Assembly (NCBI RefSeq): GCF_004363655.1
Contig: NZ_SNZH01000007.1
Span: forward strand, 248,001 to 312,000
Source: Tahibacter aquaticus
GTDB lineage: Bacteria > Pseudomonadota > Gammaproteobacteria > Xanthomonadales > Rhodanobacteraceae
DNA length: 64,000 nucleotides
Direction of reading: 5' to 3'
The notes beneath the pieces were generated by a model. That model was not told the origin of the DNA and did not search any database. It was given only the letters and a program-made list of their open reading frames with translations. Below are positions 1-64,000 of this stretch, one piece after another. How positions within the stretch are numbered: the first letter of the stretch is position 1; each line of letters starts with the position of its first letter. The position numbers and the translations under genes are program-made.

Positions 1-1
1 G

Positions 2-277
2 CGCGTCAACAACAGCATCCAGTTCTGGAACATGAACGCCTGGCGCGCCGATCCCACCGGCCTGTACTACCTGTTTTCCGGCGAAGATCTGAAGATGCAG
101 TTGTTCGTACAACCCTGGGACGGCGGCGAGCCGCGCCTGCTGCGCAAGGTCGACTGGGCCCTGGCCGAAGGCGGCCTGGCGCTGGACCGCGCCGCGACCA
201 AGGCTGTGCTGCCCGTGGTCGCGCGCGACGACACCGATGTGATGCTGCTGGATCTCAGCTCGATCGTGAAGCCCTAG
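2..277 (+). CDS. C-terminal end of a beta-propeller-like protein (partial)
   Basis: The frame is open from the window edge and ends at a TAG, giving about 91 residues; the true start lies upstream of the window. Short alternating hydrophobic strands with the segments YYLFSGED, LFVQPWDGGEPRLL and DVMLLDLSSI resemble the last blades of TolB/WD40-like (PD40) propellers, which often form the C-terminal sensor part of winged-helix regulators in this bacterial group. No catalytic motif is visible. The gene converges on the next gene, with 46 bases between the two stops. The propeller assignment is inference from pattern only, and the function is unknown. Confidence 0.6.
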   Translation, partial: RVNNSIQFWNMNAWRADPTGLYYLFSGEDLKMQLFVQPWDGGEPRLLRKVDWALAEGGLALDRAATKAVLPVVARDDTDVMLLDLSSIVKP

Positions 278-323
278 GCAAGATTCCGCCGGCATTGCAC
301 CCGGCGTGCTGCGCGCCGCCGGC

Positions 324-2039
324 CTAGAAAAACCCGTCGCGGAAGATCGCATCGGCCGGGTCGAGCTGGGTCACCCAGAGCGGCGCGGACCACAGCGACT
401 TGCCGTCGTCCTGGGTAATCTTGGCATAGTAGAAATGTTCGCCCGGCGCCGGATTCAGCGTCGGCGTGGCCGTGCTTGCTGCCAGCGTGACCGTGCCGTT
501 GCGGCCAGGCACGCCCTCGTAGATCTGCACCTGCGACGGCAGGTGTCCGCTGCTGCTGGCGTAGTCCACGCGCAATGTCAGCGCGCTGCTGTTGGCAAAG
601 CGCATGCCCATGATCCGTTCGCCCGAGGAAAACAGCAGCTGCGCGGTCTTGTCCATGGTCGCGAATACGCGCCGGGCCAGCAGGGCGGTGCGGAAACTCT
701 GTGGCGTCAGCGGCTGTCCGGCGGGAACCAGTACGCCGGTGCGATTGCTGTAGGCCGCGCCCCAGTTGGCGCAATGATTGTCCTGGTTGCTTGCTGGCGC
801 GGTATGGAAACCGCGTTCGAGCAGGCGTTTCCAGGCGCCTTCAAAGCTGCTGCGGCTGGTTTCGCTTTCCGTCGTATTGACCGAGAACGCTGAGGAATTC
901 AGTACTTCGGTCAGTACCATCACCTCGTCGCCGTCGCTGCTATAGCCCAGTGCCGTGCTGGCGACGAGAAACTGGCCCGAGGTATCCGGATGGTTGAACT
1001 GCCCAAGCGCCTGCTGACCGCGCATAAAACTGTATAACGCTGCGTAATCGCTTTTCGGCGTGTAGAAGCTGCCGATGAGCTGGTTGCTGCTGTTGTATTC
1101 CCAGTTGTAAAGGCCTTCGGCACCGATCACGTTGAGGTGGCCGCCGTCCGTCGTTACGCCCCACTCCATGCCGTACAGGGCCAGGAAATCCGCATGCGCC
1201 GCGCTGTACGCGGCGGCCTGGGCCAGGCCGTCGGCATACAGGTTGTTGGCGAATTGCGGCGTGGCGCTGGCACTGACGCCGTTGGCGCGGCCGTCGTACA
1301 TGTGGTTGTGCTCGCTGGCCATGAGGAAATCCAGGCCATGCGCATCGGCATAGGCAAACGCTGCGGCCGGGCCGAACGCACCGGCCTGCGGCGTCTCGGC
1401 GTTGTTGCAGGTACTCAGGTCGCCGCCGCCATCGCTGTGGTTGGTCTGGCTGTGCAGATTGCCGAAGTGGATGGCGTAGGGCGGGCCGTCGCTGGCAGCG
1501 CGAAGCCAGGACGTGCTGCCGGCCAGCGGCATTGGTTCGAATGACGGCATGGCGGCGAGCGGTAGCGGTCCGACGACGAAATCCCACTGCTGCAATTGCG
1601 GCAGCCGGACTGGATTGGCCAGTGCTGATTCCACCTCGACGGCAGCCAGGCCTTGCTGCAACTGCTCCGGCGTGCCTTCCAGCGTGGCCAGCCGCGCCGT
1701 GTAGATGCCGGCCTGCAAGGGCAGTCCGGCCGCGTCCGTGTCGTCCCAGCGCAGCGCCAGCCGACTGCGGCGATCCCCAGCCGCAGCGCTCCCGGTCCAT
1801 TCGCGCTGCAGGCGTCCCTGCGCATCGACGATCTGCAACTGCCAGGCCACGGCTACGGCCGAGCCGCCGGGAAACAGCAGTTCGATCACGAGTTCGCGTC
1901 CGCCGGCATTGTCGGCCTGATAGGGCACGGCCAGGCTTGCTTCCAGTTCGTCGTGTTCGACCGGTTCGCGCGCCTGTAGTGGCAGCGCGGTCAGCATCAA
2001 CAGCGCGGTCAGCGCTCGCCGCAGCGAAGGAAAATTCAT
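324..2039 (-). CDS. Exported PHP-domain (DUF3604-like) metal-dependent hydrolase
   Basis: A 571-residue protein. The start is set by a strong Shine-Dalgarno (AAGGGGGGA) just upstream and by a signal peptide (residues 1-23, cleavage after LQA); the open frame runs 29 codons further upstream but without either. An N-terminal beta-rich part (about 30-185) is followed by a PHP-type metal centre: NLHSQTNHSDGGG (H196, H201, D203) and ASEHNH (E243, H244, H246). PHP domains hydrolyse phosphoesters; the substrate here is unknown. The C-terminus ends in DAIFRDGFF, similar to a short IFxDGF tail I recall on secreted proteins of Lysobacterales. It probably acts in the periplasm or outside the cell. The family call is fairly secure, the activity is not. 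Confidence 0.8.
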   Translation of the reverse strand: MNFPSLRRALTALLMLTALPLQAREPVEHDELEASLAVPYQADNAGGRELVIELLFPGGSAVAVAWQLQIVDAQGRLQREWTGSAAAGDRRSRLALRWDDTDAAGLPLQAGIYTARLATLEGTPEQLQQGLAAVEVESALANPVRLPQLQQWDFVVGPLPLAAMPSFEPMPLAGSTSWLRAASDGPPYAIHFGNLHSQTNHSDGGGDLSTCNNAETPQAGAFGPAAAFAYADAHGLDFLMASEHNHMYDGRANGVSASATPQFANNLYADGLAQAAAYSAAHADFLALYGMEWGVTTDGGHLNVIGAEGLYNWEYNSSNQLIGSFYTPKSDYAALYSFMRGQQALGQFNHPDTSGQFLVASTALGYSSDGDEVMVLTEVLNSSAFSVNTTESETSRSSFEGAWKRLLERGFHTAPASNQDNHCANWGAAYSNRTGVLVPAGQPLTPQSFRTALLARRVFATMDKTAQLLFSSGERIMGMRFANSSALTLRVDYASSSGHLPSQVQIYEGVPGRNGTVTLAASTATPTLNPAPGEHFYYAKITQDDGKSLWSAPLWVTQLDPADAIFRDGFF

Positions 2040-2402
2040 GCGGAAATCCCCCCTTAGGATTTCGCGCGCCCCGGAGCGGGGCACAGAACCGCAACCCGCA
2101 TTGCCTCCCGCCATGCCGGTCGCCAAAAATGATGAACACCGAAGATTCAGCGCAGCCGTTGCGCCACGCCTGCGACGGGACAGTCCAGTCCCTCGCAGGC
2201 GGTAGCGGGCGCCTTGCCCGTACGTTTGCGCATACTAGCGTGCGATTACGTATGTTTCGAGTCGGCTGCGGGCCTGGTCGATCAGAGGTCGGGGCAGCGG
2301 CAGCACCGGCTGCGGGCCGATGCTGCCGCTGCTCGGTGCAGGGATCACCATCCGCATGCGGCAACGCCGGGGTTCCAGCCATTCCCGAGTGGCGAGACAC
2401 TC
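2040..2402. other. Intergenic region, no gene recognised
   Basis: These 363 bases lie between the divergently placed PHP-domain gene and the sigma-factor remnant. The first bases hold the strong ribosome-binding site of the PHP gene on the minus strand. Open frames crossing the region look like shadows. A less G+C-rich patch around 2215-2260 could hold promoters, but I could not define convincing -35/-10 boxes. Confidence 0.4.
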
Positions 2403-2573
2403 ATGACTTCTGGTCTTCCTAACACCGCCGTAACGCGTGGTTTCATTGCCGCGCAGCAGGGCGACCGTGGCGCGTTCGCGCATCTCATCGCCGCGACCTG
2501 GCGCATGGTGGTGAGCCTTGCAGTCGCCGTAGTGGCGGATCTCGCCTTACCTGTTGTTATGTCGGTCGGCTGA
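2403..2573 (+). pseudogene. Truncated sigma-70 (ECF-type) region 2 remnant
   Basis: An ATG-initiated frame of 56 residues reads MTSGLPNTAVTRGFIAAQQ and then GDRGAFAHLIAATWRMVVSLAVAVVADL before losing similarity and stopping. The pattern GDR-AF--LI-AT-RMV-SLA-A-V-D matches the start of sigma region 2.1/2.2 in ECF-like sigma factors, where an A/S-EDIAQEAF segment should follow; here the frame runs into LALPVVMSVG and a TGA. No region 2.3-2.4 or region 4 is seen in the next 340 bases in any frame. I read it as a decayed gene remnant; a functional micro-protein cannot be excluded. Confidence 0.5.
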
Positions 2574-2917
2574 AGCCGATAGGGAGCATTGGCAGGTTCT
2601 GGCCGCCGCCACCGCCGGGTTTTCCGTCGGCCCAGGCTGCCTGCTTGAAGCCGCGCGCGACGCACGACTCAGGAACTGCCGGGGTTTTGCAAAAAGAATA
2701 AATATCCACATCGAGCGAATTCCGCGAGCAGTCTGCGTCGTGCAGGCTCGGGTGCTGGCCAGCGGCATGGAGTCAACTCGCGAACGGTTACCCAATCTGT
2801 TCCCAACGGATAGGCTTAGCCGGACTATCCATGGATAGCGCTGGATTGTCGGCGGGTATGAAAGCCGGCGGCGAGGTGGGTTTCAGGATATTGGCGGATA
2901 GCCGCCGGACTTGCGAA
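2574..2917. other. Intergenic region downstream of tRNA-Leu
   Basis: These 344 bases lie between the sigma-factor remnant and the 3' end of the minus-strand tRNA-Leu. No convincing gene is present. There is an A+T-rich patch at 2684-2712 containing the palindrome TTTTGCAAAA, a 14-base perfect palindrome at 2825-2838, GGATAG copies at 2808-2813, 2833-2838 and 2896-2901, and a small hairpin GGCGG-ATAG-CCGCC at 2893-2906 that may end the tRNA transcript. A tRNA 3' flank with a gene remnant is a typical spot for past integration, but no integrase or att copy is seen here. Confidence 0.4.
2825..2838. repeat. Perfect 14-base palindrome CTATCCATGGATAG
   Basis: CTATCCATGGATAG equals its own reverse complement. 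Another GGATAG lies 11 bases to the left (2808-2813) and a further one at 2896-2901. It could be a binding site for a dimeric protein or a remnant of a mobile element end; its role is unknown. Confidence 0.4.
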
Positions 2918-3004
2918 TGGTGCCGGTGGAGGGAATCGAACCCCCACTCTGTTGCCAGAAACAGATTTTGAGTCTGCCGCGTCTACCAATTCCGCCACAC
3001 CGGC
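2918..3004 (-). tRNA. tRNA-Leu (anticodon CAA)
   Basis: Read on the minus strand, the 87 bases fold as a class II tRNA: acceptor GCCGGTG pairing with CACCGGC, D-arm GGCGGAATTGGTAGACGC, anticodon stem CAGA/TCTG enclosing the loop CTCAAAA (anticodon CAA, reads UUG), a long variable arm, T-arm with GGTTCGATTCC, and an encoded 3' CCA. The variable arm and the G-rich D-loop are typical of tRNA-Leu. The final 21 bases recur exactly inside ccmF at 14946-14966. Confidence 0.96.
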
Positions 3005-3164
3005 ACAAGGTGTGCGCCGGCAATCGACTGCTGGCGCTGGTAGGGGCGGCGAGTATAGCGGAAAGACGCCGTCAGTGAAGAGGTGCGGTCACTACACAAG
3101 CCGCCCTGGGCGGCGGAGCGAAAGGCCGGGTGATGATCCGTTTCGCTCCGCTGCAGTGCCTGCT

Positions 3165-3743
3165 TCAGTGCGTATGATCCAGCGACAGCTGGCGCTTGTC
3201 GCGCTGGTACCAGCGGTCTTCCAGTGGGCGGAATACGCTGCAGCTGGTCATCGGGCCGCGGTAGATATGCAGCGATACGGCAACGTCGTCGTCGCTGGGG
3301 TTCATGATGGTGTGGTACTCGTGCGGCGGGATCAGGCTGCCGGCGGAGCCGGCGCCGGCAATCATGGTGCCGCGCGATTCGAAGCGGTAACGCTCGTCGT
3401 TCTGGCCGGTCATCTCGTACGGCGTGATTTCCAGCTGGCCGTACCAGACGCCTTCGACGCACCACATGCCCGCGTGATCGTGGATCGGCGTGCCCTGGCC
3501 CGGTCCCCAGGTCATGGCGATGACGCTGTAGCCATGGTCGTCGCTACGGTAGAGCTCGCGCCGAGCATAGTGGTCGCCGACGGGTTCGAACACGCATTCC
3601 GGCAGTTTGACTTCCGGGTCGCGGATCAGGCGGCACAGGGTATGGCGCAGCTGATCGGTGATTTCGGTGGGACAGTCGCGGCAGATCGCCGCGTCGAGGG
3701 CATCGACCAGGCGCTGGGCGCCGGGGAAGGGCAGGGTAAGCAT
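3165..3743 (-). CDS. Cysteine dioxygenase family thiol dioxygenase (cupin)
   Basis: A 192-residue cupin that would oxidise a small thiol such as cysteine (to cysteine sulfinate) or 3-mercaptopropionate with O2 at a mononuclear iron. The metal motif PGQGTPIHDHAGMWCVEG gives H88 and H90, with a third histidine at H141 or H144 (PPHEYHT); C95 lies where some family members form a Cys-Tyr cofactor, and Y161 follows. The frame is open further upstream, but those codons overlap the preceding MetX-family gene and read as its shadow, so the ATG at 3743 is taken. It follows the acyltransferase gene by 31 bases, suggesting co-transcription and a role in sulfur amino acid balance. The exact thiol cannot be told from sequence. 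Confidence 0.85.
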   Translation of the reverse strand: MLTLPFPGAQRLVDALDAAICRDCPTEITDQLRHTLCRLIRDPEVKLPECVFEPVGDHYARRELYRSDDHGYSVIAMTWGPGQGTPIHDHAGMWCVEGVWYGQLEITPYEMTGQNDERYRFESRGTMIAGAGSAGSLIPPHEYHTIMNPSDDDVAVSLHIYRGPMTSCSVFRPLEDRWYQRDKRQLSLDHTH

Positions 3744-3774
3744 GGCTGGGTCCGAAAACGATAGCGGCCGCAGT

Positions 3775-4926
3775 TTACAGCCGGGCCAGGAACTGCGCGA
3801 TGGCCGCGCCGAAACGCACGATGTCCACGAGGAAGGCGTCATGGCCTTGCGGGCTGTCCAGCGCAACGAATTCGACCTCGGCGCCGCCGCCACGCAGGCC
3901 TTCGGCAATTTCTTCCTGCTGGCTCAGCGGGAACAGGATGTCGGTTTCCACGCCGATGACCAGCACGTGCTGCAGCGCAATGCGCCCCAGCGCGTCGGCT
4001 ACGCCGCCCCGGCCGTATTCGCCGATGTCGAACCAGTCGCTGGCGCGCGACAGGTAGAGGTAGCTGTTCGGGTCGAAATTGCGCACGAAGCGGCGCGCAT
4101 GGCCGATCAGGTAGGACTCTATCTGGAACTCGGCGCCGAACGGTTCTTCCTCGCGCTGGTCCGACTCCAGCCGGATGCGGGCGAAGCGGCCTACCCATTC
4201 CATTGCCGAGCGGTAGGTGATCACGCCGAGCTTGCGCGCGATCGACATGCCGGCTTCGGGGTAGCTGTCGTCGGAATAGTGTCCATTGTTCCATTGTGGG
4301 TCGAGCCGGATCGCCTCGCGCTGCAGCGAGCGGATGGCGATGGCGAACGGCTGCGCCTGCGGCGCGGTGGAAATGCTGATGTGACTGCGCACCGCGCCCG
4401 GGTGCAGGGCCAGATAGGCCAGCGCCGTCATGCCGCCCATGGAATTGCCGAGCAGGCAGGCCAGTTGTTCTATGCCCAGGCTGCGCACCAGCGCGTAGGC
4501 GGCATTGGCGGCGTCTTCCAGGGTCAGCTCGGGGAAGTCCAGCCGGTAGGGCTGGCCGCTGGCCGGATCGATGGAGGCGGCACCGGTAGAGCCTTTGCAG
4601 CTGCCCAGGGTATTGACGCAGATGACGAACCAGCGGCCGGTGTCGATGTATTTACCGACGCCGAGCATTTCTTCCCACCAGCCCGGGCTGTCGTCCGCGG
4701 CATTGGAGGCGGCGTGGGCACTGGGCGACAGGCCGGTGAAGATGAGCAGGGCATTGTCGCGGGCAGGACTGAGCTCGCCCCAGGTTTCGTAGGCCAGGCA
4801 GGCCTGGTGCAGCTGGCCGCCGCGCTTCATCGGAAACGGCGAGGGCAGGTCGAAATAGCGGCGGGCGTCGCCCATGGTGCGGTGGCCAGGCTGCGTCGGT
4901 GCGCGGAGGCGCGAATGTAAACTCAT
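3775..4926 (-). CDS. metX: MetX-family O-acyltransferase, probably serine O-succinyltransferase
   Basis: A 383-residue alpha/beta-hydrolase-fold acyltransferase. The nucleophile elbow is GNSMGGM (S162), followed by the acid D329 in GVETDILF and H362 in QGHDAF, the full triad of the family. The oxyanion-side segment NTLGSCKGSTGAASIDP is also present. MetX proteins acylate homoserine for methionine synthesis, but the Xanthomonadales members were reported to succinylate L-serine for cysteine synthesis. The GNSMGG elbow and the adjacent cysteine dioxygenase-like gene fit that second role; this is inference. ATG start at 4926, divergent from the TrmB-like gene with only 45 bases between the starts. 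An internal ATG at residue 18 is an alternative start. Confidence 0.88.
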   Translation of the reverse strand: MSLHSRLRAPTQPGHRTMGDARRYFDLPSPFPMKRGGQLHQACLAYETWGELSPARDNALLIFTGLSPSAHAASNAADDSPGWWEEMLGVGKYIDTGRWFVICVNTLGSCKGSTGAASIDPASGQPYRLDFPELTLEDAANAAYALVRSLGIEQLACLLGNSMGGMTALAYLALHPGAVRSHISISTAPQAQPFAIAIRSLQREAIRLDPQWNNGHYSDDSYPEAGMSIARKLGVITYRSAMEWVGRFARIRLESDQREEEPFGAEFQIESYLIGHARRFVRNFDPNSYLYLSRASDWFDIGEYGRGGVADALGRIALQHVLVIGVETDILFPLSQQEEIAEGLRGGGAEVEFVALDSPQGHDAFLVDIVRFGAAIAQFLARL

Positions 4927-4971
4927 GCCCTTGCCAATCCAAGGCTTGCGTTAGGTCGTTGGTATCTATCG

Positions 4972-5640
4972 ATGTTCGCGAACTCGTCTATCGTCAGCAG
5001 TCGCCAGCTGGGCGCGCATCCGCGCCTGGACGAGTTGGTATTGCGGCATCTCTGGCAACCCTTTCGCAAGCCGGTCAGCGCCGCCTCGCAGCAGGCCTTT
5101 GCCACCCTGGCCGCCGCCATTGCGGCTGACCCTCGCCCGCGCGTGCTGGATGCCGGCTGCGGCACCGGCGCCAGCAGCCTGCAGCTGGCACGGCTGCATG
5201 CCGGTGCGCTGGTCATCGGCGTGGACAAGTCGGCTGCTCGTCTGGACAAGGGGATGCGCGCCGCGGCGCTGCCCGGGGCGCCGGAAAATGTACGTTTGTT
5301 GCGCTGTGACCTTGTTGATTTCTGGTTGCTGGCCGCGGCGGCCGAGTGGCGCTTCGCGCGGCAATACCTGCTTTACCCGAACCCCTGGCCCAAGCCCGAG
5401 CACGTCATGCGGCGCTGGCCGGCGCATCCGGTGTTGCCGGCGCTGCTGCATTGCGGCGGCACGATCGAGCTGCGCAGCAACTGGAGGCCTTACGCCGACG
5501 AATGGACGCGGGCGCTGAGTCTGGCCGGGCAGTCATGGCATATCGATTGCTTGGTCCTGCAGGCAGAGTCGCCGCTGACGCCGTTCGAAGCCAAGTACCA
5601 GGCTTCGGGGCATGCGCTGTGGCGGGTTCGCACGGACTGA
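4972..5640 (+). CDS. TrmB-like SAM-dependent methyltransferase
   Basis: A 222-residue Rossmann methyltransferase. SAM-binding motif I is VLDAGCGTGASS (residues 58-69), motif II has the acidic GVDKSAARLDKG, and YPNPWPKPEH (135-144) corresponds to the conserved PDPWPKxRH of tRNA (guanine-46-N7) methyltransferase TrmB. The N-terminal RQLGAHPRLDELVLRH replaces the usual TrmB RxGR start. It therefore looks like a divergent TrmB paralogue. Whether it methylates tRNA G46 depends on whether the genome encodes a canonical TrmB elsewhere, which cannot be seen here. It is transcribed divergently from the metX-like gene. Confidence 0.75.
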   Translation: MFANSSIVSSRQLGAHPRLDELVLRHLWQPFRKPVSAASQQAFATLAAAIAADPRPRVLDAGCGTGASSLQLARLHAGALVIGVDKSAARLDKGMRAAALPGAPENVRLLRCDLVDFWLLAAAAEWRFARQYLLYPNPWPKPEHVMRRWPAHPVLPALLHCGGTIELRSNWRPYADEWTRALSLAGQSWHIDCLVLQAESPLTPFEAKYQASGHALWRVRTD

Positions 5641-5811
5641 GCTAGAGCCTGGTCGCTGCGGGAAACCCCCAAACAAGGCCAGGAATTGCGCCCAAGTGTC
5701 TGACTTGCAAACATTACTCACAGTTTTTCGCTGTTCATTGATGTCAAGGCGGGCTAGGCTGCCCGTCAAACCGCAGCGCCTGCACCAAGCTGCGGATGTT
5801 GGGGGGCTGTC

Positions 5812-6738
5812 ATGAACAACGTGCGCGAAAGATCACTGAAAACAGGAGCGCTGTTCCTGTTTCTGCTGCTGGGCCTGCTTGGCAATTGTGCCGCCCAGGC
5901 TCAGGTCACAGTGACGATCAACGGCAATGTCGCCAATGTCGACATTGCCCTGTTCAACGGCTTCACCACCATCGATGCCGACGTCAGCATCACCTTCGTG
6001 CAGCCGCTGAACCTCACGGCGCAGAACCTGAATTTCCAGGCCCAGCTGGTCAGCCCTACCGATCCGGCCATCGTCAATCGCCTGCCAGCGGGCGTGAACA
6101 TCGATCCGGCCTTCCCGGTACTGATCACGATCGAACCGCTTTATTTTTCCGACCGCATCTTCGCCTCGGGCATGCAGACCTTCGAAGGCGGCGACGGCAA
6201 CCTCAGTTTCCTCAATTCCTACGAAATGCAGGTGCATACGCACGAGCTGACGTACGTGCCGGGTACGCCCTACCGCATCTTCAAGGCGCCACTGGGCGGC
6301 GCGTTCTTCGACATCACGGCCGACGTGGGCAACGGCAGTGTGCGTGGCCGCGGCCGCAGCGGCGGTTTCTCGCAGTTCATGATGGTCAAGGACACGCGGC
6401 CGGAGCTGGTCGGCCTGCTGGGGCTGGGCCTGCCGGTGATCGCGCTGCTGAAAGTGGTCGAGCTGGAGCTGCGCCTGGTCGGCGCCATCCTCAACAACCT
6501 GCTGCGGCTGGAGCTGGCGGGGTTGCTGACCAACGTACAGGCAGCGCTGCTGCTGCTGGACTACACCACGGCGCTGATCCAGGTCGACCAGCTGATACTG
6601 CGCGTCAATCAGGAGGCGGGCAGCGGCATGCAGAACGAGTGGCGATCGCAGCGCGATCTGATCAATGATGCGGGCGATATCGACGGCCTGGCGCGCTCCC
6701 TGCGTTACAGCATCCTGCGCCTCAACGGCGGCCCGTAA
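5812..6738 (+). CDS. Exported protein of unknown function (possibly DUF6689-like)
   Basis: A 308-residue protein preceded by a G-rich ribosome-binding site. It starts with a signal peptide (hydrophobic core LFLFLLLGLLG, cleavage near AQAQ), so it is exported. Residues 30-190 are beta-rich (VTVTINGNVANVDIALFNG, then RIFKAPLGGAFFDITADVG), and the C-terminal third is helical with leucine-rich heptads. The layout recalls secreted Lysobacterales proteins I remember as DUF6689; this is from memory. It lies 21 bases upstream of the FHA-GAF gene and probably shares its transcript, making it a candidate extracytoplasmic component of the kinase block. Function unknown. Confidence 0.75.
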   Translation: MNNVRERSLKTGALFLFLLLGLLGNCAAQAQVTVTINGNVANVDIALFNGFTTIDADVSITFVQPLNLTAQNLNFQAQLVSPTDPAIVNRLPAGVNIDPAFPVLITIEPLYFSDRIFASGMQTFEGGDGNLSFLNSYEMQVHTHELTYVPGTPYRIFKAPLGGAFFDITADVGNGSVRGRGRSGGFSQFMMVKDTRPELVGLLGLGLPVIALLKVVELELRLVGAILNNLLRLELAGLLTNVQAALLLLDYTTALIQVDQLILRVNQEAGSGMQNEWRSQRDLINDAGDIDGLARSLRYSILRLNGGP

Positions 6739-6759
6739 AGTAAGGACATACCGAGGACC

Positions 6760-7653
6760 ATGCCGGCCCGATTCAGCGCTTATCCACCGGATCGAGCCGT
6801 CGTCGTCCGCATCCTGGACGATTCCCAGCGCTACCAGGTCGGCCGGACCGCGGTCTGCGAGGTGCAGCTGGACCACAGTTCGGTTTCGCGCATGCATGCG
6901 GAAATCGTCCAGGAAGGCGGCGTCTGGCGCCTGACTGACCTGGGCAGCAAGAACGGCATGCGTGTCGACGGCCGGCTGGTATCCGAGGCCAGTCTCAGTT
7001 CTCCCACCTGGTTTGCCATCGGCGACGTGTATTGCTGGCTCGAACCCATGAGTGCCCAAACCGCGCGCGATGCGGCGGCCTTCGCCGACGTGCGCCGGTC
7101 GACATCGCGCGCGCTGTCGCAGCAGTTGCAGCAGGTCCATAGTGTCGACCTGCTGCTGCGTCAGGTACTGGACGCCGTGCTGGAGCTGTCCCAGCTCGAG
7201 CGCGGCTTCGTGCTGTACGGCGCCAGCCCGGCCGAGCTGCACGTGCGCGCCACCCAGGGCATGGATCGCACCGATTTGAGCCGCAGCAGTTTTTCCGGCA
7301 GCGCCGGTTCGCTGGAACGCTGCATGGCCGAACGGCGCAGTGTGATCTGCTGCGATACCTCGGATTCACCCTGGCTGGGCGCGCGGCCCAGCGTCGTGCT
7401 GGGAGGTATCCGTGCGCTGGTCTGCGTGCCGCTGCTGCTGGGGCAGGAAATACTCGGTGCGATCTACGCCGACAGCCGCAGCCCGGGCCCGCTGCTGACC
7501 GAGTTCGATATGGAACTGGTCGAGGGCGTGGCGCACCAAGGTGCGGCGGCACTGGCCGCGGCGCGTTTGCGCGGCGCGGTCGACGAACTGCGTCGGGCAG
7601 CCAACGAAGCAGGCGTCGCCTCGCTGCACTGGAACGAACTGCGCCCACGCTGA
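6760..7653 (+). CDS. FHA-GAF domain protein
   Basis: A 297-residue soluble protein. Residues about 13-95 form an FHA domain with the phosphothreonine-binding signature: GR at 28-29, SRMH at 43-46 and NG at 65-66. Residues about 130-280 form a GAF domain (RQVLDAVLELSQLERGFVL ... IRALVCVPLLLGQEILGAIY). FHA domains read phosphothreonine and GAF domains bind small ligands, so this protein could link a small-molecule or redox cue to a Ser/Thr kinase. The kinase gene begins 33 bases downstream on the same strand. No output enzyme domain is present, so it is more likely an adaptor or regulatory partner. Start chosen at the ATG after CCGAGGACC. Confidence 0.9.
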   Translation: MPARFSAYPPDRAVVVRILDDSQRYQVGRTAVCEVQLDHSSVSRMHAEIVQEGGVWRLTDLGSKNGMRVDGRLVSEASLSSPTWFAIGDVYCWLEPMSAQTARDAAAFADVRRSTSRALSQQLQQVHSVDLLLRQVLDAVLELSQLERGFVLYGASPAELHVRATQGMDRTDLSRSSFSGSAGSLERCMAERRSVICCDTSDSPWLGARPSVVLGGIRALVCVPLLLGQEILGAIYADSRSPGPLLTEFDMELVEGVAHQGAAALAAARLRGAVDELRRAANEAGVASLHWNELRPR

Positions 7654-7686
7654 GTAGCATGCGGGGTTCTGCGTTATCGTGAGCGC

Positions 7687-10600
7687 ATGAGTCAACCCGT
7701 CGCGCAAAACGCCGAGATCGGCGCCCAAGCCACCGTGACCGGCCTGCTCGTGGCGCACGAGCTGAAGTTCGGCGAAGTTGTCGCCGGCCGTTTCCGTATC
7801 GAGTCGCTGCTGGGCATAGGCGGCATGGGCGTGGTCTATCGCGCGCGCGACCTGTCGCTGGACATCGACGTCGCCATCAAGCTGCTGCGGCCCGAACTGG
7901 CGCGCAAGCCCGAGGCGTTCGAGCGCTTCCGCAACGAACTGCTGCTGGCACGGCAGGTGTCCTCGCCGCACGTGGTGCGCATCCACGACATCGCCCAGCA
8001 CGGCGAGCGCTGGCTGATCAGCATGGACTTCATCGACGGCGAATCGCTGGAGCACCGGCTGGAACGCCAAGGTCCGCTACAGCCCGATGCGGCCGTGGCG
8101 CTGGCCAGGGGACTGCTGGCCGGCCTGGTGGCGGCGCACCAGTGCGGCGTCATCCACCGCGACCTCAAGCCGGCCAATATCCTGTTCGACCGCAACGATC
8201 GCGCCTACATCACCGACTTCGGCGTGGCGCGCAGCCTGGGTGCCACTGGCGTAACCCAGACCGGTCTGATCATCGGCACGCCGGAATACCTCTCGCCCGA
8301 ACAGGCGCGCGGCGAAACGCTGGACGGCCGCAGCGATTTGTATACGGTGGGACTGATCCTGTACGAGGCGCTCAGCGGCAGCCTGCCGTTCGCCGGTGGC
8401 ACGCCGGCGGAAACCGTGATGCGCCGGCTGGTGCGGCCGCCGCCTTCGCTTGCCAAGATTCGCCCGGAACTGCCGGCCTGGCTGCATGCCTTCGACGACC
8501 GCCTGCTCAAGCTGGTGCCCGGGCATCGCTTCGCTTCGGCCGAGGACGCATTGCGCGCGCTGGAGCAGCAACGCGTGCCGCGACCGCCCGTCGACCGCCG
8601 CCGCCTGCTGCTGGTGCTGCTGGCCCTGGTCGGTGCCTGGGGGATGCTCGAACTGGGCCGGCGCCAGCTGCCTGTGCTGCTGGCTGCGCCGCCACCCGCA
8701 GTAGCCGTCCAGGTCGCCCGCGTCGCCGTGTTGCCCCTGGTCGCCGATAGCAGCGACCAGCCGGCACTGGAGCTGGCCAGGGCAGTGGAAGAACACCTGC
8801 GCGACTGGCTGCGCAGCGATGCTGGTCAGGCCGTGGCCACGCGCGAGCGTACCCTGGCTGCGGTTGCCCGCGCCGCCCCCGATCTGGCCGACGACGCACT
8901 GCGTCGGCGCCTGCCGGAGCTGGCGCGCGCTGCCGGCGTCGATCAGCTGTGGCGCGGTACTCTGCGCCACGAAGGGGAACTGTGGAAACTGGAACTGCTG
9001 CGCAGCGGCACGGAAGAAGCCGGCGCCGCGCTGCAGGCCGAGGGTGCCGATGCGGCGGCGCTGTTTGCCGACTACCGGCGCGTGCTGGCTGCCGCCCCGT
9101 CGTTGCAGTCTTTGCCGCCGCCGCCACTGGCCGATGCCAGCGTCACCGTCTACGGCAAGGCGCTGCTTGCCCTGGACGGCCAGCAGCCGGCCCGGGCCAG
9201 TGAGATCCTGCGCGCGCTGCCGGCGGCCGATCTCGCTGCCAGTGCGCTACTGCAAGGTAGCCTGCTGCAGGCGCAGATCGATGCGCACGAGGAAGTGCTG
9301 GCGGAGACCACGCGCGAACAGCTGCGCCGGGCCGCGGCGCCGAACGATCTGGCCGGCCGCCAGGCGCTGGCCCTGGCGCTGGACGGTGCCGACATGCCCG
9401 CGCGCCTGCGCCTGCTGGAAACCAGTCTGGCGCTTTTTCCGCACGATGCGGAGCTGGCGATCCAGACCGCCCAGGCCCTGGCCGACGCGGGACAGGGCGA
9501 ACGCGCGCTGCGTCTGCTGGAACAGCGTGTTGCCGCGGACAGTCAGGATGCGCGCGCCTGGTTCCTGCTGGGTCGCATCGAGATCCAGCAAGGACAGGCC
9601 CATCGTGCTGTCGATGACTATCTGCTGCGCGCCCTGGTGTTGTGGACACGTGCCGGCGATGCACGCGCCGAAGCCGAGACGCGCAACGCGCTGGGCGTGG
9701 GCTACGAGCGCCTCGGCCAGCTGGAGGCCGCGGTCGAGCAATACACGCGCGCCGCCGAGATGCGCGGCAAGCTCGGCGACGGCCGCGGCCAGGCCACCAG
9801 CCTGCGCAATCTTGCCGTGGTACAGGCAGTGCGCGGCGACCGAGTCCAGGCCGAAGCGACCCTGGACAAGGCCAAGCTGCTGCTCGAAGCGCTGAACGAC
9901 CGTGCCAGCATTGCCGACCTGCACAATGACCGCGGCGTGGTGGCAGAAGAACGCGGCGACTTCCGCGCCGCACTGGCCGCCTATCGCGAAGCGCTGGCCC
10001 TGCGCCAGCAGCTGAACGCGCCGGCCCTGGCGGCGCAAAGTTTGAACAATGTTGCATTCTGCTATTTTCAGCTGGGCGAGGTCGACAACGCCGCGGTCTA
10101 CTGGCAGCAGGCGCTGGCGCTGTACCAGCAGATCGACGACCGCGAAGGCGCGCTGCACGTGGTGCAGAGCATGGGCTTGCTGGAGCTCAGCCGTGGCCAC
10201 TATGCAGCGGCCGGCCAGCGCCTGGATGCGTCGTTGCGTGAGGCCGAAGATCTGCAGCTGCCGGAGGAAATTGCGGTAGCCCAGGTGTATCGCGGCGAAC
10301 TGGCCCTGGCCGAAGGGCGTAGCGCCGACGTACTGGCCGCCGGCACTGCGGCCGTCGCCGGTTTCGAGCGCCGTGCCGACCAGCGCGGACTGGCCGAAGC
10401 GCGCCTGCTGCTGGCGCGTGCGGGCATTTTCCTGGGCGATGCGGCCGGTGCCGAGACGGCACTGAGTGGCTTGGCCGAGGGCGAACTCAGTCTTGAACAG
10501 AAAGCCACCGCATTGTTGGCCAAATCACGGCTTGCGCGATTGCGCGGGGACGTAGATGCTGCATCGACGGCGCTGGTCGAGGCGGAAAGGCTTGCGGGGG

Positions 10601-11052
10601 AAGCGCACAATGCCGCGTTGTTGCTGGAATCGCGAATCGAACAGGCAGCAATCAGCCTGCAGGTGCAGCAGTTGAGCCGCGCCGATACGCAGATTGCCGA
10701 GCTGGTCAAGGAAGCGGGGCGTCGCGGCCAGGCGCCGCTGCGGCTGGCGGTGATCGTGCTGGAACTGCGCCGCGGCCTGCTGGACCGCGGCGATGCGGCG
10801 ATCGCGCGCTATCGCGAAGCACAAGTGTTGCTGCGCCAGCTGGGGCGCTGGCAGGGTGAGGCCGAACTGCAGTCCCTGGGCGCGCGTCTGCTGGCGCGCG
10901 CGGGCAACCGCGCCGAGGCCGCGGCGGCCGAAGCGGCCGCCGGGCGTGCGCGCAGTCAGTTGCTGCAAGCCGCGCCGGCCAGCCTGCGCGGCCAGTTCGA
11001 ACAGGTGCTCGCCTCCCGGCTGGGCGAAATCAGCGATGGGCATGGCAGCTGA
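7687..11052 (+). CDS. Transmembrane Ser/Thr protein kinase with C-terminal TPR region
   Basis: An 1121-residue protein. An N-terminal PknB-like kinase domain (about 35-290) has the glycine loop GIGGMG (43-48), lysine K65 in VAIKLL, catalytic loop HRDLKPAN (157-164), DFG (177-179) and the APE-equivalent TPEYLSPEQ, so it should be active. One membrane segment (about 306-323, LLLVLLALVGAWGMLEL) follows. The outer part begins with a TolB/FlgO-like segment (VARVAVLPLVADSS) and continues as many tetratricopeptide-type helical repeats to the end. The position of the TPRs after the only membrane segment suggests a periplasmic protein-binding sensor. The gene overlaps the histidine kinase gene downstream, which points to a shared pathway. 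Substrates are unknown; the upstream FHA protein is the obvious candidate. Confidence 0.92.
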   Translation: MSQPVAQNAEIGAQATVTGLLVAHELKFGEVVAGRFRIESLLGIGGMGVVYRARDLSLDIDVAIKLLRPELARKPEAFERFRNELLLARQVSSPHVVRIHDIAQHGERWLISMDFIDGESLEHRLERQGPLQPDAAVALARGLLAGLVAAHQCGVIHRDLKPANILFDRNDRAYITDFGVARSLGATGVTQTGLIIGTPEYLSPEQARGETLDGRSDLYTVGLILYEALSGSLPFAGGTPAETVMRRLVRPPPSLAKIRPELPAWLHAFDDRLLKLVPGHRFASAEDALRALEQQRVPRPPVDRRRLLLVLLALVGAWGMLELGRRQLPVLLAAPPPAVAVQVARVAVLPLVADSSDQPALELARAVEEHLRDWLRSDAGQAVATRERTLAAVARAAPDLADDALRRRLPELARAAGVDQLWRGTLRHEGELWKLELLRSGTEEAGAALQAEGADAAALFADYRRVLAAAPSLQSLPPPPLADASVTVYGKALLALDGQQPARASEILRALPAADLAASALLQGSLLQAQIDAHEEVLAETTREQLRRAAAPNDLAGRQALALALDGADMPARLRLLETSLALFPHDAELAIQTAQALADAGQGERALRLLEQRVAADSQDARAWFLLGRIEIQQGQAHRAVDDYLLRALVLWTRAGDARAEAETRNALGVGYERLGQLEAAVEQYTRAAEMRGKLGDGRGQATSLRNLAVVQAVRGDRVQAEATLDKAKLLLEALNDRASIADLHNDRGVVAEERGDFRAALAAYREALALRQQLNAPALAAQSLNNVAFCYFQLGEVDNAAVYWQQALALYQQIDDREGALHVVQSMGLLELSRGHYAAAGQRLDASLREAEDLQLPEEIAVAQVYRGELALAEGRSADVLAAGTAAVAGFERRADQRGLAEARLLLARAGIFLGDAAGAETALSGLAEGELSLEQKATALLAKSRLARLRGDVDAASTALVEAERLAGEAHNAALLLESRIEQAAISLQVQQLSRADTQIAELVKEAGRRGQAPLRLAVIVLELRRGLLDRGDAAIARYREAQVLLRQLGRWQGEAELQSLGARLLARAGNRAEAAAAEAAAGRARSQLLQAAPASLRGQFEQVLASRLGEISDGHGS

Positions 11053-11818
11053 TTCGGCCAACGTAGGCGAATTGGGCCGGCGCATCGACGATCTGATGCG
11101 CCAGCACGCGGCGCTGCTGACCCAGTTGCAGCAGGACCAGCACCGCACGCGCCATCTTGCCCGCTCGGTCTGGCGCATCGAAGAAGAGGCGCGCCGGCGT
11201 ATCGCGCGCGAACTGCACGACGGCGTTGGCCAGAACCTGGTTGCGCTGATGCGCCAGCTCGACGTGATTTCTGCCGGACTACCCGCCGCTGCAACGGCCG
11301 GGCGAGAGGGTTTGCTGCGCGCGCGCGAGCTGGTCCAGCTGACGCTGGACGACACGCGTTCCCTGTCACGCCTGCTGCGGCCGCAGATTCTCGACGACCT
11401 GGGCCTGGAGTCGGCGCTGCGCTGGCTGGCGCGCAGCATCGAAGGCCTGGCGGTGACGCTGGAGTTGCCCGAACAACTGCCGGAAATAAGCGACGAAATT
11501 TCAACACTGATCTTTCGTGTAAGCCAGGAGGCGCTGTCCAACGCCTCGCGCCACTCGGGTGCCACCCAGGTGAAGGTTGCGCTGAACGCGCACGCGAATG
11601 GACAATGGATACGTTTGGAAATCGACGACAACGGACGTGGTTGCGAGCTTTCTCAGGCGCTTTCCGCTGGACGTGAAGGCCATGGCAGCGGATTGGGCGG
11701 AATGCGCGACAGAATCGACTTGTTCGACGGCAAACTCGATCTACAATCGACCCCGGGTAAAGGGTTCCGCATCAGCATCGAACTGCCGTTGCGCAGCGCA
11801 ATGAGGAACGATCCATGA
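11036..11818 (+). CDS. Soluble NarL/DegS-type sensor histidine kinase
   Basis: A 260-residue kinase with no membrane segment. A coiled coil (residues 10-50) leads into a HisKA_3 dimerisation domain with the phospho-acceptor H61 in RRRIARELHDGVGQNL. The HATPase_c domain follows with N-box VSQEALSNASRHSGA, G1 box IDDNGRG and G2 box GSGLGGMRDR. The start overlaps the end of the Ser/Thr kinase gene by 17 bases (ATG at 11036; ATG at 11042 is an alternative), so translation is probably coupled. Lacking its own sensor domain, it may be controlled by the upstream kinase or the FHA-GAF protein; this is inference. Confidence 0.92.
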   Translation: MGMAADSANVGELGRRIDDLMRQHAALLTQLQQDQHRTRHLARSVWRIEEEARRRIARELHDGVGQNLVALMRQLDVISAGLPAAATAGREGLLRARELVQLTLDDTRSLSRLLRPQILDDLGLESALRWLARSIEGLAVTLELPEQLPEISDEISTLIFRVSQEALSNASRHSGATQVKVALNAHANGQWIRLEIDDNGRGCELSQALSAGREGHGSGLGGMRDRIDLFDGKLDLQSTPGKGFRISIELPLRSAMRNDP

Positions 11819-12453
11819 TTCGCGTACTGGTTGCCGACGACCACACCATCGTGCGCGAGACCCTGGTCGCCGCCCTCGACGCCAGCGGCGAATGCATGGT
11901 TGTCGGCCAGGCGGCCGACGGTATCGAGGCAGTCGACCAATGCCTGCGCCTGCAGCCTGATATCGCCATTGTGGACATCTCCATGCCGCGACTGAACGGC
12001 ATCGAAGTCGTACGCCGTCTGCGGGCCGACCTGCCGCAGATGCGCATTCTGGTGCTGACCATGCATCAGGAAGAGGAATACGTGTTGCATATGCTGCGTG
12101 CTGGCGCGGCGGGCTATCTGCGCAAGGACGCCGCCATGGCCGAACTGCTCGAAGCGGTGCGTGCGCTGGGCGGCGGCGGCCTGCACTTCGGCGCCCATGC
12201 GACGCGGGCGATGGCGATGCAGGTACAGCAGGCCAGGCCGATGCCGGCCGATCCGTACCGCGACCTGTCGCCGCGCGAACGCGAAGTATTCCATCTTATC
12301 GTTGACGGCCTCACCACCAAGGAAATCGCGCTGCGCCTGGACATCGGCATCAAGACCGCCGAGAACCACCGCCAGCGCGTATTCGCCAAGCTCGACGTGC
12401 GCAATGCCGCCGAGCTGGTGCGCTATGCCGCGCGCAACCATCTGATCGATTGA
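11815..12453 (+). CDS. NarL/FixJ-family response regulator
   Basis: A 212-residue two-domain regulator. The receiver domain (1-120) has the acidic pair D8/D9, phospho-acceptor D54 in VDISMPRLNG and K105 in YLRKDA. A LuxR-type helix-turn-helix follows (about 147-207: LSPREREVFHLIVDGLTTKE and IGIKTAENHRQRVFAKLDV). It would bind DNA when phosphorylated by the histidine kinase whose stop codon it overlaps by four bases (ATGA). It is the last gene of the plus-strand signalling block and converges on ccmI across an inverted repeat. Target genes are not evident; no tandem operator was recognised nearby. Confidence 0.96.
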   Translation: MIRVLVADDHTIVRETLVAALDASGECMVVGQAADGIEAVDQCLRLQPDIAIVDISMPRLNGIEVVRRLRADLPQMRILVLTMHQEEEYVLHMLRAGAAGYLRKDAAMAELLEAVRALGGGGLHFGAHATRAMAMQVQQARPMPADPYRDLSPREREVFHLIVDGLTTKEIALRLDIGIKTAENHRQRVFAKLDVRNAAELVRYAARNHLID

Positions 12454-12533
12454 AAATCTCGGCGGTTTTTCGCCAGTGCCGGTTTCGCGCCGGCCGCGCA
12501 GCAGTGCATCGTGCGATGGCGCAAACCTAGCGC

Positions 12534-12619
12534 CGGGCGGCGCAATTCGCTGCGCTCATCGCGCCCTACGTGGCGCGTCTGTTTTTTCGCAGGGTGCGAT
12601 GAGCAACGCAAATTGCACC
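12534..12619. repeat. REP/BIME-like inverted repeat
   Basis: Two 28-base arms, 12539-12566 and 12592-12619, are imperfect inverted copies (22 of 28 positions match), separated by a 25-base spacer containing a run of six T. The left arm with its flank (12534-12566) recurs at 51136-51168 with two mismatches in 33 bases. It lies between the convergent response regulator and ccmI genes, so it may also act as a bidirectional terminator. The form resembles dispersed extragenic palindromes. Confidence 0.7.
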
Positions 12620-12686
12620 GTCGCGGTCCCGCAACGGCGGCCAGGCCGCCCGGACGCAAAACCGCCCGGCAAAAATCCGCTGACCC

Positions 12687-13931
12687 TTACGGTACAACCT
12701 GATCGATCGTCAGCTTCACCGGTGCGGTGGATTTCACATCCAGCGGTGCCGACAGCGCCTGCAGGTCGCCGCTCTGTGCCTTGGGGTTGCCCGAAGCGGA
12801 GATGCGCGCGCCGATCACCACTTGGGGAAACTGCGACAGTTTCATGTTCGGCAGCATGCCCATGGCTTCGGTCAGGGTGACCGTGGCGGGCAGGTCGGCC
12901 AGGGTCAGGCGCTGCACGGCCAGCGGCATCGGTGGTCCGTTCGCTGCACGGGCGAATACGAAGACGCTGGCACCGGCGGGGGCCTTGTCGCGCAGCTTGT
13001 CGTCCAGCGATACCTGTACCGTCAGGCGAATATCGCCGGCCGCTGCGCCGGCATCGGCCTGGCCGGCTGCCGCCACGCCGCCGGCGGGCGCACGGCTCGC
13101 GGCGGCTGCTGCGCCGCCGTCAGGCATGCCTGCGCGCTGGCGCGCATCGGCAATCTGCGTATCCAGCGAGCCGCGCGCATCGGCTTCGGACGGCAGCTGG
13201 CTGCGCAGGCGTTCCCAGTAGTCGACTGCGGCGGTGTAGTTCTGCTGCTGATATTCGGCAATGCCGAGCAGCCACAGCGCGCGCTGGTGCTTCGCGTCGG
13301 CCTTGATCGCCGCATCGAGCAGTTCGCGTGCCTGGCCCTGGATGCGCCGGCCCTGGCCGGCCAGGGCCAGGGCCTCGGCATAATCCACTTTTACATCGAC
13401 ATTGTCGGCGGCGCGGTCGTATGCATTCTTCAGTGCATCGCGCGCGTCGTCGAAACGTTCCATGCTTTTGTAGGCGCGGGCAAGCAGCATCCAGCCTTCG
13501 ACATCGTCGGGATTGTTCGCCAGCTTGGCCGCCAGGCCCTGCACGGCAGCGTCCATATCCGGCCCCGGCGTGCCGGGTGCTGCGGCCTGGGCAACCGGGT
13601 CCATCGCCTGCACATTGCCGAGCTTGAAGTACAGGCCTATCGCCAAAGCCGGCAGCAACAGCAGGGTGAGCAAGGCACCGGCAAAGGCGCCTCGCGTGCG
13701 CGGCGCGGCCGTGTCGGCGCGGGCAGGACCGGACTGCTCCAGCGCAGCCAGTTTCAGCGCGTGTTCCTCGGCGCTGATCACGCCGGCGCTCAAGGCATCG
13801 TCCAGCGCGCGGCGGCGGCTTGCCGCGGCACTGCCGCCGCCACCGCTGCGCGCGCGCAGCAGCGGCAGCAGGACAAAACCCAGCGCGGCCAGCACCATGA
13901 CGCCGGACGTGATCACGAATGTGCTGTTCAC
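12687..13931 (-). CDS. ccmI: Cytochrome c maturation protein CcmI
   Basis: A 414-residue membrane protein that in system I presents apocytochrome c to the CcmF/H haem lyase. Two N-terminal membrane segments (about 5-24 and 84-106) flank a cytoplasmic loop, followed by a periplasmic TPR region (about 125-250: DDVEGWMLLARAYKSMERFDDA and similar). A C-terminal beta-rich part from about residue 300 (LTVQVSLDDKLRDKAPAGA) matches the C-terminal domain of CcmI/CycH. It is the last gene of the ccm operon. The GTG start at 13931 overlaps the ccmH stop by four bases. Confidence 0.93.
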   Translation of the reverse strand: MNSTFVITSGVMVLAALGFVLLPLLRARSGGGGSAAASRRRALDDALSAGVISAEEHALKLAALEQSGPARADTAAPRTRGAFAGALLTLLLLPALAIGLYFKLGNVQAMDPVAQAAAPGTPGPDMDAAVQGLAAKLANNPDDVEGWMLLARAYKSMERFDDARDALKNAYDRAADNVDVKVDYAEALALAGQGRRIQGQARELLDAAIKADAKHQRALWLLGIAEYQQQNYTAAVDYWERLRSQLPSEADARGSLDTQIADARQRAGMPDGGAAAAASRAPAGGVAAAGQADAGAAAGDIRLTVQVSLDDKLRDKAPAGASVFVFARAANGPPMPLAVQRLTLADLPATVTLTEAMGMLPNMKLSQFPQVVIGARISASGNPKAQSGDLQALSAPLDVKSTAPVKLTIDQVVP

Positions 13932-14383
13932 CAGTCTTCCTCCTCGTGCGCCGGGCCGCGGGTCTGCGGCGCCGTCGCGGCGTTTGCGGCGCGTCTGCGC
14001 ACGATGACCGTCACTACGCCGGCGCCAACGAGCAGCGCCAGCAAGGGGCCGAACCAGAGCAGCCAGGTCGACCCGCTCAGCGGCGGGTCGTACAGCACGA
14101 ACTGGGAATAGCGCGACACCAGGTATTGCTTGATTTCGTCGTCGGATTTGCCCGCCCGCAACTGCTCGAACACTTCGCGGCGCAGATCGCCGGCCAGGCC
14201 GGCGTCGGAATCGGCCAGGTTCTGGTTCTGGCAGACCAGGCAGCGCAGTTGCCGCGTCAGGTGCTGGAAGCGCTGCTCCTCGGCCGTGTCCTTGAATTCC
14301 AGCGGCTGCACGGCAGCGCCGTACAGCGGCAGCAGGGCGAGCAGCATCGCCAGCAGCAGCGGAAGCAGATCGCGGCGTGTCAT
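13928..14383 (-). CDS. ccmH: Cytochrome c maturation thiol reductase CcmH
   Basis: A 151-residue protein with a signal peptide (1-23) and the family motif LRCLVCQNQ, giving the redox pair C48/C51 that reduces the haem-binding cysteines of apocytochrome c. A C-terminal membrane anchor lies at about 107-128. This is the short, single-domain CcmH form; the TPR part that is fused in E. coli is the separate ccmI downstream. ATG start at 14383 overlaps the ccmG stop by four bases, and its stop overlaps the ccmI start, so the operon is translationally coupled. The open frame extends upstream but only as a shadow of ccmG. Confidence 0.95.
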   Translation of the reverse strand: MTRRDLLPLLLAMLLALLPLYGAAVQPLEFKDTAEEQRFQHLTRQLRCLVCQNQNLADSDAGLAGDLRREVFEQLRAGKSDDEIKQYLVSRYSQFVLYDPPLSGSTWLLWFGPLLALLVGAGVVTVIVRRRAANAATAPQTRGPAHEEEDW

Positions 14384-14922
14384 GGCATGCCGCTCCGCAG
14401 TGCGAGCACTGCCGGTTTCAATACTTTTTCCACATATTCCGGCGTGACCGGACCGATGCGCTTGAGGCGGATCTTGCCGTTGCTGTCGACCAGGAAGGTC
14501 TCGGGCGCGCCGTAGACGCCGAAATCGATCGCGGTGCGCCCAACGCGGTCGGTGACGATGACATCGTAGGGATTGCCGAAGCGTGCCAGCCAGGCCGTGG
14601 CGTCGGCCGGGTCGTCTTTCCAGTTGTAGCCGATCAGCGGCACGCCCAGTTCCTTGGCGTGACGCATCAGCACCGGATGTTCGTCGACGCAGCTGGGGCA
14701 CCAGCTGCCGAATACATTGAGCAGGTAGGGCTTGCCCTTCAGGTCTGCGCTGCCGAATTCGCGCGTGGCATCGTTGAGCACCGGCAGGCTGAAGGCCGGC
14801 GCCGGCTTGTCGATCAGCGGCGAAGGCACCTCGCGCTGGTCGTGGGTGTTGTTCCAGGCCAGGCCGAAGCCGAGCAGGGCGGCCAGCAGCAGAAACAGAA
14901 TCAGCGGAATTGCGCGTGCCAT
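14380..14922 (-). CDS. ccmG: Thiol:disulfide interchange protein CcmG/DsbE
   Basis: A 180-residue membrane-anchored periplasmic thioredoxin. The N-terminal anchor is residues 5-22, the active site is WCPSC (C75/C78), and GAPETFLVD carries the cis-proline loop region typical of DsbE. It passes reducing equivalents to CcmH and apocytochrome c. It follows ccmF by only six bases and overlaps ccmH by four. Confidence 0.96.
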   Translation of the reverse strand: MARAIPLILFLLLAALLGFGLAWNNTHDQREVPSPLIDKPAPAFSLPVLNDATREFGSADLKGKPYLLNVFGSWCPSCVDEHPVLMRHAKELGVPLIGYNWKDDPADATAWLARFGNPYDVIVTDRVGRTAIDFGVYGAPETFLVDSNGKIRLKRIGPVTPEYVEKVLKPAVLALRSGMP

Positions 14923-14928
14923 GGGCGA

Positions 14929-16911
14929 TCAGGCCTTTGCGGAGCTGGTGCCGGTGGAGGGAATCGGATCGGGTTCCGGCTGCGCATCGCGCGACAGGGC
15001 CAGGTTGCGGAAGCGCCGGTCCGCCGCGGCCACCAGGCCGCCCAGTGTCATCAGCAGCGCACCCAGCCAGATCCAGCGTATCAGCGGTTTCACATAGACG
15101 CGGATGGACCAGGCGCCGTCGGTACCGACCGGTTCGCCCAGGGCGACATAGAGATCGCGGGTAAAGCCCGGCGCGATGGCCGATTCGGTCTGCACCTGGC
15201 CGCGCAGGTAGCGGCGCTTCTGCGGCACCAGTGTGGCGATGGTGGTGTCGCCGTCGCGCACGACGACCGTGCCTGCATCGGCTTCGTAGTTCGGCCCCTG
15301 CGCGTGCCTGGCGCCTTCGAACTGGAAGCTGTAGCGGCCGACTTCCACGCGTTCGCCCGGGGCGAAGCGCAGGTCGCGCTCGATGCCGGTGGATTCGGTC
15401 ACCAGCACGCCGGCGACGAAGACGGCCACACCGAAATGCGCGCAGATCATGCCGAGCATTTCCGGCGTATAGCGCCGTCCGGCCGGCGCATTGCGCCAGC
15501 GCGACAGCGCATACAAGGCGATGCCCAGGCCAACCCACAGCGAGACGGCCACGCCGACCACCGCCTTGAACGGCAGGTCGCGGAACAACAGCAAGGCAGC
15601 CACCGCCGCGAGCACGGCGACGATCAGCGCCGGGCGCAGCGATTTCAGCGCCGCGCCGAGCTGGCCCTGGCGCCATTTCAGGAAGGGTCCGAACGGCATC
15701 AGCAACACCACCGGTGCCATCAGCAGCATGAACATGAAGCCGAAGTAAGGCGGCCCGACCGAGATGCGGCCTGCGTCCATCGCCTCGCCCAGCAGCGGGT
15801 ACAGGGTACCCAGCAGAACCATCATGGCGGCAATGGAGAAAAGTAGATTATTGATCAACAGCAGGGTGTCGCGGCTGACGCCGGCAAACGGCTCGCCGCC
15901 GGCGACCTTGGGCGCACGGAACATGTAGATGACCAGCGAGCCGCCGACCACCACCACCAGGAAGGCCAGCACGAACAGGCCGCGCTGCGGATCGCTGGCA
16001 AAGGCGTGTACCGAGGTGAGCACGCCCGAGCGCACCAGGAAGGTGCCCAGCAGCGACAGCGAGAACGCGGCAATCGCCAGCAACAGGGTCCAGGCGCGGA
16101 ACGAGCGGCGCTTTTCGGTGACAGCCTGGGAGTGGATCAGCGCCGTGCCGACCAGCCAGGGCATGAAGGAGGCGTTTTCCACCGGATCCCAGAACCACCA
16201 GCCGCCCCAGCCCAGTTCGTAGTAGGCCCACCACGAGCCCAGTGCGATGCCCAGGGTGAGAAAGGCCCAGGCCACGTTGGTCCAGGGACGCGCCCAGCGC
16301 ACCCATGCCACGTCCAGCGCGCCGCCGAGCAGCGCAGCGATGGCAAAGGCGAACGCAACCGAGAAGCCGACATAGCCCATATACAGCATGGGCGGATGCA
16401 CGATCAGGCCGAAATCCTGCAGCAGCGGGTTCAGATCGTTGCCGTCGGCCAGCGCCGGCACATGGCGCAGGAACGGGTTGGAGGTGAGCAGGGTAAACAG
16501 CAGGAAACCGACGCTGATGAAGCCGAGCACGCCGAGCACGCGCGCCATGAACGCCGCGGGCAGGCGCCGGCTGAAGGCGGCAACGGCGACGGTCCATACA
16601 TTGAGTATCAATATCCACAACAACAAAGACCCTTCGTGCGCGCCCCAGACCGCGGAAAAGCGGTAATACCAGGGCAAAGCCGCGTTGGAGTTCTGCGCCA
16701 CGTAGACGACGGAGAAATCCTGCTTCACGAAGGCCGTGGTCAGCAGCGCGAACGCGATCGCGACGAAGATGGCCTGGCCGAACGCGGTCGGGCGCGCCGT
16801 GGCAATCAGGCGGCCGTCGCTGCGCCAGGCGCCGAGCAGCGGCAGCACGGTCTGCGCGATGGCCAGCAGCAGGGCGAGGATCAGGGCAAATTGGCCGAGT
16901 TCGGGCAGCAT
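14929..16911 (-). CDS. ccmF: Haem lyase subunit CcmF
   Basis: A 660-residue polytopic membrane protein, the core of the haem ligation complex joining haem from CcmE to apocytochrome c. The tryptophan-rich haem-handling motif GWGGWWFWDPVEN is at residues 234-246, with conserved histidines nearby (for example VHPPMLYMGY and IHSQAVTEKR). The normal length of the family is 640-660. The extreme C-terminal tail PDPIPSTGTSSAKA is encoded partly by 21 bases identical to the 3' end of the tRNA-Leu at 2918-2938, an odd feature treated separately. A 133-base gap separates it from ccmE, unlike the tight packing of most of the operon. Confidence 0.97.
   Translation of the reverse strand: MLPELGQFALILALLLAIAQTVLPLLGAWRSDGRLIATARPTAFGQAIFVAIAFALLTTAFVKQDFSVVYVAQNSNAALPWYYRFSAVWGAHEGSLLLWILILNVWTVAVAAFSRRLPAAFMARVLGVLGFISVGFLLFTLLTSNPFLRHVPALADGNDLNPLLQDFGLIVHPPMLYMGYVGFSVAFAFAIAALLGGALDVAWVRWARPWTNVAWAFLTLGIALGSWWAYYELGWGGWWFWDPVENASFMPWLVGTALIHSQAVTEKRRSFRAWTLLLAIAAFSLSLLGTFLVRSGVLTSVHAFASDPQRGLFVLAFLVVVVGGSLVIYMFRAPKVAGGEPFAGVSRDTLLLINNLLFSIAAMMVLLGTLYPLLGEAMDAGRISVGPPYFGFMFMLLMAPVVLLMPFGPFLKWRQGQLGAALKSLRPALIVAVLAAVAALLLFRDLPFKAVVGVAVSLWVGLGIALYALSRWRNAPAGRRYTPEMLGMICAHFGVAVFVAGVLVTESTGIERDLRFAPGERVEVGRYSFQFEGARHAQGPNYEADAGTVVVRDGDTTIATLVPQKRRYLRGQVQTESAIAPGFTRDLYVALGEPVGTDGAWSIRVYVKPLIRWIWLGALLMTLGGLVAAADRRFRNLALSRDAQPEPDPIPSTGTSSAKA
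14946..14966 (-). repeat. 21-base copy of tRNA-Leu 3' end within ccmF
   Basis: These 21 bases equal 2918-2938 exactly and in the same orientation. On the minus strand they run from the T-arm 3' half through the acceptor strand to the encoded CCA. Identity stops exactly at the CCA end on one side. In ccmF the bases encode part of the final tail (IPSTGTS). It could be a scar of integrase-mediated recombination at the tRNA or chance plus sampling; see findings. Confidence 0.6.
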
Positions 16912-17044
16912 GGCGTCTCTGGCTAGCTACAAATCAGTGGGCGTAAGGCTGGCAAGCCGGGCGATGCGAGCAAGCATGCACGGACCGACTTCCTCGACAT
17001 CGTGAAACGCGAATACAAAATCCGCCCGATCAGGATCGGACCAG

Positions 17045-17509
17045 TCATTTCGCTTCTGGCTTCGCCGCTTCCGGCACAGCATGCTTCTTGTGCGCATTCG
17101 CCATCGCCTCGGCTACATCGCGCGGCACGTAGTTTTCGTCGTGCTTGGCCAGCACTTCGCTGGCGACGAAACGATTGCCCTGCATAGTGCCGGTGGCGAT
17201 CACCGACTGCTTCTCGCGGAACAGGTCGGGCAGGATGCCGGTGTACTCGACCGGCATTTCCGCATCGCCGTCGGTCACGGTGAAGCCGATCCTGAGCGAA
17301 TCGCTGGCGCGCTCGATCGAGCCGGCCTTGACCATGCCGCCAAGCCGGAAGCGCGCATCGGCCGGCACCTTGCCGCCGAGCACTTCCACCGGCGTGTACA
17401 GGTAGGTCATGTTCTGCTGCAGCGCGAATACCGTCAGCGTGGCGGCAATGCCGACCGCGCCGAGGATCAGCGACACCACGATCAGGCGGCGTTTGCGGGT
17501 GGGGTTCAT
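17045..17509 (-). CDS. ccmE: Haem chaperone CcmE
   Basis: A 154-residue protein with one N-terminal membrane anchor (about 9-29) and a periplasmic OB-fold domain. The covalent haem-binding histidine is H123 in [10 protein letters not shown]. It receives haem from CcmC and delivers it to CcmF. The ATG start at 17509 overlaps the ccmD stop by four bases. The tail is alanine/lysine-rich and variable, as in other CcmE proteins. Confidence 0.97.
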
Positions 17510-17682
17510 GTGTTTTCCTCGTTGCGTTTCTGCGTACGGCGCAAGCGGCCGCGCAATTCGCGCAGCACGCGGCGGCGTTTGAGCAGCGGCGCCAGCGCAT
17601 CCAGCGCCAGCACCACGATAAAGATGGCGAAGGCGCTCCAGACATAACCGCCGTAGCCGCCCATGGAGAGAAACTCGCTCAT
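17506..17682 (-). CDS. ccmD: Haem exporter accessory protein CcmD
   Basis: A 58-residue protein with one membrane segment ([18 protein letters not shown], about 13-30) and a basic cytoplasmic tail ([19 protein letters not shown]). CcmD is a small subunit of the CcmABC complex needed for release of haem-loaded CcmE. The start at 17682 overlaps the ccmC stop by four bases and the end overlaps ccmE by four. The open frame extends far upstream only as a shadow of ccmC. Confidence 0.93.
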
Positions 17683-18437
17683 GCGCGCGGCTCCTCGGCC
17701 AGGGCGATCTGGCGCACCCAGTCCTTGCCCGATTCCAGTTCCAGCAGATCGACGCGGGCGCGCGACAGCAGGCTGGCGGCGAACAGGAATTTGGTCGCAA
17801 CGGCCATGGTCAGCAGCGGCCAGAGCATGCGTGCATCGATCAGCGAAGGGCCGAACAGCTTCACGGTCGAGCCCTGGTGCAAGGTGTTCCACCAGTTGAC
17901 CGAGAAATGCACGATGGGCAGGTTGACGATGCCGATCAGCGCGAGGAAGGCCGCCGCGCGTGCCGCCTGGCGGCGGTCTTCGATGGCATGGTAGAGACCG
18001 ATCACGCCGAGGTAGAGGAACAGCAGTACCAGTTCCGAGGTGAGGCGTGCGTCCCAGGTCCACCAGGTGCCCCACATCGGCTTGCCCCAGATCGAACCGG
18101 TGGCCAGGCAGATGAAGGTGAATGCGGCACCGATCGGCGCCGCCGCCATCGCCAGGGTTTCCGACAGCTTGATGCGCCAGACCAGGGCGATGAAGCCGTT
18201 CGCCGCCATGAAGAAATACACGAACAGGCTCATCCAGGCGCAGGGCACGTGCACGAAGATGATGCGGAAGGCGTCGCCCTGCTGGTAGTCGCGTGGCGCG
18301 ACGAACAGGCCGCCGTACAGGCCCAGCGCCAGGCCGGCCAGCGCCAGCGCCCACAGCCACGGCAGCAGGCGCCCCGCCAGCCGGTAGAAGTAGGGCGGCG
18401 AGCCAAGCTTGTGGAACCAGAGGAGAAGTGGATTCAT
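17679..18437 (-). CDS. ccmC: Haem transporter subunit CcmC
   Basis: A 252-residue protein with six predicted membrane helices. The tryptophan motif [12 protein letters not shown] (122-133) and flanking conserved histidines (H63 in [10 protein letters not shown]177-region VHFSVNWW) form the haem-binding site that loads CcmE. Length is normal. It starts 52 bases after the end of ccmB and overlaps ccmD by four bases. Confidence 0.97.
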
Positions 18438-18489
18438 GGACTGCTATACAAGGCCGCAACTGTGGAGGGATGTGCCATCGTCATCTGCA

Positions 18490-19173
18490 TCAGTTCAGCG
18501 AAATCCGCAACGCGGCGGCGCAGGCCAGCGGTGCCAGCACCAGCGCCAGCGCCAGCGCGGCGCCCAGCCATAGGAGCGGCGCCAGCGTGGGCAGGCCCTG
18601 TTGCGCCGCATTGCAGGCGCCGGCGGCAAAAATCAGCACCGGCACGTACAAAGGCAGCACCAGCAGCGCCAGGAGCATACCAGAGCGCCGCATGCCGACC
18701 GTCAGCGCCACGCAGACCGCGCCGATCAGGCTGAGCAGCGGCGTGGACAAGGCCAGCGCCGCCATCAAGGTGCCCAGCACCGGCCGTGGCAGATAGAGCA
18801 TTTCGCCCAGCAGCGGCGCCACCAGCAGCAGCGGCAGTGCCGTGGTCAGCCAGTGCACGGCAATCTTGCAGGCCAGCAGCAGCGCCAGCGGGTGCGGCGA
18901 CAGCACCAGTTGTTCCAGCGAACCGTCTTCCAGGTCCGAGCGGAACAGCGCGTCCAGCGACAAAAGCCCGGCCAGCAGCAGCGCAACCAGTACCGCGCCG
19001 GCGGAGATCTGCTGCAGTGCCTTGGGCTCCGGCCCCAGCGCGAAGGGGAACAGTGCGACCACCATGATGGCGAACAGCACCGGGTTCAGCGCATCGCCGC
19101 GGCGGCGCCAGACCAGGCCGAAATCGCGCACGAACACGGCGCGGCAGGCGGAAGTTGCCGTGCCGTAGCTCAT
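18490..19173 (-). CDS. ccmB: ABC transporter membrane subunit CcmB
   Basis: A 227-residue integral membrane protein with about six hydrophobic helices, pairing with the ATPase CcmA. Family features include FRSDLEDGSLEQLVLSP near residues 77-93 and the PLYVPVLIFAAGA segment near the C-terminus. The ATG start at 19173 overlaps the ccmA stop by four bases. The longer upstream open frame is a shadow of ccmA. Confidence 0.95.
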   Translation of the reverse strand: MSYGTATSACRAVFVRDFGLVWRRRGDALNPVLFAIMVVALFPFALGPEPKALQQISAGAVLVALLLAGLLSLDALFRSDLEDGSLEQLVLSPHPLALLLACKIAVHWLTTALPLLLVAPLLGEMLYLPRPVLGTLMAALALSTPLLSLIGAVCVALTVGMRRSGMLLALLVLPLYVPVLIFAAGACNAAQQGLPTLAPLLWLGAALALALVLAPLACAAALRISLN

Positions 19174-19829
19174 GCGGCCGCCATATCGGTATTGCGCAGG
19201 GCAATACGCCGCGGAGTGCCCGAGGTATAGGCGTAGGCGCCGTGCGAGGTGATCAGTGCGGCGCCGCCGCGCAGCGCGTGCAGTTCCAGCAGGCGGTTGA
19301 CCAGGCCGATGCCTTCGCGGTCGAGGTTGGCGTAAGGCTCGTCCAGCAGCCATAGCGCTGCCGGCACCAGCAGCAGCCGCGCCAGCGCGACACGCTTCTT
19401 CTGTCCGGCGGAAAGCTGGCGCAGCGGCACGTCTTCGTAGCCTTCCAGGCCGACGCTCTTGAGCGCGTGGTGCGGTGTGATGCCCGCGCGCAGGCCGCCG
19501 ATGCCGATGGCGAAGCGCAGATTTTGCAAAGGCGACAATTCCGCTTTTATCCCCAGCAGGTGACCGAGCAGGGCGACCTGGTGCGACAGCCGCGCCAGGG
19601 TCAGCGGCTCGCCGTTGAGCAGAATCTCGCCACTGGATGGTTCCAGCAGGCCGGACAGCACTTTGAGCAAGGTTGTCTTGCCGCTGCCGTTGTCGCCTTC
19701 CATCAGCACCACGTCGCCGCCGTACAACTGGAAGCTCAGCGGCCCGAAGATCGGCTCGTCGTTGCGCAGGTAGGCGAGGCCGCGCGCTTGCAACAGCGCC
19801 GGCGCCTCGGAATCGATAGGGGAATTCAT
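19170..19829 (-). CDS. ccmA: ABC transporter ATPase CcmA
   Basis: A 219-residue ABC ATPase. Walker A is GDNGSGKT (45-52), the signature is LSAGQKKR (139-146) and Walker B is WLLDEP (160-165), followed by the D-loop NLD. With CcmB it powers release of holo-CcmE. It is the first gene of the ccm operon; the promoter must lie in the 73 bases separating it from the end of the Ser/Thr kinase gene or further upstream. Confidence 0.97.
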   Translation of the reverse strand: MNSPIDSEAPALLQARGLAYLRNDEPIFGPLSFQLYGGDVVLMEGDNGSGKTTLLKVLSGLLEPSSGEILLNGEPLTLARLSHQVALLGHLLGIKAELSPLQNLRFAIGIGGLRAGITPHHALKSVGLEGYEDVPLRQLSAGQKKRVALARLLLVPAALWLLDEPYANLDREGIGLVNRLLELHALRGGAALITSHGAYAYTSGTPRRIALRNTDMAAA

Positions 19830-19902
19830 GCGGGCGCAATCCTAACCGCGCGCAGGCGCGCTTGCCACGCACCGTGGCATCGCGCCGCAGCGGCGGCGGC
19901 GG

Positions 19903-22806
19903 TCAGCGCGTGGCCTGGCCCAGGTGGGCGCGAAACTGGCGCAGATTTTCCGGGTCGGGGTTGGTCCATTCGGGCAGCAGGCGTTCGGCCTCCTTCTGTG
20001 CCGCCAGGGCCTGCGCCGGTTGCCCCAGGTTTCTGGCAGCCTCGGCCATGATGGCCCAGGCCATGGCACGCACCGCGGCCGAGCCGGCGCCGTAGCTGGC
20101 GCCGTTGTCGAGCAGCGCCTGCGCCAGTTCGCTGGCCTGGGCCGCATGGCCCAAGGCCAGCTCGGCGCGGGCCTGGCCCAGCATTGCGCCGGCGTAGCGC
20201 GGCTCGGCCTGGGCGCCGAGTTTTTCCAGCACGGCACGGCAGGAACGGAAATTGTCCCGCGCGGCCTCGGCATGGCCGTTGATCAGTTGCGCCGCGCCCA
20301 GGGTCTGGCGCACCGCGGCGTTGTCGCGGCTGCCGGCCAGCAGCTTGTCCGCAATGGCGAGCGCTTCGGTCGCATTGGCCTCGGCCGCGGCACCGTTGCC
20401 GCGACGGCGTTCCCACTGGCTGAGGCCGTTCAGGCTGCTCATCACCAGCGGGTGCATGTCGCCGACGGCCTGGCGATTGCGCGCCAGCGCCGCCCGCAGC
20501 AGCGGCTCGGCTTCGTCCAGCCGCTCCAGCCGGGTCAGGCCTATGCCAAGGTTGCTGTCGACGGTGCGGCCCTGGGGCGAATCGCCGAGATGGTTTTCCT
20601 GGAAGATCGCCCGCGATTCGCTGAGCAGATCCACCATGCGCGGGAAATCCTGCTGGCTCATGGCCAGGTTGGCCAGCGAGTTGAGGGTCGAGGCCACGGC
20701 CGGATGGCGCTGCCCCAGCGCCGCGCGCTGTATCGCCAGTGCCTCGCCCAGCACGGCGGCGCTCTCTTCCAGCTTGCCCTGCTGGCGCAGGGCGATGCCG
20801 AGGATGGTCAGGCTTTCGCCCACAGCCGCGTGCTGCAGGCCCAGGCGTTTGCGCCGCATATCCAGGCCGATGCGCGCTTCGCGTTCGCCGGCGGCGCTGG
20901 ACTGACGGTCGAGCAGCATCACGGCATAGTCGTTGTGTACGGTCGCCAGCTGCGAATGTTCATTGCCGTAGGCAGTTTCGGCGCGGGCAATCGCATCGCG
21001 GAAGGCTGCATCGGCTTCGTCGTAGCGGGCCAGGCGGGCCAGCAGCAGCGCTTCCAGCTGGTGGTCGCGGGCCTGCTCGGCCAAGCCTTGGATGCCGAGG
21101 CGGTCGCTCAGGGCCGTGGCGGCGCGGATCGAGGCCAGGCCGTCGGCGAATTTGCCCTGGCGGTCTTCGATCTGGGCGCGTTCGGCCAGCAGCGCGCTGA
21201 GCTGGCGCGGATCGTCGGTCTGCTGCTGTGTCTGGGTCAGCAACTCCAGCGCCTGGGCATACTGCGCCTGTTCCCGCCGTACCTGCGCCAGCTGCAATGC
21301 GTTTTCCACAAGTGATGAAGTATTGTTTTCCGCCTGGAACGCACTGCGCGCCTGGTCCAGCAGCTCGGCGGCTTTGTCGAACTGGCCGAGCTGGCGGTAC
21401 AAGGTACCCAGGGTCTGGCGCATTTCCGCCTGCAGTGCCGGCTGCCCGGCGAGTTCCTCGCCGATGCGGGCCGAACCCTGGTCGAGCAGTTCGCGCGCGG
21501 TGATGCGGTTGCCGCTGGCGGCGTCGGGTGCGGAGGCATCGAACACGCCGGTCAGGAAGCGCTGTGCGGCGCGGGCCAGTTCCGCCTCGTGCGCGGCACG
21601 GCGGGCTTGCCACAGGGCCAGCGCGCTGCCGGCGATGATGGCGGCCAGGCCGAACAGCAGCGCGGCGCTGGCCAGCTTGTGCCGCGTCACCAGCCGGCGC
21701 AGCCGGTACCAGCCGCTGTCGCGCCGCGCCAGGATGGGCGCACCGCGCAGGAAGCGCTGTACATCGTCGGCCAGGGCCTGCGCCGTGGGATAGCGCCGCG
21801 CCGGCTCGGCGTCGGTGGCCCGGGCGACGATCACGGCCAGATCGCCGCGCAACTGCCGCGGCGGCACCGCGCTGCCGGTGCCTGCTGCCTTGCTCAGGCG
21901 TTCGCTGACCGGGCCGGACTGGGCCGCCGGGTTGTCGTGAAAGCGCGCGCCGCTGAGCAGTTCGAACAGCAGCACGCCCAGGGCGTAGACATCGACGGCC
22001 GTACCTATGGCTTCGCCGCGGATCTGTTCCGGTGCGGCATAGGCGCGGCTGAGGAAACGGGCGCCAGTACTGGTGCGCGCATCGGTACCGTCTTCTTCCA
22101 GCACCTTGGCCACGCCGAAATCCAGCAGGTGCGGCAGGCCCTGCGCATCGACCAGCACGTTGCCGGGCTTCAGGTCGCGATGCACGACCAGCTGTCCGTG
22201 CGCATAGGCCACGGCTTCGGCCAGCTGGCGGAACAGATCCAGCCGCTGCGCCAGGGTCGGCCGCGACGTCGCTGCCCAGTCCTGCAGCGGCACGCCGTCG
22301 ACATATTCCATGACGAACCAGGGCTGGCCCGATTCGCTGATGCCGCCGTCGAGCAGGCGCGCAATCAGCGGATGCTGCAATTGCGCCAGGATGCGCCGTT
22401 CGCGCCGGAAACGGGCGAGGATTTCACCCGAATCCATGCCGCGCTTGATCCACTTCAGCGCACCGTGCTGCACATAGCCGTCGCCGCTGCGTTCGACCAG
22501 GAATACCGCGCCCATGCCGCCGCGGCCGATACAGCGCTGGATGTTCCAGCCGGCGATCTGCGTGCCGGCGGCGAGTTCGTCGTCGGTATGTGCAGCCAGC
22601 CGCTCGGCCACCGTCGCGGCGCTGCCGTCGAGCAGGTGCGGCGCGCTTTCCGCGGCAAGCAGCTGCTGCAGCACTGCCTGCAGGCGCGTGTCGCCGGCGC
22701 AGTGGGCCGTGACGAAAACCTCGCGCTGCGACGGCGCCAGTTCCAGCGCCTCGCGCAGCAGCGCATAGGCGCGGCGCTTGAGTTCGATGTCGCTGGTATC
22801 GTTCAT
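19903..22806 (-). CDS. Ser/Thr protein kinase with C-terminal TPR region (ECF-associated type)
   Basis: A 967-residue protein. The kinase domain (about 87-355) has GRGGMG (94-99), K118, HRDLKPGN (209-216) and DFG (229-231), so it should be catalytically competent. One membrane helix (about 379-400, SAALLFGLAAIIAGSALALW) precedes a long TPR-type helical region to the C-terminus (for example NSLANLAMSQQDFPRMVDLL). The four-base overlap with an ECF sigma factor gene just upstream is the known pairing in which the kinase phosphorylates the sigma factor instead of an anti-sigma factor acting on it; that link here is inference. The kinase part is built like the one at 7687-11052, but the intervening N-terminal 85 residues and the outer part differ. 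Confidence 0.92.
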   Translation of the reverse strand: MNDTSDIELKRRAYALLREALELAPSQREVFVTAHCAGDTRLQAVLQQLLAAESAPHLLDGSAATVAERLAAHTDDELAAGTQIAGWNIQRCIGRGGMGAVFLVERSGDGYVQHGALKWIKRGMDSGEILARFRRERRILAQLQHPLIARLLDGGISESGQPWFVMEYVDGVPLQDWAATSRPTLAQRLDLFRQLAEAVAYAHGQLVVHRDLKPGNVLVDAQGLPHLLDFGVAKVLEEDGTDARTSTGARFLSRAYAAPEQIRGEAIGTAVDVYALGVLLFELLSGARFHDNPAAQSGPVSERLSKAAGTGSAVPPRQLRGDLAVIVARATDAEPARRYPTAQALADDVQRFLRGAPILARRDSGWYRLRRLVTRHKLASAALLFGLAAIIAGSALALWQARRAAHEAELARAAQRFLTGVFDASAPDAASGNRITARELLDQGSARIGEELAGQPALQAEMRQTLGTLYRQLGQFDKAAELLDQARSAFQAENNTSSLVENALQLAQVRREQAQYAQALELLTQTQQQTDDPRQLSALLAERAQIEDRQGKFADGLASIRAATALSDRLGIQGLAEQARDHQLEALLLARLARYDEADAAFRDAIARAETAYGNEHSQLATVHNDYAVMLLDRQSSAAGEREARIGLDMRRKRLGLQHAAVGESLTILGIALRQQGKLEESAAVLGEALAIQRAALGQRHPAVASTLNSLANLAMSQQDFPRMVDLLSESRAIFQENHLGDSPQGRTVDSNLGIGLTRLERLDEAEPLLRAALARNRQAVGDMHPLVMSSLNGLSQWERRRGNGAAAEANATEALAIADKLLAGSRDNAAVRQTLGAAQLINGHAEAARDNFRSCRAVLEKLGAQAEPRYAGAMLGQARAELALGHAAQASELAQALLDNGASYGAGSAAVRAMAWAIMAEAARNLGQPAQALAAQKEAERLLPEWTNPDPENLRQFRAHLGQATR

Positions 22807-23369
22807 GCGCCGGGCGGCGGCGTGGCCATTTCCGCAGCAAGCAGGGCGCGTGCTGCCTGCCAGTCGCGCATTACCGTGCGTACGGTCAGGCCTTCGAGTT
22901 CGGCCACTTCGGGAAAGGCCATGCCGGCGAAGAAATGCAGTTGCACCACACGCGCGGCGCGCTCGTCGATCTGTTCCAGCGTGGTGAGTGCCTGGTCCAG
23001 GGCGAGTACGTCGATGGCATCGTCGGGACGGTCGGGCAGGCGGTCGTCGAGGGTCACCATGATGGCGCCACCGCCGCGCTTGTCGGCCTGGATGCGCCGC
23101 GCATGATCCACCATTACCTGGCGCATGGCGCGCGCTGCCAGGGCCATGAAATGCTGGCGGTTGCTGGGATTGAGCTGGCTGGCGGCGGCCAGCTTCACAT
23201 AGGTTTCATTCACCAGCGCCGTGGTCGACAGGGTGAGTACGGCGTTGCCGCGCAGCTGGCGCCGCGCGCACAGGCGAAGTTCGTCGTAGAGCAGGGTGAA
23301 CAGCCGGTCCTGGGCCAGGGCCTCGCCTCGGCTGGAAGCGGCGAGCAAGGCAGTCACATCATCGTGCAT
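22803..23369 (-). CDS. ECF-type RNA polymerase sigma factor
   Basis: A 188-residue sigma factor. Region 2 spans about 10-85 (FTLLYDELRLCARRQLRG, LVNETYVKL, HFMALAARAMRQVMVDHARR) and region 4 about 125-180 (LTTLEQIDERAARVVQLHFF, then GMAFPEVAELEGLTVRTVMR). The motif ALVNETYVKL and the RQVMVDHAR block mark the subgroup commonly encoded beside Ser/Thr kinases. I chose the ATG at 23369; upstream in-frame codons begin with TTG and lack support. The stop overlaps the kinase start by four bases (ATGA). No anti-sigma factor gene is adjacent. Confidence 0.92.
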   Translation of the reverse strand: MHDDVTALLAASSRGEALAQDRLFTLLYDELRLCARRQLRGNAVLTLSTTALVNETYVKLAAASQLNPSNRQHFMALAARAMRQVMVDHARRIQADKRGGGAIMVTLDDRLPDRPDDAIDVLALDQALTTLEQIDERAARVVQLHFFAGMAFPEVAELEGLTVRTVMRDWQAARALLAAEMATPPPGA

Positions 23370-23474
23370 AAAGGCGATCCGGAAGCGACGGCGCAACTGT
23401 CGAGCAAGGTGGTGGCGGCGTCAATCGCAGGCCGTTGTCGCTGCGGCCCGCGTGGCGTGCCGGCGGTGCGTGGT

Positions 23475-23915
23475 TCAGAGCGTGCGGGCGCCGTCTGCGG
23501 CATAGATTCGCAGCTGCACCGCGGCCTGTCTGTGCGCCATCACGACTGCATTCTGTGAATGGTGCCACGCAAGTGCGTCGATGCGGTCGAGCGCCAGATC
23601 CGCGACCAGCAGCGACGGTTCGCGCCAGGCCTGGCCAGGAATACGGCCGACGGCAGGCAACCAGCGTGCCTGCAGGTTTTTCAACTGCCGCAGCAGCGCG
23701 TGTTGCGCGGCGCGATTCAGCGCTGCTGCCTGTGCCTGCGAAAACGGGTTGTATGCGGTGATGAATGCGCACAGCGGCGCATCGCCCAGCCAGGCTTGCA
23801 CCGTCTCGGGCAAAGGCTGGCCGATGCGCAGGCAGCTGCGGCCGGCGCGCGATGGCAGCCGTACTTCGAAGTGCGTATCGCGGTAGAGCTGCAGTAGCGC
23901 CGCCGCGATCGCCAC
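23475..23915 (-). CDS. DUF3293 family protein
   Basis: A 146-residue cytoplasmic protein. The segment CAFITAYNPFSQ (about 49-60) followed by an asparagine/arginine helix (AALNRAAQHALLRQL) is the hallmark of DUF3293, a family of unknown function. Its GTG start directly abuts the TGA of the monooxygenase gene, so it is the last gene of the kynurenine operon and translation is likely coupled. No catalytic residues are recognisable. Confidence 0.8.
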   Translation of the reverse strand: MAIAAALLQLYRDTHFEVRLPSRAGRSCLRIGQPLPETVQAWLGDAPLCAFITAYNPFSQAQAAALNRAAQHALLRQLKNLQARWLPAVGRIPGQAWREPSLLVADLALDRIDALAWHHSQNAVVMAHRQAAVQLRIYAADGARTL

Positions 23916-25340
23916 TCAGTCGCGCGGCGGCAGCAGCGGCAATTGCGCCAGTACGGCTGCGTCGGCGGCCTGCATGTCGAGTTCCGCCAGCGCGGCCTTG
24001 CCGTGTACCAGTTCGCGCAGCAGGCGCGACTGCTGCTCGCCGCGCTCGCGTGCAAACGCATACGGCAGGCGCGTGAACGTGACGATGGCATAGCGCGGCA
24101 GATAGCGATCCGGATGGCGCTGCGCCAGCACGCGTTCCAGTTCGCGCATCAGCAAGTAGTCGGGATCGTCGACGCGGTCGCGCATCTCGACGTAGTTGTC
24201 CAGCGCCATCGCGGCGATCGCATCGCTGTTGGGCTTGCGCCGGCGCTGGAATTCGGCGAACACCTCGGCTGGTGCGGCGTGGCCGGCGGACAGCAGATCG
24301 GCCAGTTCCACCGCATCCTCGAAACCGCAGTTCATGCCCTGGCCGTGGAACGGCACGATGGCGTGGGCTGCATCGCCCAGCAGCAGGGCGCGGCCGTCCA
24401 GATGCCAGCGCTCCAGGTACAGCGTGGCGAGCAGGCCGGTGGGATTGCGCGTGAAATCGTCGAGGTAGTCCGGCATCAGTGGCACGGCATCGGCGAAATC
24501 GCGCTGGAAAAACGCGGCGACGGCGTCGCGTGTCGTCAGCGTGTCGAAGCCTGGTGCAGTGCCGGTGCTGCTGCCCGGCAGGAACAAGGTGACGGTGAAG
24601 CTGCCTTCCGCATTCGGCAGCGCGATACACATATAGCTGCCGCGTGGCCAGATATGCAGCGCATTCGGGTCCATCGCAAACAGATCGCCGCGCGCCTGGG
24701 CTTCGCGCAATTCTGCGCTCAGCGCCGCGGGCGGCAATTGCGGCAGCGGCGGAATTTCCAGTTCCTTGTAGCCATGGCCGAGGGCGTCCATGCGCTCGCC
24801 CAGGTCGGTTACGCCCTGCATGGCCTGGCGCAGGGCCGAGCCCGCGCCGTCGGCACCGAGCAGCAGGCTGGTCTGGTGTACGTGTTGGCTGTTGTCCGCA
24901 TCGTTGCGCAGATGGATGCGCAGCGTGTCCCAGTCCACCGATTCCAGGCGCTGGGCGAAATGAATCGTCGCGCCGGCCTGTTCCGCGGCTGTGAGCAAGG
25001 TGCAATTGAGCTGGCCGCGGCTGACCGACCAGATCACTTCGCTGTCGTCGCGCCCATAGCGCTGCAGATTGGTCGTGCCGGCCGTGTCGTGTACGCGGCG
25101 GCCGCGCATCATCACCGCGATCGGTGCAATCACCTCGGTCAGGCCGGCCACGCGCAGGCCATGCCAGCCGCGTTCGGCCAGGGCCAGATTGATCGAGCGC
25201 CCACCGATGAAACCGTGGATGCGCGGATCCGGCCGGCGTTCGAACACCGTCACGCGGAAGCCGCGCCGGGCCAGCAAGGTGGCCAGCAGCGAGCCGACGA
25301 GGCCGGCGCCGATGAGGGTGATTTCAGGTTTGCTCGGCAT
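23916..25340 (-). CDS. kmo: Kynurenine 3-monooxygenase
   Basis: A 474-residue FAD-dependent aromatic hydroxylase converting L-kynurenine to 3-hydroxykynurenine with NADPH and O2. The N-terminal dinucleotide motif is GAGLVG (11-16) followed by the acidic end of strand 2 (FERRPDPR), the substrate-side RSINLALAERG block is conserved, and the second FAD motif is GDAAHAIVPFHGQGMN. Length is typical of bacterial Kmo. ATG start at 25340; 19 bases separate it from the exported protein gene upstream. It lies in the same minus-strand operon as kynureninase and the 3-hydroxyanthranilate dioxygenase. Confidence 0.95.
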   Translation of the reverse strand: MPSKPEITLIGAGLVGSLLATLLARRGFRVTVFERRPDPRIHGFIGGRSINLALAERGWHGLRVAGLTEVIAPIAVMMRGRRVHDTAGTTNLQRYGRDDSEVIWSVSRGQLNCTLLTAAEQAGATIHFAQRLESVDWDTLRIHLRNDADNSQHVHQTSLLLGADGAGSALRQAMQGVTDLGERMDALGHGYKELEIPPLPQLPPAALSAELREAQARGDLFAMDPNALHIWPRGSYMCIALPNAEGSFTVTLFLPGSSTGTAPGFDTLTTRDAVAAFFQRDFADAVPLMPDYLDDFTRNPTGLLATLYLERWHLDGRALLLGDAAHAIVPFHGQGMNCGFEDAVELADLLSAGHAAPAEVFAEFQRRRKPNSDAIAAMALDNYVEMRDRVDDPDYLLMRELERVLAQRHPDRYLPRYAIVTFTRLPYAFARERGEQQSRLLRELVHGKAALAELDMQAADAAVLAQLPLLPPRD

Positions 25341-25359
25341 GATAGGGGGGAGGCCGTGA

Positions 25360-25887
25360 CTAAAAGTAAGCCAGGAAATAGTTGATGCCGCTCCAGGTGA
25401 CTGCCGCCGATGCCTTGCAGTCCAGGCATTGGTCCCAGTACACCCTGGAAAAATGGTCCGGCACGCTGTGCAGCACGCTGAAGTGCCCTGGTTCGTCGCC
25501 GACTTCGGAAAAGACCGGTTGCCAGGCGCGGTCGTCGCGTAGCGTGAACACAGCAACGAAGCTGCCGCGTTTGCCCTGCTTGTCCTGATAGACGCCAACC
25601 AGCGCGCGATCGGGGCGCCCGTCGGCGTTGAAATCGCTGTTGACCACGAACTGGCGATTCCTGCTGGTCACATCGGCTCGCTGTGCCGCCGACAAGGCCG
25701 AACTCTCCAGCGCCGTCGCGCGTACCCATTCCCGGTTGACCCGGTCGACCGGAACGCCCAGCAATTCGGTGTCGCGCGGTTCCAGGGTGAACGTCTTCCA
25801 CCACGTGGCATCGGCAACAGCGCTGTCGCACAAGAGTGCCGTCACGGCGATCATGGCGAATCGGACGCGGCGCAGGCAATCACGCAC
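25360..25887 (-). CDS. Exported hypothetical protein with FG-GAP-like segment
   Basis: About 175 residues with a signal peptide (RRVRFAMIAVTALLCDSAVADA). Residues about 85-110 read FVVNSDFNADGRPDRALVGVY, an FG-GAP/EF-hand-like DxNxDGxxD calcium-loop motif, and the C-terminal part has two cysteines in DQCLDCKASA. The GTG at 25887 overlaps the kynureninase stop by eight bases and gives a basic n-region; ATG at 25854 is a shorter alternative. It sits inside the kynurenine operon between kynU and kmo, but nothing in the sequence ties it to the pathway. Function unknown. Confidence 0.7.
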   Translation of the reverse strand: MRDCLRRVRFAMIAVTALLCDSAVADATWWKTFTLEPRDTELLGVPVDRVNREWVRATALESSALSAAQRADVTSRNRQFVVNSDFNADGRPDRALVGVYQDKQGKRGSFVAVFTLRDDRAWQPVFSEVGDEPGHFSVLHSVPDHFSRVYWDQCLDCKASAAVTWSGINYFLAYF

Positions 25888-27163
25888 GCGCAAACGCCTT
25901 CATCGCTTCCACCAGTGTCCACGCATCGTCGAAACGGTTGTACAGCGCCGTCGGCGCGACGCGGATCACGTCGGGTTCGCGCCAGTCGCCGACGATACCC
26001 TGCTCGCTGAGGTGCTCGAACAGCGCACGGCCCGCATCGCGCGGGCCCTTGACGCGCAGGCTGAGCTGGCTGCCGCGGCGCTGCGGCTCGGCCGGCGTGA
26101 GGATGTCGATGAGCTGCGGTACTTCGCGCTGTATCGCCCAGGCCAGGTACGCCGTCAGCGCCAGCGATTTCTCGCGCAGGCGCCGGATGCCGGCGCGATG
26201 GAAGATTTCCAGCGAGACGCGCAGCGGCGCCAGCGCGAGGATCGGCGGATTCGACAGCTGCCAGCCGTCGGCGCCGGTCGTGGGCACGAACTGCGGACCC
26301 ATCTGGAAGCGCGTGGACTGGTCGTGTCCCCACCAGCCGGCAAAGCGCGGCAACTCGCTGCGCGCATGGCGCTCGTGCACAAAGCAGCCGGCGACGGCGC
26401 CGGGCCCGGAGTTGACGTATTTGTAATGGCACCAGACGGCGAAATCGCAGCCGCTGTCGTGCAGGTCTACCGGTACGTTGCCGACGGCATGGGCCAGGTC
26501 GAAGCCGACGATGCAGCCCTTGGCATGGGCCAGCGCCGTGATCGCCTTGAGGTCGAATATCTGGCCGGTCAGGTATTGCACGCCGGGCAGCAGCACCACG
26601 GCAATGCGCTCGCCGTGTTCGTCCAGCGCGCGGGCGATTGCGTCCAGCGAGATGACGCCGTTGGCTTCGTCGCCGTCGAGTTCGATCAGCGCGGTGGCCG
26701 GGTCATGGCCGTGGAAGCGTACCTGCGACTGCAGGGCATATTGATCGGACGGAAATGCGCGCTTTTCCAGCAGTATTGCATTGCGCGTCGTGGTCGGCCG
26801 GTAGAAGCTCACCAGCATCAGGTGCAGGTTCGCGCTGAGCGAATTCATCGCCACCACTTCGCCGGGCTGGGCACCGACCAGGCCCGCCAGGTTGTCGCGC
26901 ACGAAGCTGTGATACGGCATCCACGGATGGCGGCCGCGGAAATGCGCTTCCACTGCCAGCCGGCCCCAGTCGTCCAGTTCGTCCAGCAGCGCCTGGCGCG
27001 TTGCCTGGGGCTGCAGGCCGAGCGAATTGCCGCACAGGTAGACCTGGGCGTCATTGCCGTGCGGCGGAATGCAGAACTCGTCGCGGAAGGTCTTGAGCGG
27101 GTCGGCCTGGTCTTGCGTGCGGGCCCAGTCCAGGCCGGGCTGGAAATCCAACGAGTAGCTCAT
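25880..27163 (-). CDS. kynU: Kynureninase
   Basis: A 427-residue fold-type I PLP enzyme that cleaves 3-hydroxykynurenine to 3-hydroxyanthranilate and alanine. PLP lysine is K248 in CHYKYVNSGPGA, with the cofactor aspartate D222 in GFDLAHAVGN. YLCGNSLGLQP and the FPSDQYALQSQ block are typical of the family. ATG start at 27163, seven bases after the preceding exported protein gene, so it is in one operon. Length is normal. Confidence 0.96.
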   Translation of the reverse strand: MSYSLDFQPGLDWARTQDQADPLKTFRDEFCIPPHGNDAQVYLCGNSLGLQPQATRQALLDELDDWGRLAVEAHFRGRHPWMPYHSFVRDNLAGLVGAQPGEVVAMNSLSANLHLMLVSFYRPTTTRNAILLEKRAFPSDQYALQSQVRFHGHDPATALIELDGDEANGVISLDAIARALDEHGERIAVVLLPGVQYLTGQIFDLKAITALAHAKGCIVGFDLAHAVGNVPVDLHDSGCDFAVWCHYKYVNSGPGAVAGCFVHERHARSELPRFAGWWGHDQSTRFQMGPQFVPTTGADGWQLSNPPILALAPLRVSLEIFHRAGIRRLREKSLALTAYLAWAIQREVPQLIDILTPAEPQRRGSQLSLRVKGPRDAGRALFEHLSEQGIVGDWREPDVIRVAPTALYNRFDDAWTLVEAMKAFARA

Positions 27164-27170
27164 CGAGGGC

Positions 27171-27689
27171 TCACTTCCTCTGCAGTGACGCGGCGACCTG
27201 CTCGCAGCCGCGGTCGAACGCGGCGAGCCAGGCGGCGCTGGTGTTCTTCAGCACCGGATGCGCGCAGCGCAGCTGTACCCCGATGCCATTCTGGAAAAAA
27301 TAGCTTTCGCGATATTTATAGCGTGTCTTCGCATTCAGGCCGGAGTAGCGCAGGCTGCTGCTGCCGTCCGGGCCGTTTTCGCTTTCGTAGCCCGGTGTCT
27401 GGCGTGCCTTTTCCATGCTGGTGCTGACGAAGGCCTGGAACGCCTGCGCGTCGTCGAGCTTGCGCGTGGTGACGCTGACGCGGCTGGCCTCGTCGGTGCC
27501 GCTGTCGGCGGGGTCTTTGACCTGGAACGCGACGACCTGCGGGCTGCCTTCGGTCATCTGCATGATCACCGGCCAGTCGTCCGGCGCATTGAAGGTGACG
27601 ATACCGTCGTTGAGGCTGTAGTCCGCCGCCGCCACTGCGCTGGCGGCGCCGAACAGGGTCAGCAGGGCGAGAATCGGGCGAGCGAACAT
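27171..27689 (-). CDS. Exported hypothetical protein
   Basis: A 172-residue protein with a signal peptide (ARPILALLTLFGAASAVAAA). The mature part is a single beta-rich domain with VTFNAPDDWPVIMQM near its start and two cysteines (RCAHPVL and RGCEQVA) that could form a disulfide in the periplasm. The overall pattern resembles small PsbP/DUF1795-like lipid-free domains, but that is a guess. It is wedged between the decarboxylase (15 bases) and kynU (7 bases), so it is co-transcribed with kynurenine enzymes; its role is unknown. Confidence 0.7.
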   Translation of the reverse strand: MFARPILALLTLFGAASAVAAADYSLNDGIVTFNAPDDWPVIMQMTEGSPQVVAFQVKDPADSGTDEASRVSVTTRKLDDAQAFQAFVSTSMEKARQTPGYESENGPDGSSSLRYSGLNAKTRYKYRESYFFQNGIGVQLRCAHPVLKNTSAAWLAAFDRGCEQVAASLQRK

Positions 27690-27704
27690 GCAGCCTCCAG
27701 GGGT

Positions 27705-28712
27705 TCAGGAAAAACGCGAAGCGGACAGGCTCAGCCACTCCAGCGCGGTGCCGTGGTAGATGCGCGCCGCATCCGGCTCGGCCAGGTTCAGCGCGGCAAT
27801 GCCGCTGCCCGGCTGCTGTTCGCCCAGGGGAAAGGGATAGTCGGTGCCCAGCATCACGCGATCGATGCCGGCGACATCGACCAGGTAGCGCAGCGCCTGC
27901 GGATCGTGCACGCAGGAATCGAAGAACAGGCGGTCGAAATACTCGCGCGGGCTGCGCGCGTTGTCGGTTGCGACCAGATCCGGGCGCATGCGGAAGCCAT
28001 GCTCGATGCGGCCGATGGTATACGGGAACGAGCCGCCGCCATGGGCCAGGCAGACGCGCAGCTCGGGCAGCCGTTCCAGCACGCCGCCGAGGATCAGGCA
28101 GCAGGCCGCGCGCGATTGCTCCGCCGGCATGCCGACCAGCCAGGGCAGCCAGTATTTGGGCATGCTTTCGCGGCCCATCATGTCCCAGGGGTGGACCAGG
28201 ATCGCCGCGCCCAGGTCGGCCGCGGCCTCGAAGAACGGAAACAGTTCCGGTGCATCAAGATTCCAGTTTTCCACATGGGAACCGATCTGCACACCGCTCA
28301 GGCCGAGCTGCTCGACGCAGCGCTGCATTTCCTGGATGGCCAGGGTGGGCGACTGCAGCGGCACCGTGCCGATGCCGGCGTAGTGGCGCGGATAGTCGCG
28401 GCAGAGCTGGGCGGTGTGGTCGTTCAGGTGCCTATGCAGTTCCAGCGCCTGGTTGGCCTTGGCCCAGTAGGAGAACAGCACCGGCACGGTGGAAATCACC
28501 TGCACCTGCACACCGAACTTGGCGTAGTCGTCCACGCGCAGCTGCGGGTCCCAGGTGTTCGGCCAGATCTCGCGGAAGAACTTGCCGTCCTTGTAGATGC
28601 GATGGCGGTCATCGGTATGCACGATGACCGGGAAGCGGTCGTCGCCGTACTTCTCGGCCAGGTTGGGCCAGTCGCGCGGCAGGATATGGGCGTGGGTATC
28701 GATCTTCAGCAT
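27705..28712 (-). CDS. 2-amino-3-carboxymuconate-6-semialdehyde decarboxylase
   Basis: A 335-residue amidohydrolase-superfamily zinc decarboxylase (ACMSD/NbaD type) converting 2-amino-3-carboxymuconate semialdehyde to 2-aminomuconate semialdehyde. Metal ligands appear as H7 and H9 in DTHAHILP, H174 in ILVHPWDMMG, and D291 in LGTDYPFP; H224 in CLAHGGGSFPY is the general catalytic histidine. R47 and R235 fall where the family uses arginines for the substrate carboxylates. It follows the 3-hydroxyanthranilate dioxygenase by 52 bases. Its presence directs the pathway toward catabolism and away from quinolinate. The start is at MLKIDTHAH; upstream codons are proline-rich and unsupported. Confidence 0.93.
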   Translation of the reverse strand: MLKIDTHAHILPRDWPNLAEKYGDDRFPVIVHTDDRHRIYKDGKFFREIWPNTWDPQLRVDDYAKFGVQVQVISTVPVLFSYWAKANQALELHRHLNDHTAQLCRDYPRHYAGIGTVPLQSPTLAIQEMQRCVEQLGLSGVQIGSHVENWNLDAPELFPFFEAAADLGAAILVHPWDMMGRESMPKYWLPWLVGMPAEQSRAACCLILGGVLERLPELRVCLAHGGGSFPYTIGRIEHGFRMRPDLVATDNARSPREYFDRLFFDSCVHDPQALRYLVDVAGIDRVMLGTDYPFPLGEQQPGSGIAALNLAEPDAARIYHGTALEWLSLSASRFS

Positions 28713-28764
28713 GGTCGGCGAGTGTAAGCGACGGGGCGGTGGTGGTGGGGCGATGCCGGGCACA

Positions 28765-29286
28765 TCAGCCGTAGCGCGCCGGGGCCGGGTTCAGATGGCC
28801 GCAGCCCTTGCAGGTGCGCGCGGCCGGCGAGCCGTAGAAACGGTCGAACACCGGCGGGAAATCGGTCTCGACATTGGCCAGGGCAAAGAACTCTTCGTAC
28901 AGCTTGTTGTTGCAGCGCTCGCAGTACCACTGCAGGCCGTCCAGCTCGTGCTGCAGGCGCTTGCGCTCGACCACCAGCCCTATCGAATCCGGCCCGCGCT
29001 GCGGCGAATGCGGCACGCGCGGCGGCAGGTAGAACACCTCGCCGGCGCCGACGCGAATATCGCGCGGCTGGCCGTCTTCCTGGATGCGCAGCACCAGCTC
29101 GCCTTCGAGCTGGTAGAAGAACTCCGGGCCTTCGTCGATATGGTAGTCGGTGCGCTGGTTGGGCCCGCCCACCACCATCACGATGAAGTCGCCGTCGTAG
29201 ATGCACTTGTTCGCCACCGGCGGTTTGAGCAGGTGGCGGTTGTCCTCGATCCAGCGCTGGAAGTTCAGGGGCGGTGCTAGCGGCAT
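28765..29286 (-). CDS. 3-hydroxyanthranilate 3,4-dioxygenase
   Basis: A 173-residue cupin that opens the ring of 3-hydroxyanthranilate to 2-amino-3-carboxymuconate semialdehyde. Iron ligands are H49, E55 and H93 ([14 protein letters not shown] and PPRVPHSP). The C-terminal rubredoxin-like knot has YCERC (C122/C125) and [10 protein letters not shown] (C159/C162), typical of the bacterial enzyme (NbaC/HaaO). It is the first gene of the minus-strand kynurenine operon; 153 bases separate it from a divergent exported protein gene and should contain its promoter. Confidence 0.96.
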
Positions 29287-29439
29287 GGCGGCGTTCCGGG
29301 CCAGGTTGACGGCGCAGTGTAGCGGCTGCGCCGGCGTATTGCCGTGGCGTGGCTGCCTCGTCCTGCGCTGGACGGGCTTGCCGACGCGACGCATCATGCG
29401 CGCCTTTCCGCCCGGGGACGGGCTGCATCCGAGGCTGCC

Positions 29440-30099
29440 ATGTCACTGTCTTGCGTCCGCCTGCGCGCAGTGCAAATCCTGTTGTCGAGTGCCGCACTGC
29501 TGCCAGTGCCGCTGTGCGCGCAGGACTATGCCGTCTCGTCGGGCTGGTCCACCTTCTGGGGCGCCTTCGCCGATGAGCTTTTCGGCCAGCCCAGCGATGC
29601 CGCCCTGAAGGAGACCGCGCGCTTCGATCAGGCCGGTATCGCCTTCGACTATCCGGCCGTGCTGCGCGTCAACCTGGCCGAAGACGGCGACGGTTGGCGA
29701 ATCTGGCGCGGCGACGCGGAACTGGCGCTGTCGATAGAGCGCGACGCGGAAGAACAATCCCAGGCCGAACGCGAAGCCGACACCGTCGACTACCTGCAGC
29801 GCATGCAAGATATTTTCAACACACGCGATGCCAAGGTGGCGGCGCCGGCCAAAGCGGCGCAGGCGAATTGGTGTGGTAAGGACATCGCTGGCATCCGTAT
29901 GCGTACGCCTTTCGTCGGTGACGAGCACGAATTTCTCGTGTTCAAATTACCGCTGGGACGGGGCAAGGTAGCGACTCTGCAATTCGAAGACGTCATCGCC
30001 GACGGCAAGAATTCGCGCACCTTCGATGCGCTGTTGAGCAGCGTCAAGGCGACCTTGCGCTGCGGCAGCAAGGGTGCAGCAGACTCCTCCGGCGGATAG
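29440..30099 (+). CDS. Exported hypothetical protein
   Basis: A 219-residue protein with a signal peptide ([20 protein letters not shown]). The mature protein has [21 protein letters not shown] and [17 protein letters not shown], a pattern seen in PsbP-like domains, and a pair of cysteines (WCGKD and RCGSK). It is transcribed divergently from the kynurenine operon and 181 bases ahead of the RHS protein. There is no recognisable enzyme motif. It has some resemblance in length and layout to the exported protein at 27171-27689, not enough to claim homology. Confidence 0.7.
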
Positions 30100-30280
30100 C
30101 CCATCGGGCGGCGTGACCCTGTTCCGCGGCGTTTCGCGATAGTGGGTTGTTGGCACAGGACGGCAGGCCGTCGGCCCGCTCATGCGTGCAGCCGCAGTCC
30201 TGTGCTGGTTGTTCTCTCCCGCTGAATCTCCGGTCGTCAGCCGTGCTGCCGGCCTATCGTTGTACCGTCTAGGGGTTTGC

Positions 30281-33200
30281 ATGAAACGATGGATTGCCGG
30301 CGTCGCCCTGATGGCCGCGCTGGGTATGGCTGCACCGGCGCTGGCGCGCTGCGACCTGACGGGTGCCGAATCGACCGTCTACGGTTACCAGGTAGGCACC
30401 CAGGGCAACTGCACCACGCTGGAAGAAGCGGAAGCGCTGCTGCGCAGCGGCAGTGGCGGCCTGCCGGCGGTGCAACTGGCTTTCATCATTCCGTACGATT
30501 TCGACAACGGGCCCAGTTCGCGCGCCCTGCTCGACTACCGGCCCTACGGGGCACTGAAGCCCGGCGCCAGCGCGCTGACGGGGGCGCCGGTTTCCACCAC
30601 TTCGTTCTTTCGTACGTATGCCAAGAACTGGCCGCCAGCGCCGGGCAGCTGCCCGCTGGCGGGGTGCGACAGTACCGGTTGCGCCACGCCCGAGCTGGAA
30701 CGCCAGCGTCTGCAATGCCAGATCGCGGCAACCTGGTCGCAGGACCCGCGCTATTGCTGGAACCTGTCCGGCAACGTGAGCAGCAGTGGCGCCGTCACGC
30801 GCTTCTCCCGCGCCAACGGCGCAGGCAATGAATCCGGATCGCTGCTCTTTGCACCGAGCAGCAGCACGGCCAACGATTCGGGTGCGACGCTGTCGGCGAC
30901 CTTGCAGACCTGTGTCGCCGGGCGCGATGCGGAAACCCCGGCGGCCACGCAATCCTTCAGCTGGGGCATGGCGCGCCAGGACACTATCTCCTGCGGCGCC
31001 GGCTCGACCGTCAACGGCGCGGCAACCTCGGCCGGCGATGCGTGCAGCACGCGGTTCGAAAAAGCCATCGTCAACGGCCCGAAATTCACCCAGGCGCCGA
31101 ACCAGTGCAGTGCGGGCAATCCCTGCTATCCGGGCAACGGCAACAAGACGGCCGATGTGAAGGTATTCGACTACGGCCGCATTGCGCTGAGCCTGCACTA
31201 CGGCTCGCTGCGCCAGTTGCGCAATTTCGGCTATATCGACCAGAACTGGTCGCACAGCTTTGCCAAGCGCATCCTGACCGAATGGGGCGCGCCCGGACAT
31301 TTCGGCACCAATCCGGAAAACGCGCCGATCGAGAACGTCGCTACTGTTTTCGTGCAGGACGAGATGCCGGCGCTGGAAGTGTACCGCCGCGACGGTGTAC
31401 TGCCGGCCGGCCAGTTCCGCGCCACCAGCAGCCTGGGCCGCACCGTGCGCTACTTCGGCCAGGACGGCGCAACCGCGCCGCGCTACGAGCTGACCTATAC
31501 CGACGGCCAGGTGGAAATCTACGATCGTGCCGGCCGCCTGCTCGAAATGCGCCGTGCCGGCAGCCCTGCCGGCAACCTCGTGCTGACTTACCGCGGTCGC
31601 GCCATCACCCAGAGCCACCAGACGGAAACCGCGCATCTGGAAGAAGCGTTCTGGCGCATCGACCGCATCACCGACGGCAGCGGCCGTTATGTCACCTTCC
31701 ACTACGGCAGCGGCCGTCTGATGCCGCTCGCGCGCATCGTCGCCGACGACGGTATTACCGAGCTGGCGCGTTTCGACCATGACCCGAGCGGCCGCCTGAG
31801 CGCGCTCGTGCGTTTCGGCGAAAGCCAGCAGTTTCTCTACAACGAGCCGGCCTATCTCGACGTGGCCGCCGGCGTGCGCGGCGCCTGGCTCACCGGCGTG
31901 ATCGACGAAGAACAGCGCCGCTACGCCACTTATGCCTACGACGACTGGGGCCGGGCCAAGGCCAGCTGGCATGGACTGGATGCCGGCAAAGTCGAGATCG
32001 TCTATCCCACCGTGACGCCGGGCGGCACCGCGCAGGACGACAGCCGTGCCATCGTGCGCACGCCGGCCTACGGCGAAGTGGAATACCGCTTCCATCCGAC
32101 CGAGCCGTACCGGCAGCTGTCCAGCGTGGTCGATATGGCCGGCACGGTCAGCTATGAATTCCAGCCCAGCGGGCACCGCGTCAAGGCGCGCATCGACCGG
32201 CGCGGCATACGTACCGAATTCGACTACAACCCGGCCAACAGCCACCAGGTGGCGCGGGTAGAGGCCAAGGGCACGCCGGACCAGCGCCGCACCGAATTCG
32301 ACTGGGACTACAGCACCGGGCGCATGACCGGCGAACGCCTTTACGCCGAGCCGAGCAACGGGCCGCGCAAGCTTCTGCTCGACCGGCGCTTCCGCTATGT
32401 GCCGGGCACCGCACTGCTGGCGGGTACCGACCGGGTCGATCCGCTGGACGGCCGCAGCCGCAGCACGTCGTATACCTATTGCACGAGTACAGATGTAGTC
32501 AATCCGGCCACAGGCTGCGCCTTGACGGGCCAGCTCAAGAGCTTCGACGGCCCGCGTACCGATGTTGCCGATACCGTCAGCTACGCCTACTACACCGTTG
32601 ACGCACTGGGTGGTTGCGGCAGCCTGGCAGGCCCCTGCCAGCGCAAGGGCGACCTGCGCCGCATCACCAACGCGCTGGGCCAGAGCAGCGAGATCGTGAC
32701 TTACGACCGCGCCGGACGGCCGCTGCGCGTGCGCGACGAGAACGGCACCCTGACCGACTACAGCTACCACGCCCGCGGCTGGCTGCTCACGCGCACCGTG
32801 CGTGCCACTGCCAGCGGCGTACCCAGCGCCACCGATGCGACGACTACGCTGGAATACGATCGCAGCGGCAATGTCACACGGCAGATCGCACCCGACAACG
32901 CCGGCACGCTGAGCTACAGCTACGATGACGCGCAGCGCCTGGTGCGCATCGGCGACGCGCTGGGCAATGCCCTCACCTACGATCTGGACCGCTCCGGCAA
33001 CCGCCGCAGCGAACGCCGCTCCGGCCCTGACGGCATCGATACCCACAGCCTGTACCGCAACTACAACCAGCTGAACCAGCTGGTGTTCGAACTCGATGCG
33101 TTCAGCCGGCCGCTGTACCACATGAATCTGAACGACACGCCGGCAGGCGTGATGGACGGGCACGACGCCAACGGCAATCCGCGCCGCCTGATCGACGGCC

Positions 33201-35488
33201 GCGCGGTGCTGCTCGACATGCAGTACGACGCGCTCAATCGCCTGGTCAAGACCTTGCAGGACTACCAGGGCAGCGGGCCGACAGCCAACGCGGAAACACG
33301 TTACGGCTACGACGCCGAAGACCGCCTGACCAGCGTCACCGATGCCGACGGCGTACCTACCGGCTACCACCACAACGGGCTCGGCGATCTGCGCCAGGTT
33401 GTCAGCCGCGACAGTGGCACCAGCACGTATACCTACGATCTTGCCGGCAACAAAATCACCGAAACCGATGCGCGCGGCACTACGGCGACGCATGTCTACG
33501 ATGCGCTGAATCGCGTTACGGACACTTTCTACCCCGATCTGTCGCGCCACGTGCGCCGCGACTACGACCTGGCCGACAGCGCCAGCGGCTGCGTCGACTC
33601 CTATTCCACCGGGCGTCTGAGCCGCATTACCGACCGCAGCGGCAGTACCACGTATTGCCATGACCGGCGCGGCAATGTGGTGCGCAAGATCCGCCTCAAA
33701 CCGGGCCAGACCCTGCTCAGCGGCGATATGCGCCAGGTTCACTACGCCTACGACAAGAGCAACCTGCTGCGCCAGATCGTCTATCCGCATGGATCGGTGG
33801 TCAGTTACGCGCGCAATGCCAACGGCCAGGCGACCGGCCTTTCCTGGCAGCCCTATGCCGGCGGCCCGGTCAGCCAGCTGGTGCTGAATGCGCAGTACTA
33901 CCCGTTCGGCCCGCTGCACGCGCTGACCTTCGGCAATACCTTGCAACTGGTGAAGAACTACGACGCCAACTACATGATCGACAGCATCGAAAGCACGCAG
34001 CCTGGCGGACTGGTGCTGGACCTGCAGACCGACGTGCTGGGCAATGTCATGGCGATAGCGCCGAGCATCGACGGCCCGCCGCTGCGGCGCTACAGCTACG
34101 ACCCGCTCAATCGCCTGACCGAGATGCGCGACGGCAGCAATGTCATGCTGGAGCAGTTCGGCTATACAGCGGTGGGCGACCGCCTGAGCAAGCGCATCGG
34201 CGCCCAGTCGCCGCAGAACTATTCCTATCAGCCGGGCACGCACCGCCTGGCCAGCAGCGGCAGCGTCGGCCGCAGCTACGATGCCAACGGCAACACCACG
34301 GGCGGACTGGATTTCTCCAGCTATCCACTCGTTTACGACGACGCCAATCGCCTGAGCCAGGTCACGGCGCCGGGGCAGGGGGCCAGCGTTGGCGTGAACT
34401 ACGACTACGACGGCCTGGGCCAGCGGGTGAGCAAGGCCCGCGGCGATGAACTGGTCGACACCTTCTACGACGAATCGGGCTCGCGCCTGGTGGACGAAGT
34501 GTGGAGCGTGGACTGCAGCGGCAGTGTTTCGCGCAAAACCGCCGGGACCGGGCACGTTGCCAGCGCAATCGGCTGCCCCGGCGGCGGCACGGCCATCGTG
34601 GCGGCGAAATCGCGCACCGAATACCTCTACCTGGACGGCCTGCCGGTAGTGCTGGCGCGCTACAGCGGCAGCAATCCGACAGTGCAGCTGAGCTACCTGC
34701 ATACCGATCACCTGGGCACACCGCGCGTGGCGATCAACGTCGGTAGCGGCGCGCAGCAGTGGCGCTGGGATCTGCAGAACACCGCCTTCGGCGACCACGC
34801 GCCGGTGGCACTGGAAAGCGGCTACGAATTGAATATGCGCTATCCGGGCCAGTTCTACGACAAGGAGTCGGGGCTGTATCACAACTACTTCCGCGACTAT
34901 GAGCCGAAGACGGGGCGGTATATCGAGAGTGATCCGATTGGGTTGGCTGGGGGACTTGCCACCTATTCCTATGTCAGCGGAAATCCGCTGTCACTGTTCG
35001 ACTTCCTGGGTCTTATCGAAGGAAGTCAGGGAAATCTCGATCGCCGTCGTAGAATTGACGAAATCGCGAAGAGCTATGAGGGCAGTCCATTGTGGGCAAA
35101 GAATGTCCGCAAAGGCGACCATCCGCCCGGTAGCAATAAATGCAATTTGTTTGTAAATGATGTGTTGGCCGAAGCCGATGCTCCGATGGTTGTGCGAACC
35201 AAGGAAGGAAACACTAGACGGCCTACAGCCGGGGAAATGGCTAATACTGGGGCGCCCATTCCCAATTGGCGTGTCCTAAAGCCGAGTGAATTGCCAGGGC
35301 CTGGAGATGTGGCTGCGTTCCGCTTGGACGATGGCCTTTCTACGGTAGGGGCAACCGGGCACACCGGCATTATCACATCATGTGAATGTGACGCCGGTAT
35401 ATCGAATCAAAGCGCTCACGAGTTCAATGTAGGACCTGTGCCTGGCCAGTTTAACAACAAAACCTTCCGCCGCTACACTGGTGATTAA
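30281..35488 (+). CDS. Sec-exported RHS/YD-repeat protein with C-terminal cysteine peptidase/amidase-like toxin
   Basis: A 1735-residue polymorphic toxin-like protein. The start at 30281 has a good AGGGG site and a clear signal peptide (GVALMAALGMAAPALA), so export is probably by Sec instead of a PAAR-linked type VI route. NPCYPGNGNK (about 281-290) resembles the DUF6531 motif; dozens of YD repeats follow (YDRAGR, YDLDRSGN, YDALNR). The RHS core is YLHTDHLGTPR (about 1471) to YEPKTGRYIESDPIGL (ending near 1555). Beyond it, residues about 1580-1735 form a distinct domain with SNKCNLFVNDVL (C1621) and ATGHTGIITS (H1694), matching the Cys-His arrangement of NlpC/P60- or Tae-like peptidoglycan hydrolases. 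G+C falls sharply in this tip, a sign that the toxin cassette was acquired separately. Confidence 0.9.
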   Translation: MKRWIAGVALMAALGMAAPALARCDLTGAESTVYGYQVGTQGNCTTLEEAEALLRSGSGGLPAVQLAFIIPYDFDNGPSSRALLDYRPYGALKPGASALTGAPVSTTSFFRTYAKNWPPAPGSCPLAGCDSTGCATPELERQRLQCQIAATWSQDPRYCWNLSGNVSSSGAVTRFSRANGAGNESGSLLFAPSSSTANDSGATLSATLQTCVAGRDAETPAATQSFSWGMARQDTISCGAGSTVNGAATSAGDACSTRFEKAIVNGPKFTQAPNQCSAGNPCYPGNGNKTADVKVFDYGRIALSLHYGSLRQLRNFGYIDQNWSHSFAKRILTEWGAPGHFGTNPENAPIENVATVFVQDEMPALEVYRRDGVLPAGQFRATSSLGRTVRYFGQDGATAPRYELTYTDGQVEIYDRAGRLLEMRRAGSPAGNLVLTYRGRAITQSHQTETAHLEEAFWRIDRITDGSGRYVTFHYGSGRLMPLARIVADDGITELARFDHDPSGRLSALVRFGESQQFLYNEPAYLDVAAGVRGAWLTGVIDEEQRRYATYAYDDWGRAKASWHGLDAGKVEIVYPTVTPGGTAQDDSRAIVRTPAYGEVEYRFHPTEPYRQLSSVVDMAGTVSYEFQPSGHRVKARIDRRGIRTEFDYNPANSHQVARVEAKGTPDQRRTEFDWDYSTGRMTGERLYAEPSNGPRKLLLDRRFRYVPGTALLAGTDRVDPLDGRSRSTSYTYCTSTDVVNPATGCALTGQLKSFDGPRTDVADTVSYAYYTVDALGGCGSLAGPCQRKGDLRRITNALGQSSEIVTYDRAGRPLRVRDENGTLTDYSYHARGWLLTRTVRATASGVPSATDATTTLEYDRSGNVTRQIAPDNAGTLSYSYDDAQRLVRIGDALGNALTYDLDRSGNRRSERRSGPDGIDTHSLYRNYNQLNQLVFELDAFSRPLYHMNLNDTPAGVMDGHDANGNPRRLIDGRAVLLDMQYDALNRLVKTLQDYQGSGPTANAETRYGYDAEDRLTSVTDADGVPTGYHHNGLGDLRQVVSRDSGTSTYTYDLAGNKITETDARGTTATHVYDALNRVTDTFYPDLSRHVRRDYDLADSASGCVDSYSTGRLSRITDRSGSTTYCHDRRGNVVRKIRLKPGQTLLSGDMRQVHYAYDKSNLLRQIVYPHGSVVSYARNANGQATGLSWQPYAGGPVSQLVLNAQYYPFGPLHALTFGNTLQLVKNYDANYMIDSIESTQPGGLVLDLQTDVLGNVMAIAPSIDGPPLRRYSYDPLNRLTEMRDGSNVMLEQFGYTAVGDRLSKRIGAQSPQNYSYQPGTHRLASSGSVGRSYDANGNTTGGLDFSSYPLVYDDANRLSQVTAPGQGASVGVNYDYDGLGQRVSKARGDELVDTFYDESGSRLVDEVWSVDCSGSVSRKTAGTGHVASAIGCPGGGTAIVAAKSRTEYLYLDGLPVVLARYSGSNPTVQLSYLHTDHLGTPRVAINVGSGAQQWRWDLQNTAFGDHAPVALESGYELNMRYPGQFYDKESGLYHNYFRDYEPKTGRYIESDPIGLAGGLATYSYVSGNPLSLFDFLGLIEGSQGNLDRRRRIDEIAKSYEGSPLWAKNVRKGDHPPGSNKCNLFVNDVLAEADAPMVVRTKEGNTRRPTAGEMANTGAPIPNWRVLKPSELPGPGDVAAFRLDDGLSTVGATGHTGIITSCECDAGISNQSAHEFNVGPVPGQFNNKTFRRYTGD

Positions 35489-35489
35489 T

Positions 35490-35876
35490 ATGGCTATGAG
35501 AGGAATGCATAAAAAAGCAATCGTCTTTCTGGTTGTTGCGGTAGCTGTGTCACCGCCCGTTTTTTCGCAGAAATTCGACGCATCTATTTTCATTCTCGGC
35601 GAGAAAAATGGCTCCGGCGTCTACACTTTCCGCGGAAAAAAAATGCCGCTTCCGGATATCTATACTGAGATGGAAGGCAAGTTCAACCAGGCGAGCATGA
35701 TGGAGCCTTTTGGTGTTATTTTCGATGAAAGTGTGACTTTCAAAAAGATAATAAATGTAAAAGGAATGCTTGAAAAGAAGGGTTTTACGAATATAAAATA
35801 TTTTTCATTTGCCGAAGGGGGGCGTTACATGATGAGTGTTTCCCTGGGTGGCGTGGTTCCTGTTCCTGTTCCCTAG
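35490..35876 (+). CDS. Small exported protein, likely immunity protein for the RHS toxin
   Basis: A 128-residue protein beginning one base after the RHS stop codon. It has a signal peptide (HKKAIVFLVVAVAVSPPVFSQ), so it would sit in the periplasm, where a peptidoglycan-cleaving toxin would act on the producer. The mature part is a small mixed alpha/beta domain (IFILGEKNGSGVYTFRGKK ... FTNIKYFSFAEGGRYMM) without known motifs. Bases 35701-35820 are about 32% G+C, far below the surroundings. The immunity role is inferred from position, size and export; I do not recognise the family. ATG codons at 35496 and 35505 are alternative starts. Confidence 0.65.
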   Translation: MAMRGMHKKAIVFLVVAVAVSPPVFSQKFDASIFILGEKNGSGVYTFRGKKMPLPDIYTEMEGKFNQASMMEPFGVIFDESVTFKKIINVKGMLEKKGFTNIKYFSFAEGGRYMMSVSLGGVVPVPVP

Positions 35877-35904
35877 CGACAGAGTCATTTATTCTTGGTT
35901 TTTG

Positions 35905-35920
35905 GTTTGATTGGTCAAAC
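35905..35920. repeat. Inverted repeat GTTTGA-TTGG-TCAAAC
   Basis: A perfect 6-base inverted repeat with a 4-base loop in the short A+T-rich gap between the presumed immunity gene and the next exported protein gene. It could be an operator or a weak terminator; no T-run follows it. Confidence 0.35.
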
Positions 35921-35983
35921 TGTTGAGCGTCTGTTGCTCGGGATATCTTCGTGTGTTGCCGATTCTGTTATGCAAAAGGTGCT

Positions 35984-37420
35984 ATGAAGCCAATAATTCT
36001 TGCTATTGCGTTGGCGGGCGTGTTCGCCTCTGCCGGTGCTAATGCACAAAATGGCAGCGAAGAAACCCCCGAGTCCATGGCCGAACGGCTGGTCGACGGC
36101 AACGCGCGTCCGGTGGCCAATGTGAGTACGCCGGCCGGTACGGTCTATTTTCGCTATCACTTCTTCGGCAATGGCTATACCTGGCACCCGACCAACGTCA
36201 TTTCCGACCCGGACAACAACCGCAATGGCCGTACCATCGATGCCTCGTCGCCGGTGATACTGGAAACGCGCGGCTTGGCTGTGACCGGTGCAGCGGGTTC
36301 CAGTACGCAATATGTGGAATTCGAGCATTGCATTCTGGCGGGGCCGAATCCGCTTTGCGCTTCGCCGCAGCGTTTTCGGTTCCGTGTCGATCCTGCGGTA
36401 ACCGCAACGCCGGCCAGCGCGATCACGGTCGACGGTTCCTACCCGCGCGAGATTCAGCTGGTCACTGAAATCCCGCTGTCCGGTGCGCGCATCGATGCCA
36501 CATGTACCAGCACCAGCGGGCCGACGGTTCCGGCGGTGATCAGCGTGACACCGGCCTGGGCCAATACCGACAGCCAGGGCAAGACCGCGTTTACGATCAC
36601 GGCGTCCAAGCTGCGGCTGATTGCTTCCAGTGGCCCGGCGCCGTCGGGCAAATGTACGTTCCAGCCGACCGGTGGCAGCAAGTTGTTGGACGTGACCGTG
36701 CAGGGCGAGCGGATTGCGCCGTCGCTGCAGATAACACCGTCTTTGGTGAGCGTGGCTGCTGCGCCGGCGGAGGCGATCGATCAGGTCGTGACGGTGAAGA
36801 CGGCGTCGCCGGTTGCGGCCAACGTCAAGATCCGCGCCAGCTGTTCCAACGAGGGAACGCCGGCGACAGTGCGCCTGGATGGCGGTACCACGCCGGCGGC
36901 CAGTGTCGTTGCCGAAAAGATGAGCGATGCAGCAGGACAAGTCAGCTTCCGCGTGATCGCCGAGAAACTGGTCAGCATCACCGATACGCCACGTATCCGC
37001 TGCAATTTCAACGTCGACGGCCTGTCGCCCGTCTATCAGTACACGGCGGCAGGAAAGCGGATCAATCCGTCCTTCTCGCTCAACCCGGCACAGATTACCC
37101 AGTCCGGATCTACCGGCGTCACGGTTACGATGAATCCGTCTTATGCAGGGTTCGTCATCGTTCCGAGCTGTACCCAGCAGAACACCACGCTATCGGCAAC
37201 GCCATCGACGACGCAGACCAACGCGTCCGGCCAGCAGCTGTTCAATATCGCCGTGAATCCGCTGGTGATCACCAACCCGGACACATCGGTAGTTCCGGCG
37301 GCGAGCTGCCGCTTCGGCATCAGCACATTCCTGTCGCCGACGCTGCAGTTCCGTACGGGTAATGCCTGTGCAATGGCGCTGTCGCCGTTGCCGGCGCAGT
37401 GTGGGGCACCGGCCACTTGA
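35984..37420 (+). CDS. Exported protein with repeated beta-sandwich-like segments
   Basis: A 478-residue protein with a signal peptide (ILAIALAGVFASAGANAQ). An N-terminal part (about 55-135) has YFRYHFFGNGYTWHPTNVI and two cysteines; the rest looks like three similar Ig-like segments, each with paired cysteines and a DSQGKTAFTITASKL- or DAAGQVSFRVIAEKL-type block, which recalls Big_1-like bacterial Ig repeats. Each segment pairs ...CTSTSG/SCSNEG/SCTQQN with a later CTFQP/CNFNV/CRFGI. It ends in a cysteine-containing tail (LPAQCGAPAT). Codon composition is back to the high-GC norm. Likely surface or secreted; function unknown. Confidence 0.75.
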   Translation: MKPIILAIALAGVFASAGANAQNGSEETPESMAERLVDGNARPVANVSTPAGTVYFRYHFFGNGYTWHPTNVISDPDNNRNGRTIDASSPVILETRGLAVTGAAGSSTQYVEFEHCILAGPNPLCASPQRFRFRVDPAVTATPASAITVDGSYPREIQLVTEIPLSGARIDATCTSTSGPTVPAVISVTPAWANTDSQGKTAFTITASKLRLIASSGPAPSGKCTFQPTGGSKLLDVTVQGERIAPSLQITPSLVSVAAAPAEAIDQVVTVKTASPVAANVKIRASCSNEGTPATVRLDGGTTPAASVVAEKMSDAAGQVSFRVIAEKLVSITDTPRIRCNFNVDGLSPVYQYTAAGKRINPSFSLNPAQITQSGSTGVTVTMNPSYAGFVIVPSCTQQNTTLSATPSTTQTNASGQQLFNIAVNPLVITNPDTSVVPAASCRFGISTFLSPTLQFRTGNACAMALSPLPAQCGAPAT

Positions 37421-37468
37421 GAGAAATACGCCATACGCTGGCAAATTGACGGCGCGACGGAGTGCGCC

Positions 37469-37897
37469 TCAGGCGAAGTTGCCATCCAGCGCCGCCACAC
37501 ACTTCAGCTCGATCGCAATCGGCGTCGGCAATGCCGTGATGCCCAGCGTGGTGCGGCAGGGCTGCGCCGTGGTGAAGTGTTCGGCGTAGAGACGGTTGTA
37601 GGCGGGGAAATCGCGGGCCATGTCGGTGAGGTAGACGGTGACATCGACGAGGTCTTCCCAGCGCGCGCCGGAGGCTTCCAGTACGGCGCGCACGTTGGCG
37701 AATACCTGGCGGCATTGCGCTTCGATGTCGTAGCTGAGCAGGCGTTTTTCCGCGTCGTATACATTGCCGGGAATTGCATTGCTGCCGGGTGTGCGCGGGC
37801 CTACGCCGGACAGGAACAGCAGGTTGCCGACGCGGCGTGCGTGCGGATAGGCGCCGACGGGGGCGGGTGCGTTGCTGGCGTGGATGGTATCGCTCAC
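37469..37897 (-). CDS. 2-aminomuconate deaminase (RidA family)
   Basis: A 142-residue RidA/YjgF-fold protein. The central residues PRTPGSNAIPG, SYDIEAQCRQVFANVRAVLE and PCRTTLGITALPTPIAIELK (R115 being the family arginine) match the 2-aminomuconate deaminase branch (NbaF/AmnD), which has the same length, more than generic RidA. It would hydrolyse 2-aminomuconate to 4-oxalocrotonate with release of ammonia, the step after the dehydrogenase at 40102-41556. GTG start at 37897 overlaps the upstream gene stop by four bases. A general enamine deaminase role remains possible. Confidence 0.82.
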   Translation of the reverse strand: MSDTIHASNAPAPVGAYPHARRVGNLLFLSGVGPRTPGSNAIPGNVYDAEKRLLSYDIEAQCRQVFANVRAVLEASGARWEDLVDVTVYLTDMARDFPAYNRLYAEHFTTAQPCRTTLGITALPTPIAIELKCVAALDGNFA

Positions 37898-39228
37898 GGA
37901 TTGCGGTCTCGGTTGCCGACGGTGATGTTCTGCGTGGTCACGACCTGATTGTCCGCGTTGGTGGCGCGCAGGCGGTACTTGCCCGGGCGCAGATACAGGT
38001 CGGTACGCAGCTGGTCGATGGTACGGAATTTCTGTTCGGTGTTGGACAGGCTGTTGTCGCGCAGGCCGATGACGATGCGGTCGGCCGGAATGGCGTCGTC
38101 GCCGTCGCCCTGGTAGCGGGCTTCGAGCAGGCAGGGCATGCTGTTGCGGCAGATTTCGCCGTCGACGCTGTAAGGCACGCGCGCGCCGTCGAGGCTTAGC
38201 CAGCTCTCGCGGCCGTTCTCGCGCGTGAATGGCGGCAGCACGACGCTGAGGTCGTACTGGTCGGGGCGCAGGGTCCACGGCTTGCCGTCCGCGGCGACGA
38301 ACACGCCGGGCTGTTTCGGCGGCGACTTGGCCAGCAGCGCGCGGTAGTAGGCGTGGTCCTGGCCGAGCTGGGTATGCGGTATCAGCATGGTCTGCTCGAT
38401 GGTGAGCGGATCGATCCGCGTCATCTTGCGGAAATGCTGCGCCATGCTGGCGCCGCCGAGGTATTTGCCCGATTCGACGATATGCGCATAGCCGGCGTTG
38501 ACGACCAGCCGCGCGTCGGCATTGTCCTTGAACACGCGCTGGTACAGGTTGCGCGCCTGTTCGCGTTCGCGCGCATCGCCGGTGGCGTCCGAGGCAGCCT
38601 CGTAGGGCACGACGATGAAGCCAAGCTTGAGCGCGGTGCGGACCATTTCCGCATAGACCGGCTCTTGCGTGTAGAAGCCGCTATCGTCGTTGGCATAGCC
38701 GCGCTGGGCCAGCTTGTGGTCGGTTTCGTAAAGGGTTTCCGCGGCGAAATGGGTAAAGCCCAGTGCTTTCAGTCGAGGCAGCATTTCCACCGTGAGCGAG
38801 CGGGTGATCGCCGCGTTGTGCGCTTCGTTGAAAAACACAGCGCGCTGGCCCTGAGCCAGGCGCGCAATCACATCGACGGCGGGCTGCAGCTGCCAGTCGC
38901 CTTCCAGCGGAGAGGGCGCGTCCTGCTTGTCGCTGATCTGCTGGATGGAGAACGACTGCAATGCGTCTTCGTGCAGGCCGAGGTAGCTTTGATGCCAGCT
39001 CAGATACTGGCCGAAGATCAGGCGGAAGGCCTTGGATTCGTCCGCCGCATAGGCTGCGCGCATGATCTGGTACTGCGCCAGCAGACCGCGCACTTTTTCC
39101 GTCTGGCGCAAAATGGATTCGGATTTTTCCGCCGCGGCTATCTGCTGTTCCTTCCAACTGGCTGCGGATAACGGCGCGGCGGCGCACAGCAGGACGGACG
39201 AGAGCAGGACTATCAAGCGCTGGTGCAT
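37894..39228 (-). CDS. Exported protein with ChaN/TraB-like fold pattern
   Basis: A 444-residue protein with a signal peptide (RLIVLLSSVLLCAAAPLSA). The block RAVFFNEAHNAAITRSLTVE (about 130-149), followed by LKALGFTHFAAETLYETD and later HIVESGK, resembles the conserved histidine/glutamate motifs of the ChaN/EreA/TraB-Tiki hydrolase fold. A C-terminal beta-rich domain (about 345-444) has cysteines in GEICRNSMPCLLEARY. It overlaps the deaminase start by four bases, so it is in the same transcript, but nothing links it chemically to kynurenine breakdown. The family call is tentative. Confidence 0.6.
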   Translation of the reverse strand: MHQRLIVLLSSVLLCAAAPLSAASWKEQQIAAAEKSESILRQTEKVRGLLAQYQIMRAAYAADESKAFRLIFGQYLSWHQSYLGLHEDALQSFSIQQISDKQDAPSPLEGDWQLQPAVDVIARLAQGQRAVFFNEAHNAAITRSLTVEMLPRLKALGFTHFAAETLYETDHKLAQRGYANDDSGFYTQEPVYAEMVRTALKLGFIVVPYEAASDATGDAREREQARNLYQRVFKDNADARLVVNAGYAHIVESGKYLGGASMAQHFRKMTRIDPLTIEQTMLIPHTQLGQDHAYYRALLAKSPPKQPGVFVAADGKPWTLRPDQYDLSVVLPPFTRENGRESWLSLDGARVPYSVDGEICRNSMPCLLEARYQGDGDDAIPADRIVIGLRDNSLSNTEQKFRTIDQLRTDLYLRPGKYRLRATNADNQVVTTQNITVGNRDRNP

Positions 39229-39363
39229 GGGATGGCCTCCGGTGTGCGCGCAGCATAAGTCAGGCCGGAAAGCGCCGGTTTTGCAGCGCGTGTGCGTTGC
39301 CGCCATTGTGGCCTTGTGCGGGCGAACGCGCAGTCACGGTCACAACGGCGCGGCAGCCACGGC

Positions 39364-40017
39364 TCAGTCGCGCTGGGCCAGGCGCGCCAGGGCGGCGGCA
39401 TAGACCGAGGGCAGCTGGTCGCGCGCACCGACGGTCATGCCCAGGTCGGTGATGCGGCCGTCGAACAGGCTGTAGATCCAGCCATGTACGCTGAGGTTCT
39501 GCTCGCGTGCCCAGGCGTCTTCGACAATGGTGGTCTGGCAGACATTGAAAACCTGCTCGATCACGTTCAGTTCGCACAGGCGCGCATGGCGCAAGGCGTC
39601 GAGTTCCAGCTTGTCCAGCATTGCCGCATGTTTCTGTGCCACGTCGCCGACATGGCGCAGCCAGTTGTCGGCCAGGCCTACGCGCACGCCGGTCAGGCTG
39701 GCATGTACGCCGCTGCAGCCGTAGTGGCCGACCACCATGATGTGTTCGACCTTGAGCAGGTCGACAGCGAACTGGATGGTGCTGAGGCAGTTCAGATCGG
39801 TGTGTACGACGACGTTGGCCACGTTGCGGTGGACGAATACTTCGCCGGGTTGCATGTCGGTGATCTGGTTGGCCGGCACGCGGCTGTCGGAACAGCCTAT
39901 CCAGAGGTATTTAGGCGCCTGCTGGTTGGACAGGCGCTTGAAGAAGGCTGGATCCTGGGCGCGCATGGATTCGGCCCAGGCTTTGTTGCGCTTGAGCAGG
40001 TCGGACAGGTCGTTCAT
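39364..40017 (-). CDS. can: Beta-class carbonic anhydrase
   Basis: A 217-residue beta-carbonic anhydrase interconverting CO2 and bicarbonate. Zinc ligands are C42 and D44/R46 of GCSDSRVPAN, H98 and C101 in VGHYGCSG. Length and motifs match the E. coli Can type, cytoplasmic and oligomeric. It sits between the ChaN-like gene and the semialdehyde dehydrogenase in the same orientation. In Pseudomonas-like aminophenol and 3-hydroxyanthranilate clusters, decarboxylations release CO2, but that link is speculation. ATG at 40017; the open frame extends 14 codons further. Confidence 0.95.
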   Translation of the reverse strand: MNDLSDLLKRNKAWAESMRAQDPAFFKRLSNQQAPKYLWIGCSDSRVPANQITDMQPGEVFVHRNVANVVVHTDLNCLSTIQFAVDLLKVEHIMVVGHYGCSGVHASLTGVRVGLADNWLRHVGDVAQKHAAMLDKLELDALRHARLCELNVIEQVFNVCQTTIVEDAWAREQNLSVHGWIYSLFDGRITDLGMTVGARDQLPSVYAAALARLAQRD

Positions 40018-40101
40018 GGGCGGCTTTTTCCTGGAAAAAGTGCGCAAGCATAGCCGCAACGCTGCGGCACGTTGAAATGACGCGCGGTGGCGGTGCTCGG
40101 T

Positions 40102-41556
40102 TCAGCCCAGGGCGATGCAGACGTTCTTGGCCTCGGTGAAGAAGCGCAGCGCTTCCACGCCGCCTTCGCGGCCGACGCCGGACTGTTTGACGCCGCCGAA
40201 TGGCGTGCGCAGGTCGCGCAGCATCCAGCAGTTCACCCAGACAATGCCGCTGTGAAGGCTGGCGGCGATGCGGTGGGCGCGGTTGAGGTCGCGCGTCCAG
40301 ACCGAGGCGGCCAGGCCATAGGACGTGTCGTTGGCCAGCTCCAGCGCGTGCGCATCGTTGTCGAAGGCTTGCAGCGTGACTACCGGGCCGAAGATCTCTT
40401 CCTGGTTGGTGCGGCAGTGCGGGCCAAGGTTGTCGATCACGGTAGGCGCTATGAACCAGCCCTGGGCGCAGCGGCCGTCCACGCGCACTGCCTCGCCGCC
40501 GGCGAGCACCTGGCCGCCTTCGTTGCGGGCCAGCTCGATGCAGCTCATCACCTTGTCGAAATGCGCCTGCGAAACGACGGCGCCGAGATCGCTGCCGGGC
40601 AGTTGCGGGTCGCCGACACGCAGGGCGCGGGCACGCGCGACGAAGCGGTCGCGGAATTCGGCATAGATGCGCCGTTCGACCAGGATGCGCGAGCCGCACA
40701 GGCAGATCTGCCCCTGGTTGGCAAAAGCTGAGCGCACGATGGTGTCGAGCTGACTTTCGCTGCCCTCCCAGTCGGCGAATACCAGGGTGGCGTTCTTGCC
40801 GCCGAGTTCCAGCGAGGTCTTCTTGAACCGGGCGGCAGCGCTCTGGGCGATATGCGCACCGACCCGGGTGGAGCCGGTGAAGGAGATGGCCTTGATCGCC
40901 GGATGATCGATCAGAGACTGGCCAGTGTAGTGGCCGCTGCCCTGCAGAATATTCAACACGCCGGCGGGAAAGCCGGCGTCGATGGCTGCCTGCGCCAGCA
41001 TGTGCGCGGTCAGCGGCGTGACTTCGGACGGCTTGGCCAGCACGCAGTTGCCGGCTGCGAGGGCTGGCGCGATCTTCCAGGTGAACAGGTACAGCGGCAG
41101 GTTCCACGGGCTGATGCAGGCGACCGTGCCCAGCGGCTGGCGCAAGGTGTAGTTGAGCGCGCGGTCTTCCATCGCATGCGCTTCGCTGCTCCATTGGGTT
41201 ATGGCTGCCGCGAAGAAGCGCAGATTGCTGATTGCACGGGGTATGTCCACGCTGCGCGCCAGCTGCAGCGGCTTGCCGCTGTCGCGCGACTCGGCCAGGG
41301 CGAATTCTTCCTGGTGCTGTTCGATCTGCTCGGCCAGGCGTTCCAGCAGGCGTGCCCGCTCGGCCGCGGGTGTGCGCGACCAGGCCGGAAACGCACGTTC
41401 GGCCGCGACAGCGGCCTCGGCGACGTCGGCCGCATCGGAATCGGGGCATTGCGCATAGCGCTGACCGGTAGCGGGCTCGAACACGTCGAGGTAGCGGCCG
41501 TTGACGGGTGGCTGCAGGCGTCCGTCGATGAGGTTGGCGAGAGTGTGGATGCTCAT
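40102..41556 (-). CDS. 2-aminomuconate-6-semialdehyde dehydrogenase
   Basis: A 484-residue NAD-dependent aldehyde dehydrogenase. Catalytic C285 lies in NQGQICLCGSR, the general base is E250 in SLELGG, and N152 is in SPWNLP. The NQGxxCLC segment, SGIVWVNCWMLRDL and PFGGVKQSGVGREGG resemble human ALDH8A1 and bacterial NbaE, the enzymes oxidising 2-aminomuconate semialdehyde to 2-aminomuconate. That fits the ACMSD and deaminase genes in the same region. It could also act on hydroxymuconic semialdehyde; the cluster context favours the amino form. The start is at MSIHTLANLI; the upstream extension overlaps nothing but lacks support. Confidence 0.87.
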   Translation of the reverse strand: MSIHTLANLIDGRLQPPVNGRYLDVFEPATGQRYAQCPDSDAADVAEAAVAAERAFPAWSRTPAAERARLLERLAEQIEQHQEEFALAESRDSGKPLQLARSVDIPRAISNLRFFAAAITQWSSEAHAMEDRALNYTLRQPLGTVACISPWNLPLYLFTWKIAPALAAGNCVLAKPSEVTPLTAHMLAQAAIDAGFPAGVLNILQGSGHYTGQSLIDHPAIKAISFTGSTRVGAHIAQSAAARFKKTSLELGGKNATLVFADWEGSESQLDTIVRSAFANQGQICLCGSRILVERRIYAEFRDRFVARARALRVGDPQLPGSDLGAVVSQAHFDKVMSCIELARNEGGQVLAGGEAVRVDGRCAQGWFIAPTVIDNLGPHCRTNQEEIFGPVVTLQAFDNDAHALELANDTSYGLAASVWTRDLNRAHRIAASLHSGIVWVNCWMLRDLRTPFGGVKQSGVGREGGVEALRFFTEAKNVCIALG

Positions 41557-41602
41557 GCCTCGAAGCGTAGCCTGCAGGCGTGCGCCGCGCCATGCAGCAG
41601 GG

Positions 41603-42217
41603 TCAGGGCGGCGGCGTGCCGCGCGGCTTGCGTTCGGCCCGCACGATGGCGATGGAGCGGGCCATTTCCCGGCTGGCGATTTCGCGTGAGCGCTGCAGCG
41701 CAATGGCGTACAGGCGGTGCAGTTCGTCCGGGTCGGTCTGGCGCGAACGGCCGCTGGCGGCGCGCCAGAGCAGCAGTGGGTTGGCGAAGGACCACAGGGT
41801 TGCGGTCAGTACCAGCAGCGCGGTGTAGGCCAGGCCGTCGTTATGCCAGTCGCTGCTCGGCGGTGGCGGCTGCAGCCAGAACACAACCGTAAGCGCGATG
41901 AATTGCAGCAAAGCCAGCACGGCGATGGCCTGGCCCAGCTCGCACAGATGATCGGGCGTTGCCGACAGGGCGCGCAGCAGCCAGGCGGCAGCGGCGCCGA
42001 CTGCCAGGGTAGCCAGCAGCGGCAGCAGGCCGAGTATCCAGGTGTAGACACCGACCGGTCCTTGGCTGAACCAGCCGCTGAAACCGTCGGCCAGGCTGAA
42101 ATACTGTGCCGCCTGGCTGAAGGTGCTGACCAGGCGCCGGCTGTCCAGGGCAATGAGCAGGGTCTGCGCGGTCACGATGGCGCTCAGCACGGCGTTCTGG
42201 ACGATACGGGCTCGCAC
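41603..42217 (-). CDS. Integral membrane protein of unknown function
   Basis: A 204-residue protein with four predicted membrane segments (about 8-24, 60-82, 92-114, 128-150) and a basic cytoplasmic C-terminus rich in arginine (SREIASREMARSIAIVRAERK). It starts at GTG 42217; no ATG is available near the expected N-terminus. It lies 46 bases upstream of the dehydrogenase gene. I do not recognise the family. A 206-base gap without features separates it from the SDR gene. Confidence 0.65.
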   Translation of the reverse strand: MRARIVQNAVLSAIVTAQTLLIALDSRRLVSTFSQAAQYFSLADGFSGWFSQGPVGVYTWILGLLPLLATLAVGAAAAWLLRALSATPDHLCELGQAIAVLALLQFIALTVVFWLQPPPPSSDWHNDGLAYTALLVLTATLWSFANPLLLWRAASGRSRQTDPDELHRLYAIALQRSREIASREMARSIAIVRAERKPRGTPPP

Positions 42218-42423
42218 GCTGCAGCACCTCGCTGATCAGCTGGCTTGCGCGCGCGCCTGCAACGGCAGCGCGCACTGACAGTGTGCCTTGCCGGGTGCTC
42301 AGCGGTTGTTATGAATGTTGCTGCTGCATCGATTCGATGTTGCGTACGCAGGCGATTGGCTACCAGGGTGGCGTGCGCATCCGGCCCGTGTGGCGATGCA
42401 GCGCCGAGGCGCTGCCGTGCCGC

Positions 42424-43212
42424 TCAGATCGACTGCATGCGTCCGCCATCGACAGCGAGGCTGACGCCGTTGATATAGGCCGCCGCGGGCGAGGCAAGAA
42501 AAGCGATTGCCGCGGCGATCTCTGCTGCATCGGCAAAGCGTCCGGCCGGTACGCTGGCCAGCATGGCGGCTTCGATCTCGGCGACGCTCTTGCCGCTGGC
42601 GGCGACGCGGTCGCGCACGATCTGCTCCAGCCGCTGCGTGCGCGTATAGCCGGGCAATACGTTGTTGACCGTGATGCCGAGTGGGCCAAGCTCGCCGGCC
42701 AGGGTCTTGGCCCAGCTGGCCACGGCACCGCGGATGGTGTTGGAGACGCCGAGATTCCTGATCGGTTCTTTCACAGAGGTGGAGATCACATTGATCACGC
42801 GGCCGAAGCCCGCCTCGCGCATGCCCGGCAGCACGCTTTGCAGCAGGGCGTGATTGGCCAGCAAGTGATGCGAGAACGCGGCGACAAATTCGTCGGCCTT
42901 GGCTGCCTGGGCCGGGCCGCCCGGCGGGCCGCCGGTGTTGTTCACCAGGATCTGCACCGGTGCGGCATAAGCGGAACTTTCCACTTTGCGGCGGAGCGTT
43001 TCCGCATCGGCCATGTCCACGGCGATGAAAGCATGGCTTTGCGCCGCATGCACGCGCGGCAGTTCGTCGACCACCGTGGCCAGCGTCTGCGCATTGCGCG
43101 CCAGCACGGTGACGTTGGCGCCGAGCAGGGCCAGCTCCTGCGCCGCGGCGCGGCCTATGCCTTGCGAGGCGCCGCAGACCAGGGCGTGGCGTCCGTTCAG
43201 ATCCAGCTGCAT
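42424..43212 (-). CDS. Short-chain dehydrogenase/reductase family protein with altered active site
   Basis: A 262-residue Rossmann protein. The cofactor motif GASQGIG (14-20) and NNTGG (91-95) are normal for SDRs, and the active-site serine position is NVISTS (S144). However, the usual YxxxK is replaced by SNTIR (S157, R161) in RNLGVSNTIRGAVASWAK, so the classical proton-relay tyrosine and lysine are absent. It may bind NAD(P)H yet act with a different mechanism or as a non-redox enzyme. Its distance from the semialdehyde dehydrogenase allows a link to the catabolic cluster, unproven. The ATG at 43212 is 22 bases after the preceding gene. Confidence 0.85.
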   Translation of the reverse strand: MQLDLNGRHALVCGASQGIGRAAAQELALLGANVTVLARNAQTLATVVDELPRVHAAQSHAFIAVDMADAETLRRKVESSAYAAPVQILVNNTGGPPGGPAQAAKADEFVAAFSHHLLANHALLQSVLPGMREAGFGRVINVISTSVKEPIRNLGVSNTIRGAVASWAKTLAGELGPLGITVNNVLPGYTRTQRLEQIVRDRVAASGKSVAEIEAAMLASVPAGRFADAAEIAAAIAFLASPAAAYINGVSLAVDGGRMQSI

Positions 43213-43234
43213 GCGCTTCTCCGGTTGCGGTGTT

Positions 43235-43579
43235 TCAGCCCAGGCCGCGGGCGATCTTGTGCACCATGCGCGGCAGCAGTTCTTCGTCGCTATCGCCGCG
43301 CGGCACGTCCATGCTGTCGAGGTCGAAGCCCATGACCGCGGCGTCGTCCTCGTCCAGGCCGTCGAACTCGCGGAATTCGGCATCGAGCAGGGCCATGCGT
43401 GCCGCGTTTTCGTCGTCGTAGCGCAGGTATTCGCCAGTGGCGCCGAACACTTCGGCGATGCCGCTGTCGAGCACGTCCAGGCGTGACCAGATCAAGGTGT
43501 CGCCAAAACCGGCGCACCACCAGTAGGTCAGCGCGCGCGGCGATTCTTCGCCGCCGTCGATGTCGTTGTGTTCGTTCAT
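43235..43579 (-). CDS. Small acidic hypothetical protein
   Basis: A 114-residue soluble protein rich in Asp and Glu (about a quarter of residues), for example AEVFGATGEYLRYDDENAARM and DGLDEDDAAVMGFDLDSMD. No known motif. Its start overlaps the stop of the small membrane protein gene by four bases (ATGA-type junction), and the SDR gene follows, so all belong to an asnS-led transcript. Function unknown. Confidence 0.7.
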   Translation of the reverse strand: MNEHNDIDGGEESPRALTYWWCAGFGDTLIWSRLDVLDSGIAEVFGATGEYLRYDDENAARMALLDAEFREFDGLDEDDAAVMGFDLDSMDVPRGDSDEELLPRMVHKIARGLG

Positions 43580-43881
43580 TTCACCACTCCGCTGACACGC
43601 AGCAACAGCAACAGCGCCGCGGCGCTGCCGCCCAGGGCGATGGACCAGGCCGCCACGCTGCCGGGCAGGGCCAGGAAGCGCAGGTTCTGGTCCGGCGAAA
43701 CGCGCCAGGCGCAGCGCAGGAACCAGCCGAAGGCCATGGGCGAAAACGGCGTCGCGCCCATCAGCGGCCGGTCCTGCGGATGGCGGTCGCGCAATTGCGT
43801 CGCCACCAGTGGCCAGCTCATCACATAGGCGGTCAAGCCGAAGATGGCCAGGCCCAGGGCCAGCAGGATCAGAAACAGCAT
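43576..43881 (-). CDS. Small membrane protein
   Basis: A 101-residue protein with two membrane segments (about 2-25, LFLILLALGLAIFGLTAYVMSW, and 75-97), joined by a cytoplasmic or periplasmic loop containing MGATPFSPMAFGWFLRCAWR. No family is recognised. It begins two bases after the asnS stop and overlaps the next gene by four bases. It is probably co-translated with asnS. Confidence 0.7.
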   Translation of the reverse strand: MLFLILLALGLAIFGLTAYVMSWPLVATQLRDRHPQDRPLMGATPFSPMAFGWFLRCAWRVSPDQNLRFLALPGSVAAWSIALGGSAAALLLLLRVSGVVK

Positions 43882-43883
43882 GC

Positions 43884-45284
43884 TCAGAACTCCGCGTGGC
43901 CCGGAACGCGCGGGTAGGGAATCGCGTCGCGGATATTGGCCAGGCCGCAGGTATAGACCACCAGGCGCTCGAAGCCCAGGCCGAAGCCCGCATGCGGCAC
44001 CGTCCCGTAGCGGCGCAGGTCGCGGTACCACTGGTAGTGCACCGGATCGATGTTCATCTTGGCCATGCGCGCATCGAGCAGGTCCAGCCGCTCCTCGCGC
44101 TGCGAGCCGCCGACGATTTCGCCGATGCCCGGTGCCAGGATATCCATCGCCGCGACAGTCTTGCCATCGTCGTTCAGGCGCATGTAGAAGGCCTTGATCT
44201 GTTCCGGGTAGTTCATCACCACGGCCGGGCGGCCGACATGCTGCTCGACCAGGAAGCGTTCGTGTTCGGTCTGCAGGTCCATGCCCCATTCGACCGGGAA
44301 TTCGAACTTCTTGCCGGAGTTCTGCAGGATCTTCACCGCTTCACTGTAGTCGATGCGCGCAAACGGCTCATTGACAAAATTTTCCAGACGGGAAATTGCG
44401 GTCTTTTCCACGCGTTCGGCGAAGAAGGCCATATCGTCGGCGCGTTCGTTCAGCACGGCGCGGAACACGTATTTCAGCAGCGCCTCGGCCAGGTCGGCAT
44501 CGGCGGCGAGGTCGGCGAAGGCGATTTCCGGTTCGATCATCCAGAACTCGGCCAGGTGGCGCGAAGTCTGCGAGTTTTCGGCGCGGAAGGTGGGGCCGAA
44601 GGTGTAGACCTTGCTCAGGGCGAGGCAGTAGGCCTCGACATTGAGCTGGCCGGACACGGTGAGGAATGCATCCTTGCCGAAGAAATCCTTGGAATGGTCG
44701 ACCGCGCCCTTGTCGGTGCGCGGCAGGTTGGCCAGATCCAGCGTGGACACGCGGAACATCTGTCCGGCGCCTTCGGCATCGCTGGTGGTGATGATCGGGG
44801 TGTTGATCCAGTAGTAGCCGTTCTCGTGGAAGAAGCGGTGTACTGCCTGGGCCAGGCAATGGCGTACGCGGGTAATGGCGCCGAATATGTTGGTGCGCGG
44901 ACGCAGATGGGCGACTTCGCGCAGGAACTCCATCGAATGCGGCTTGGGCTGGATCGGATAGGTTTCCGGATCGTCGACGAAACCGGTGACTTCGATCGAG
45001 CTGGCCTGGATTTCGAAACTCTGTCCCTTGCCTTGCGATTCGACCACGCTACCGCGGGCGATGACGCCACAGCCGGCGCTGAGCCTGAGTACGTCGCTGT
45101 CGTAATTGGCCAGGCTGGTCGGGGCGACGATCTGGATCGGATCGAAGCAGGAGCCATCGCTGAGATTGACGAAGGAAAGTCCTGCCTTGGAATCGCGCCG
45201 GGTGCGCACCCAGCCCTGTACGGTGACTTCGCTGCCGACGGGATAGGTGCCGGCCAGGACGGCCTTGATACTGACTGCGGCCAT
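43884..45284 (-). CDS. asnS: Asparaginyl-tRNA synthetase
   Basis: A 466-residue class IIb synthetase, the same length as the E. coli enzyme. An N-terminal OB anticodon-binding domain (about 15-110, [18 protein letters not shown]) is followed by the catalytic core with motif 2 [19 protein letters not shown] and motif 3 [12 protein letters not shown]. It charges tRNA-Asn with asparagine. The ATG at 45284 is divergent from the IscA-type gene across 178 bases that should contain both promoters. Three small genes follow closely on the same strand. Confidence 0.98.
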
Positions 45285-45462
45285 GAAACTCTGCTCCACT
45301 GCTCTTGGCGTCTTGCGCGCCGGAAAGCCGGCAATGATAGCGGAACTCGCCTGGGCCGGTGCCCGGCCTTGTTTCTCCAGCCAGCGCCCCCACAACGGAC
45401 CTGCCCGCCTCATGCCTGGCTGCCAGTTGGTGGCTCAGGCGGCAAACCCTAGAATGCGCCGC

Positions 45463-45789
45463 ATGACCATTTCCCTGACAACTGCAGCGCGCGAGCGCAT
45501 GCAAGATTTCCTCGCCCGAAACGAATCGGCCAAGGCCGTGCGTTTCGGCGTCAAGCGTACCGGTTGTTCCGGCTACAGCTACGTGGTCGACCTGACCGAC
45601 CGCATTGCCGAGGATGACCATTGGGTCGAGGAAGCCGGCGTCAGGCTTGTCGTCGATGCCAAGAGCCTGGCCCTGCTCGACGGTACCTCGATCGATTTCC
45701 AGAAGAAGGGGCTGAACGCCGAATTCGTGTTCGACAACCCGAACATGACCGGCGAGTGCGGCTGCGGCGAGAGCTTTACCGTCGGCTGA
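45463..45789 (+). CDS. A-type iron-sulfur carrier (IscA/SufA-like)
   Basis: A 108-residue HesB/IscA-fold protein with the three cysteines of the family: C35 in RTGCSGY and C99/C101 in GECGCGES. It should bind or transfer [2Fe-2S] or [4Fe-4S] clusters. The genome context is not an isc or suf operon; it stands alone between asnS and a convergent membrane protein. IscA, SufA and ErpA cannot be separated securely from the sequence alone. ATG at 45454, nine bases upstream and in frame, is an alternative start. Confidence 0.9.
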   Translation: MTISLTTAARERMQDFLARNESAKAVRFGVKRTGCSGYSYVVDLTDRIAEDDHWVEEAGVRLVVDAKSLALLDGTSIDFQKKGLNAEFVFDNPNMTGECGCGESFTVG

Positions 45790-45855
45790 GATGCTTTGAC
45801 CGGCGCGTAGCGAGCAAGCTCGGCAGGGTTTCCGAGCGATGTTCATCGCAGCCAC

Positions 45856-45882
45856 GGCAGGCTTGCTCCGCGCAAGCCTGCC
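45856..45882. repeat. Perfect 11-base hairpin between convergent genes
   Basis: GGCAGGCTTGC and GCAAGCCTGCC pair perfectly around the 5-base loop TCCGC. It lies between the ends of the IscA-like gene and the convergent membrane protein gene and lacks a T-run on either strand, so it is either a bidirectional terminator of unusual type or an extragenic palindrome. Confidence 0.6.
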
Positions 45883-45894
45883 CTCACAGCGAAC

Positions 45895-47175
45895 TCAGCC
45901 TGGCGCGGGTTTGCGCCCGGCGCTGACGCTGTCGATCAGCTTCAGCAGATTGTCGATTTCCGGCACCAGTTCGTGGTTGGGATAGGCTGTGCGGATCTGC
46001 GTGAGCAGGGCCTTGGCCTCCGCATCCTTGCCCATGCGCTCGCTCAGCAGCTGCGCCGCCATGAGATACATCTGCGGAATGTCCGAACTGCGCGGATGGC
46101 GTTTGTGGAAGCCGTTGACTAGGCGCAAGGCGACCTGGGCATGGCCGAGCAGCGCGGCGCGCCGCGCCAGGCGCACGTTGGATTCCGCATCGGTCGGAAT
46201 AAAGGCCGGTTCCAGTTCGGACAGTTCGCGATACAGCTCCACCGCGGCCTTTTCCTTGTCCTGCGCCAGCAGTATCGGCAGGTACTCCTTGCCGTGGCGC
46301 AGCATCTCGGCCGAATCGCCCTTGAGCTTGAGCAGCTTGCGGTATTGCTGGTGCACTTTTTCCGTGCCGCCGCGTTCGCGCAGGTGCGCGCGCAAGGCCT
46401 CGGTGGCCATGTCGGTCTCGCCGTCGCGTACCATTTCGGCGCTTTCGTCGAGGATGAACTGGTCCGGATCGTCGCTGGCCCTGGCCAGTTTCAGCGGCTT
46501 GTCCGGCGTATAGCCGAGTTCTTCGTGGTACTGCCAGATCAGATAGCCCATGAGGTGGAAGGTCGCGATCAGGGCGTAGCCGGAAATGAAGTGGAACACC
46601 GGCAAGCCGATGACCAGGGGCAGGATGTTCGACAGCCAGGCCTGGGCATTGCCGGCGCTGATGAAAATCACCAGCATCAGGCCGAACGCGACGAAGTACG
46701 GCCAGCCCAGGCGCGCCATGATCTGCAGCCAGGTCGGCGGGCTCAGCGCATGGCCGAGGTTTTCGTCGATGGCCAGCGACATCACGGCGCCGGGGTAGCC
46801 GAACATCATCACCACGCACAAGGCCAGGCCCAGCCAGCCCAGCCCCATTACGCCGAATACGATGAGCAGCACGAAGCCCATCACGATGAAGATCACCTGC
46901 AGCCAGATGCCCATCCAGCCGATGGACTGGTCGACTTCCATCATGCCTTCGGGCGGTTCCATGCGGCCATTGGCGGTGGCGCGCAGCACTTCGAAAGCAA
47001 ATTTGTACAGGCCTATGGTCAGCGCGATGTTGATGACCCAGCCGATCAGCGGCAGCAGGCTCAGCAGCCGCAGCAAGGCCAAGCCGGCAATCACCATCAG
47101 GGCTGCGCTCTGCGCCGGATACAGCGTGATTTCGCGCAGCCGCTGCCAGAACGGCACTATGGCCTGGTCGTTCAT
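45895..47175 (-). CDS. Membrane protein with C-terminal TPR domain
   Basis: A 426-residue protein. The first half has about five to six membrane helices (starting with LYPAQSAALMVIAGLALLRLL and including LQVIFIVMGFVLLIVFGVM), resembling DUF4013-type domains. The second half (about 240-426) is soluble and helical with TPR-like repeats (RKLLKLKGDSAEMLRHGKEY, AVELYRELSELEPAFIPTD, RLARRAALLGHAQVALRLV). It may anchor a peptide- or protein-binding module at the inner membrane. It follows the HerA-like ATPase gene by 32 bases. Function unknown. Confidence 0.75.
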   Translation of the reverse strand: MNDQAIVPFWQRLREITLYPAQSAALMVIAGLALLRLLSLLPLIGWVINIALTIGLYKFAFEVLRATANGRMEPPEGMMEVDQSIGWMGIWLQVIFIVMGFVLLIVFGVMGLGWLGLALCVVMMFGYPGAVMSLAIDENLGHALSPPTWLQIMARLGWPYFVAFGLMLVIFISAGNAQAWLSNILPLVIGLPVFHFISGYALIATFHLMGYLIWQYHEELGYTPDKPLKLARASDDPDQFILDESAEMVRDGETDMATEALRAHLRERGGTEKVHQQYRKLLKLKGDSAEMLRHGKEYLPILLAQDKEKAAVELYRELSELEPAFIPTDAESNVRLARRAALLGHAQVALRLVNGFHKRHPRSSDIPQMYLMAAQLLSERMGKDAEAKALLTQIRTAYPNHELVPEIDNLLKLIDSVSAGRKPAPG

Positions 47176-47207
47176 GTTCGATGTTCCTTATCGCGCAATG
47201 GCGGCGT

Positions 47208-48713
47208 TCAGCGGCGGCTGCCGCCCATGATGGAGCCGAGTACGCCGCGCAGGATCTGCCGGCCCAGCTGGTTACCGACCGAGCGCATGGCCGACTTGGC
47301 GGTGGCCTCGATCACGCCCTGGCGGCGCTTGGTGCCGAACAGCGCACCTTTGAGCATATCGCCCCAGCCGTCGCCTTCGGGCTCGGCGCCGGCCTTCTTC
47401 TTCGCGGCGGGCTCGGCCTGCGCGGTTTCCTCCGCGGCGTGGGCGTTGCGCGCGGCAATCATTTCGTAGGCGGACTCGCGGTCGACCGTGGTGTCGTATT
47501 TGCCGCCTACGGGCGAGCGGGCGCGGATGGCCTGGCGCTCCGCATCGGTGATCGCGCCGATGCGGCACCCCGGCGGCACCACCAGGATGCGCTCGACCGG
47601 CAGCGGCACGCCGCCGTCCTGCAGCGTTGTGGCGAGGGCTTCGCCGACGCCGAGCTGGGTGATGATGTCGGCGACATTCTTGTTTTTTGGATTGGGAGGA
47701 AAAGTTTCCGCCGCCGCCCGCACTGCCTTCTGGTCGCGTGGCGTGAACGCGCGCAAGGCGTGCTGCACGCGGTTGCCCATCTGGCCGAGGATGGTCTGCG
47801 GCACGTCGTCGGGGTTCTGCGAGCAGAAATACACGCCGACGCCCTTGGAGCGGATCAGGCGTACGACCTGTTCCACCCGCTGCAGCAGGGCCGGCGGTGC
47901 GTCGTCGAACAGCAGGTGGGCTTCGTCGAAGAAGAACACCAGCTTGGGCTGGTCCAGGTCGCCCACTTCGGGCAGGCGCTCGAACAGTTCCGACAGCATC
48001 CACAGCAGGAAGGTGGAATACAGCTTGGGCTTGAGGATCAGCTTGTCGGCAGCCAGGACGTTGATGATCCCGCGGCCATTCATGTCCTGGCGCAGGAAGT
48101 CGTCCAGCGCCAGCGCGGGTTCGCCGAAGAAGCGGTCGCCGCCGGCCTGGTCCAGCGACAGCAGGGAACGCTGTACCGCCGCGATCGACGCGCCGGAGAC
48201 GAGGCCGTAGCGTTGCGAGATGCTCTTGGCGTTTTCCGCGCAGAAGGTGAGCAGGGCGCGCAGGTCTTTCAGGTCGAGGAGCAGCATGCCTTCGTCGTCG
48301 GCCAGCTTGAACGCGATTTCCAGCACGCCTTCCTGCGTGTCGTTGAGTTCGAGCAGGCGGCCCAGCAGGTTGGGGCCCATCTCCGAAATGGTGGTGCGTA
48401 CCGGATGGCCGAGTTCGCCGAAGATGTCCCAGAATACGACCGGGTTGGCGGCGGCTTTCCAGTCCACTTTCATTTCGGTCACGCGTGCATCGACCTTGGC
48501 ATTGCCGCCGCCGGTCTGGCACAGGCCGGCCAGGTCGCCCTTGACGTCGGCCAGGAACACCGGCACGCCCAGTTGCGAGAAGCCTTCCGCCAGCCGCATC
48601 AGGGTGACGGATTTGCCGGTGCCGGTGGCGCCGGCGACAAGGCCGTGACGGTTGGCATATTTGGAGCGAAGCAGGACGTCGATGTCGCTCTTGCCCAAGA
48701 GAATGTCGGCCAC
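47208..48713 (-). CDS. YjgR/HerA-like DUF853 ATPase
   Basis: A 501-residue P-loop ATPase of the HerA/FtsK-related DUF853 family. Walker A is GATGTGKS (28-35), Walker B lies in KLVFFFDEAHLL, and the C-terminal part has the usual low-complexity linker (AEETAQAEPAAKKKAGAEP) and a glycine-rich tail. Related YjgR proteins have unknown roles and are proposed to translocate DNA or protein. The GTG start at 48713 has an AGGGAGAG ribosome-binding site. The open frame continues far upstream, but that is antisense to the next gene and is not coding. Confidence 0.92.
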   Translation of the reverse strand: MADILLGKSDIDVLLRSKYANRHGLVAGATGTGKSVTLMRLAEGFSQLGVPVFLADVKGDLAGLCQTGGGNAKVDARVTEMKVDWKAAANPVVFWDIFGELGHPVRTTISEMGPNLLGRLLELNDTQEGVLEIAFKLADDEGMLLLDLKDLRALLTFCAENAKSISQRYGLVSGASIAAVQRSLLSLDQAGGDRFFGEPALALDDFLRQDMNGRGIINVLAADKLILKPKLYSTFLLWMLSELFERLPEVGDLDQPKLVFFFDEAHLLFDDAPPALLQRVEQVVRLIRSKGVGVYFCSQNPDDVPQTILGQMGNRVQHALRAFTPRDQKAVRAAAETFPPNPKNKNVADIITQLGVGEALATTLQDGGVPLPVERILVVPPGCRIGAITDAERQAIRARSPVGGKYDTTVDRESAYEMIAARNAHAAEETAQAEPAAKKKAGAEPEGDGWGDMLKGALFGTKRRQGVIEATAKSAMRSVGNQLGRQILRGVLGSIMGGSRR

Positions 48714-48872
48714 GGGCTCTCCCTGATCGTGCGAAGGTGATGTGAAGGATGGTGTATCCGGCGCGATTGTAGCCAGGGAAATCCGTTGCCAGCGAATCGC
48801 ACTGCGGTTGTAACACCGCGAAACGCTGTGTAACGTGCCGGCCGTTCGTCGCTCTGCCGGAAAAAACCGCCT

Positions 48873-50390
48873 ATGTATCGCCTTCGTTTCGTACCGGCCC
48901 TGGCCGCCTCGCTGTTGCTGGCTGCCTGCGCCGGCACTCCTGCCAAGTCGGACAAGGCGGCGAAAGCGCCCACCGCCGTGGACGAAGCCGAAATCGGCAC
49001 GCTGTATGCGCGCCTGGGCGAAGCGGTGCAGCGCTATGAGGGCAGCGCCGATCTCGCTGCCAGCGGAGAGCGCGAGCGTGCTGCGCGGGAAGGCAATGCC
49101 GCGCTGGACGACCTGCGCGCCGCTGCGCTGCGCTGCAAGCAACTGCCCGGTTGCGAGGAAGAACGCTTTCTGTCGGCCTTCGATGGCCTGTTGCGGCGCG
49201 ATGCGCCGGCAACAGCGGCGGCTGGTGGCGAAAAGGACGCCGCGCCCGGCGAAGACGGCGTGCCCGAAGCGGCGGGCGAAGGTTCGCCGGTGGTTGCCGA
49301 TCTGCCCGAGACGGCGCGCGCGATCACCTTGCTCAAGGGCCGTCCGCTGGCCGAGATGATTGCCGTCAACGAGCCGGTCAAGGCGGCGCTGGAGGAATGG
49401 CTGACCCAGTACCGGCCGAACCTGATCCAGGCCTATGTGAACTACCAGTACATGCGCCAGCTGATGTGGCCGGAATACGAGAAGGCCGGCTTGCCCGAGG
49501 CGCTGCTGTTCGGTTTTATCGCCAAGGAATCTGGCGGCAAGGTGCATGCAGTGTCGCGTTCGGGTGCAAGTGGGCCGCTGCAGTTCATGTACGCCACCGG
49601 CCTGCGTTTCGGCCTGAGCACCGAGAACGGCTTCGACCAGCGCTTCGATCCGGCCTTGTCGGCGCGTGCCAACGCGGCCTATCTGAACGAGCAGCTTCGA
49701 ATCTTCAACAATGATCTTGAGCTGGTGCTGGCCGCTTACAACGGTGGCGAAGGGCGGGTAGGCCGGCTGGCCGGCGGTGGCCGTGCGCGCTTCTACGATT
49801 CCTCGGTATATACGGCCCTGGCACCGGAGACGCGCGAATACGTGCCCATGGTGCTGGCAGCGGCCTGGCTGTTCATGCATCCGGAGCGCTACAACCTGAA
49901 TTTCCCGCGCATCGAGACCAAGCTCGGCAGTGTGGTATTGCCGCGCAGCATGTCGCTGTCGGAGCTGTCGATCTGTTTTGGCCAGGAAGGCGGCAGCCGT
50001 GAAGGTTGGTTCCGCACCCTGCGCAATCTCAATCCCGCCTATGACCATCAGGCTTCGCTGCCGCCGGGAACACGGCTGGACGTACCGGCAGTGCTCGAAG
50101 CGGCTTTCCCGCGTACCTGCGCCCAAGGCCAGTGGCAGGCGTTGGCGGCCGAACTGCACCGCGCGAGCATGCCGCTGGTGTCCACGCCCAGCCCGGCGCT
50201 GGCCGCGCGCAATCGCGCGGCTGCCGGCCGCAGCAGCTATACGGTGCGCAAGGGCGACACACTGGCTGCGATCGCTCGCAAGCACCGTTGTGCCGAAGTA
50301 CGCGAAATCGCCAGTCTCAACCGGTTGCGCGCGCCCGGCTATGCGATCAAGCCGGGACAGACCTTGCAGATTCCGGGTTGTTCGCGCTGA
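48873..50390 (+). CDS. Membrane-bound lytic transglycosylase (MltD-like) with LysM domain
   Basis: A 505-residue lipoprotein: the signal peptide ends in the lipobox LLAAC (C19). After a charged helical stretch and an alanine-rich linker, an SLT domain (about 185-330) carries the catalytic glutamate E219 in FIAKESGGKVHAVSRSGASG, GPLQFMY, and AAYNGGEGRV. One C-terminal LysM motif (about 451-500, YTVRKGDTLAAIARKH) binds peptidoglycan. It would cleave glycan strands to 1,6-anhydro-muropeptides in the periplasm. Compared with E. coli MltD it has one LysM in place of two and a longer N-terminal region. It is divergent from the ATPase gene. Confidence 0.93.
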   Translation: MYRLRFVPALAASLLLAACAGTPAKSDKAAKAPTAVDEAEIGTLYARLGEAVQRYEGSADLAASGERERAAREGNAALDDLRAAALRCKQLPGCEEERFLSAFDGLLRRDAPATAAAGGEKDAAPGEDGVPEAAGEGSPVVADLPETARAITLLKGRPLAEMIAVNEPVKAALEEWLTQYRPNLIQAYVNYQYMRQLMWPEYEKAGLPEALLFGFIAKESGGKVHAVSRSGASGPLQFMYATGLRFGLSTENGFDQRFDPALSARANAAYLNEQLRIFNNDLELVLAAYNGGEGRVGRLAGGGRARFYDSSVYTALAPETREYVPMVLAAAWLFMHPERYNLNFPRIETKLGSVVLPRSMSLSELSICFGQEGGSREGWFRTLRNLNPAYDHQASLPPGTRLDVPAVLEAAFPRTCAQGQWQALAAELHRASMPLVSTPSPALAARNRAAAGRSSYTVRKGDTLAAIARKHRCAEVREIASLNRLRAPGYAIKPGQTLQIPGCSR

Positions 50391-50474
50391 GCTGGATTGT
50401 TGTGCGTTATGCGAAATTCTCCTGCGCGCAGCGCCTCTTGGAACAACTTCGTAGAACGTTACAAAGCTGGTTGC

Positions 50475-50514
50475 TGACAAGGATTGTCAGTTTGTGACGG
50501 GTTCGGCTAATCTC
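50475..50514 (+). promoter_or_regulatory. Predicted sigma-70 promoter overlapping a perfect inverted repeat
   Basis: CTGACAA-GGA-TTGTCAG (50475-50491) is a perfect 7-base inverted repeat whose right half contains the -35-like TTGTCA (50485-50490). A -10-like TAATCT follows at 50509-50514 with 18-base spacing. The arrangement is that of a repressor site covering a -35 box, feeding the gene that starts at 50572. Prediction only. Confidence 0.5.
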
Positions 50515-50571
50515 CACCGGCTGTCGGACTACCATTGCCGGCGATCGTTGAACAATTGAGGGGATAAGCGT

Positions 50572-51009
50572 ATGCAGCAGTTGATCTGGCGCCTCGTCGC
50601 GACCAAACGTGCGTATCAGCTGCAGCGCGAATTCAAGGAAATCGACAAGCTGATGAACGGGCTGAACAATGCCGCCCGGCTGCAGCTGGCCACCTTGACC
50701 CAGAAAGAATTTGCTGCCGCCTCGAAGAGCGAATTCCCGCATCTCTACGGCACGCCGCCCGAACAGCGCTATACGGCCTGGGGCAGCGGTACCGATATCG
50801 GTCTTACCCGCGCCCGCTCGGAAAACCTGCCGGTGCGCATCCGCGGCATCGCCTTGTGGCTGACCGTGGCCTATCACGAAACCCGCGGTACCAGCCTGCC
50901 GGCACTCGATGGAGTGCATCGTTCGCTGTTGCGCAGCCTGCGTTTTCTGCGTGAATCCATGCCGGCGAGTACTTCCGCCAGCTGGTTCACGAGCGAACAG
51001 GCCGCTTGA
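50572..51009 (+). CDS. Small soluble hypothetical protein
   Basis: A 145-residue, helical, basic protein without signal peptide or membrane segment (start MQQLIWRLVATKRAYQLQREF). It has an AGGGGA ribosome-binding site, a predicted promoter at 50485-50514 and its own terminator at 51049-51072, so it is an independent unit with good evidence of expression. Residues such as IRGIALWLTVAYHETRGTS show no family I recognise. Function unknown. Confidence 0.75.
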   Translation: MQQLIWRLVATKRAYQLQREFKEIDKLMNGLNNAARLQLATLTQKEFAAASKSEFPHLYGTPPEQRYTAWGSGTDIGLTRARSENLPVRIRGIALWLTVAYHETRGTSLPALDGVHRSLLRSLRFLRESMPASTSASWFTSEQAA

Positions 51010-51048
51010 CTGGACGATCCGGGTAGCAAATCGGGCTAGAGGAAATTG

Positions 51049-51072
51049 CGCGCCAGGGATGGCGCGTTTTTT
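51049..51072 (+). terminator. Rho-independent terminator
   Basis: CGCGCC and GGCGCG form a 6-base G+C stem around the loop AGGGAT, followed directly by six T. It lies 40 bases after the stop of the small gene at 50572-51009. Confidence 0.85.
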
Positions 51073-51135
51073 CTTTGTGGATTGTGCTTTTTGGCGGCAG
51101 TGCTGTTCTTGGGCGGCAATCGCCGTCTGTGCAAT

Positions 51136-51168
51136 CGGGCGGCGCAATTCGCTTTGCTCATCGCGCCC
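51136..51168. repeat. Second copy of the 12.5-kb dispersed repeat
   Basis: Bases 51136-51168 match 12534-12566 with only two mismatches. Here only one arm is present, lying between a terminator and the end of the phosphatidylserine decarboxylase gene. It supports the idea of a dispersed extragenic repeat family in this genome. Confidence 0.7.
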
Positions 51169-51177
51169 TGCGGGGTT

Positions 51178-52026
51178 CTACGCGACGGCAATGCTGCCGA
51201 TGCGCTGGCCGACCTTGACCGGCTGCTCGGGCTGCAGGCTGTCGTCGATGCGGCCGACAGCCGGCGGCAGCAGCACGATCACGGTCGAGCCCATGTTGAA
51301 GCGGGCCATTTCGGCGAAACGCTCCAGGCTGAGGTTCTGCTCGCGCCAGTCTCGCCGGGTGACGCGGCTGGCATAGGGCGGAATTTCCAGGCCCGACCAG
51401 ACCGTCGACACACTGGAAACCAGCATGGCGCCGACCATCACGACCACGAACGGGCCGTGCTCGCCCTGGAAATGGCAGACCAGGCGCTCGTTGCGCGCAA
51501 ACAGGCGCGGAATTTCGGCCACCGGCGCCGGCGCCACGCTGAACAGCCGTCCCGGCACGTGCACGCTGTACTGCAAGGTGCCGCGCAAGGGCATATGCGC
51601 ACGGTGGTAGTCGCGCGGCGACAGATAGACCGTGACGAAGCTCCCATCCGCATAGGCCTGCGCGTCGGTTTCCGACGCGAGCAATTCGGCCACGCTGTAG
51701 TGCTGGCCCTTGGCCTGCACGATGCGGCCGGCGCGGATGGGGCCGGCCTGGCTGATCTTGCCGTCGGCAGGGCAGAGCAGGGCGTCGGCGTCGGTGTCGG
51801 CGCTGCGCGCGCCTGGCTTGAGCAGGCGGGTGAAGAACGCGTTGAAATGTTCGAACGCAGCGATGTCCGCTGTCTGCGCTTCGCTCAGGTCGACTTGGTA
51901 GTTGCGCACGATCGTGCCGATCAGAAAATTCTTCCACGGCCGCCAGGTCCAGCGCGTGGCCCAGTAGACCAGGCGCGAAAGCAGGCGGTGCGGCAGGGCG
52001 TATTGAAGAATGATCGATGGTTTCAT
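51178..52026 (-). CDS. psd: Phosphatidylserine decarboxylase proenzyme
   Basis: A 282-residue enzyme converting phosphatidylserine to phosphatidylethanolamine at the inner membrane. The self-cleavage site that makes the pyruvoyl group is MGST (G246-S247); in E. coli it is LGST, so Met replaces Leu. The Asp-His-Ser triad members are D88 in PADGK, H144 in RDYHRAHMP and S247. N-terminal hydrophobic residues attach it to the membrane. ATG at 52026; 59 bases separate it from the Sco gene. The downstream intergenic region carries the dispersed repeat. Confidence 0.96.
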   Translation of the reverse strand: MKPSIILQYALPHRLLSRLVYWATRWTWRPWKNFLIGTIVRNYQVDLSEAQTADIAAFEHFNAFFTRLLKPGARSADTDADALLCPADGKISQAGPIRAGRIVQAKGQHYSVAELLASETDAQAYADGSFVTVYLSPRDYHRAHMPLRGTLQYSVHVPGRLFSVAPAPVAEIPRLFARNERLVCHFQGEHGPFVVVMVGAMLVSSVSTVWSGLEIPPYASRVTRRDWREQNLSLERFAEMARFNMGSTVIVLLPPAVGRIDDSLQPEQPVKVGQRIGSIAVA

Positions 52027-52085
52027 CGGCGAGGGTCTGGACCCGGATTCGGTAGTGGAATTGAAGCAGCCGGCAAGCGCCGGAC

Positions 52086-52727
52086 TCAGGGCTTGCGCGC
52101 GAGTGTCAGCATGTCGGTGCCGATCGCAGCGGCATCCAGCGGTGGGCGGAACAGCCCGGCCAGCTGGCCCTGCGGGTCGATCAGCACGATCGAGGCGCTG
52201 TGATCGACGCTGTAGTTGCCGCTGGCATCGGGCGTGGTGCGCGTATACAGCTGGCCCATGGAGCGGCTCAGCCGGGTCAGCTCCTCGTCGCTGCCGGTCG
52301 CCGCGATGAATCCGGGATCATAGAAACCGGCATAGCGGCCGAGTACCTCGGGCTGGTCGCGCTGCGGGTCGACCGAAATGAAGTGGATGTGCACCTGATC
52401 CGCCGCGCCGGCCTGCTGCAGCGTCGCGCGCACCTGCTTGAGCACGCCCAGCGTGGCAGGGCAGATGTCGGGGCAGTGGGTGAAGCCGAAGAAGACCAGG
52501 TTCCAGTGGCCTTTGAAATCGGCGGCGGTCAGCGTCTTGCCGTCGCTGCGCGTGAGCTGGAAATCGGCCAGGGCACGCGGCTTGGGATAACGCGTCAATG
52601 CAACGGTAGACGGCGCGTTGCTGGCATAGAACTGGCTGGCCAGCCACAGGCCCAGGCCGGCGGCGAATGCGGCCAGCAGGATCAGGGTCGTGGGCAGAAC
52701 CCGGCCCGAGTTATGACGTGTGTTCAT
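52086..52727 (-). CDS. Sco1/SenC family copper chaperone
   Basis: A 213-residue protein with an N-terminal membrane anchor (about 11-31) and a periplasmic thioredoxin-fold domain. Copper-binding residues are C85 and C89 in THCPDICPAT and H176 in SVDHSASI. Family members insert copper into the CuA centre of cytochrome c oxidase or reduce its thiols. The presence of the ccm operon elsewhere in the window fits an aerobic haem-copper respiratory chain, but no oxidase genes are seen here. ATG start at 52727; it is divergent from prmB across 72 bases. Confidence 0.94.
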   Translation of the reverse strand: MNTRHNSGRVLPTTLILLAAFAAGLGLWLASQFYASNAPSTVALTRYPKPRALADFQLTRSDGKTLTAADFKGHWNLVFFGFTHCPDICPATLGVLKQVRATLQQAGAADQVHIHFISVDPQRDQPEVLGRYAGFYDPGFIAATGSDEELTRLSRSMGQLYTRTTPDASGNYSVDHSASIVLIDPQGQLAGLFRPPLDAAAIGTDMLTLARKP

Positions 52728-52799
52728 TGCCTCAGTATAGACGCGGACGGGGCCGGGCCAGCGCCCTATACTGTGCGGCCCTTTGTCGCTGCACGCCTC

Positions 52800-53717
52800 A
52801 TGACCGCTGAACTTTCCACCATCATCGACTTCATCCGCTACGGCGCCAGCCGATTTGCCGGAGCCGGCCTGACCTTCGGCCACTCCTACGACAACGCACT
52901 GGACGAGGCGACCCATCTGGTGCTGCATACGCTGCATTTGCCGCACGATCTGTCGCCAAACTACGGCCAGGCCAAGCTGGTGCAGGCAGAAAAGCAGCGC
53001 CTGCTGGAACTGTTCGAAAAGCGCGTGAGCGAGCGCAAGCCGGTGGCCTACCTGACCGGCGAAGCCTGGTTTGCCGGGCTGTTGTTCAAGGTGGACGAGC
53101 GCGTGCTGGTGCCGCGCTCGCCGATCGCCGAGCTGATCCAGAACGGCTTCAGCCCCTGGCTGGACGATGTCGAGGTGGAGCGCGCCCTGGACCTGTGCAC
53201 CGGATCGGGCTGTATCGGCATCGCCATGGCCTCGCACAATCCGAACTGGCAGGTCGACGTGGTCGACATCAGCCCGGAGGCGCTGGAACTGGCGCGCAGC
53301 AATGTGCAGTTCCAGGACGTGAGCGAACGCGTACGCGTGATCGAATCCGACCTGTTCGGTGGGCTGCAGGGCGAGGTCTACGACCTGATCGTGTCCAACC
53401 CGCCGTACGTCACCGAGCAGGAATTTGCCGAACTTCCGCCCGAATACAGCCATGAGCCTGCGCTAGGTTTGAAGGCCGGTCACGACGGCCTGGATTTCGC
53501 ATTGCGCATCCTGGCCGAGGCGCCGCAGCATTTGTCCGAGAACGGTCTGCTTATCGTCGAAGTCGGCGAATCCGAGCGCGCCCTGGCCGAACTGCTGCCG
53601 CGCGTGCCGTTCACCTGGATCGAATTCAATGTCGGCCAGATGGGCATTTTCGCGCTGGACCGGCGCGATCTCGTGGCGCACGCGGACGATATCCGCGCAG
53701 CGCTGCAGGCCAGATAA
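52800..53717 (+). CDS. prmB: Ribosomal protein uL3 glutamine methyltransferase PrmB
   Basis: A 305-residue SAM-dependent N5-glutamine methyltransferase acting on the large-subunit protein uL3. SAM motif I is [10 protein letters not shown] (131-140) and the substrate glutamine site is NPPY (200-203). The N-terminal helical domain has [27 protein letters not shown], characteristic of PrmB versus PrmC. It is followed by aroC after 61 bases, the usual order in gammaproteobacteria. ATG at 52800; the longer open frame upstream is antisense to the Sco gene. Confidence 0.96.
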
Positions 53718-53778
53718 CCGCAGACCCGGCGCGGGCTGTACCGCTCGCGTCGCGGCCGGGCGCCATCGAGAAACTGAA

Positions 53779-54876
53779 GTGTCCAGTAATTCCTTCGGCA
53801 AACTGCTTACCGTCACCACTTTCGGCGAAAGCCATGGCCCGGCCATCGGCTGCGTTGTCGACGGCTGTCCACCCGGACTGGCGATTGCGCCGGAGGATTT
53901 CCGCGACGATCTCGACCGCCGCGCCACCGGTCGCAGCCGGCATACCTCGCAACGGCGCGAAGCCGACGAGATCGAAATTCTTTCCGGCGTCTACGAAGGC
54001 CAGACCACCGGCACGCCGATCGCGCTGCTGATCCGCAATACCGACCAGCGCTCCAAGGACTATGCCGACATCGCCGAGCGTTTCCGTCCCGGCCATGCGG
54101 ACTACAGCTACTGGCACAAATACGGCCTGCGCGATCCCCGCGGCGGCGGTCGTTCGTCTGCGCGGGAAACCACCATGCGCGTCGCCGCCGGCGTCATCGC
54201 CAAGCGCTGGCTGGCGCAGAAGTACGGCATTGCGGTGCGCGGCTGGCTCGCCGCGCTGGGGCCGCTGACGCCGGCGGCGTTCGACTGGGCGGCGATCGAG
54301 GACAACCCCTTCTTCTGGCCCGATGCGGCCATGGTGCAGGAGCTGGAATCCTTCATGGACCGCCTGCGCAAATCCGGCGACTCCATCGGTGCGCGCGTCA
54401 ACGTGCTGGCGTCGAACGTGCCGCCGGGCTGGGGCGAGCCGATCTACGGCAAGCTCGACGGCGAGCTCGCCGCGGCGCTGATGAGCATCAATGCGGTGAA
54501 GGGTGTGGAAATCGGCGACGGTTTCGCCGCGGTGACCCAGCGCGGCAGCGAGCATCGCGACGAGATGACGCCGCAGGGCTTCCTGTCCAACCATGCCGGC
54601 GGCATCCTCGGCGGCATTTCCAGCGGCCAGGATGTACTGGCCTCTATCGTGCTCAAGCCCACGTCCAGCATTCTGATTCCCGGCCGCAGCGTAAACGTGC
54701 GCAACGAGCCGGTCGAAGTAGTGACCAAGGGCCGCCACGACCCTTGCGTCGGCATTCGCGCCACGCCCATTGCCGAGGCCATGGTTGCGCTGGTGCTTAT
54801 GGACCAGGCCCTGCGCCATCGCGCCCAGTGCGGCGATGTCGGCGCGGTAGAGCCACGCATTCCGGCCAAACCCTGA
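53779..54876 (+). CDS. aroC: Chorismate synthase
   Basis: A 365-residue enzyme that makes chorismate from 5-enolpyruvylshikimate 3-phosphate with reduced FMN. Conserved blocks are [46 protein letters not shown] and [11 protein letters not shown]. The start is GTG at 53779, which gives the family's usual N-terminus ([19 protein letters not shown]). Chorismate feeds the tryptophan genes further downstream. It lies between prmB and asd. Confidence 0.98.
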
Positions 54877-54939
54877 AGCCCTGCGCGGGCGCGCAGCCGG
54901 CCGTCCGCATTCCTGAAGTATCAAACTGGAGAAGTTGAA

Positions 54940-55977
54940 ATGTCTGCGAGTTCTGCGGAGCGCAAGTTCAAGGTGGCCATGGTTGGCGCGACCGGCGCGG
55001 TCGGCGAAACCCTGATCGGCATTCTGAAAGAACGCAAATTTCCGGTTGGCGAATTTGTGCCGCTGGCGAGCGAGCGCTCGGCCGGCGGGCAGGTCGACTG
55101 GGGCAATCACAAGGTCGTGGTGCAGAACCTGGCCACGTATGACTTCGACGGCGTCGACATTGCGTTCTTTTCCGCCGGTGGCAGCGTCAGCCGCGAGCAT
55201 GCGCCGCGCGCCGCGGCGGCCGGCGCGGTAGTGATCGACAATACCTCGGAGTTCCGCTACCAGGACGACATTCCCCTGGTCGTGGCCGAGGTGAACCCGG
55301 ACGCGATCGCCGGCTATACCACGCGCGGCATCATCGCCAATCCGAATTGCTCGACCATGCAGATGCTGGTGGCGCTGGCGCCTATCCATCGCGCCGTGGG
55401 CATTACGCGGATCAATGTTGCTACCTACCAGTCCGTATCCGGTGCCGGCCGCAGCGGCCTGGAAGAGCTGGGTCGCCAGACCGCGGCCATCCTGAACTTC
55501 CAGGAGTACACGCCGCAGAAGTTCCAGGCCCAGATCGCCTTCAACCTGATCCCGCAGATCGACGACTTCCAGCCCAACGGCTATACCAAGGAAGAGATGA
55601 AGCTGGTCTGGGAGACGCGCAAGATTCTTGCCGATGTGAGCATCGAAGTGAACCCGACCGCGGTGCGCGTGCCGGTGTTTTACGGCCACAGCGAGGCCGT
55701 GCATATCGAAACCCGCGACAAGATCACAGCAGCCCAGGCCCGCGAACTGTTAGAAAGCGCGCCCGGCGTTGTTGTCGTCGATGAGCGGGTGCCCGGTGGG
55801 TATCCGACGCCGGTTTCGCACGCGGCGGGGAAGGATGCGGTCTATGTGGGCCGGATCCGCGAGGACATCTCGCACCCGCGCGGACTGAATCTCTGGGTCG
55901 TTTCAGACAACATCCGCAAGGGCGCCGCCTTGAATGCGGTCCAGGTGGCCGAGCTATTGGTGAAATCGTATCTGTGA
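54940..55977 (+). CDS. asd: Aspartate-semialdehyde dehydrogenase
   Basis: A 345-residue NADP-dependent enzyme converting aspartyl phosphate to aspartate semialdehyde, for lysine, threonine and methionine. NADP motif is VGATGAVGETL (15-25), the catalytic cysteine is C137 in ANPNCSTMQM, and the active-site histidine lies near GHSEAVHIE. ATG start has a GGAGAAG ribosome-binding site. A strong hairpin (56018-56043) lies 40 bases past the stop. Confidence 0.97.
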   Translation: MSASSAERKFKVAMVGATGAVGETLIGILKERKFPVGEFVPLASERSAGGQVDWGNHKVVVQNLATYDFDGVDIAFFSAGGSVSREHAPRAAAAGAVVIDNTSEFRYQDDIPLVVAEVNPDAIAGYTTRGIIANPNCSTMQMLVALAPIHRAVGITRINVATYQSVSGAGRSGLEELGRQTAAILNFQEYTPQKFQAQIAFNLIPQIDDFQPNGYTKEEMKLVWETRKILADVSIEVNPTAVRVPVFYGHSEAVHIETRDKITAAQARELLESAPGVVVVDERVPGGYPTPVSHAAGKDAVYVGRIREDISHPRGLNLWVVSDNIRKGAALNAVQVAELLVKSYL

Positions 55978-56017
55978 TCTATAGTTACGATTGTGTTATA
56001 AGGCATTTTCGAGATTG

Positions 56018-56043
56018 TCCGGCGGCCCGAAACGGCCGCCGGA
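56018..56043 (+). terminator. Strong G+C hairpin after asd
   Basis: TCCGGCGGCC and GGCCGCCGGA pair perfectly (10 bases) around CGAAAC, 40 bases after the asd stop. There is no T-run, so it may be a non-canonical terminator or an RNA-stabilising structure. A -10-like TTATAA lies just upstream at 55996-56001. Confidence 0.55.
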
Positions 56044-56229
56044 TACGCTTACGCAGGGATGCGAAACCACCCGCTGGTCGCGCAAGTGATTGATCGGGGA
56101 AAAGAAACGCGTGGGAATAACGCTGCGAAGGGGATTGGCCGGTGCCTGCGCATCTGCCGATGGTTCGCGGGGCTGTATCGACAGATGAATACCGGGCCGT
56201 AGGCCACTGCCACCCAGGGGGCTGACCTC

Positions 56230-58860
56230 ATGAATGGATCGTTGAAACTAACGCTGGCCGTAGCGCTCGCACTGAGCAGTACCAATGCGCTGGCGCTGGG
56301 CCTGGGGATGATCCAGGTCAAGTCGGGCCTGAACGAGCCCCTGGTTGCCGAAATTCCGGTGACCGGTGGCCCAGATGAAACCGCGGGCGTCAGCGTCGCC
56401 CTCGCCGCAGCAGCTGATTTCGAACGCGTAGGACTGTCCCGCTCGCGCATCGCGGTACCACTGGAATTCACGGTGGCTACCGGCGCGAAGGGCAATGCAG
56501 TAATCAAGGTCACTACCAAGGAAGCGGTGCGTGATCCCTTCCTCGACTTCCTCATCGAGGTGAACTGGTCCAAGGGCAAGCTGCTGCGCGAGTACACCGT
56601 GCTGCTGGATCCGCCGACGATGGCTCCGGCGATCAAGGGCTCCCGCGCCAGCACCGTGCCGGTCAAGGATGCCACCAGCCCAACCGCGTCGGCCCCGCTT
56701 CCGGCCGCAGCGAGCAAGCCGGCCAAGCCGCCGCGTTCCAGCGCCGCCAGTACTGCCAGCACGCCGAGCACGCCGTCGGCTCCAGCCGCACCGCGCAGTT
56801 CCGCCGCCGGCGAGTACGGTCCGGTCGCCCAGGGCGAAACCTTGTGGGAAGTTGCTGCATCGACCCGGCCTGACGACAGCGTTTCGCTGAACCAGGTCAT
56901 GGTTTCTCTGCTGCGTGCCAACCCCAACGCGTTCTACAAAGACAACATCAATTCGCTCAAGCGCGGCGCGATCCTGCGCGTGCCCAGCGCGGATGAAATC
57001 CGCGCTGCCGGCAGTGCCGCGGCTGCCGCGGCCGAAGTACGCAGTCAGAACGACGCCGCCCGCGGCGGCGGCGCTGCGCCTACCCTGGTTGCCGATACGG
57101 GTTCCAAGCCGGCTTCGTCCAGCAGCTCCGCCAGTGCGGCAGCGCCGTCCAAGCCAGCCTCTGACCGGCTGGAACTGGTGCCGCCGAAGACAGCGAAGAA
57201 CTCGACTGCCAGTGCCGAGAAACCCGGTAGCGGCGGTAGCGGCGATGCCACGGTGCGCGCCGAACTGGCCCGTACCAAGGAAGCGCTGACCAGTCGCGAA
57301 CAGGAAGCCGGCGAGCTCAAATCGCGGGTGCGCGAGCTGGAAGACCTGAAGAGCAAGAACGACAAGCTGCTTTCGCTCAAGGACTCCGAACTGGCGGCCC
57401 TGCAACAGAAGCTGAAAGAACTGCAGGACAAGGCTGCCAAACCCGGTACCAGCACGCCGATCGCCGCTACCCCGACGCCGCCGGCCAGTACGGCTGCGAC
57501 GAGCACACCAGCCGCCAGCACGCCGGCGACCGCTACCAGCAGTACTGCGGCGGCCAAGCCGGGCGAATTGACCAAGGAAGAGATCTGGGGCGCCGCGGCG
57601 GGCAGCAAGACCGCGCCGACGGCCAGCGCCACGGCACCGGCCAGCAGCGCCACGCCGCCGGCGGCAACGCCAGGCAGCAGCACGACTTCGCCGGCCACGT
57701 CGGGCACCACCCTGCCAGCGACAACCGCACCGGCCAGCAGCACCACGCCGGCCGCCAGCACCAGCACGACTCCGGCTGCAGCGACCAGCACGCCACCGGC
57801 AACGACTTCGCCCAGCCCCGGCGAGACCATCGTCGCGACGCCGCCGGGTAGCACGACGCCGACCACCCCGGCACCGGCCAGCACTGCGCCGGCAGTACCG
57901 ACCACCACACCGGCCCCGCCGGCCACGCCACCGGCAAAGCCTGCTACCAGCACCACTGCAGCAGCCAAGCCGAGCACGCCGGCCAAGGTGCAGCCGCTGG
58001 AAACGGCGCAGCCGTGGTACAGCAATCCGACCTATTGGATGTATGGCCTTGGCGGCTTGGCCGTGCTCGGCGGATTGGGCTTCCTGCTCAGCCGTCTGGG
58101 CAAGAAAAAGGCCCCGGCCGCTGCTGCCGGCGGCGCTGCTTTCACCGACGCCACCTCGCCGCTGCAGGACGAAGAAGATGCGTTGCTGGATCGTCTGGCC
58201 CAGTACCCGGACGACACCTCGGCCCATCTGGAACTGACCAGCCTGTACTACTCCCAGGGCGATGCGGACAAGTTCGAAGCCGCAGCCCAGGCCATGTACG
58301 CCCACATCTACGACACCAACATGCCGGAATGGCAGAACGTGCAGGCGATGGGGCGTGAGCTGGTGCCGTCCAACCCCTTGTTCGCCGATGCGGTGGCGAC
58401 GTCGGCTCCCGCCTTCGGCAGCCAGCTTTCGCCCGAGCCGATGCGCTTCGACGGCTTCGACGACAGTTTCGGTGCGCCGCCGCCGGCGGCTACGCCTCCG
58501 CACGAAGACGATGCATTCGACTTCGACCTGGCCGCGCCGGGCAGCAAGGCGACAGTGCCGCCGCCATCGGCGGTGCATGACGACTTCTCCTTCGATCTGA
58601 CCCCGCCGGCGCCCGCGCCGAGCAACTACCAGACCCAGGTGCAGCCGTTGCCGCCCATGCCGGATCTGAGCCCGCCCTCGCGTCTCGATGACGACCTGAT
58701 CGCCGCCGACGATGCCATCGGCACCAAGCTCGACCTGGCCAAGGCCTACCTCGACATGGGCGACCCGGACGGTGCGCGTTCGATGCTCGAAGAAGTGCTG
58801 CTGGAAGGCTCCGAAGGCCAGAAGGGCGAGGCGCGCAAGCTGCTTGCCGAGATTCGCTGA
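56230..58860 (+). CDS. fimV: FimV-like polar-organising protein
   Basis: An 876-residue inner-membrane protein of the FimV/HubP family, needed for polar organisation, type IV pilus and twitching in relatives. It has a signal peptide (1-23), an N-terminal FimV domain (24-128, LGLGMIQVKSGLNEPLVAEI), a LysM domain (197-253), a coiled coil (about 345-398), a long Ala/Thr/Pro/Ser low-complexity region (about 400-595), a membrane helix (about 604-620, MYGLGGLAVLGGLGFLLSRL), and an acidic cytoplasmic tail with a TPR-like segment. The end IGTKLDLAKAYLDMGDPDGARSMLEEVL is the diagnostic FimV C-terminal motif. AGGGGG lies upstream of the ATG. Confidence 0.95.
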   Translation: MNGSLKLTLAVALALSSTNALALGLGMIQVKSGLNEPLVAEIPVTGGPDETAGVSVALAAAADFERVGLSRSRIAVPLEFTVATGAKGNAVIKVTTKEAVRDPFLDFLIEVNWSKGKLLREYTVLLDPPTMAPAIKGSRASTVPVKDATSPTASAPLPAAASKPAKPPRSSAASTASTPSTPSAPAAPRSSAAGEYGPVAQGETLWEVAASTRPDDSVSLNQVMVSLLRANPNAFYKDNINSLKRGAILRVPSADEIRAAGSAAAAAAEVRSQNDAARGGGAAPTLVADTGSKPASSSSSASAAAPSKPASDRLELVPPKTAKNSTASAEKPGSGGSGDATVRAELARTKEALTSREQEAGELKSRVRELEDLKSKNDKLLSLKDSELAALQQKLKELQDKAAKPGTSTPIAATPTPPASTAATSTPAASTPATATSSTAAAKPGELTKEEIWGAAAGSKTAPTASATAPASSATPPAATPGSSTTSPATSGTTLPATTAPASSTTPAASTSTTPAAATSTPPATTSPSPGETIVATPPGSTTPTTPAPASTAPAVPTTTPAPPATPPAKPATSTTAAAKPSTPAKVQPLETAQPWYSNPTYWMYGLGGLAVLGGLGFLLSRLGKKKAPAAAAGGAAFTDATSPLQDEEDALLDRLAQYPDDTSAHLELTSLYYSQGDADKFEAAAQAMYAHIYDTNMPEWQNVQAMGRELVPSNPLFADAVATSAPAFGSQLSPEPMRFDGFDDSFGAPPPAATPPHEDDAFDFDLAAPGSKATVPPPSAVHDDFSFDLTPPAPAPSNYQTQVQPLPPMPDLSPPSRLDDDLIAADDAIGTKLDLAKAYLDMGDPDGARSMLEEVLLEGSEGQKGEARKLLAEIR

Positions 58861-58881
58861 GCCAATGATGGGCAAGTGACG

Positions 58882-58908
58882 AAAAGGCCGGCGCAAGCCG
58901 GCCTTTTT
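58882..58908 (+). terminator. Rho-independent terminator after fimV
   Basis: AAGGCCGGC and GCCGGCC pair around GCAA, preceded by AA and followed by five T, 22 bases after the fimV stop. It separates fimV from the truA-trp transcript. Confidence 0.92.
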
Positions 58909-59251
58909 GCATCTGGCGCCCGCAGCGTTGCGATCGAGACCGTGGGACTCCCGGTTGGCGATGCGGACATCTGCACTGGTTCCCCCCTTGGCAGCCGGGG
59001 CCGCCCGGCACGCACGATCAGAACCTATGGACCCCGCCAGCGGCTTCGCGCGCTTCAGACGGGGTCGGCGCGCTGTCCAGCCGCATGGCGGGAAACTCCT
59101 TCCCCTTCAAGGGAAGGCCGGGATGGGGATGGTGTCGCACCGGCCTCGCCCCAGCCATCTGGCCACGGTACCCGCGCCCGTGCGCAGCCCCGGGCCACGA
59201 CTTACCGTTCAAGCTACAATCGCGCCCCTTTCTTCACCTCCCGGAACCGGC
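58909..59251. other. Intergenic region before truA
   Basis: These 343 bases hold no recognisable gene; the frame that reads through into truA has shadow composition. It contains a hairpin CCTTCCC-CTTCAA-GGGAAGG (59098-59117) followed by a G+C/GGATGG-rich stretch, of the kind often found as dispersed intergenic repeats in high-GC proteobacteria. The promoter of the truA-trpFBA-accD run should lie here, but no clear boxes stand out; the A+T-richer bases near 59200-59220 are the best candidate. Confidence 0.45.
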
Positions 59252-60034
59252 TTGCGCATCGCCCTGGGCGTCGAATACGACGGCACCGATTTTCTAGGCT
59301 GGCAACGCCTGGACCGTGGCCGCACGGTGCAAGGCGTGCTGGAGCAGGCGTTGTCCTTCGTTGCCAATACACCGGTTGCGGTGACCTGCGCCGGGCGTAC
59401 CGATGCCGGTGTGCACGGCCGCTGCAACGTCGTGCATTTCGAGCCTCCCGTGGAGCGTGCCGACCGCAGCTGGCTGCTGGGCACGAATTCGCGCCTGCCG
59501 GACGATGTCTGCGTGCGCTGGATCCAGCGTGTGCCAACCGATTTCCATGCGCGCTTTTCTGCCCGGGCGCGGCGCTATCGCTACAGCCTGCTCAATCGCA
59601 AGGTGCGCCCGGCGCTGGATGCACGCTATGTCGCCTGGCTGCGCGAGCCGCTGGATGCCGCGCGCATGCAGGCCGCCGCGCAGCATTTTCTCGGCGAGCA
59701 CGATTTCAACGCTTTTCGTACCGTGGCCTGCCAGGCGCCGAATCCGGTGCGTACGGTGCACGCGCTGGAGGTGCGCCGCGACGGCGACTACCTGCATTTC
59801 GACATCCAGGCCAATGCCTTTTTGCACCACATGGTGCGCAATATCGTCGGCAGCCTGCTGCTGGTCGGCCAGGGCGAGCGTGCGCCCGAGTGGATAGGCG
59901 AAGTGCTGCGGGGACGCGACCGCAATCTGGCCGGACCGACGGCACCGTCGCAGGGACTCACCTTCCTCTGCCCGCTATACCCGGCGCAATGGCAGCTGCC
60001 AGCCGAAGTGACGGGTGCGGAGCTGGTCGCATGA
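59252..60034 (+). CDS. truA: tRNA pseudouridine(38-40) synthase TruA
   Basis: A 260-residue pseudouridine synthase modifying the anticodon arm. The catalytic aspartate is D51 in [21 protein letters not shown] and the MVRNIVGSL segment are family landmarks. The frame is open well upstream, but family similarity begins at [14 protein letters not shown], so I chose the TTG at 59252 (preceded by GGAA); this start is uncertain. The ATGA at its end overlaps trpF, the arrangement usual in Xanthomonadales. Confidence 0.92.
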
Positions 60035-60668
60035 GCCGGGTGCGGGTGAAATTCTGCGGGCTGACCCGTGCCGAGGATGTCGCTGCGGCGGTCGCGCTGG
60101 GGGTGGACGCGATCGGCCTGGTCATGACCCGGCGCAGCAAGCGCTTCGTCGACCTGGAGGCAGCACTCGCGCTGCGTGCGCAAGTGCCGCCGTTCGTCGC
60201 CACCGTGGTGCTGCTGCTCGACGACGAGCCGGCCTGGGTGCGCGAAGTCATTAGCCGGGTGACGCCGGATCTGCTGCAATTCCACGGCGAGGAGCCGGCG
60301 GACTATTGCACCGGTTTCGGCCTGCGCTATCTCAAGGCCATTCCGATGGCCAGTGTGGACAATGTATCGGCGTATACACAGCGACATGCGCAGGCGGCGG
60401 GCTTCCTGCTCGACAGCCATGCGGCCGGCGGGCAAGGCGGTAGCGGCCAGGCGTTCGACTGGACCCGGGTGCCGCGCGAGCTGGGCCGGCCGCTGGTTCT
60501 GGCGGGCGGGCTCAACGCAGACAATGTGGCCGAGGCGCTGCGCCTGGCCAGTCCCTACGCGCTGGATGTGTCCAGCGGCATAGAGACCGCGCCGGGCATC
60601 AAAAACAGCGAAAAAATGCAGCATTTCATGCAAGCGCTGGCTGCGGCCGGCGCCGACCGGGAACTCCG

Positions 60669-60672
<4 letters not shown>
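60031..60672 (+). CDS. trpF: Phosphoribosylanthranilate isomerase
   Basis: A 213-residue TIM-barrel enzyme of tryptophan synthesis. [12 protein letters not shown] near the start holds the catalytic cysteine C9, QFHGEEP and [15 protein letters not shown] carry the phosphate and aspartate residues, and [15 protein letters not shown] closes the barrel. The start overlaps truA by four bases (ATGA) and the stop overlaps trpB by four, so the set is translationally coupled. Confidence 0.97.
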
Positions 60673-61877
<1,205 letters not shown>

Positions 61878-61932
61878 TCAGAAGGCGGCGCACCCGTGCT
61901 GCTGGTCCTTTTCCACTATTTGCCGAGTTCCC

Positions 61933-62751
61933 ATGTCCCGTATTTCCGACCGTTTTGCCGCGCTGCAGGCCGCCTGCCGACCGGGCCTGATTCCGTTCGT
62001 CACTGCCGGCGATCCGTTGCCCGAGGCGACGGTGGCGCTGATGCACGCCCTGGTCGCCGCCGGCGCCGACCTGATCGAGCTGGGCGTACCGTTCTCCGAC
62101 CCCATGGCCGATGGCCCGGTGATCCAGCACGCCAGCGAGCGCGCGCTGCTGCGCGGCGTGGGACTGGTGCAGATCCTGGCCTGGGTAGAGGAATTCCGCC
62201 GGCGCGACAGCACCACGCCGGTGGTATTGATGGGGTATCTGAATCCGATCGAGATCTACGGCGTGCAGCGCTTCGCCAGCCAGGCCGTGGCCGCCGGTGT
62301 CGACGGTGTATTGCTGGTGGACTGTCCAATCGAAGAGCTGACCACCGCACAGCCTTTGCGCGCAGCCGGACTGGAGCAGATCTTCCTCGCCGCGCCGACT
62401 ACCGATGCGGCACGGCTGGAAAAGGTCTGTGCTGCAGCCCAGGGCTTTCTCTATTACGTATCCTTCGCCGGCATCACCGGCGCCGCGCACCTGGATACCG
62501 ACGCGGTACGGCGGCGCGTGACGGAAATCCGCCAGCGTGCCCACACGCCGGTCGCGGTCGGCTTTGGCGTCAAGGACGCGGCTACCGCGGCGAACATCGC
62601 CGGCTTTGCCGACGCCGTGGTGATCGGTAGCGCGCTGGTCGATACACTGGCGGGCAGTGCCGACGCGGCCGAGGCCGTGGCACGTGCGACGGCGTTCCTC
62701 GCGCCGATCCGCGCCGCGCTGGATGCGCTGCGCACGGACCATGCCGCGTAG
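61933..62751 (+). CDS. trpA: Tryptophan synthase alpha chain
   Basis: A 272-residue TIM barrel releasing indole from indole-3-glycerol phosphate. The catalytic pair lies in [16 protein letters not shown] (Glu and Asp), with [11 protein letters not shown] and VIGSALV forming the phosphate site. ATG start at 61933. It is followed by accD after 109 bases, the conserved trpFBA-accD-folC order. Confidence 0.98.
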
Positions 62752-62860
62752 GCGCGAGCCGACGCCTGCACCAAACCCGGCGCCGTCTGCGGCGGTGCCC
62801 TTGCTTGAATCGCCGGAGGCCGCACCTATGCTGCCGCCGGTTACCGGAGAGGTTGGCGAC

Positions 62861-63750
<890 letters not shown>

Positions 63751-63754
<4 letters not shown>

Positions 63755-64000
63755 GCACGGCAACCGCGGCGGCAACGCCGCGCAGCCTGCAGGCGTGGCT
63801 GGACTACCAGCTTCACGTGCATGTGCGTGGCGTCGACCTTGGGCTTGCCCGGGTCGGTGAAGTCTGGCGGCGCCTTGGCGCGCCGCGACCGGCGCGCTGG
63901 CAGATCTCTGTCGCCGGCACCAACGGCAAGGGCTCTACGGTGGCCTTTCTCGAGGCCATGCTGCGGGCCGGCGGCTATCGCGTCGGTTCGTATACTTCGC
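63751..64000 (+). CDS. folC: Folylpolyglutamate/dihydrofolate synthase, N-terminal part (cut by window end)
   Basis: The frame contains [20 protein letters not shown], then [10 protein letters not shown] and the ATP-binding P-loop [19 protein letters not shown], which is the start of FolC. It would add glutamate to folates. No ATG or GTG lies at the expected start; the only in-frame candidate is a CTG overlapping the accD stop in a CTGA junction, so the start is uncertain. The gene continues past the window. Confidence 0.85.

Follow-up and report, generated by a model that had tools for sequence, protein, structure and literature searches.

The window analyzed here, a 64,000-nucleotide stretch of the 7.27 Mb Tahibacter aquaticus genome, contains an RHS gene (ORF 30281-35488) which encodes a protein of 1735 residues and is followed by a short second gene (Table 1). 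The first residues of the RHS protein read MKRWIAGVALMAALGMAAPALA, and the signal peptide that the initial annotation had assigned to this carrier was evident as a signal-peptide-like N-terminal sequence. The RHS block (29344-37420, plus strand) is flanked on both sides by minus-strand genes of kynurenine and 3-hydroxyanthranilate metabolism, encoding kynureninase, an amidohydrolase and 3-hydroxyanthranilate dioxygenase at 25883-29397 and a RidA-like protein and an aldehyde dehydrogenase at 37472-41703. Considering the window alone, the arrangement looks like an insertion of the block into a cluster of catabolic genes. An exported protein of 489 residues without a Pfam match is encoded directly downstream of the cassette (35951-37420, plus strand) and probably lies outside the exchanged piece, since the G+C content is back to normal there.

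Table 1. Positions of the carrier, the tip and the partner gene in the window
Feature	Position	Strand	Description
RHS carrier	30281..35014	+	signal peptide (residues 1 to about 23), N-terminal region, RHS/YD repeats, RHS-associated core to residue 1578
Putative toxin tip	35015..35485	+	residues 1579-1735 (157 residues), predicted CHAP/NlpC-P60-like cysteine amidase domain
C1621 codon	35141-35143	+	within KCNLFVNDVL
H1694 codon	35360-35362	+	within GHTGI
GGTGA, possible Shine-Dalgarno site for the partner	35480..35484	+	within the last codons of the toxin gene; 5 bases separate it from the ATG
Partner gene	35490..35876	+	128 aa, signal peptide, predicted immunity protein

The body of the carrier matched the Pfam RHS repeats (PF05593, E=3.3e-38) and the RHS-associated core (TIGR03696, 71.9 bits against a cut-off of 32.5). 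The core match ends at residue 1578, past the sequence DFLGL, which moves the border from the position near residue 1555 that had been given to it earlier. Two motifs of the DPxGL type lie close to this end, DPIGL and, 18 residues on, DFLGL, the second of which has no proline. Rhs1 of Photorhabdus laumondii is cleaved behind a pair of DPLGL motifs, and the aspartate of the second is required for this (PMC8636562). By analogy, the carrier is predicted to cleave itself after L1578, with the reservation that its second motif departs from DPxGL. Taken as a whole, the locus is most likely an interbacterial polymorphic toxin of the RHS type.

Further RHS carriers from the genus possess cores that are 34-66% identical to the core in the window and are followed by different tips. 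Most of these tips are poorer in G+C than their own cores, and at least two exhibit HExxH-like or HExxH metallopeptidase-like motifs (L079 and L085). When eight carrier ORFs of the genus were read automatically, a clear signal-peptide candidate was present in five (L100, L101, L103, L106 and L109), with L097 starting inside the core and L105 and L107 being beyond the judgement of the simple rule applied. None of the eight contained a PAAR-like motif. Similarly, the RHS protein in the window had no Pfam match to PAAR and VgrG was absent from the ten neighboring ORFs scanned, as the initial annotation had stated for the vicinity of the gene. A type VI secretion system (T6SS) is present in the genome and is not linked to the RHS locus, its TssB match and two PAAR matches being located on other contigs. 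A T6SS PAAR-RHS effector was ruled out on the grounds that the protein has no PAAR domain. The suspicion that the export route may be unusual found no support, because RHS toxins exported by Sec have been described as a class (PMC3482391) and several other carriers of the genus have signal peptides. The same genome also encodes an RHS protein with a different NlpC/P60-like tip (DCSGSTWQIYKEAG...GDVGWWDGHMLIY; L003, G000:C15:105898-109671, 1501-2715), behind which a protein with a signal-peptide-like N-terminus is encoded; L003-L005 form a run of three RHS genes.

The base composition changes exactly at the border between core and tip, with GC3 values of 0.83 for the carrier, 0.50 for the tip and 0.47 for the partner gene. 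The count of 38 G/C in the 120 bases from 35701 to 35820 reported previously is exact. Across the 64 kb, windows of 120 bases as poor in G+C as this one start only between 35685 and 35718, and the lowest of them (35 G/C, start 35697) falls within the partner gene. Away from the cassette, no window sized as the partner gene or as tip plus partner was as poor in G+C. Tip and partner are compositionally foreign to their surroundings.

The domain behind the core is distinct from it and contains the two motifs on which the initial annotation was built, KCNLFVNDVL and GHTGI, with cysteine at residue 1621 and histidine at residue 1694. In an alignment of the full domain with 12 relatives both residues were invariant (12/12), and the conserved core consisted of K/L-C-N/H-x-F, G-D and the histidine late in the first sheet. 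In an alignment of six sequences, K1620, F1624, G1675 and D1676 were invariant together with C1621 and H1694. No single residue following the histidine that could serve as a third catalytic residue was conserved among the 13 aligned sequences. The Pfam CHAP profile (PF05257, cut-off 26) scored the tip at 18.4 bits (E=0.0032), below the cut-off, while two relatives were above it (L011, 30.3 bits; L035, 30.6 bits), L029 was at 26.0 and most of the remaining relatives approached it from below. Secondary profile matches across the family were to Amidase_5, Amidase_6 and AmiA-like domains. By sequence, the tip had chance matches only in the PDB, and searches of PADLOC and PHROGs gave no match.

Structure prediction had been put forward in the initial annotation as a check on the tip. 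The AlphaFold model obtained from the six-sequence alignment (pLDDT 77.6, pTM 0.79) places the cysteine (Cys38 in the numbering of the model) at the opening of the main helix (37-48) and the histidine (His111) in a strand (110-116) of the sheet that follows. In a Foldseek search of the PDB, ranks 1-8 were occupied by the CHAP domains of LysK and LysGH15, the N-acetylmuramoyl-L-alanine amidase BACUNI_02947 and Tse1/Tae1, with E-values from 0.012 to 0.18 and TM-scores of about 0.5, which is agreement in kind without a strong single match; none of the PDB matches reached an E-value of 0.001. The named matches in a viral library included many lysozymes, endolysins and CHAP proteins, none of them below an E-value of 0.001. 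The model points to the CHAP/NlpC-P60 fold class at moderate confidence. Together with the profile matches and the invariant cysteine and histidine, these structural matches support the NlpC/P60- or Tae-like class proposed from the motifs.

A papain-like cysteine enzyme could also leave peptidoglycan untouched and attack a protein or a lipid ester in the periplasm or at the cell surface. The NlpC/P60 fold holds lipid- and protein-cutting enzymes as well, among them the lipid-acting toxins Tox-Act1 and TseH (PMC12994826). However, these lipid-acting relatives are circularly permuted, with the histidine before the cysteine, whereas the tip has the canonical order of cysteine before histidine, and its nearest structures and profiles are those of peptidoglycan hydrolases. 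We consider a different target improbable; judging from its motifs and its model, the tip most likely acts on peptidoglycan as an amidase or endopeptidase of the canonical papain-like type.

Relatives of the tip were found well beyond the genus. A direct search in the family returned two clear relatives (36-39% identity) and one weaker one, the other matches being to the RHS core only, and profile searches added relatives in other families and in another class. A scan of the collection gave ten loci, among them the Tahibacter soli locus that the other searches had returned and one that appears to be L023 again. No relatives of the tip were detected in plasmids (protein search) or viral contigs, and plasmid DNA matches spanned the RHS core only. 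The domain occurs on different carriers in different phyla: behind RHS cores (L010, L011, L014, L023, L024 and L034), on non-RHS carriers with IPT/TIG-like repeats (L036 and L037), a repeat-rich stalk (L028) or a membrane anchor (L032), and free-standing in L029 and L030. The latter two, from Singulisphaera (Planctomycetes), have no exported neighbor and possibly serve a non-toxin use. A further relative on a short non-RHS protein (L027, 1417-2532, minus strand) retains GHVGI and has arginine at the position of the cysteine (SPKRNLWVHD), for which reason it was excluded from the active set; this form may be inactive, or the arginine may be due to a sequencing error, and a protein of 232 residues with a hydrophobic N-terminus comes next. 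In L023 and L034, extra RHS tip modules adjoin the toxin gene, and every one of those in L034 is paired with a small exported protein of its own.

The second gene of the cassette encodes the exported protein of 128 residues that the initial annotation had described one base past the toxin stop, as borne out by the ORF coordinates (stop 35486-35488, ATG at 35490) and the signal peptide. The one-base gap and the GGTGA inside the toxin gene suggest that its translation is coupled to that of the toxin. No relatives of the partner were found among 234 genomes of the family, an even sample of 369 genomes of the class, plasmids or viral contigs, and it had no match in Pfam. The AlphaFold prediction, for which the alignment held no relatives, gave no usable model (pLDDT 45), and a fold search with it would be meaningless. 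An ExbD/TolR-like identity, suggested by eye (VIFDESVTFKKIINVKGMLEKKGFTNIKYF), was rejected, as the HMM score of 2.0 bits lay below the shuffled maximum of 3.8 and several of 60 shuffles exceeded its hhalign score of 16.8. Likewise, the NCBIfam match to CopK (E 0.077) was far below the cut-off and was discarded.

The neighbors of the related tips follow a common pattern. In all 12 toxin-like loci, including the one in the window, the first gene downstream in the same orientation codes for an exported or membrane protein. Among the other RHS tips in the family, 13 of the 22 compared have such a neighbor (Fisher p=0.009), a comparison that is moderate evidence, given that signal peptides, lipoboxes and transmembrane segments were called by a hydrophobicity rule with a similar rule for the controls, ambiguous controls were omitted and part of the sorting was done by eye. 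By inspection, the partners are mostly unrelated to one another and comprise multi-pass membrane proteins (L014, L023, L024 and L034), proteins with a single anchor (L011, L032, L035 and L037) and a secreted protein (L028). In Tahibacter soli (L010/L033) the partner combines ankyrin repeats with a lipoprotein-type signal (LSIVVAC), which is unusual for a candidate periplasmic immunity protein.

The absence of relatives or a known family for the partner in the window, and its dissimilarity to the partners of related tips, would also fit an unrelated small exported gene that is carried along, or an accessory for RHS export. Unrelated partners are nevertheless what one would expect if every tip variant were matched by a separate inhibitor, and the one-base gap, the Shine-Dalgarno-like site within the toxin gene, the lowest G+C content of the window and the exported or membrane protein found in this position in all relatives with toxin-like context argue against such roles, which we regard as unlikely. 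Based on its position, coupling, composition and export and on the pattern among the relatives, the partner is probably the immunity protein for the tip.

We favor, as the likely reading of the entire cassette, a Sec-exported RHS weapon with a peptidoglycan-cutting tip against which the partner provides periplasmic immunity. Sec would take the carrier across the inner membrane, and a further step would display or release it. The RHS shell would enclose the tip until the built-in aspartyl protease, with D1574 of the second motif, cleaves the chain behind L1578. Once free, the 17-kDa tip would enter the periplasm of a neighboring bacterium and hydrolyze amide bonds of the peptidoglycan, with C1621 as the nucleophile and H1694 as the base, leading to lysis, and the co-translated partner, likewise exported by Sec, would bind and block the tip in the periplasm of the producer. 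That the RHS protein is an ordinary wall-remodelling protein or surface adhesin of its producer would fit Sec export and the free-standing relatives (L029, L030; Singulisphaera) without an adjoining exported partner, but is very unlikely in view of the composition break exactly at the core/tip border, the swapping of tips among the carriers of the genus, the linked exported partner and the displaced tip modules beside the relatives in L023 and L034.

Beyond the single locus, the kind of weapon is known, and the tip clade and its partners appear to be unnamed. It is conceivable, if somewhat doubtful, that they represent a distinct and widespread clade of peptidoglycan-cutting toxins in which one catalytic domain is kept while the immunity proteins, exported or membrane-bound, are numerous and unrelated, and which employs an undescribed RHS delivery route of Sec plus an outer-membrane step. 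A clade of this kind would extend over Gammaproteobacteria, Delftia, Rugamonas, bins of Acidobacteria and Nitrospirales and a myxobacterial bin, and its candidate immunity proteins would include the ankyrin lipoprotein, the multi-pass membrane proteins and the unclassified partner in the window. The locus adds a recognizable group of presumed wall-cutting tips with a clear Cys-His signature and mostly unrelated candidate immunity proteins, which would give names and tests to genes that are presently unannotated.

Among characterized proteins, the CHAP domains of LysK and LysGH15 are the best structural matches of the tip (E 0.012-0.017, weak) and belong to the Pfam family common to some of its relatives, but endolysins are phage lysis enzymes and not RHS tips. 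By fold and logic, Tse1/Tsi1 comes nearest among the studied pairs, the resemblance of the modelled tip to Tae/Tse1 being one of fold only. As with Tse1/Tae1-Tsi1 of Pseudomonas aeruginosa (PMC3391265), the window is predicted to encode a toxin that hydrolyzes peptidoglycan through a cysteine and is countered by an immunity protein in the periplasm. In contrast, Tse1 is a free T6SS effector, whereas the domain described here is the RHS tip of a Sec-exported protein, with 14% identity in the structural match, and the partner resembles nothing known. Tox-NLPC/P60 domains on RHS carriers were described in 2012, with no immunity family listed (PMC3482391); they share with the present system a papain-like Cys/His tip on an RHS carrier that is predicted to degrade the wall of the target. 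Those domains have C, H and D residues, occur in Bacteroidetes and delta-proteobacteria and use T6SS, PVC or Tc routes (PMC3482391), whereas the system in the window is gammaproteobacterial and Sec-exported, has a linked partner and exhibits no conserved Asp after the His. There is also a parallel in architecture with WapA and other Sec-exported RHS toxins, which likewise combine a signal peptide, an RHS body, a variable C-terminal toxin and a linked immunity gene, for which there is a candidate here. WapA, however, is Gram-positive (PMC12704120), while a Gram-negative cell also needs an outer-membrane step. The locus offers a clean case for how Gram-negative bacteria surface Sec-exported RHS proteins and deliver them into a neighbor without T6SS parts.
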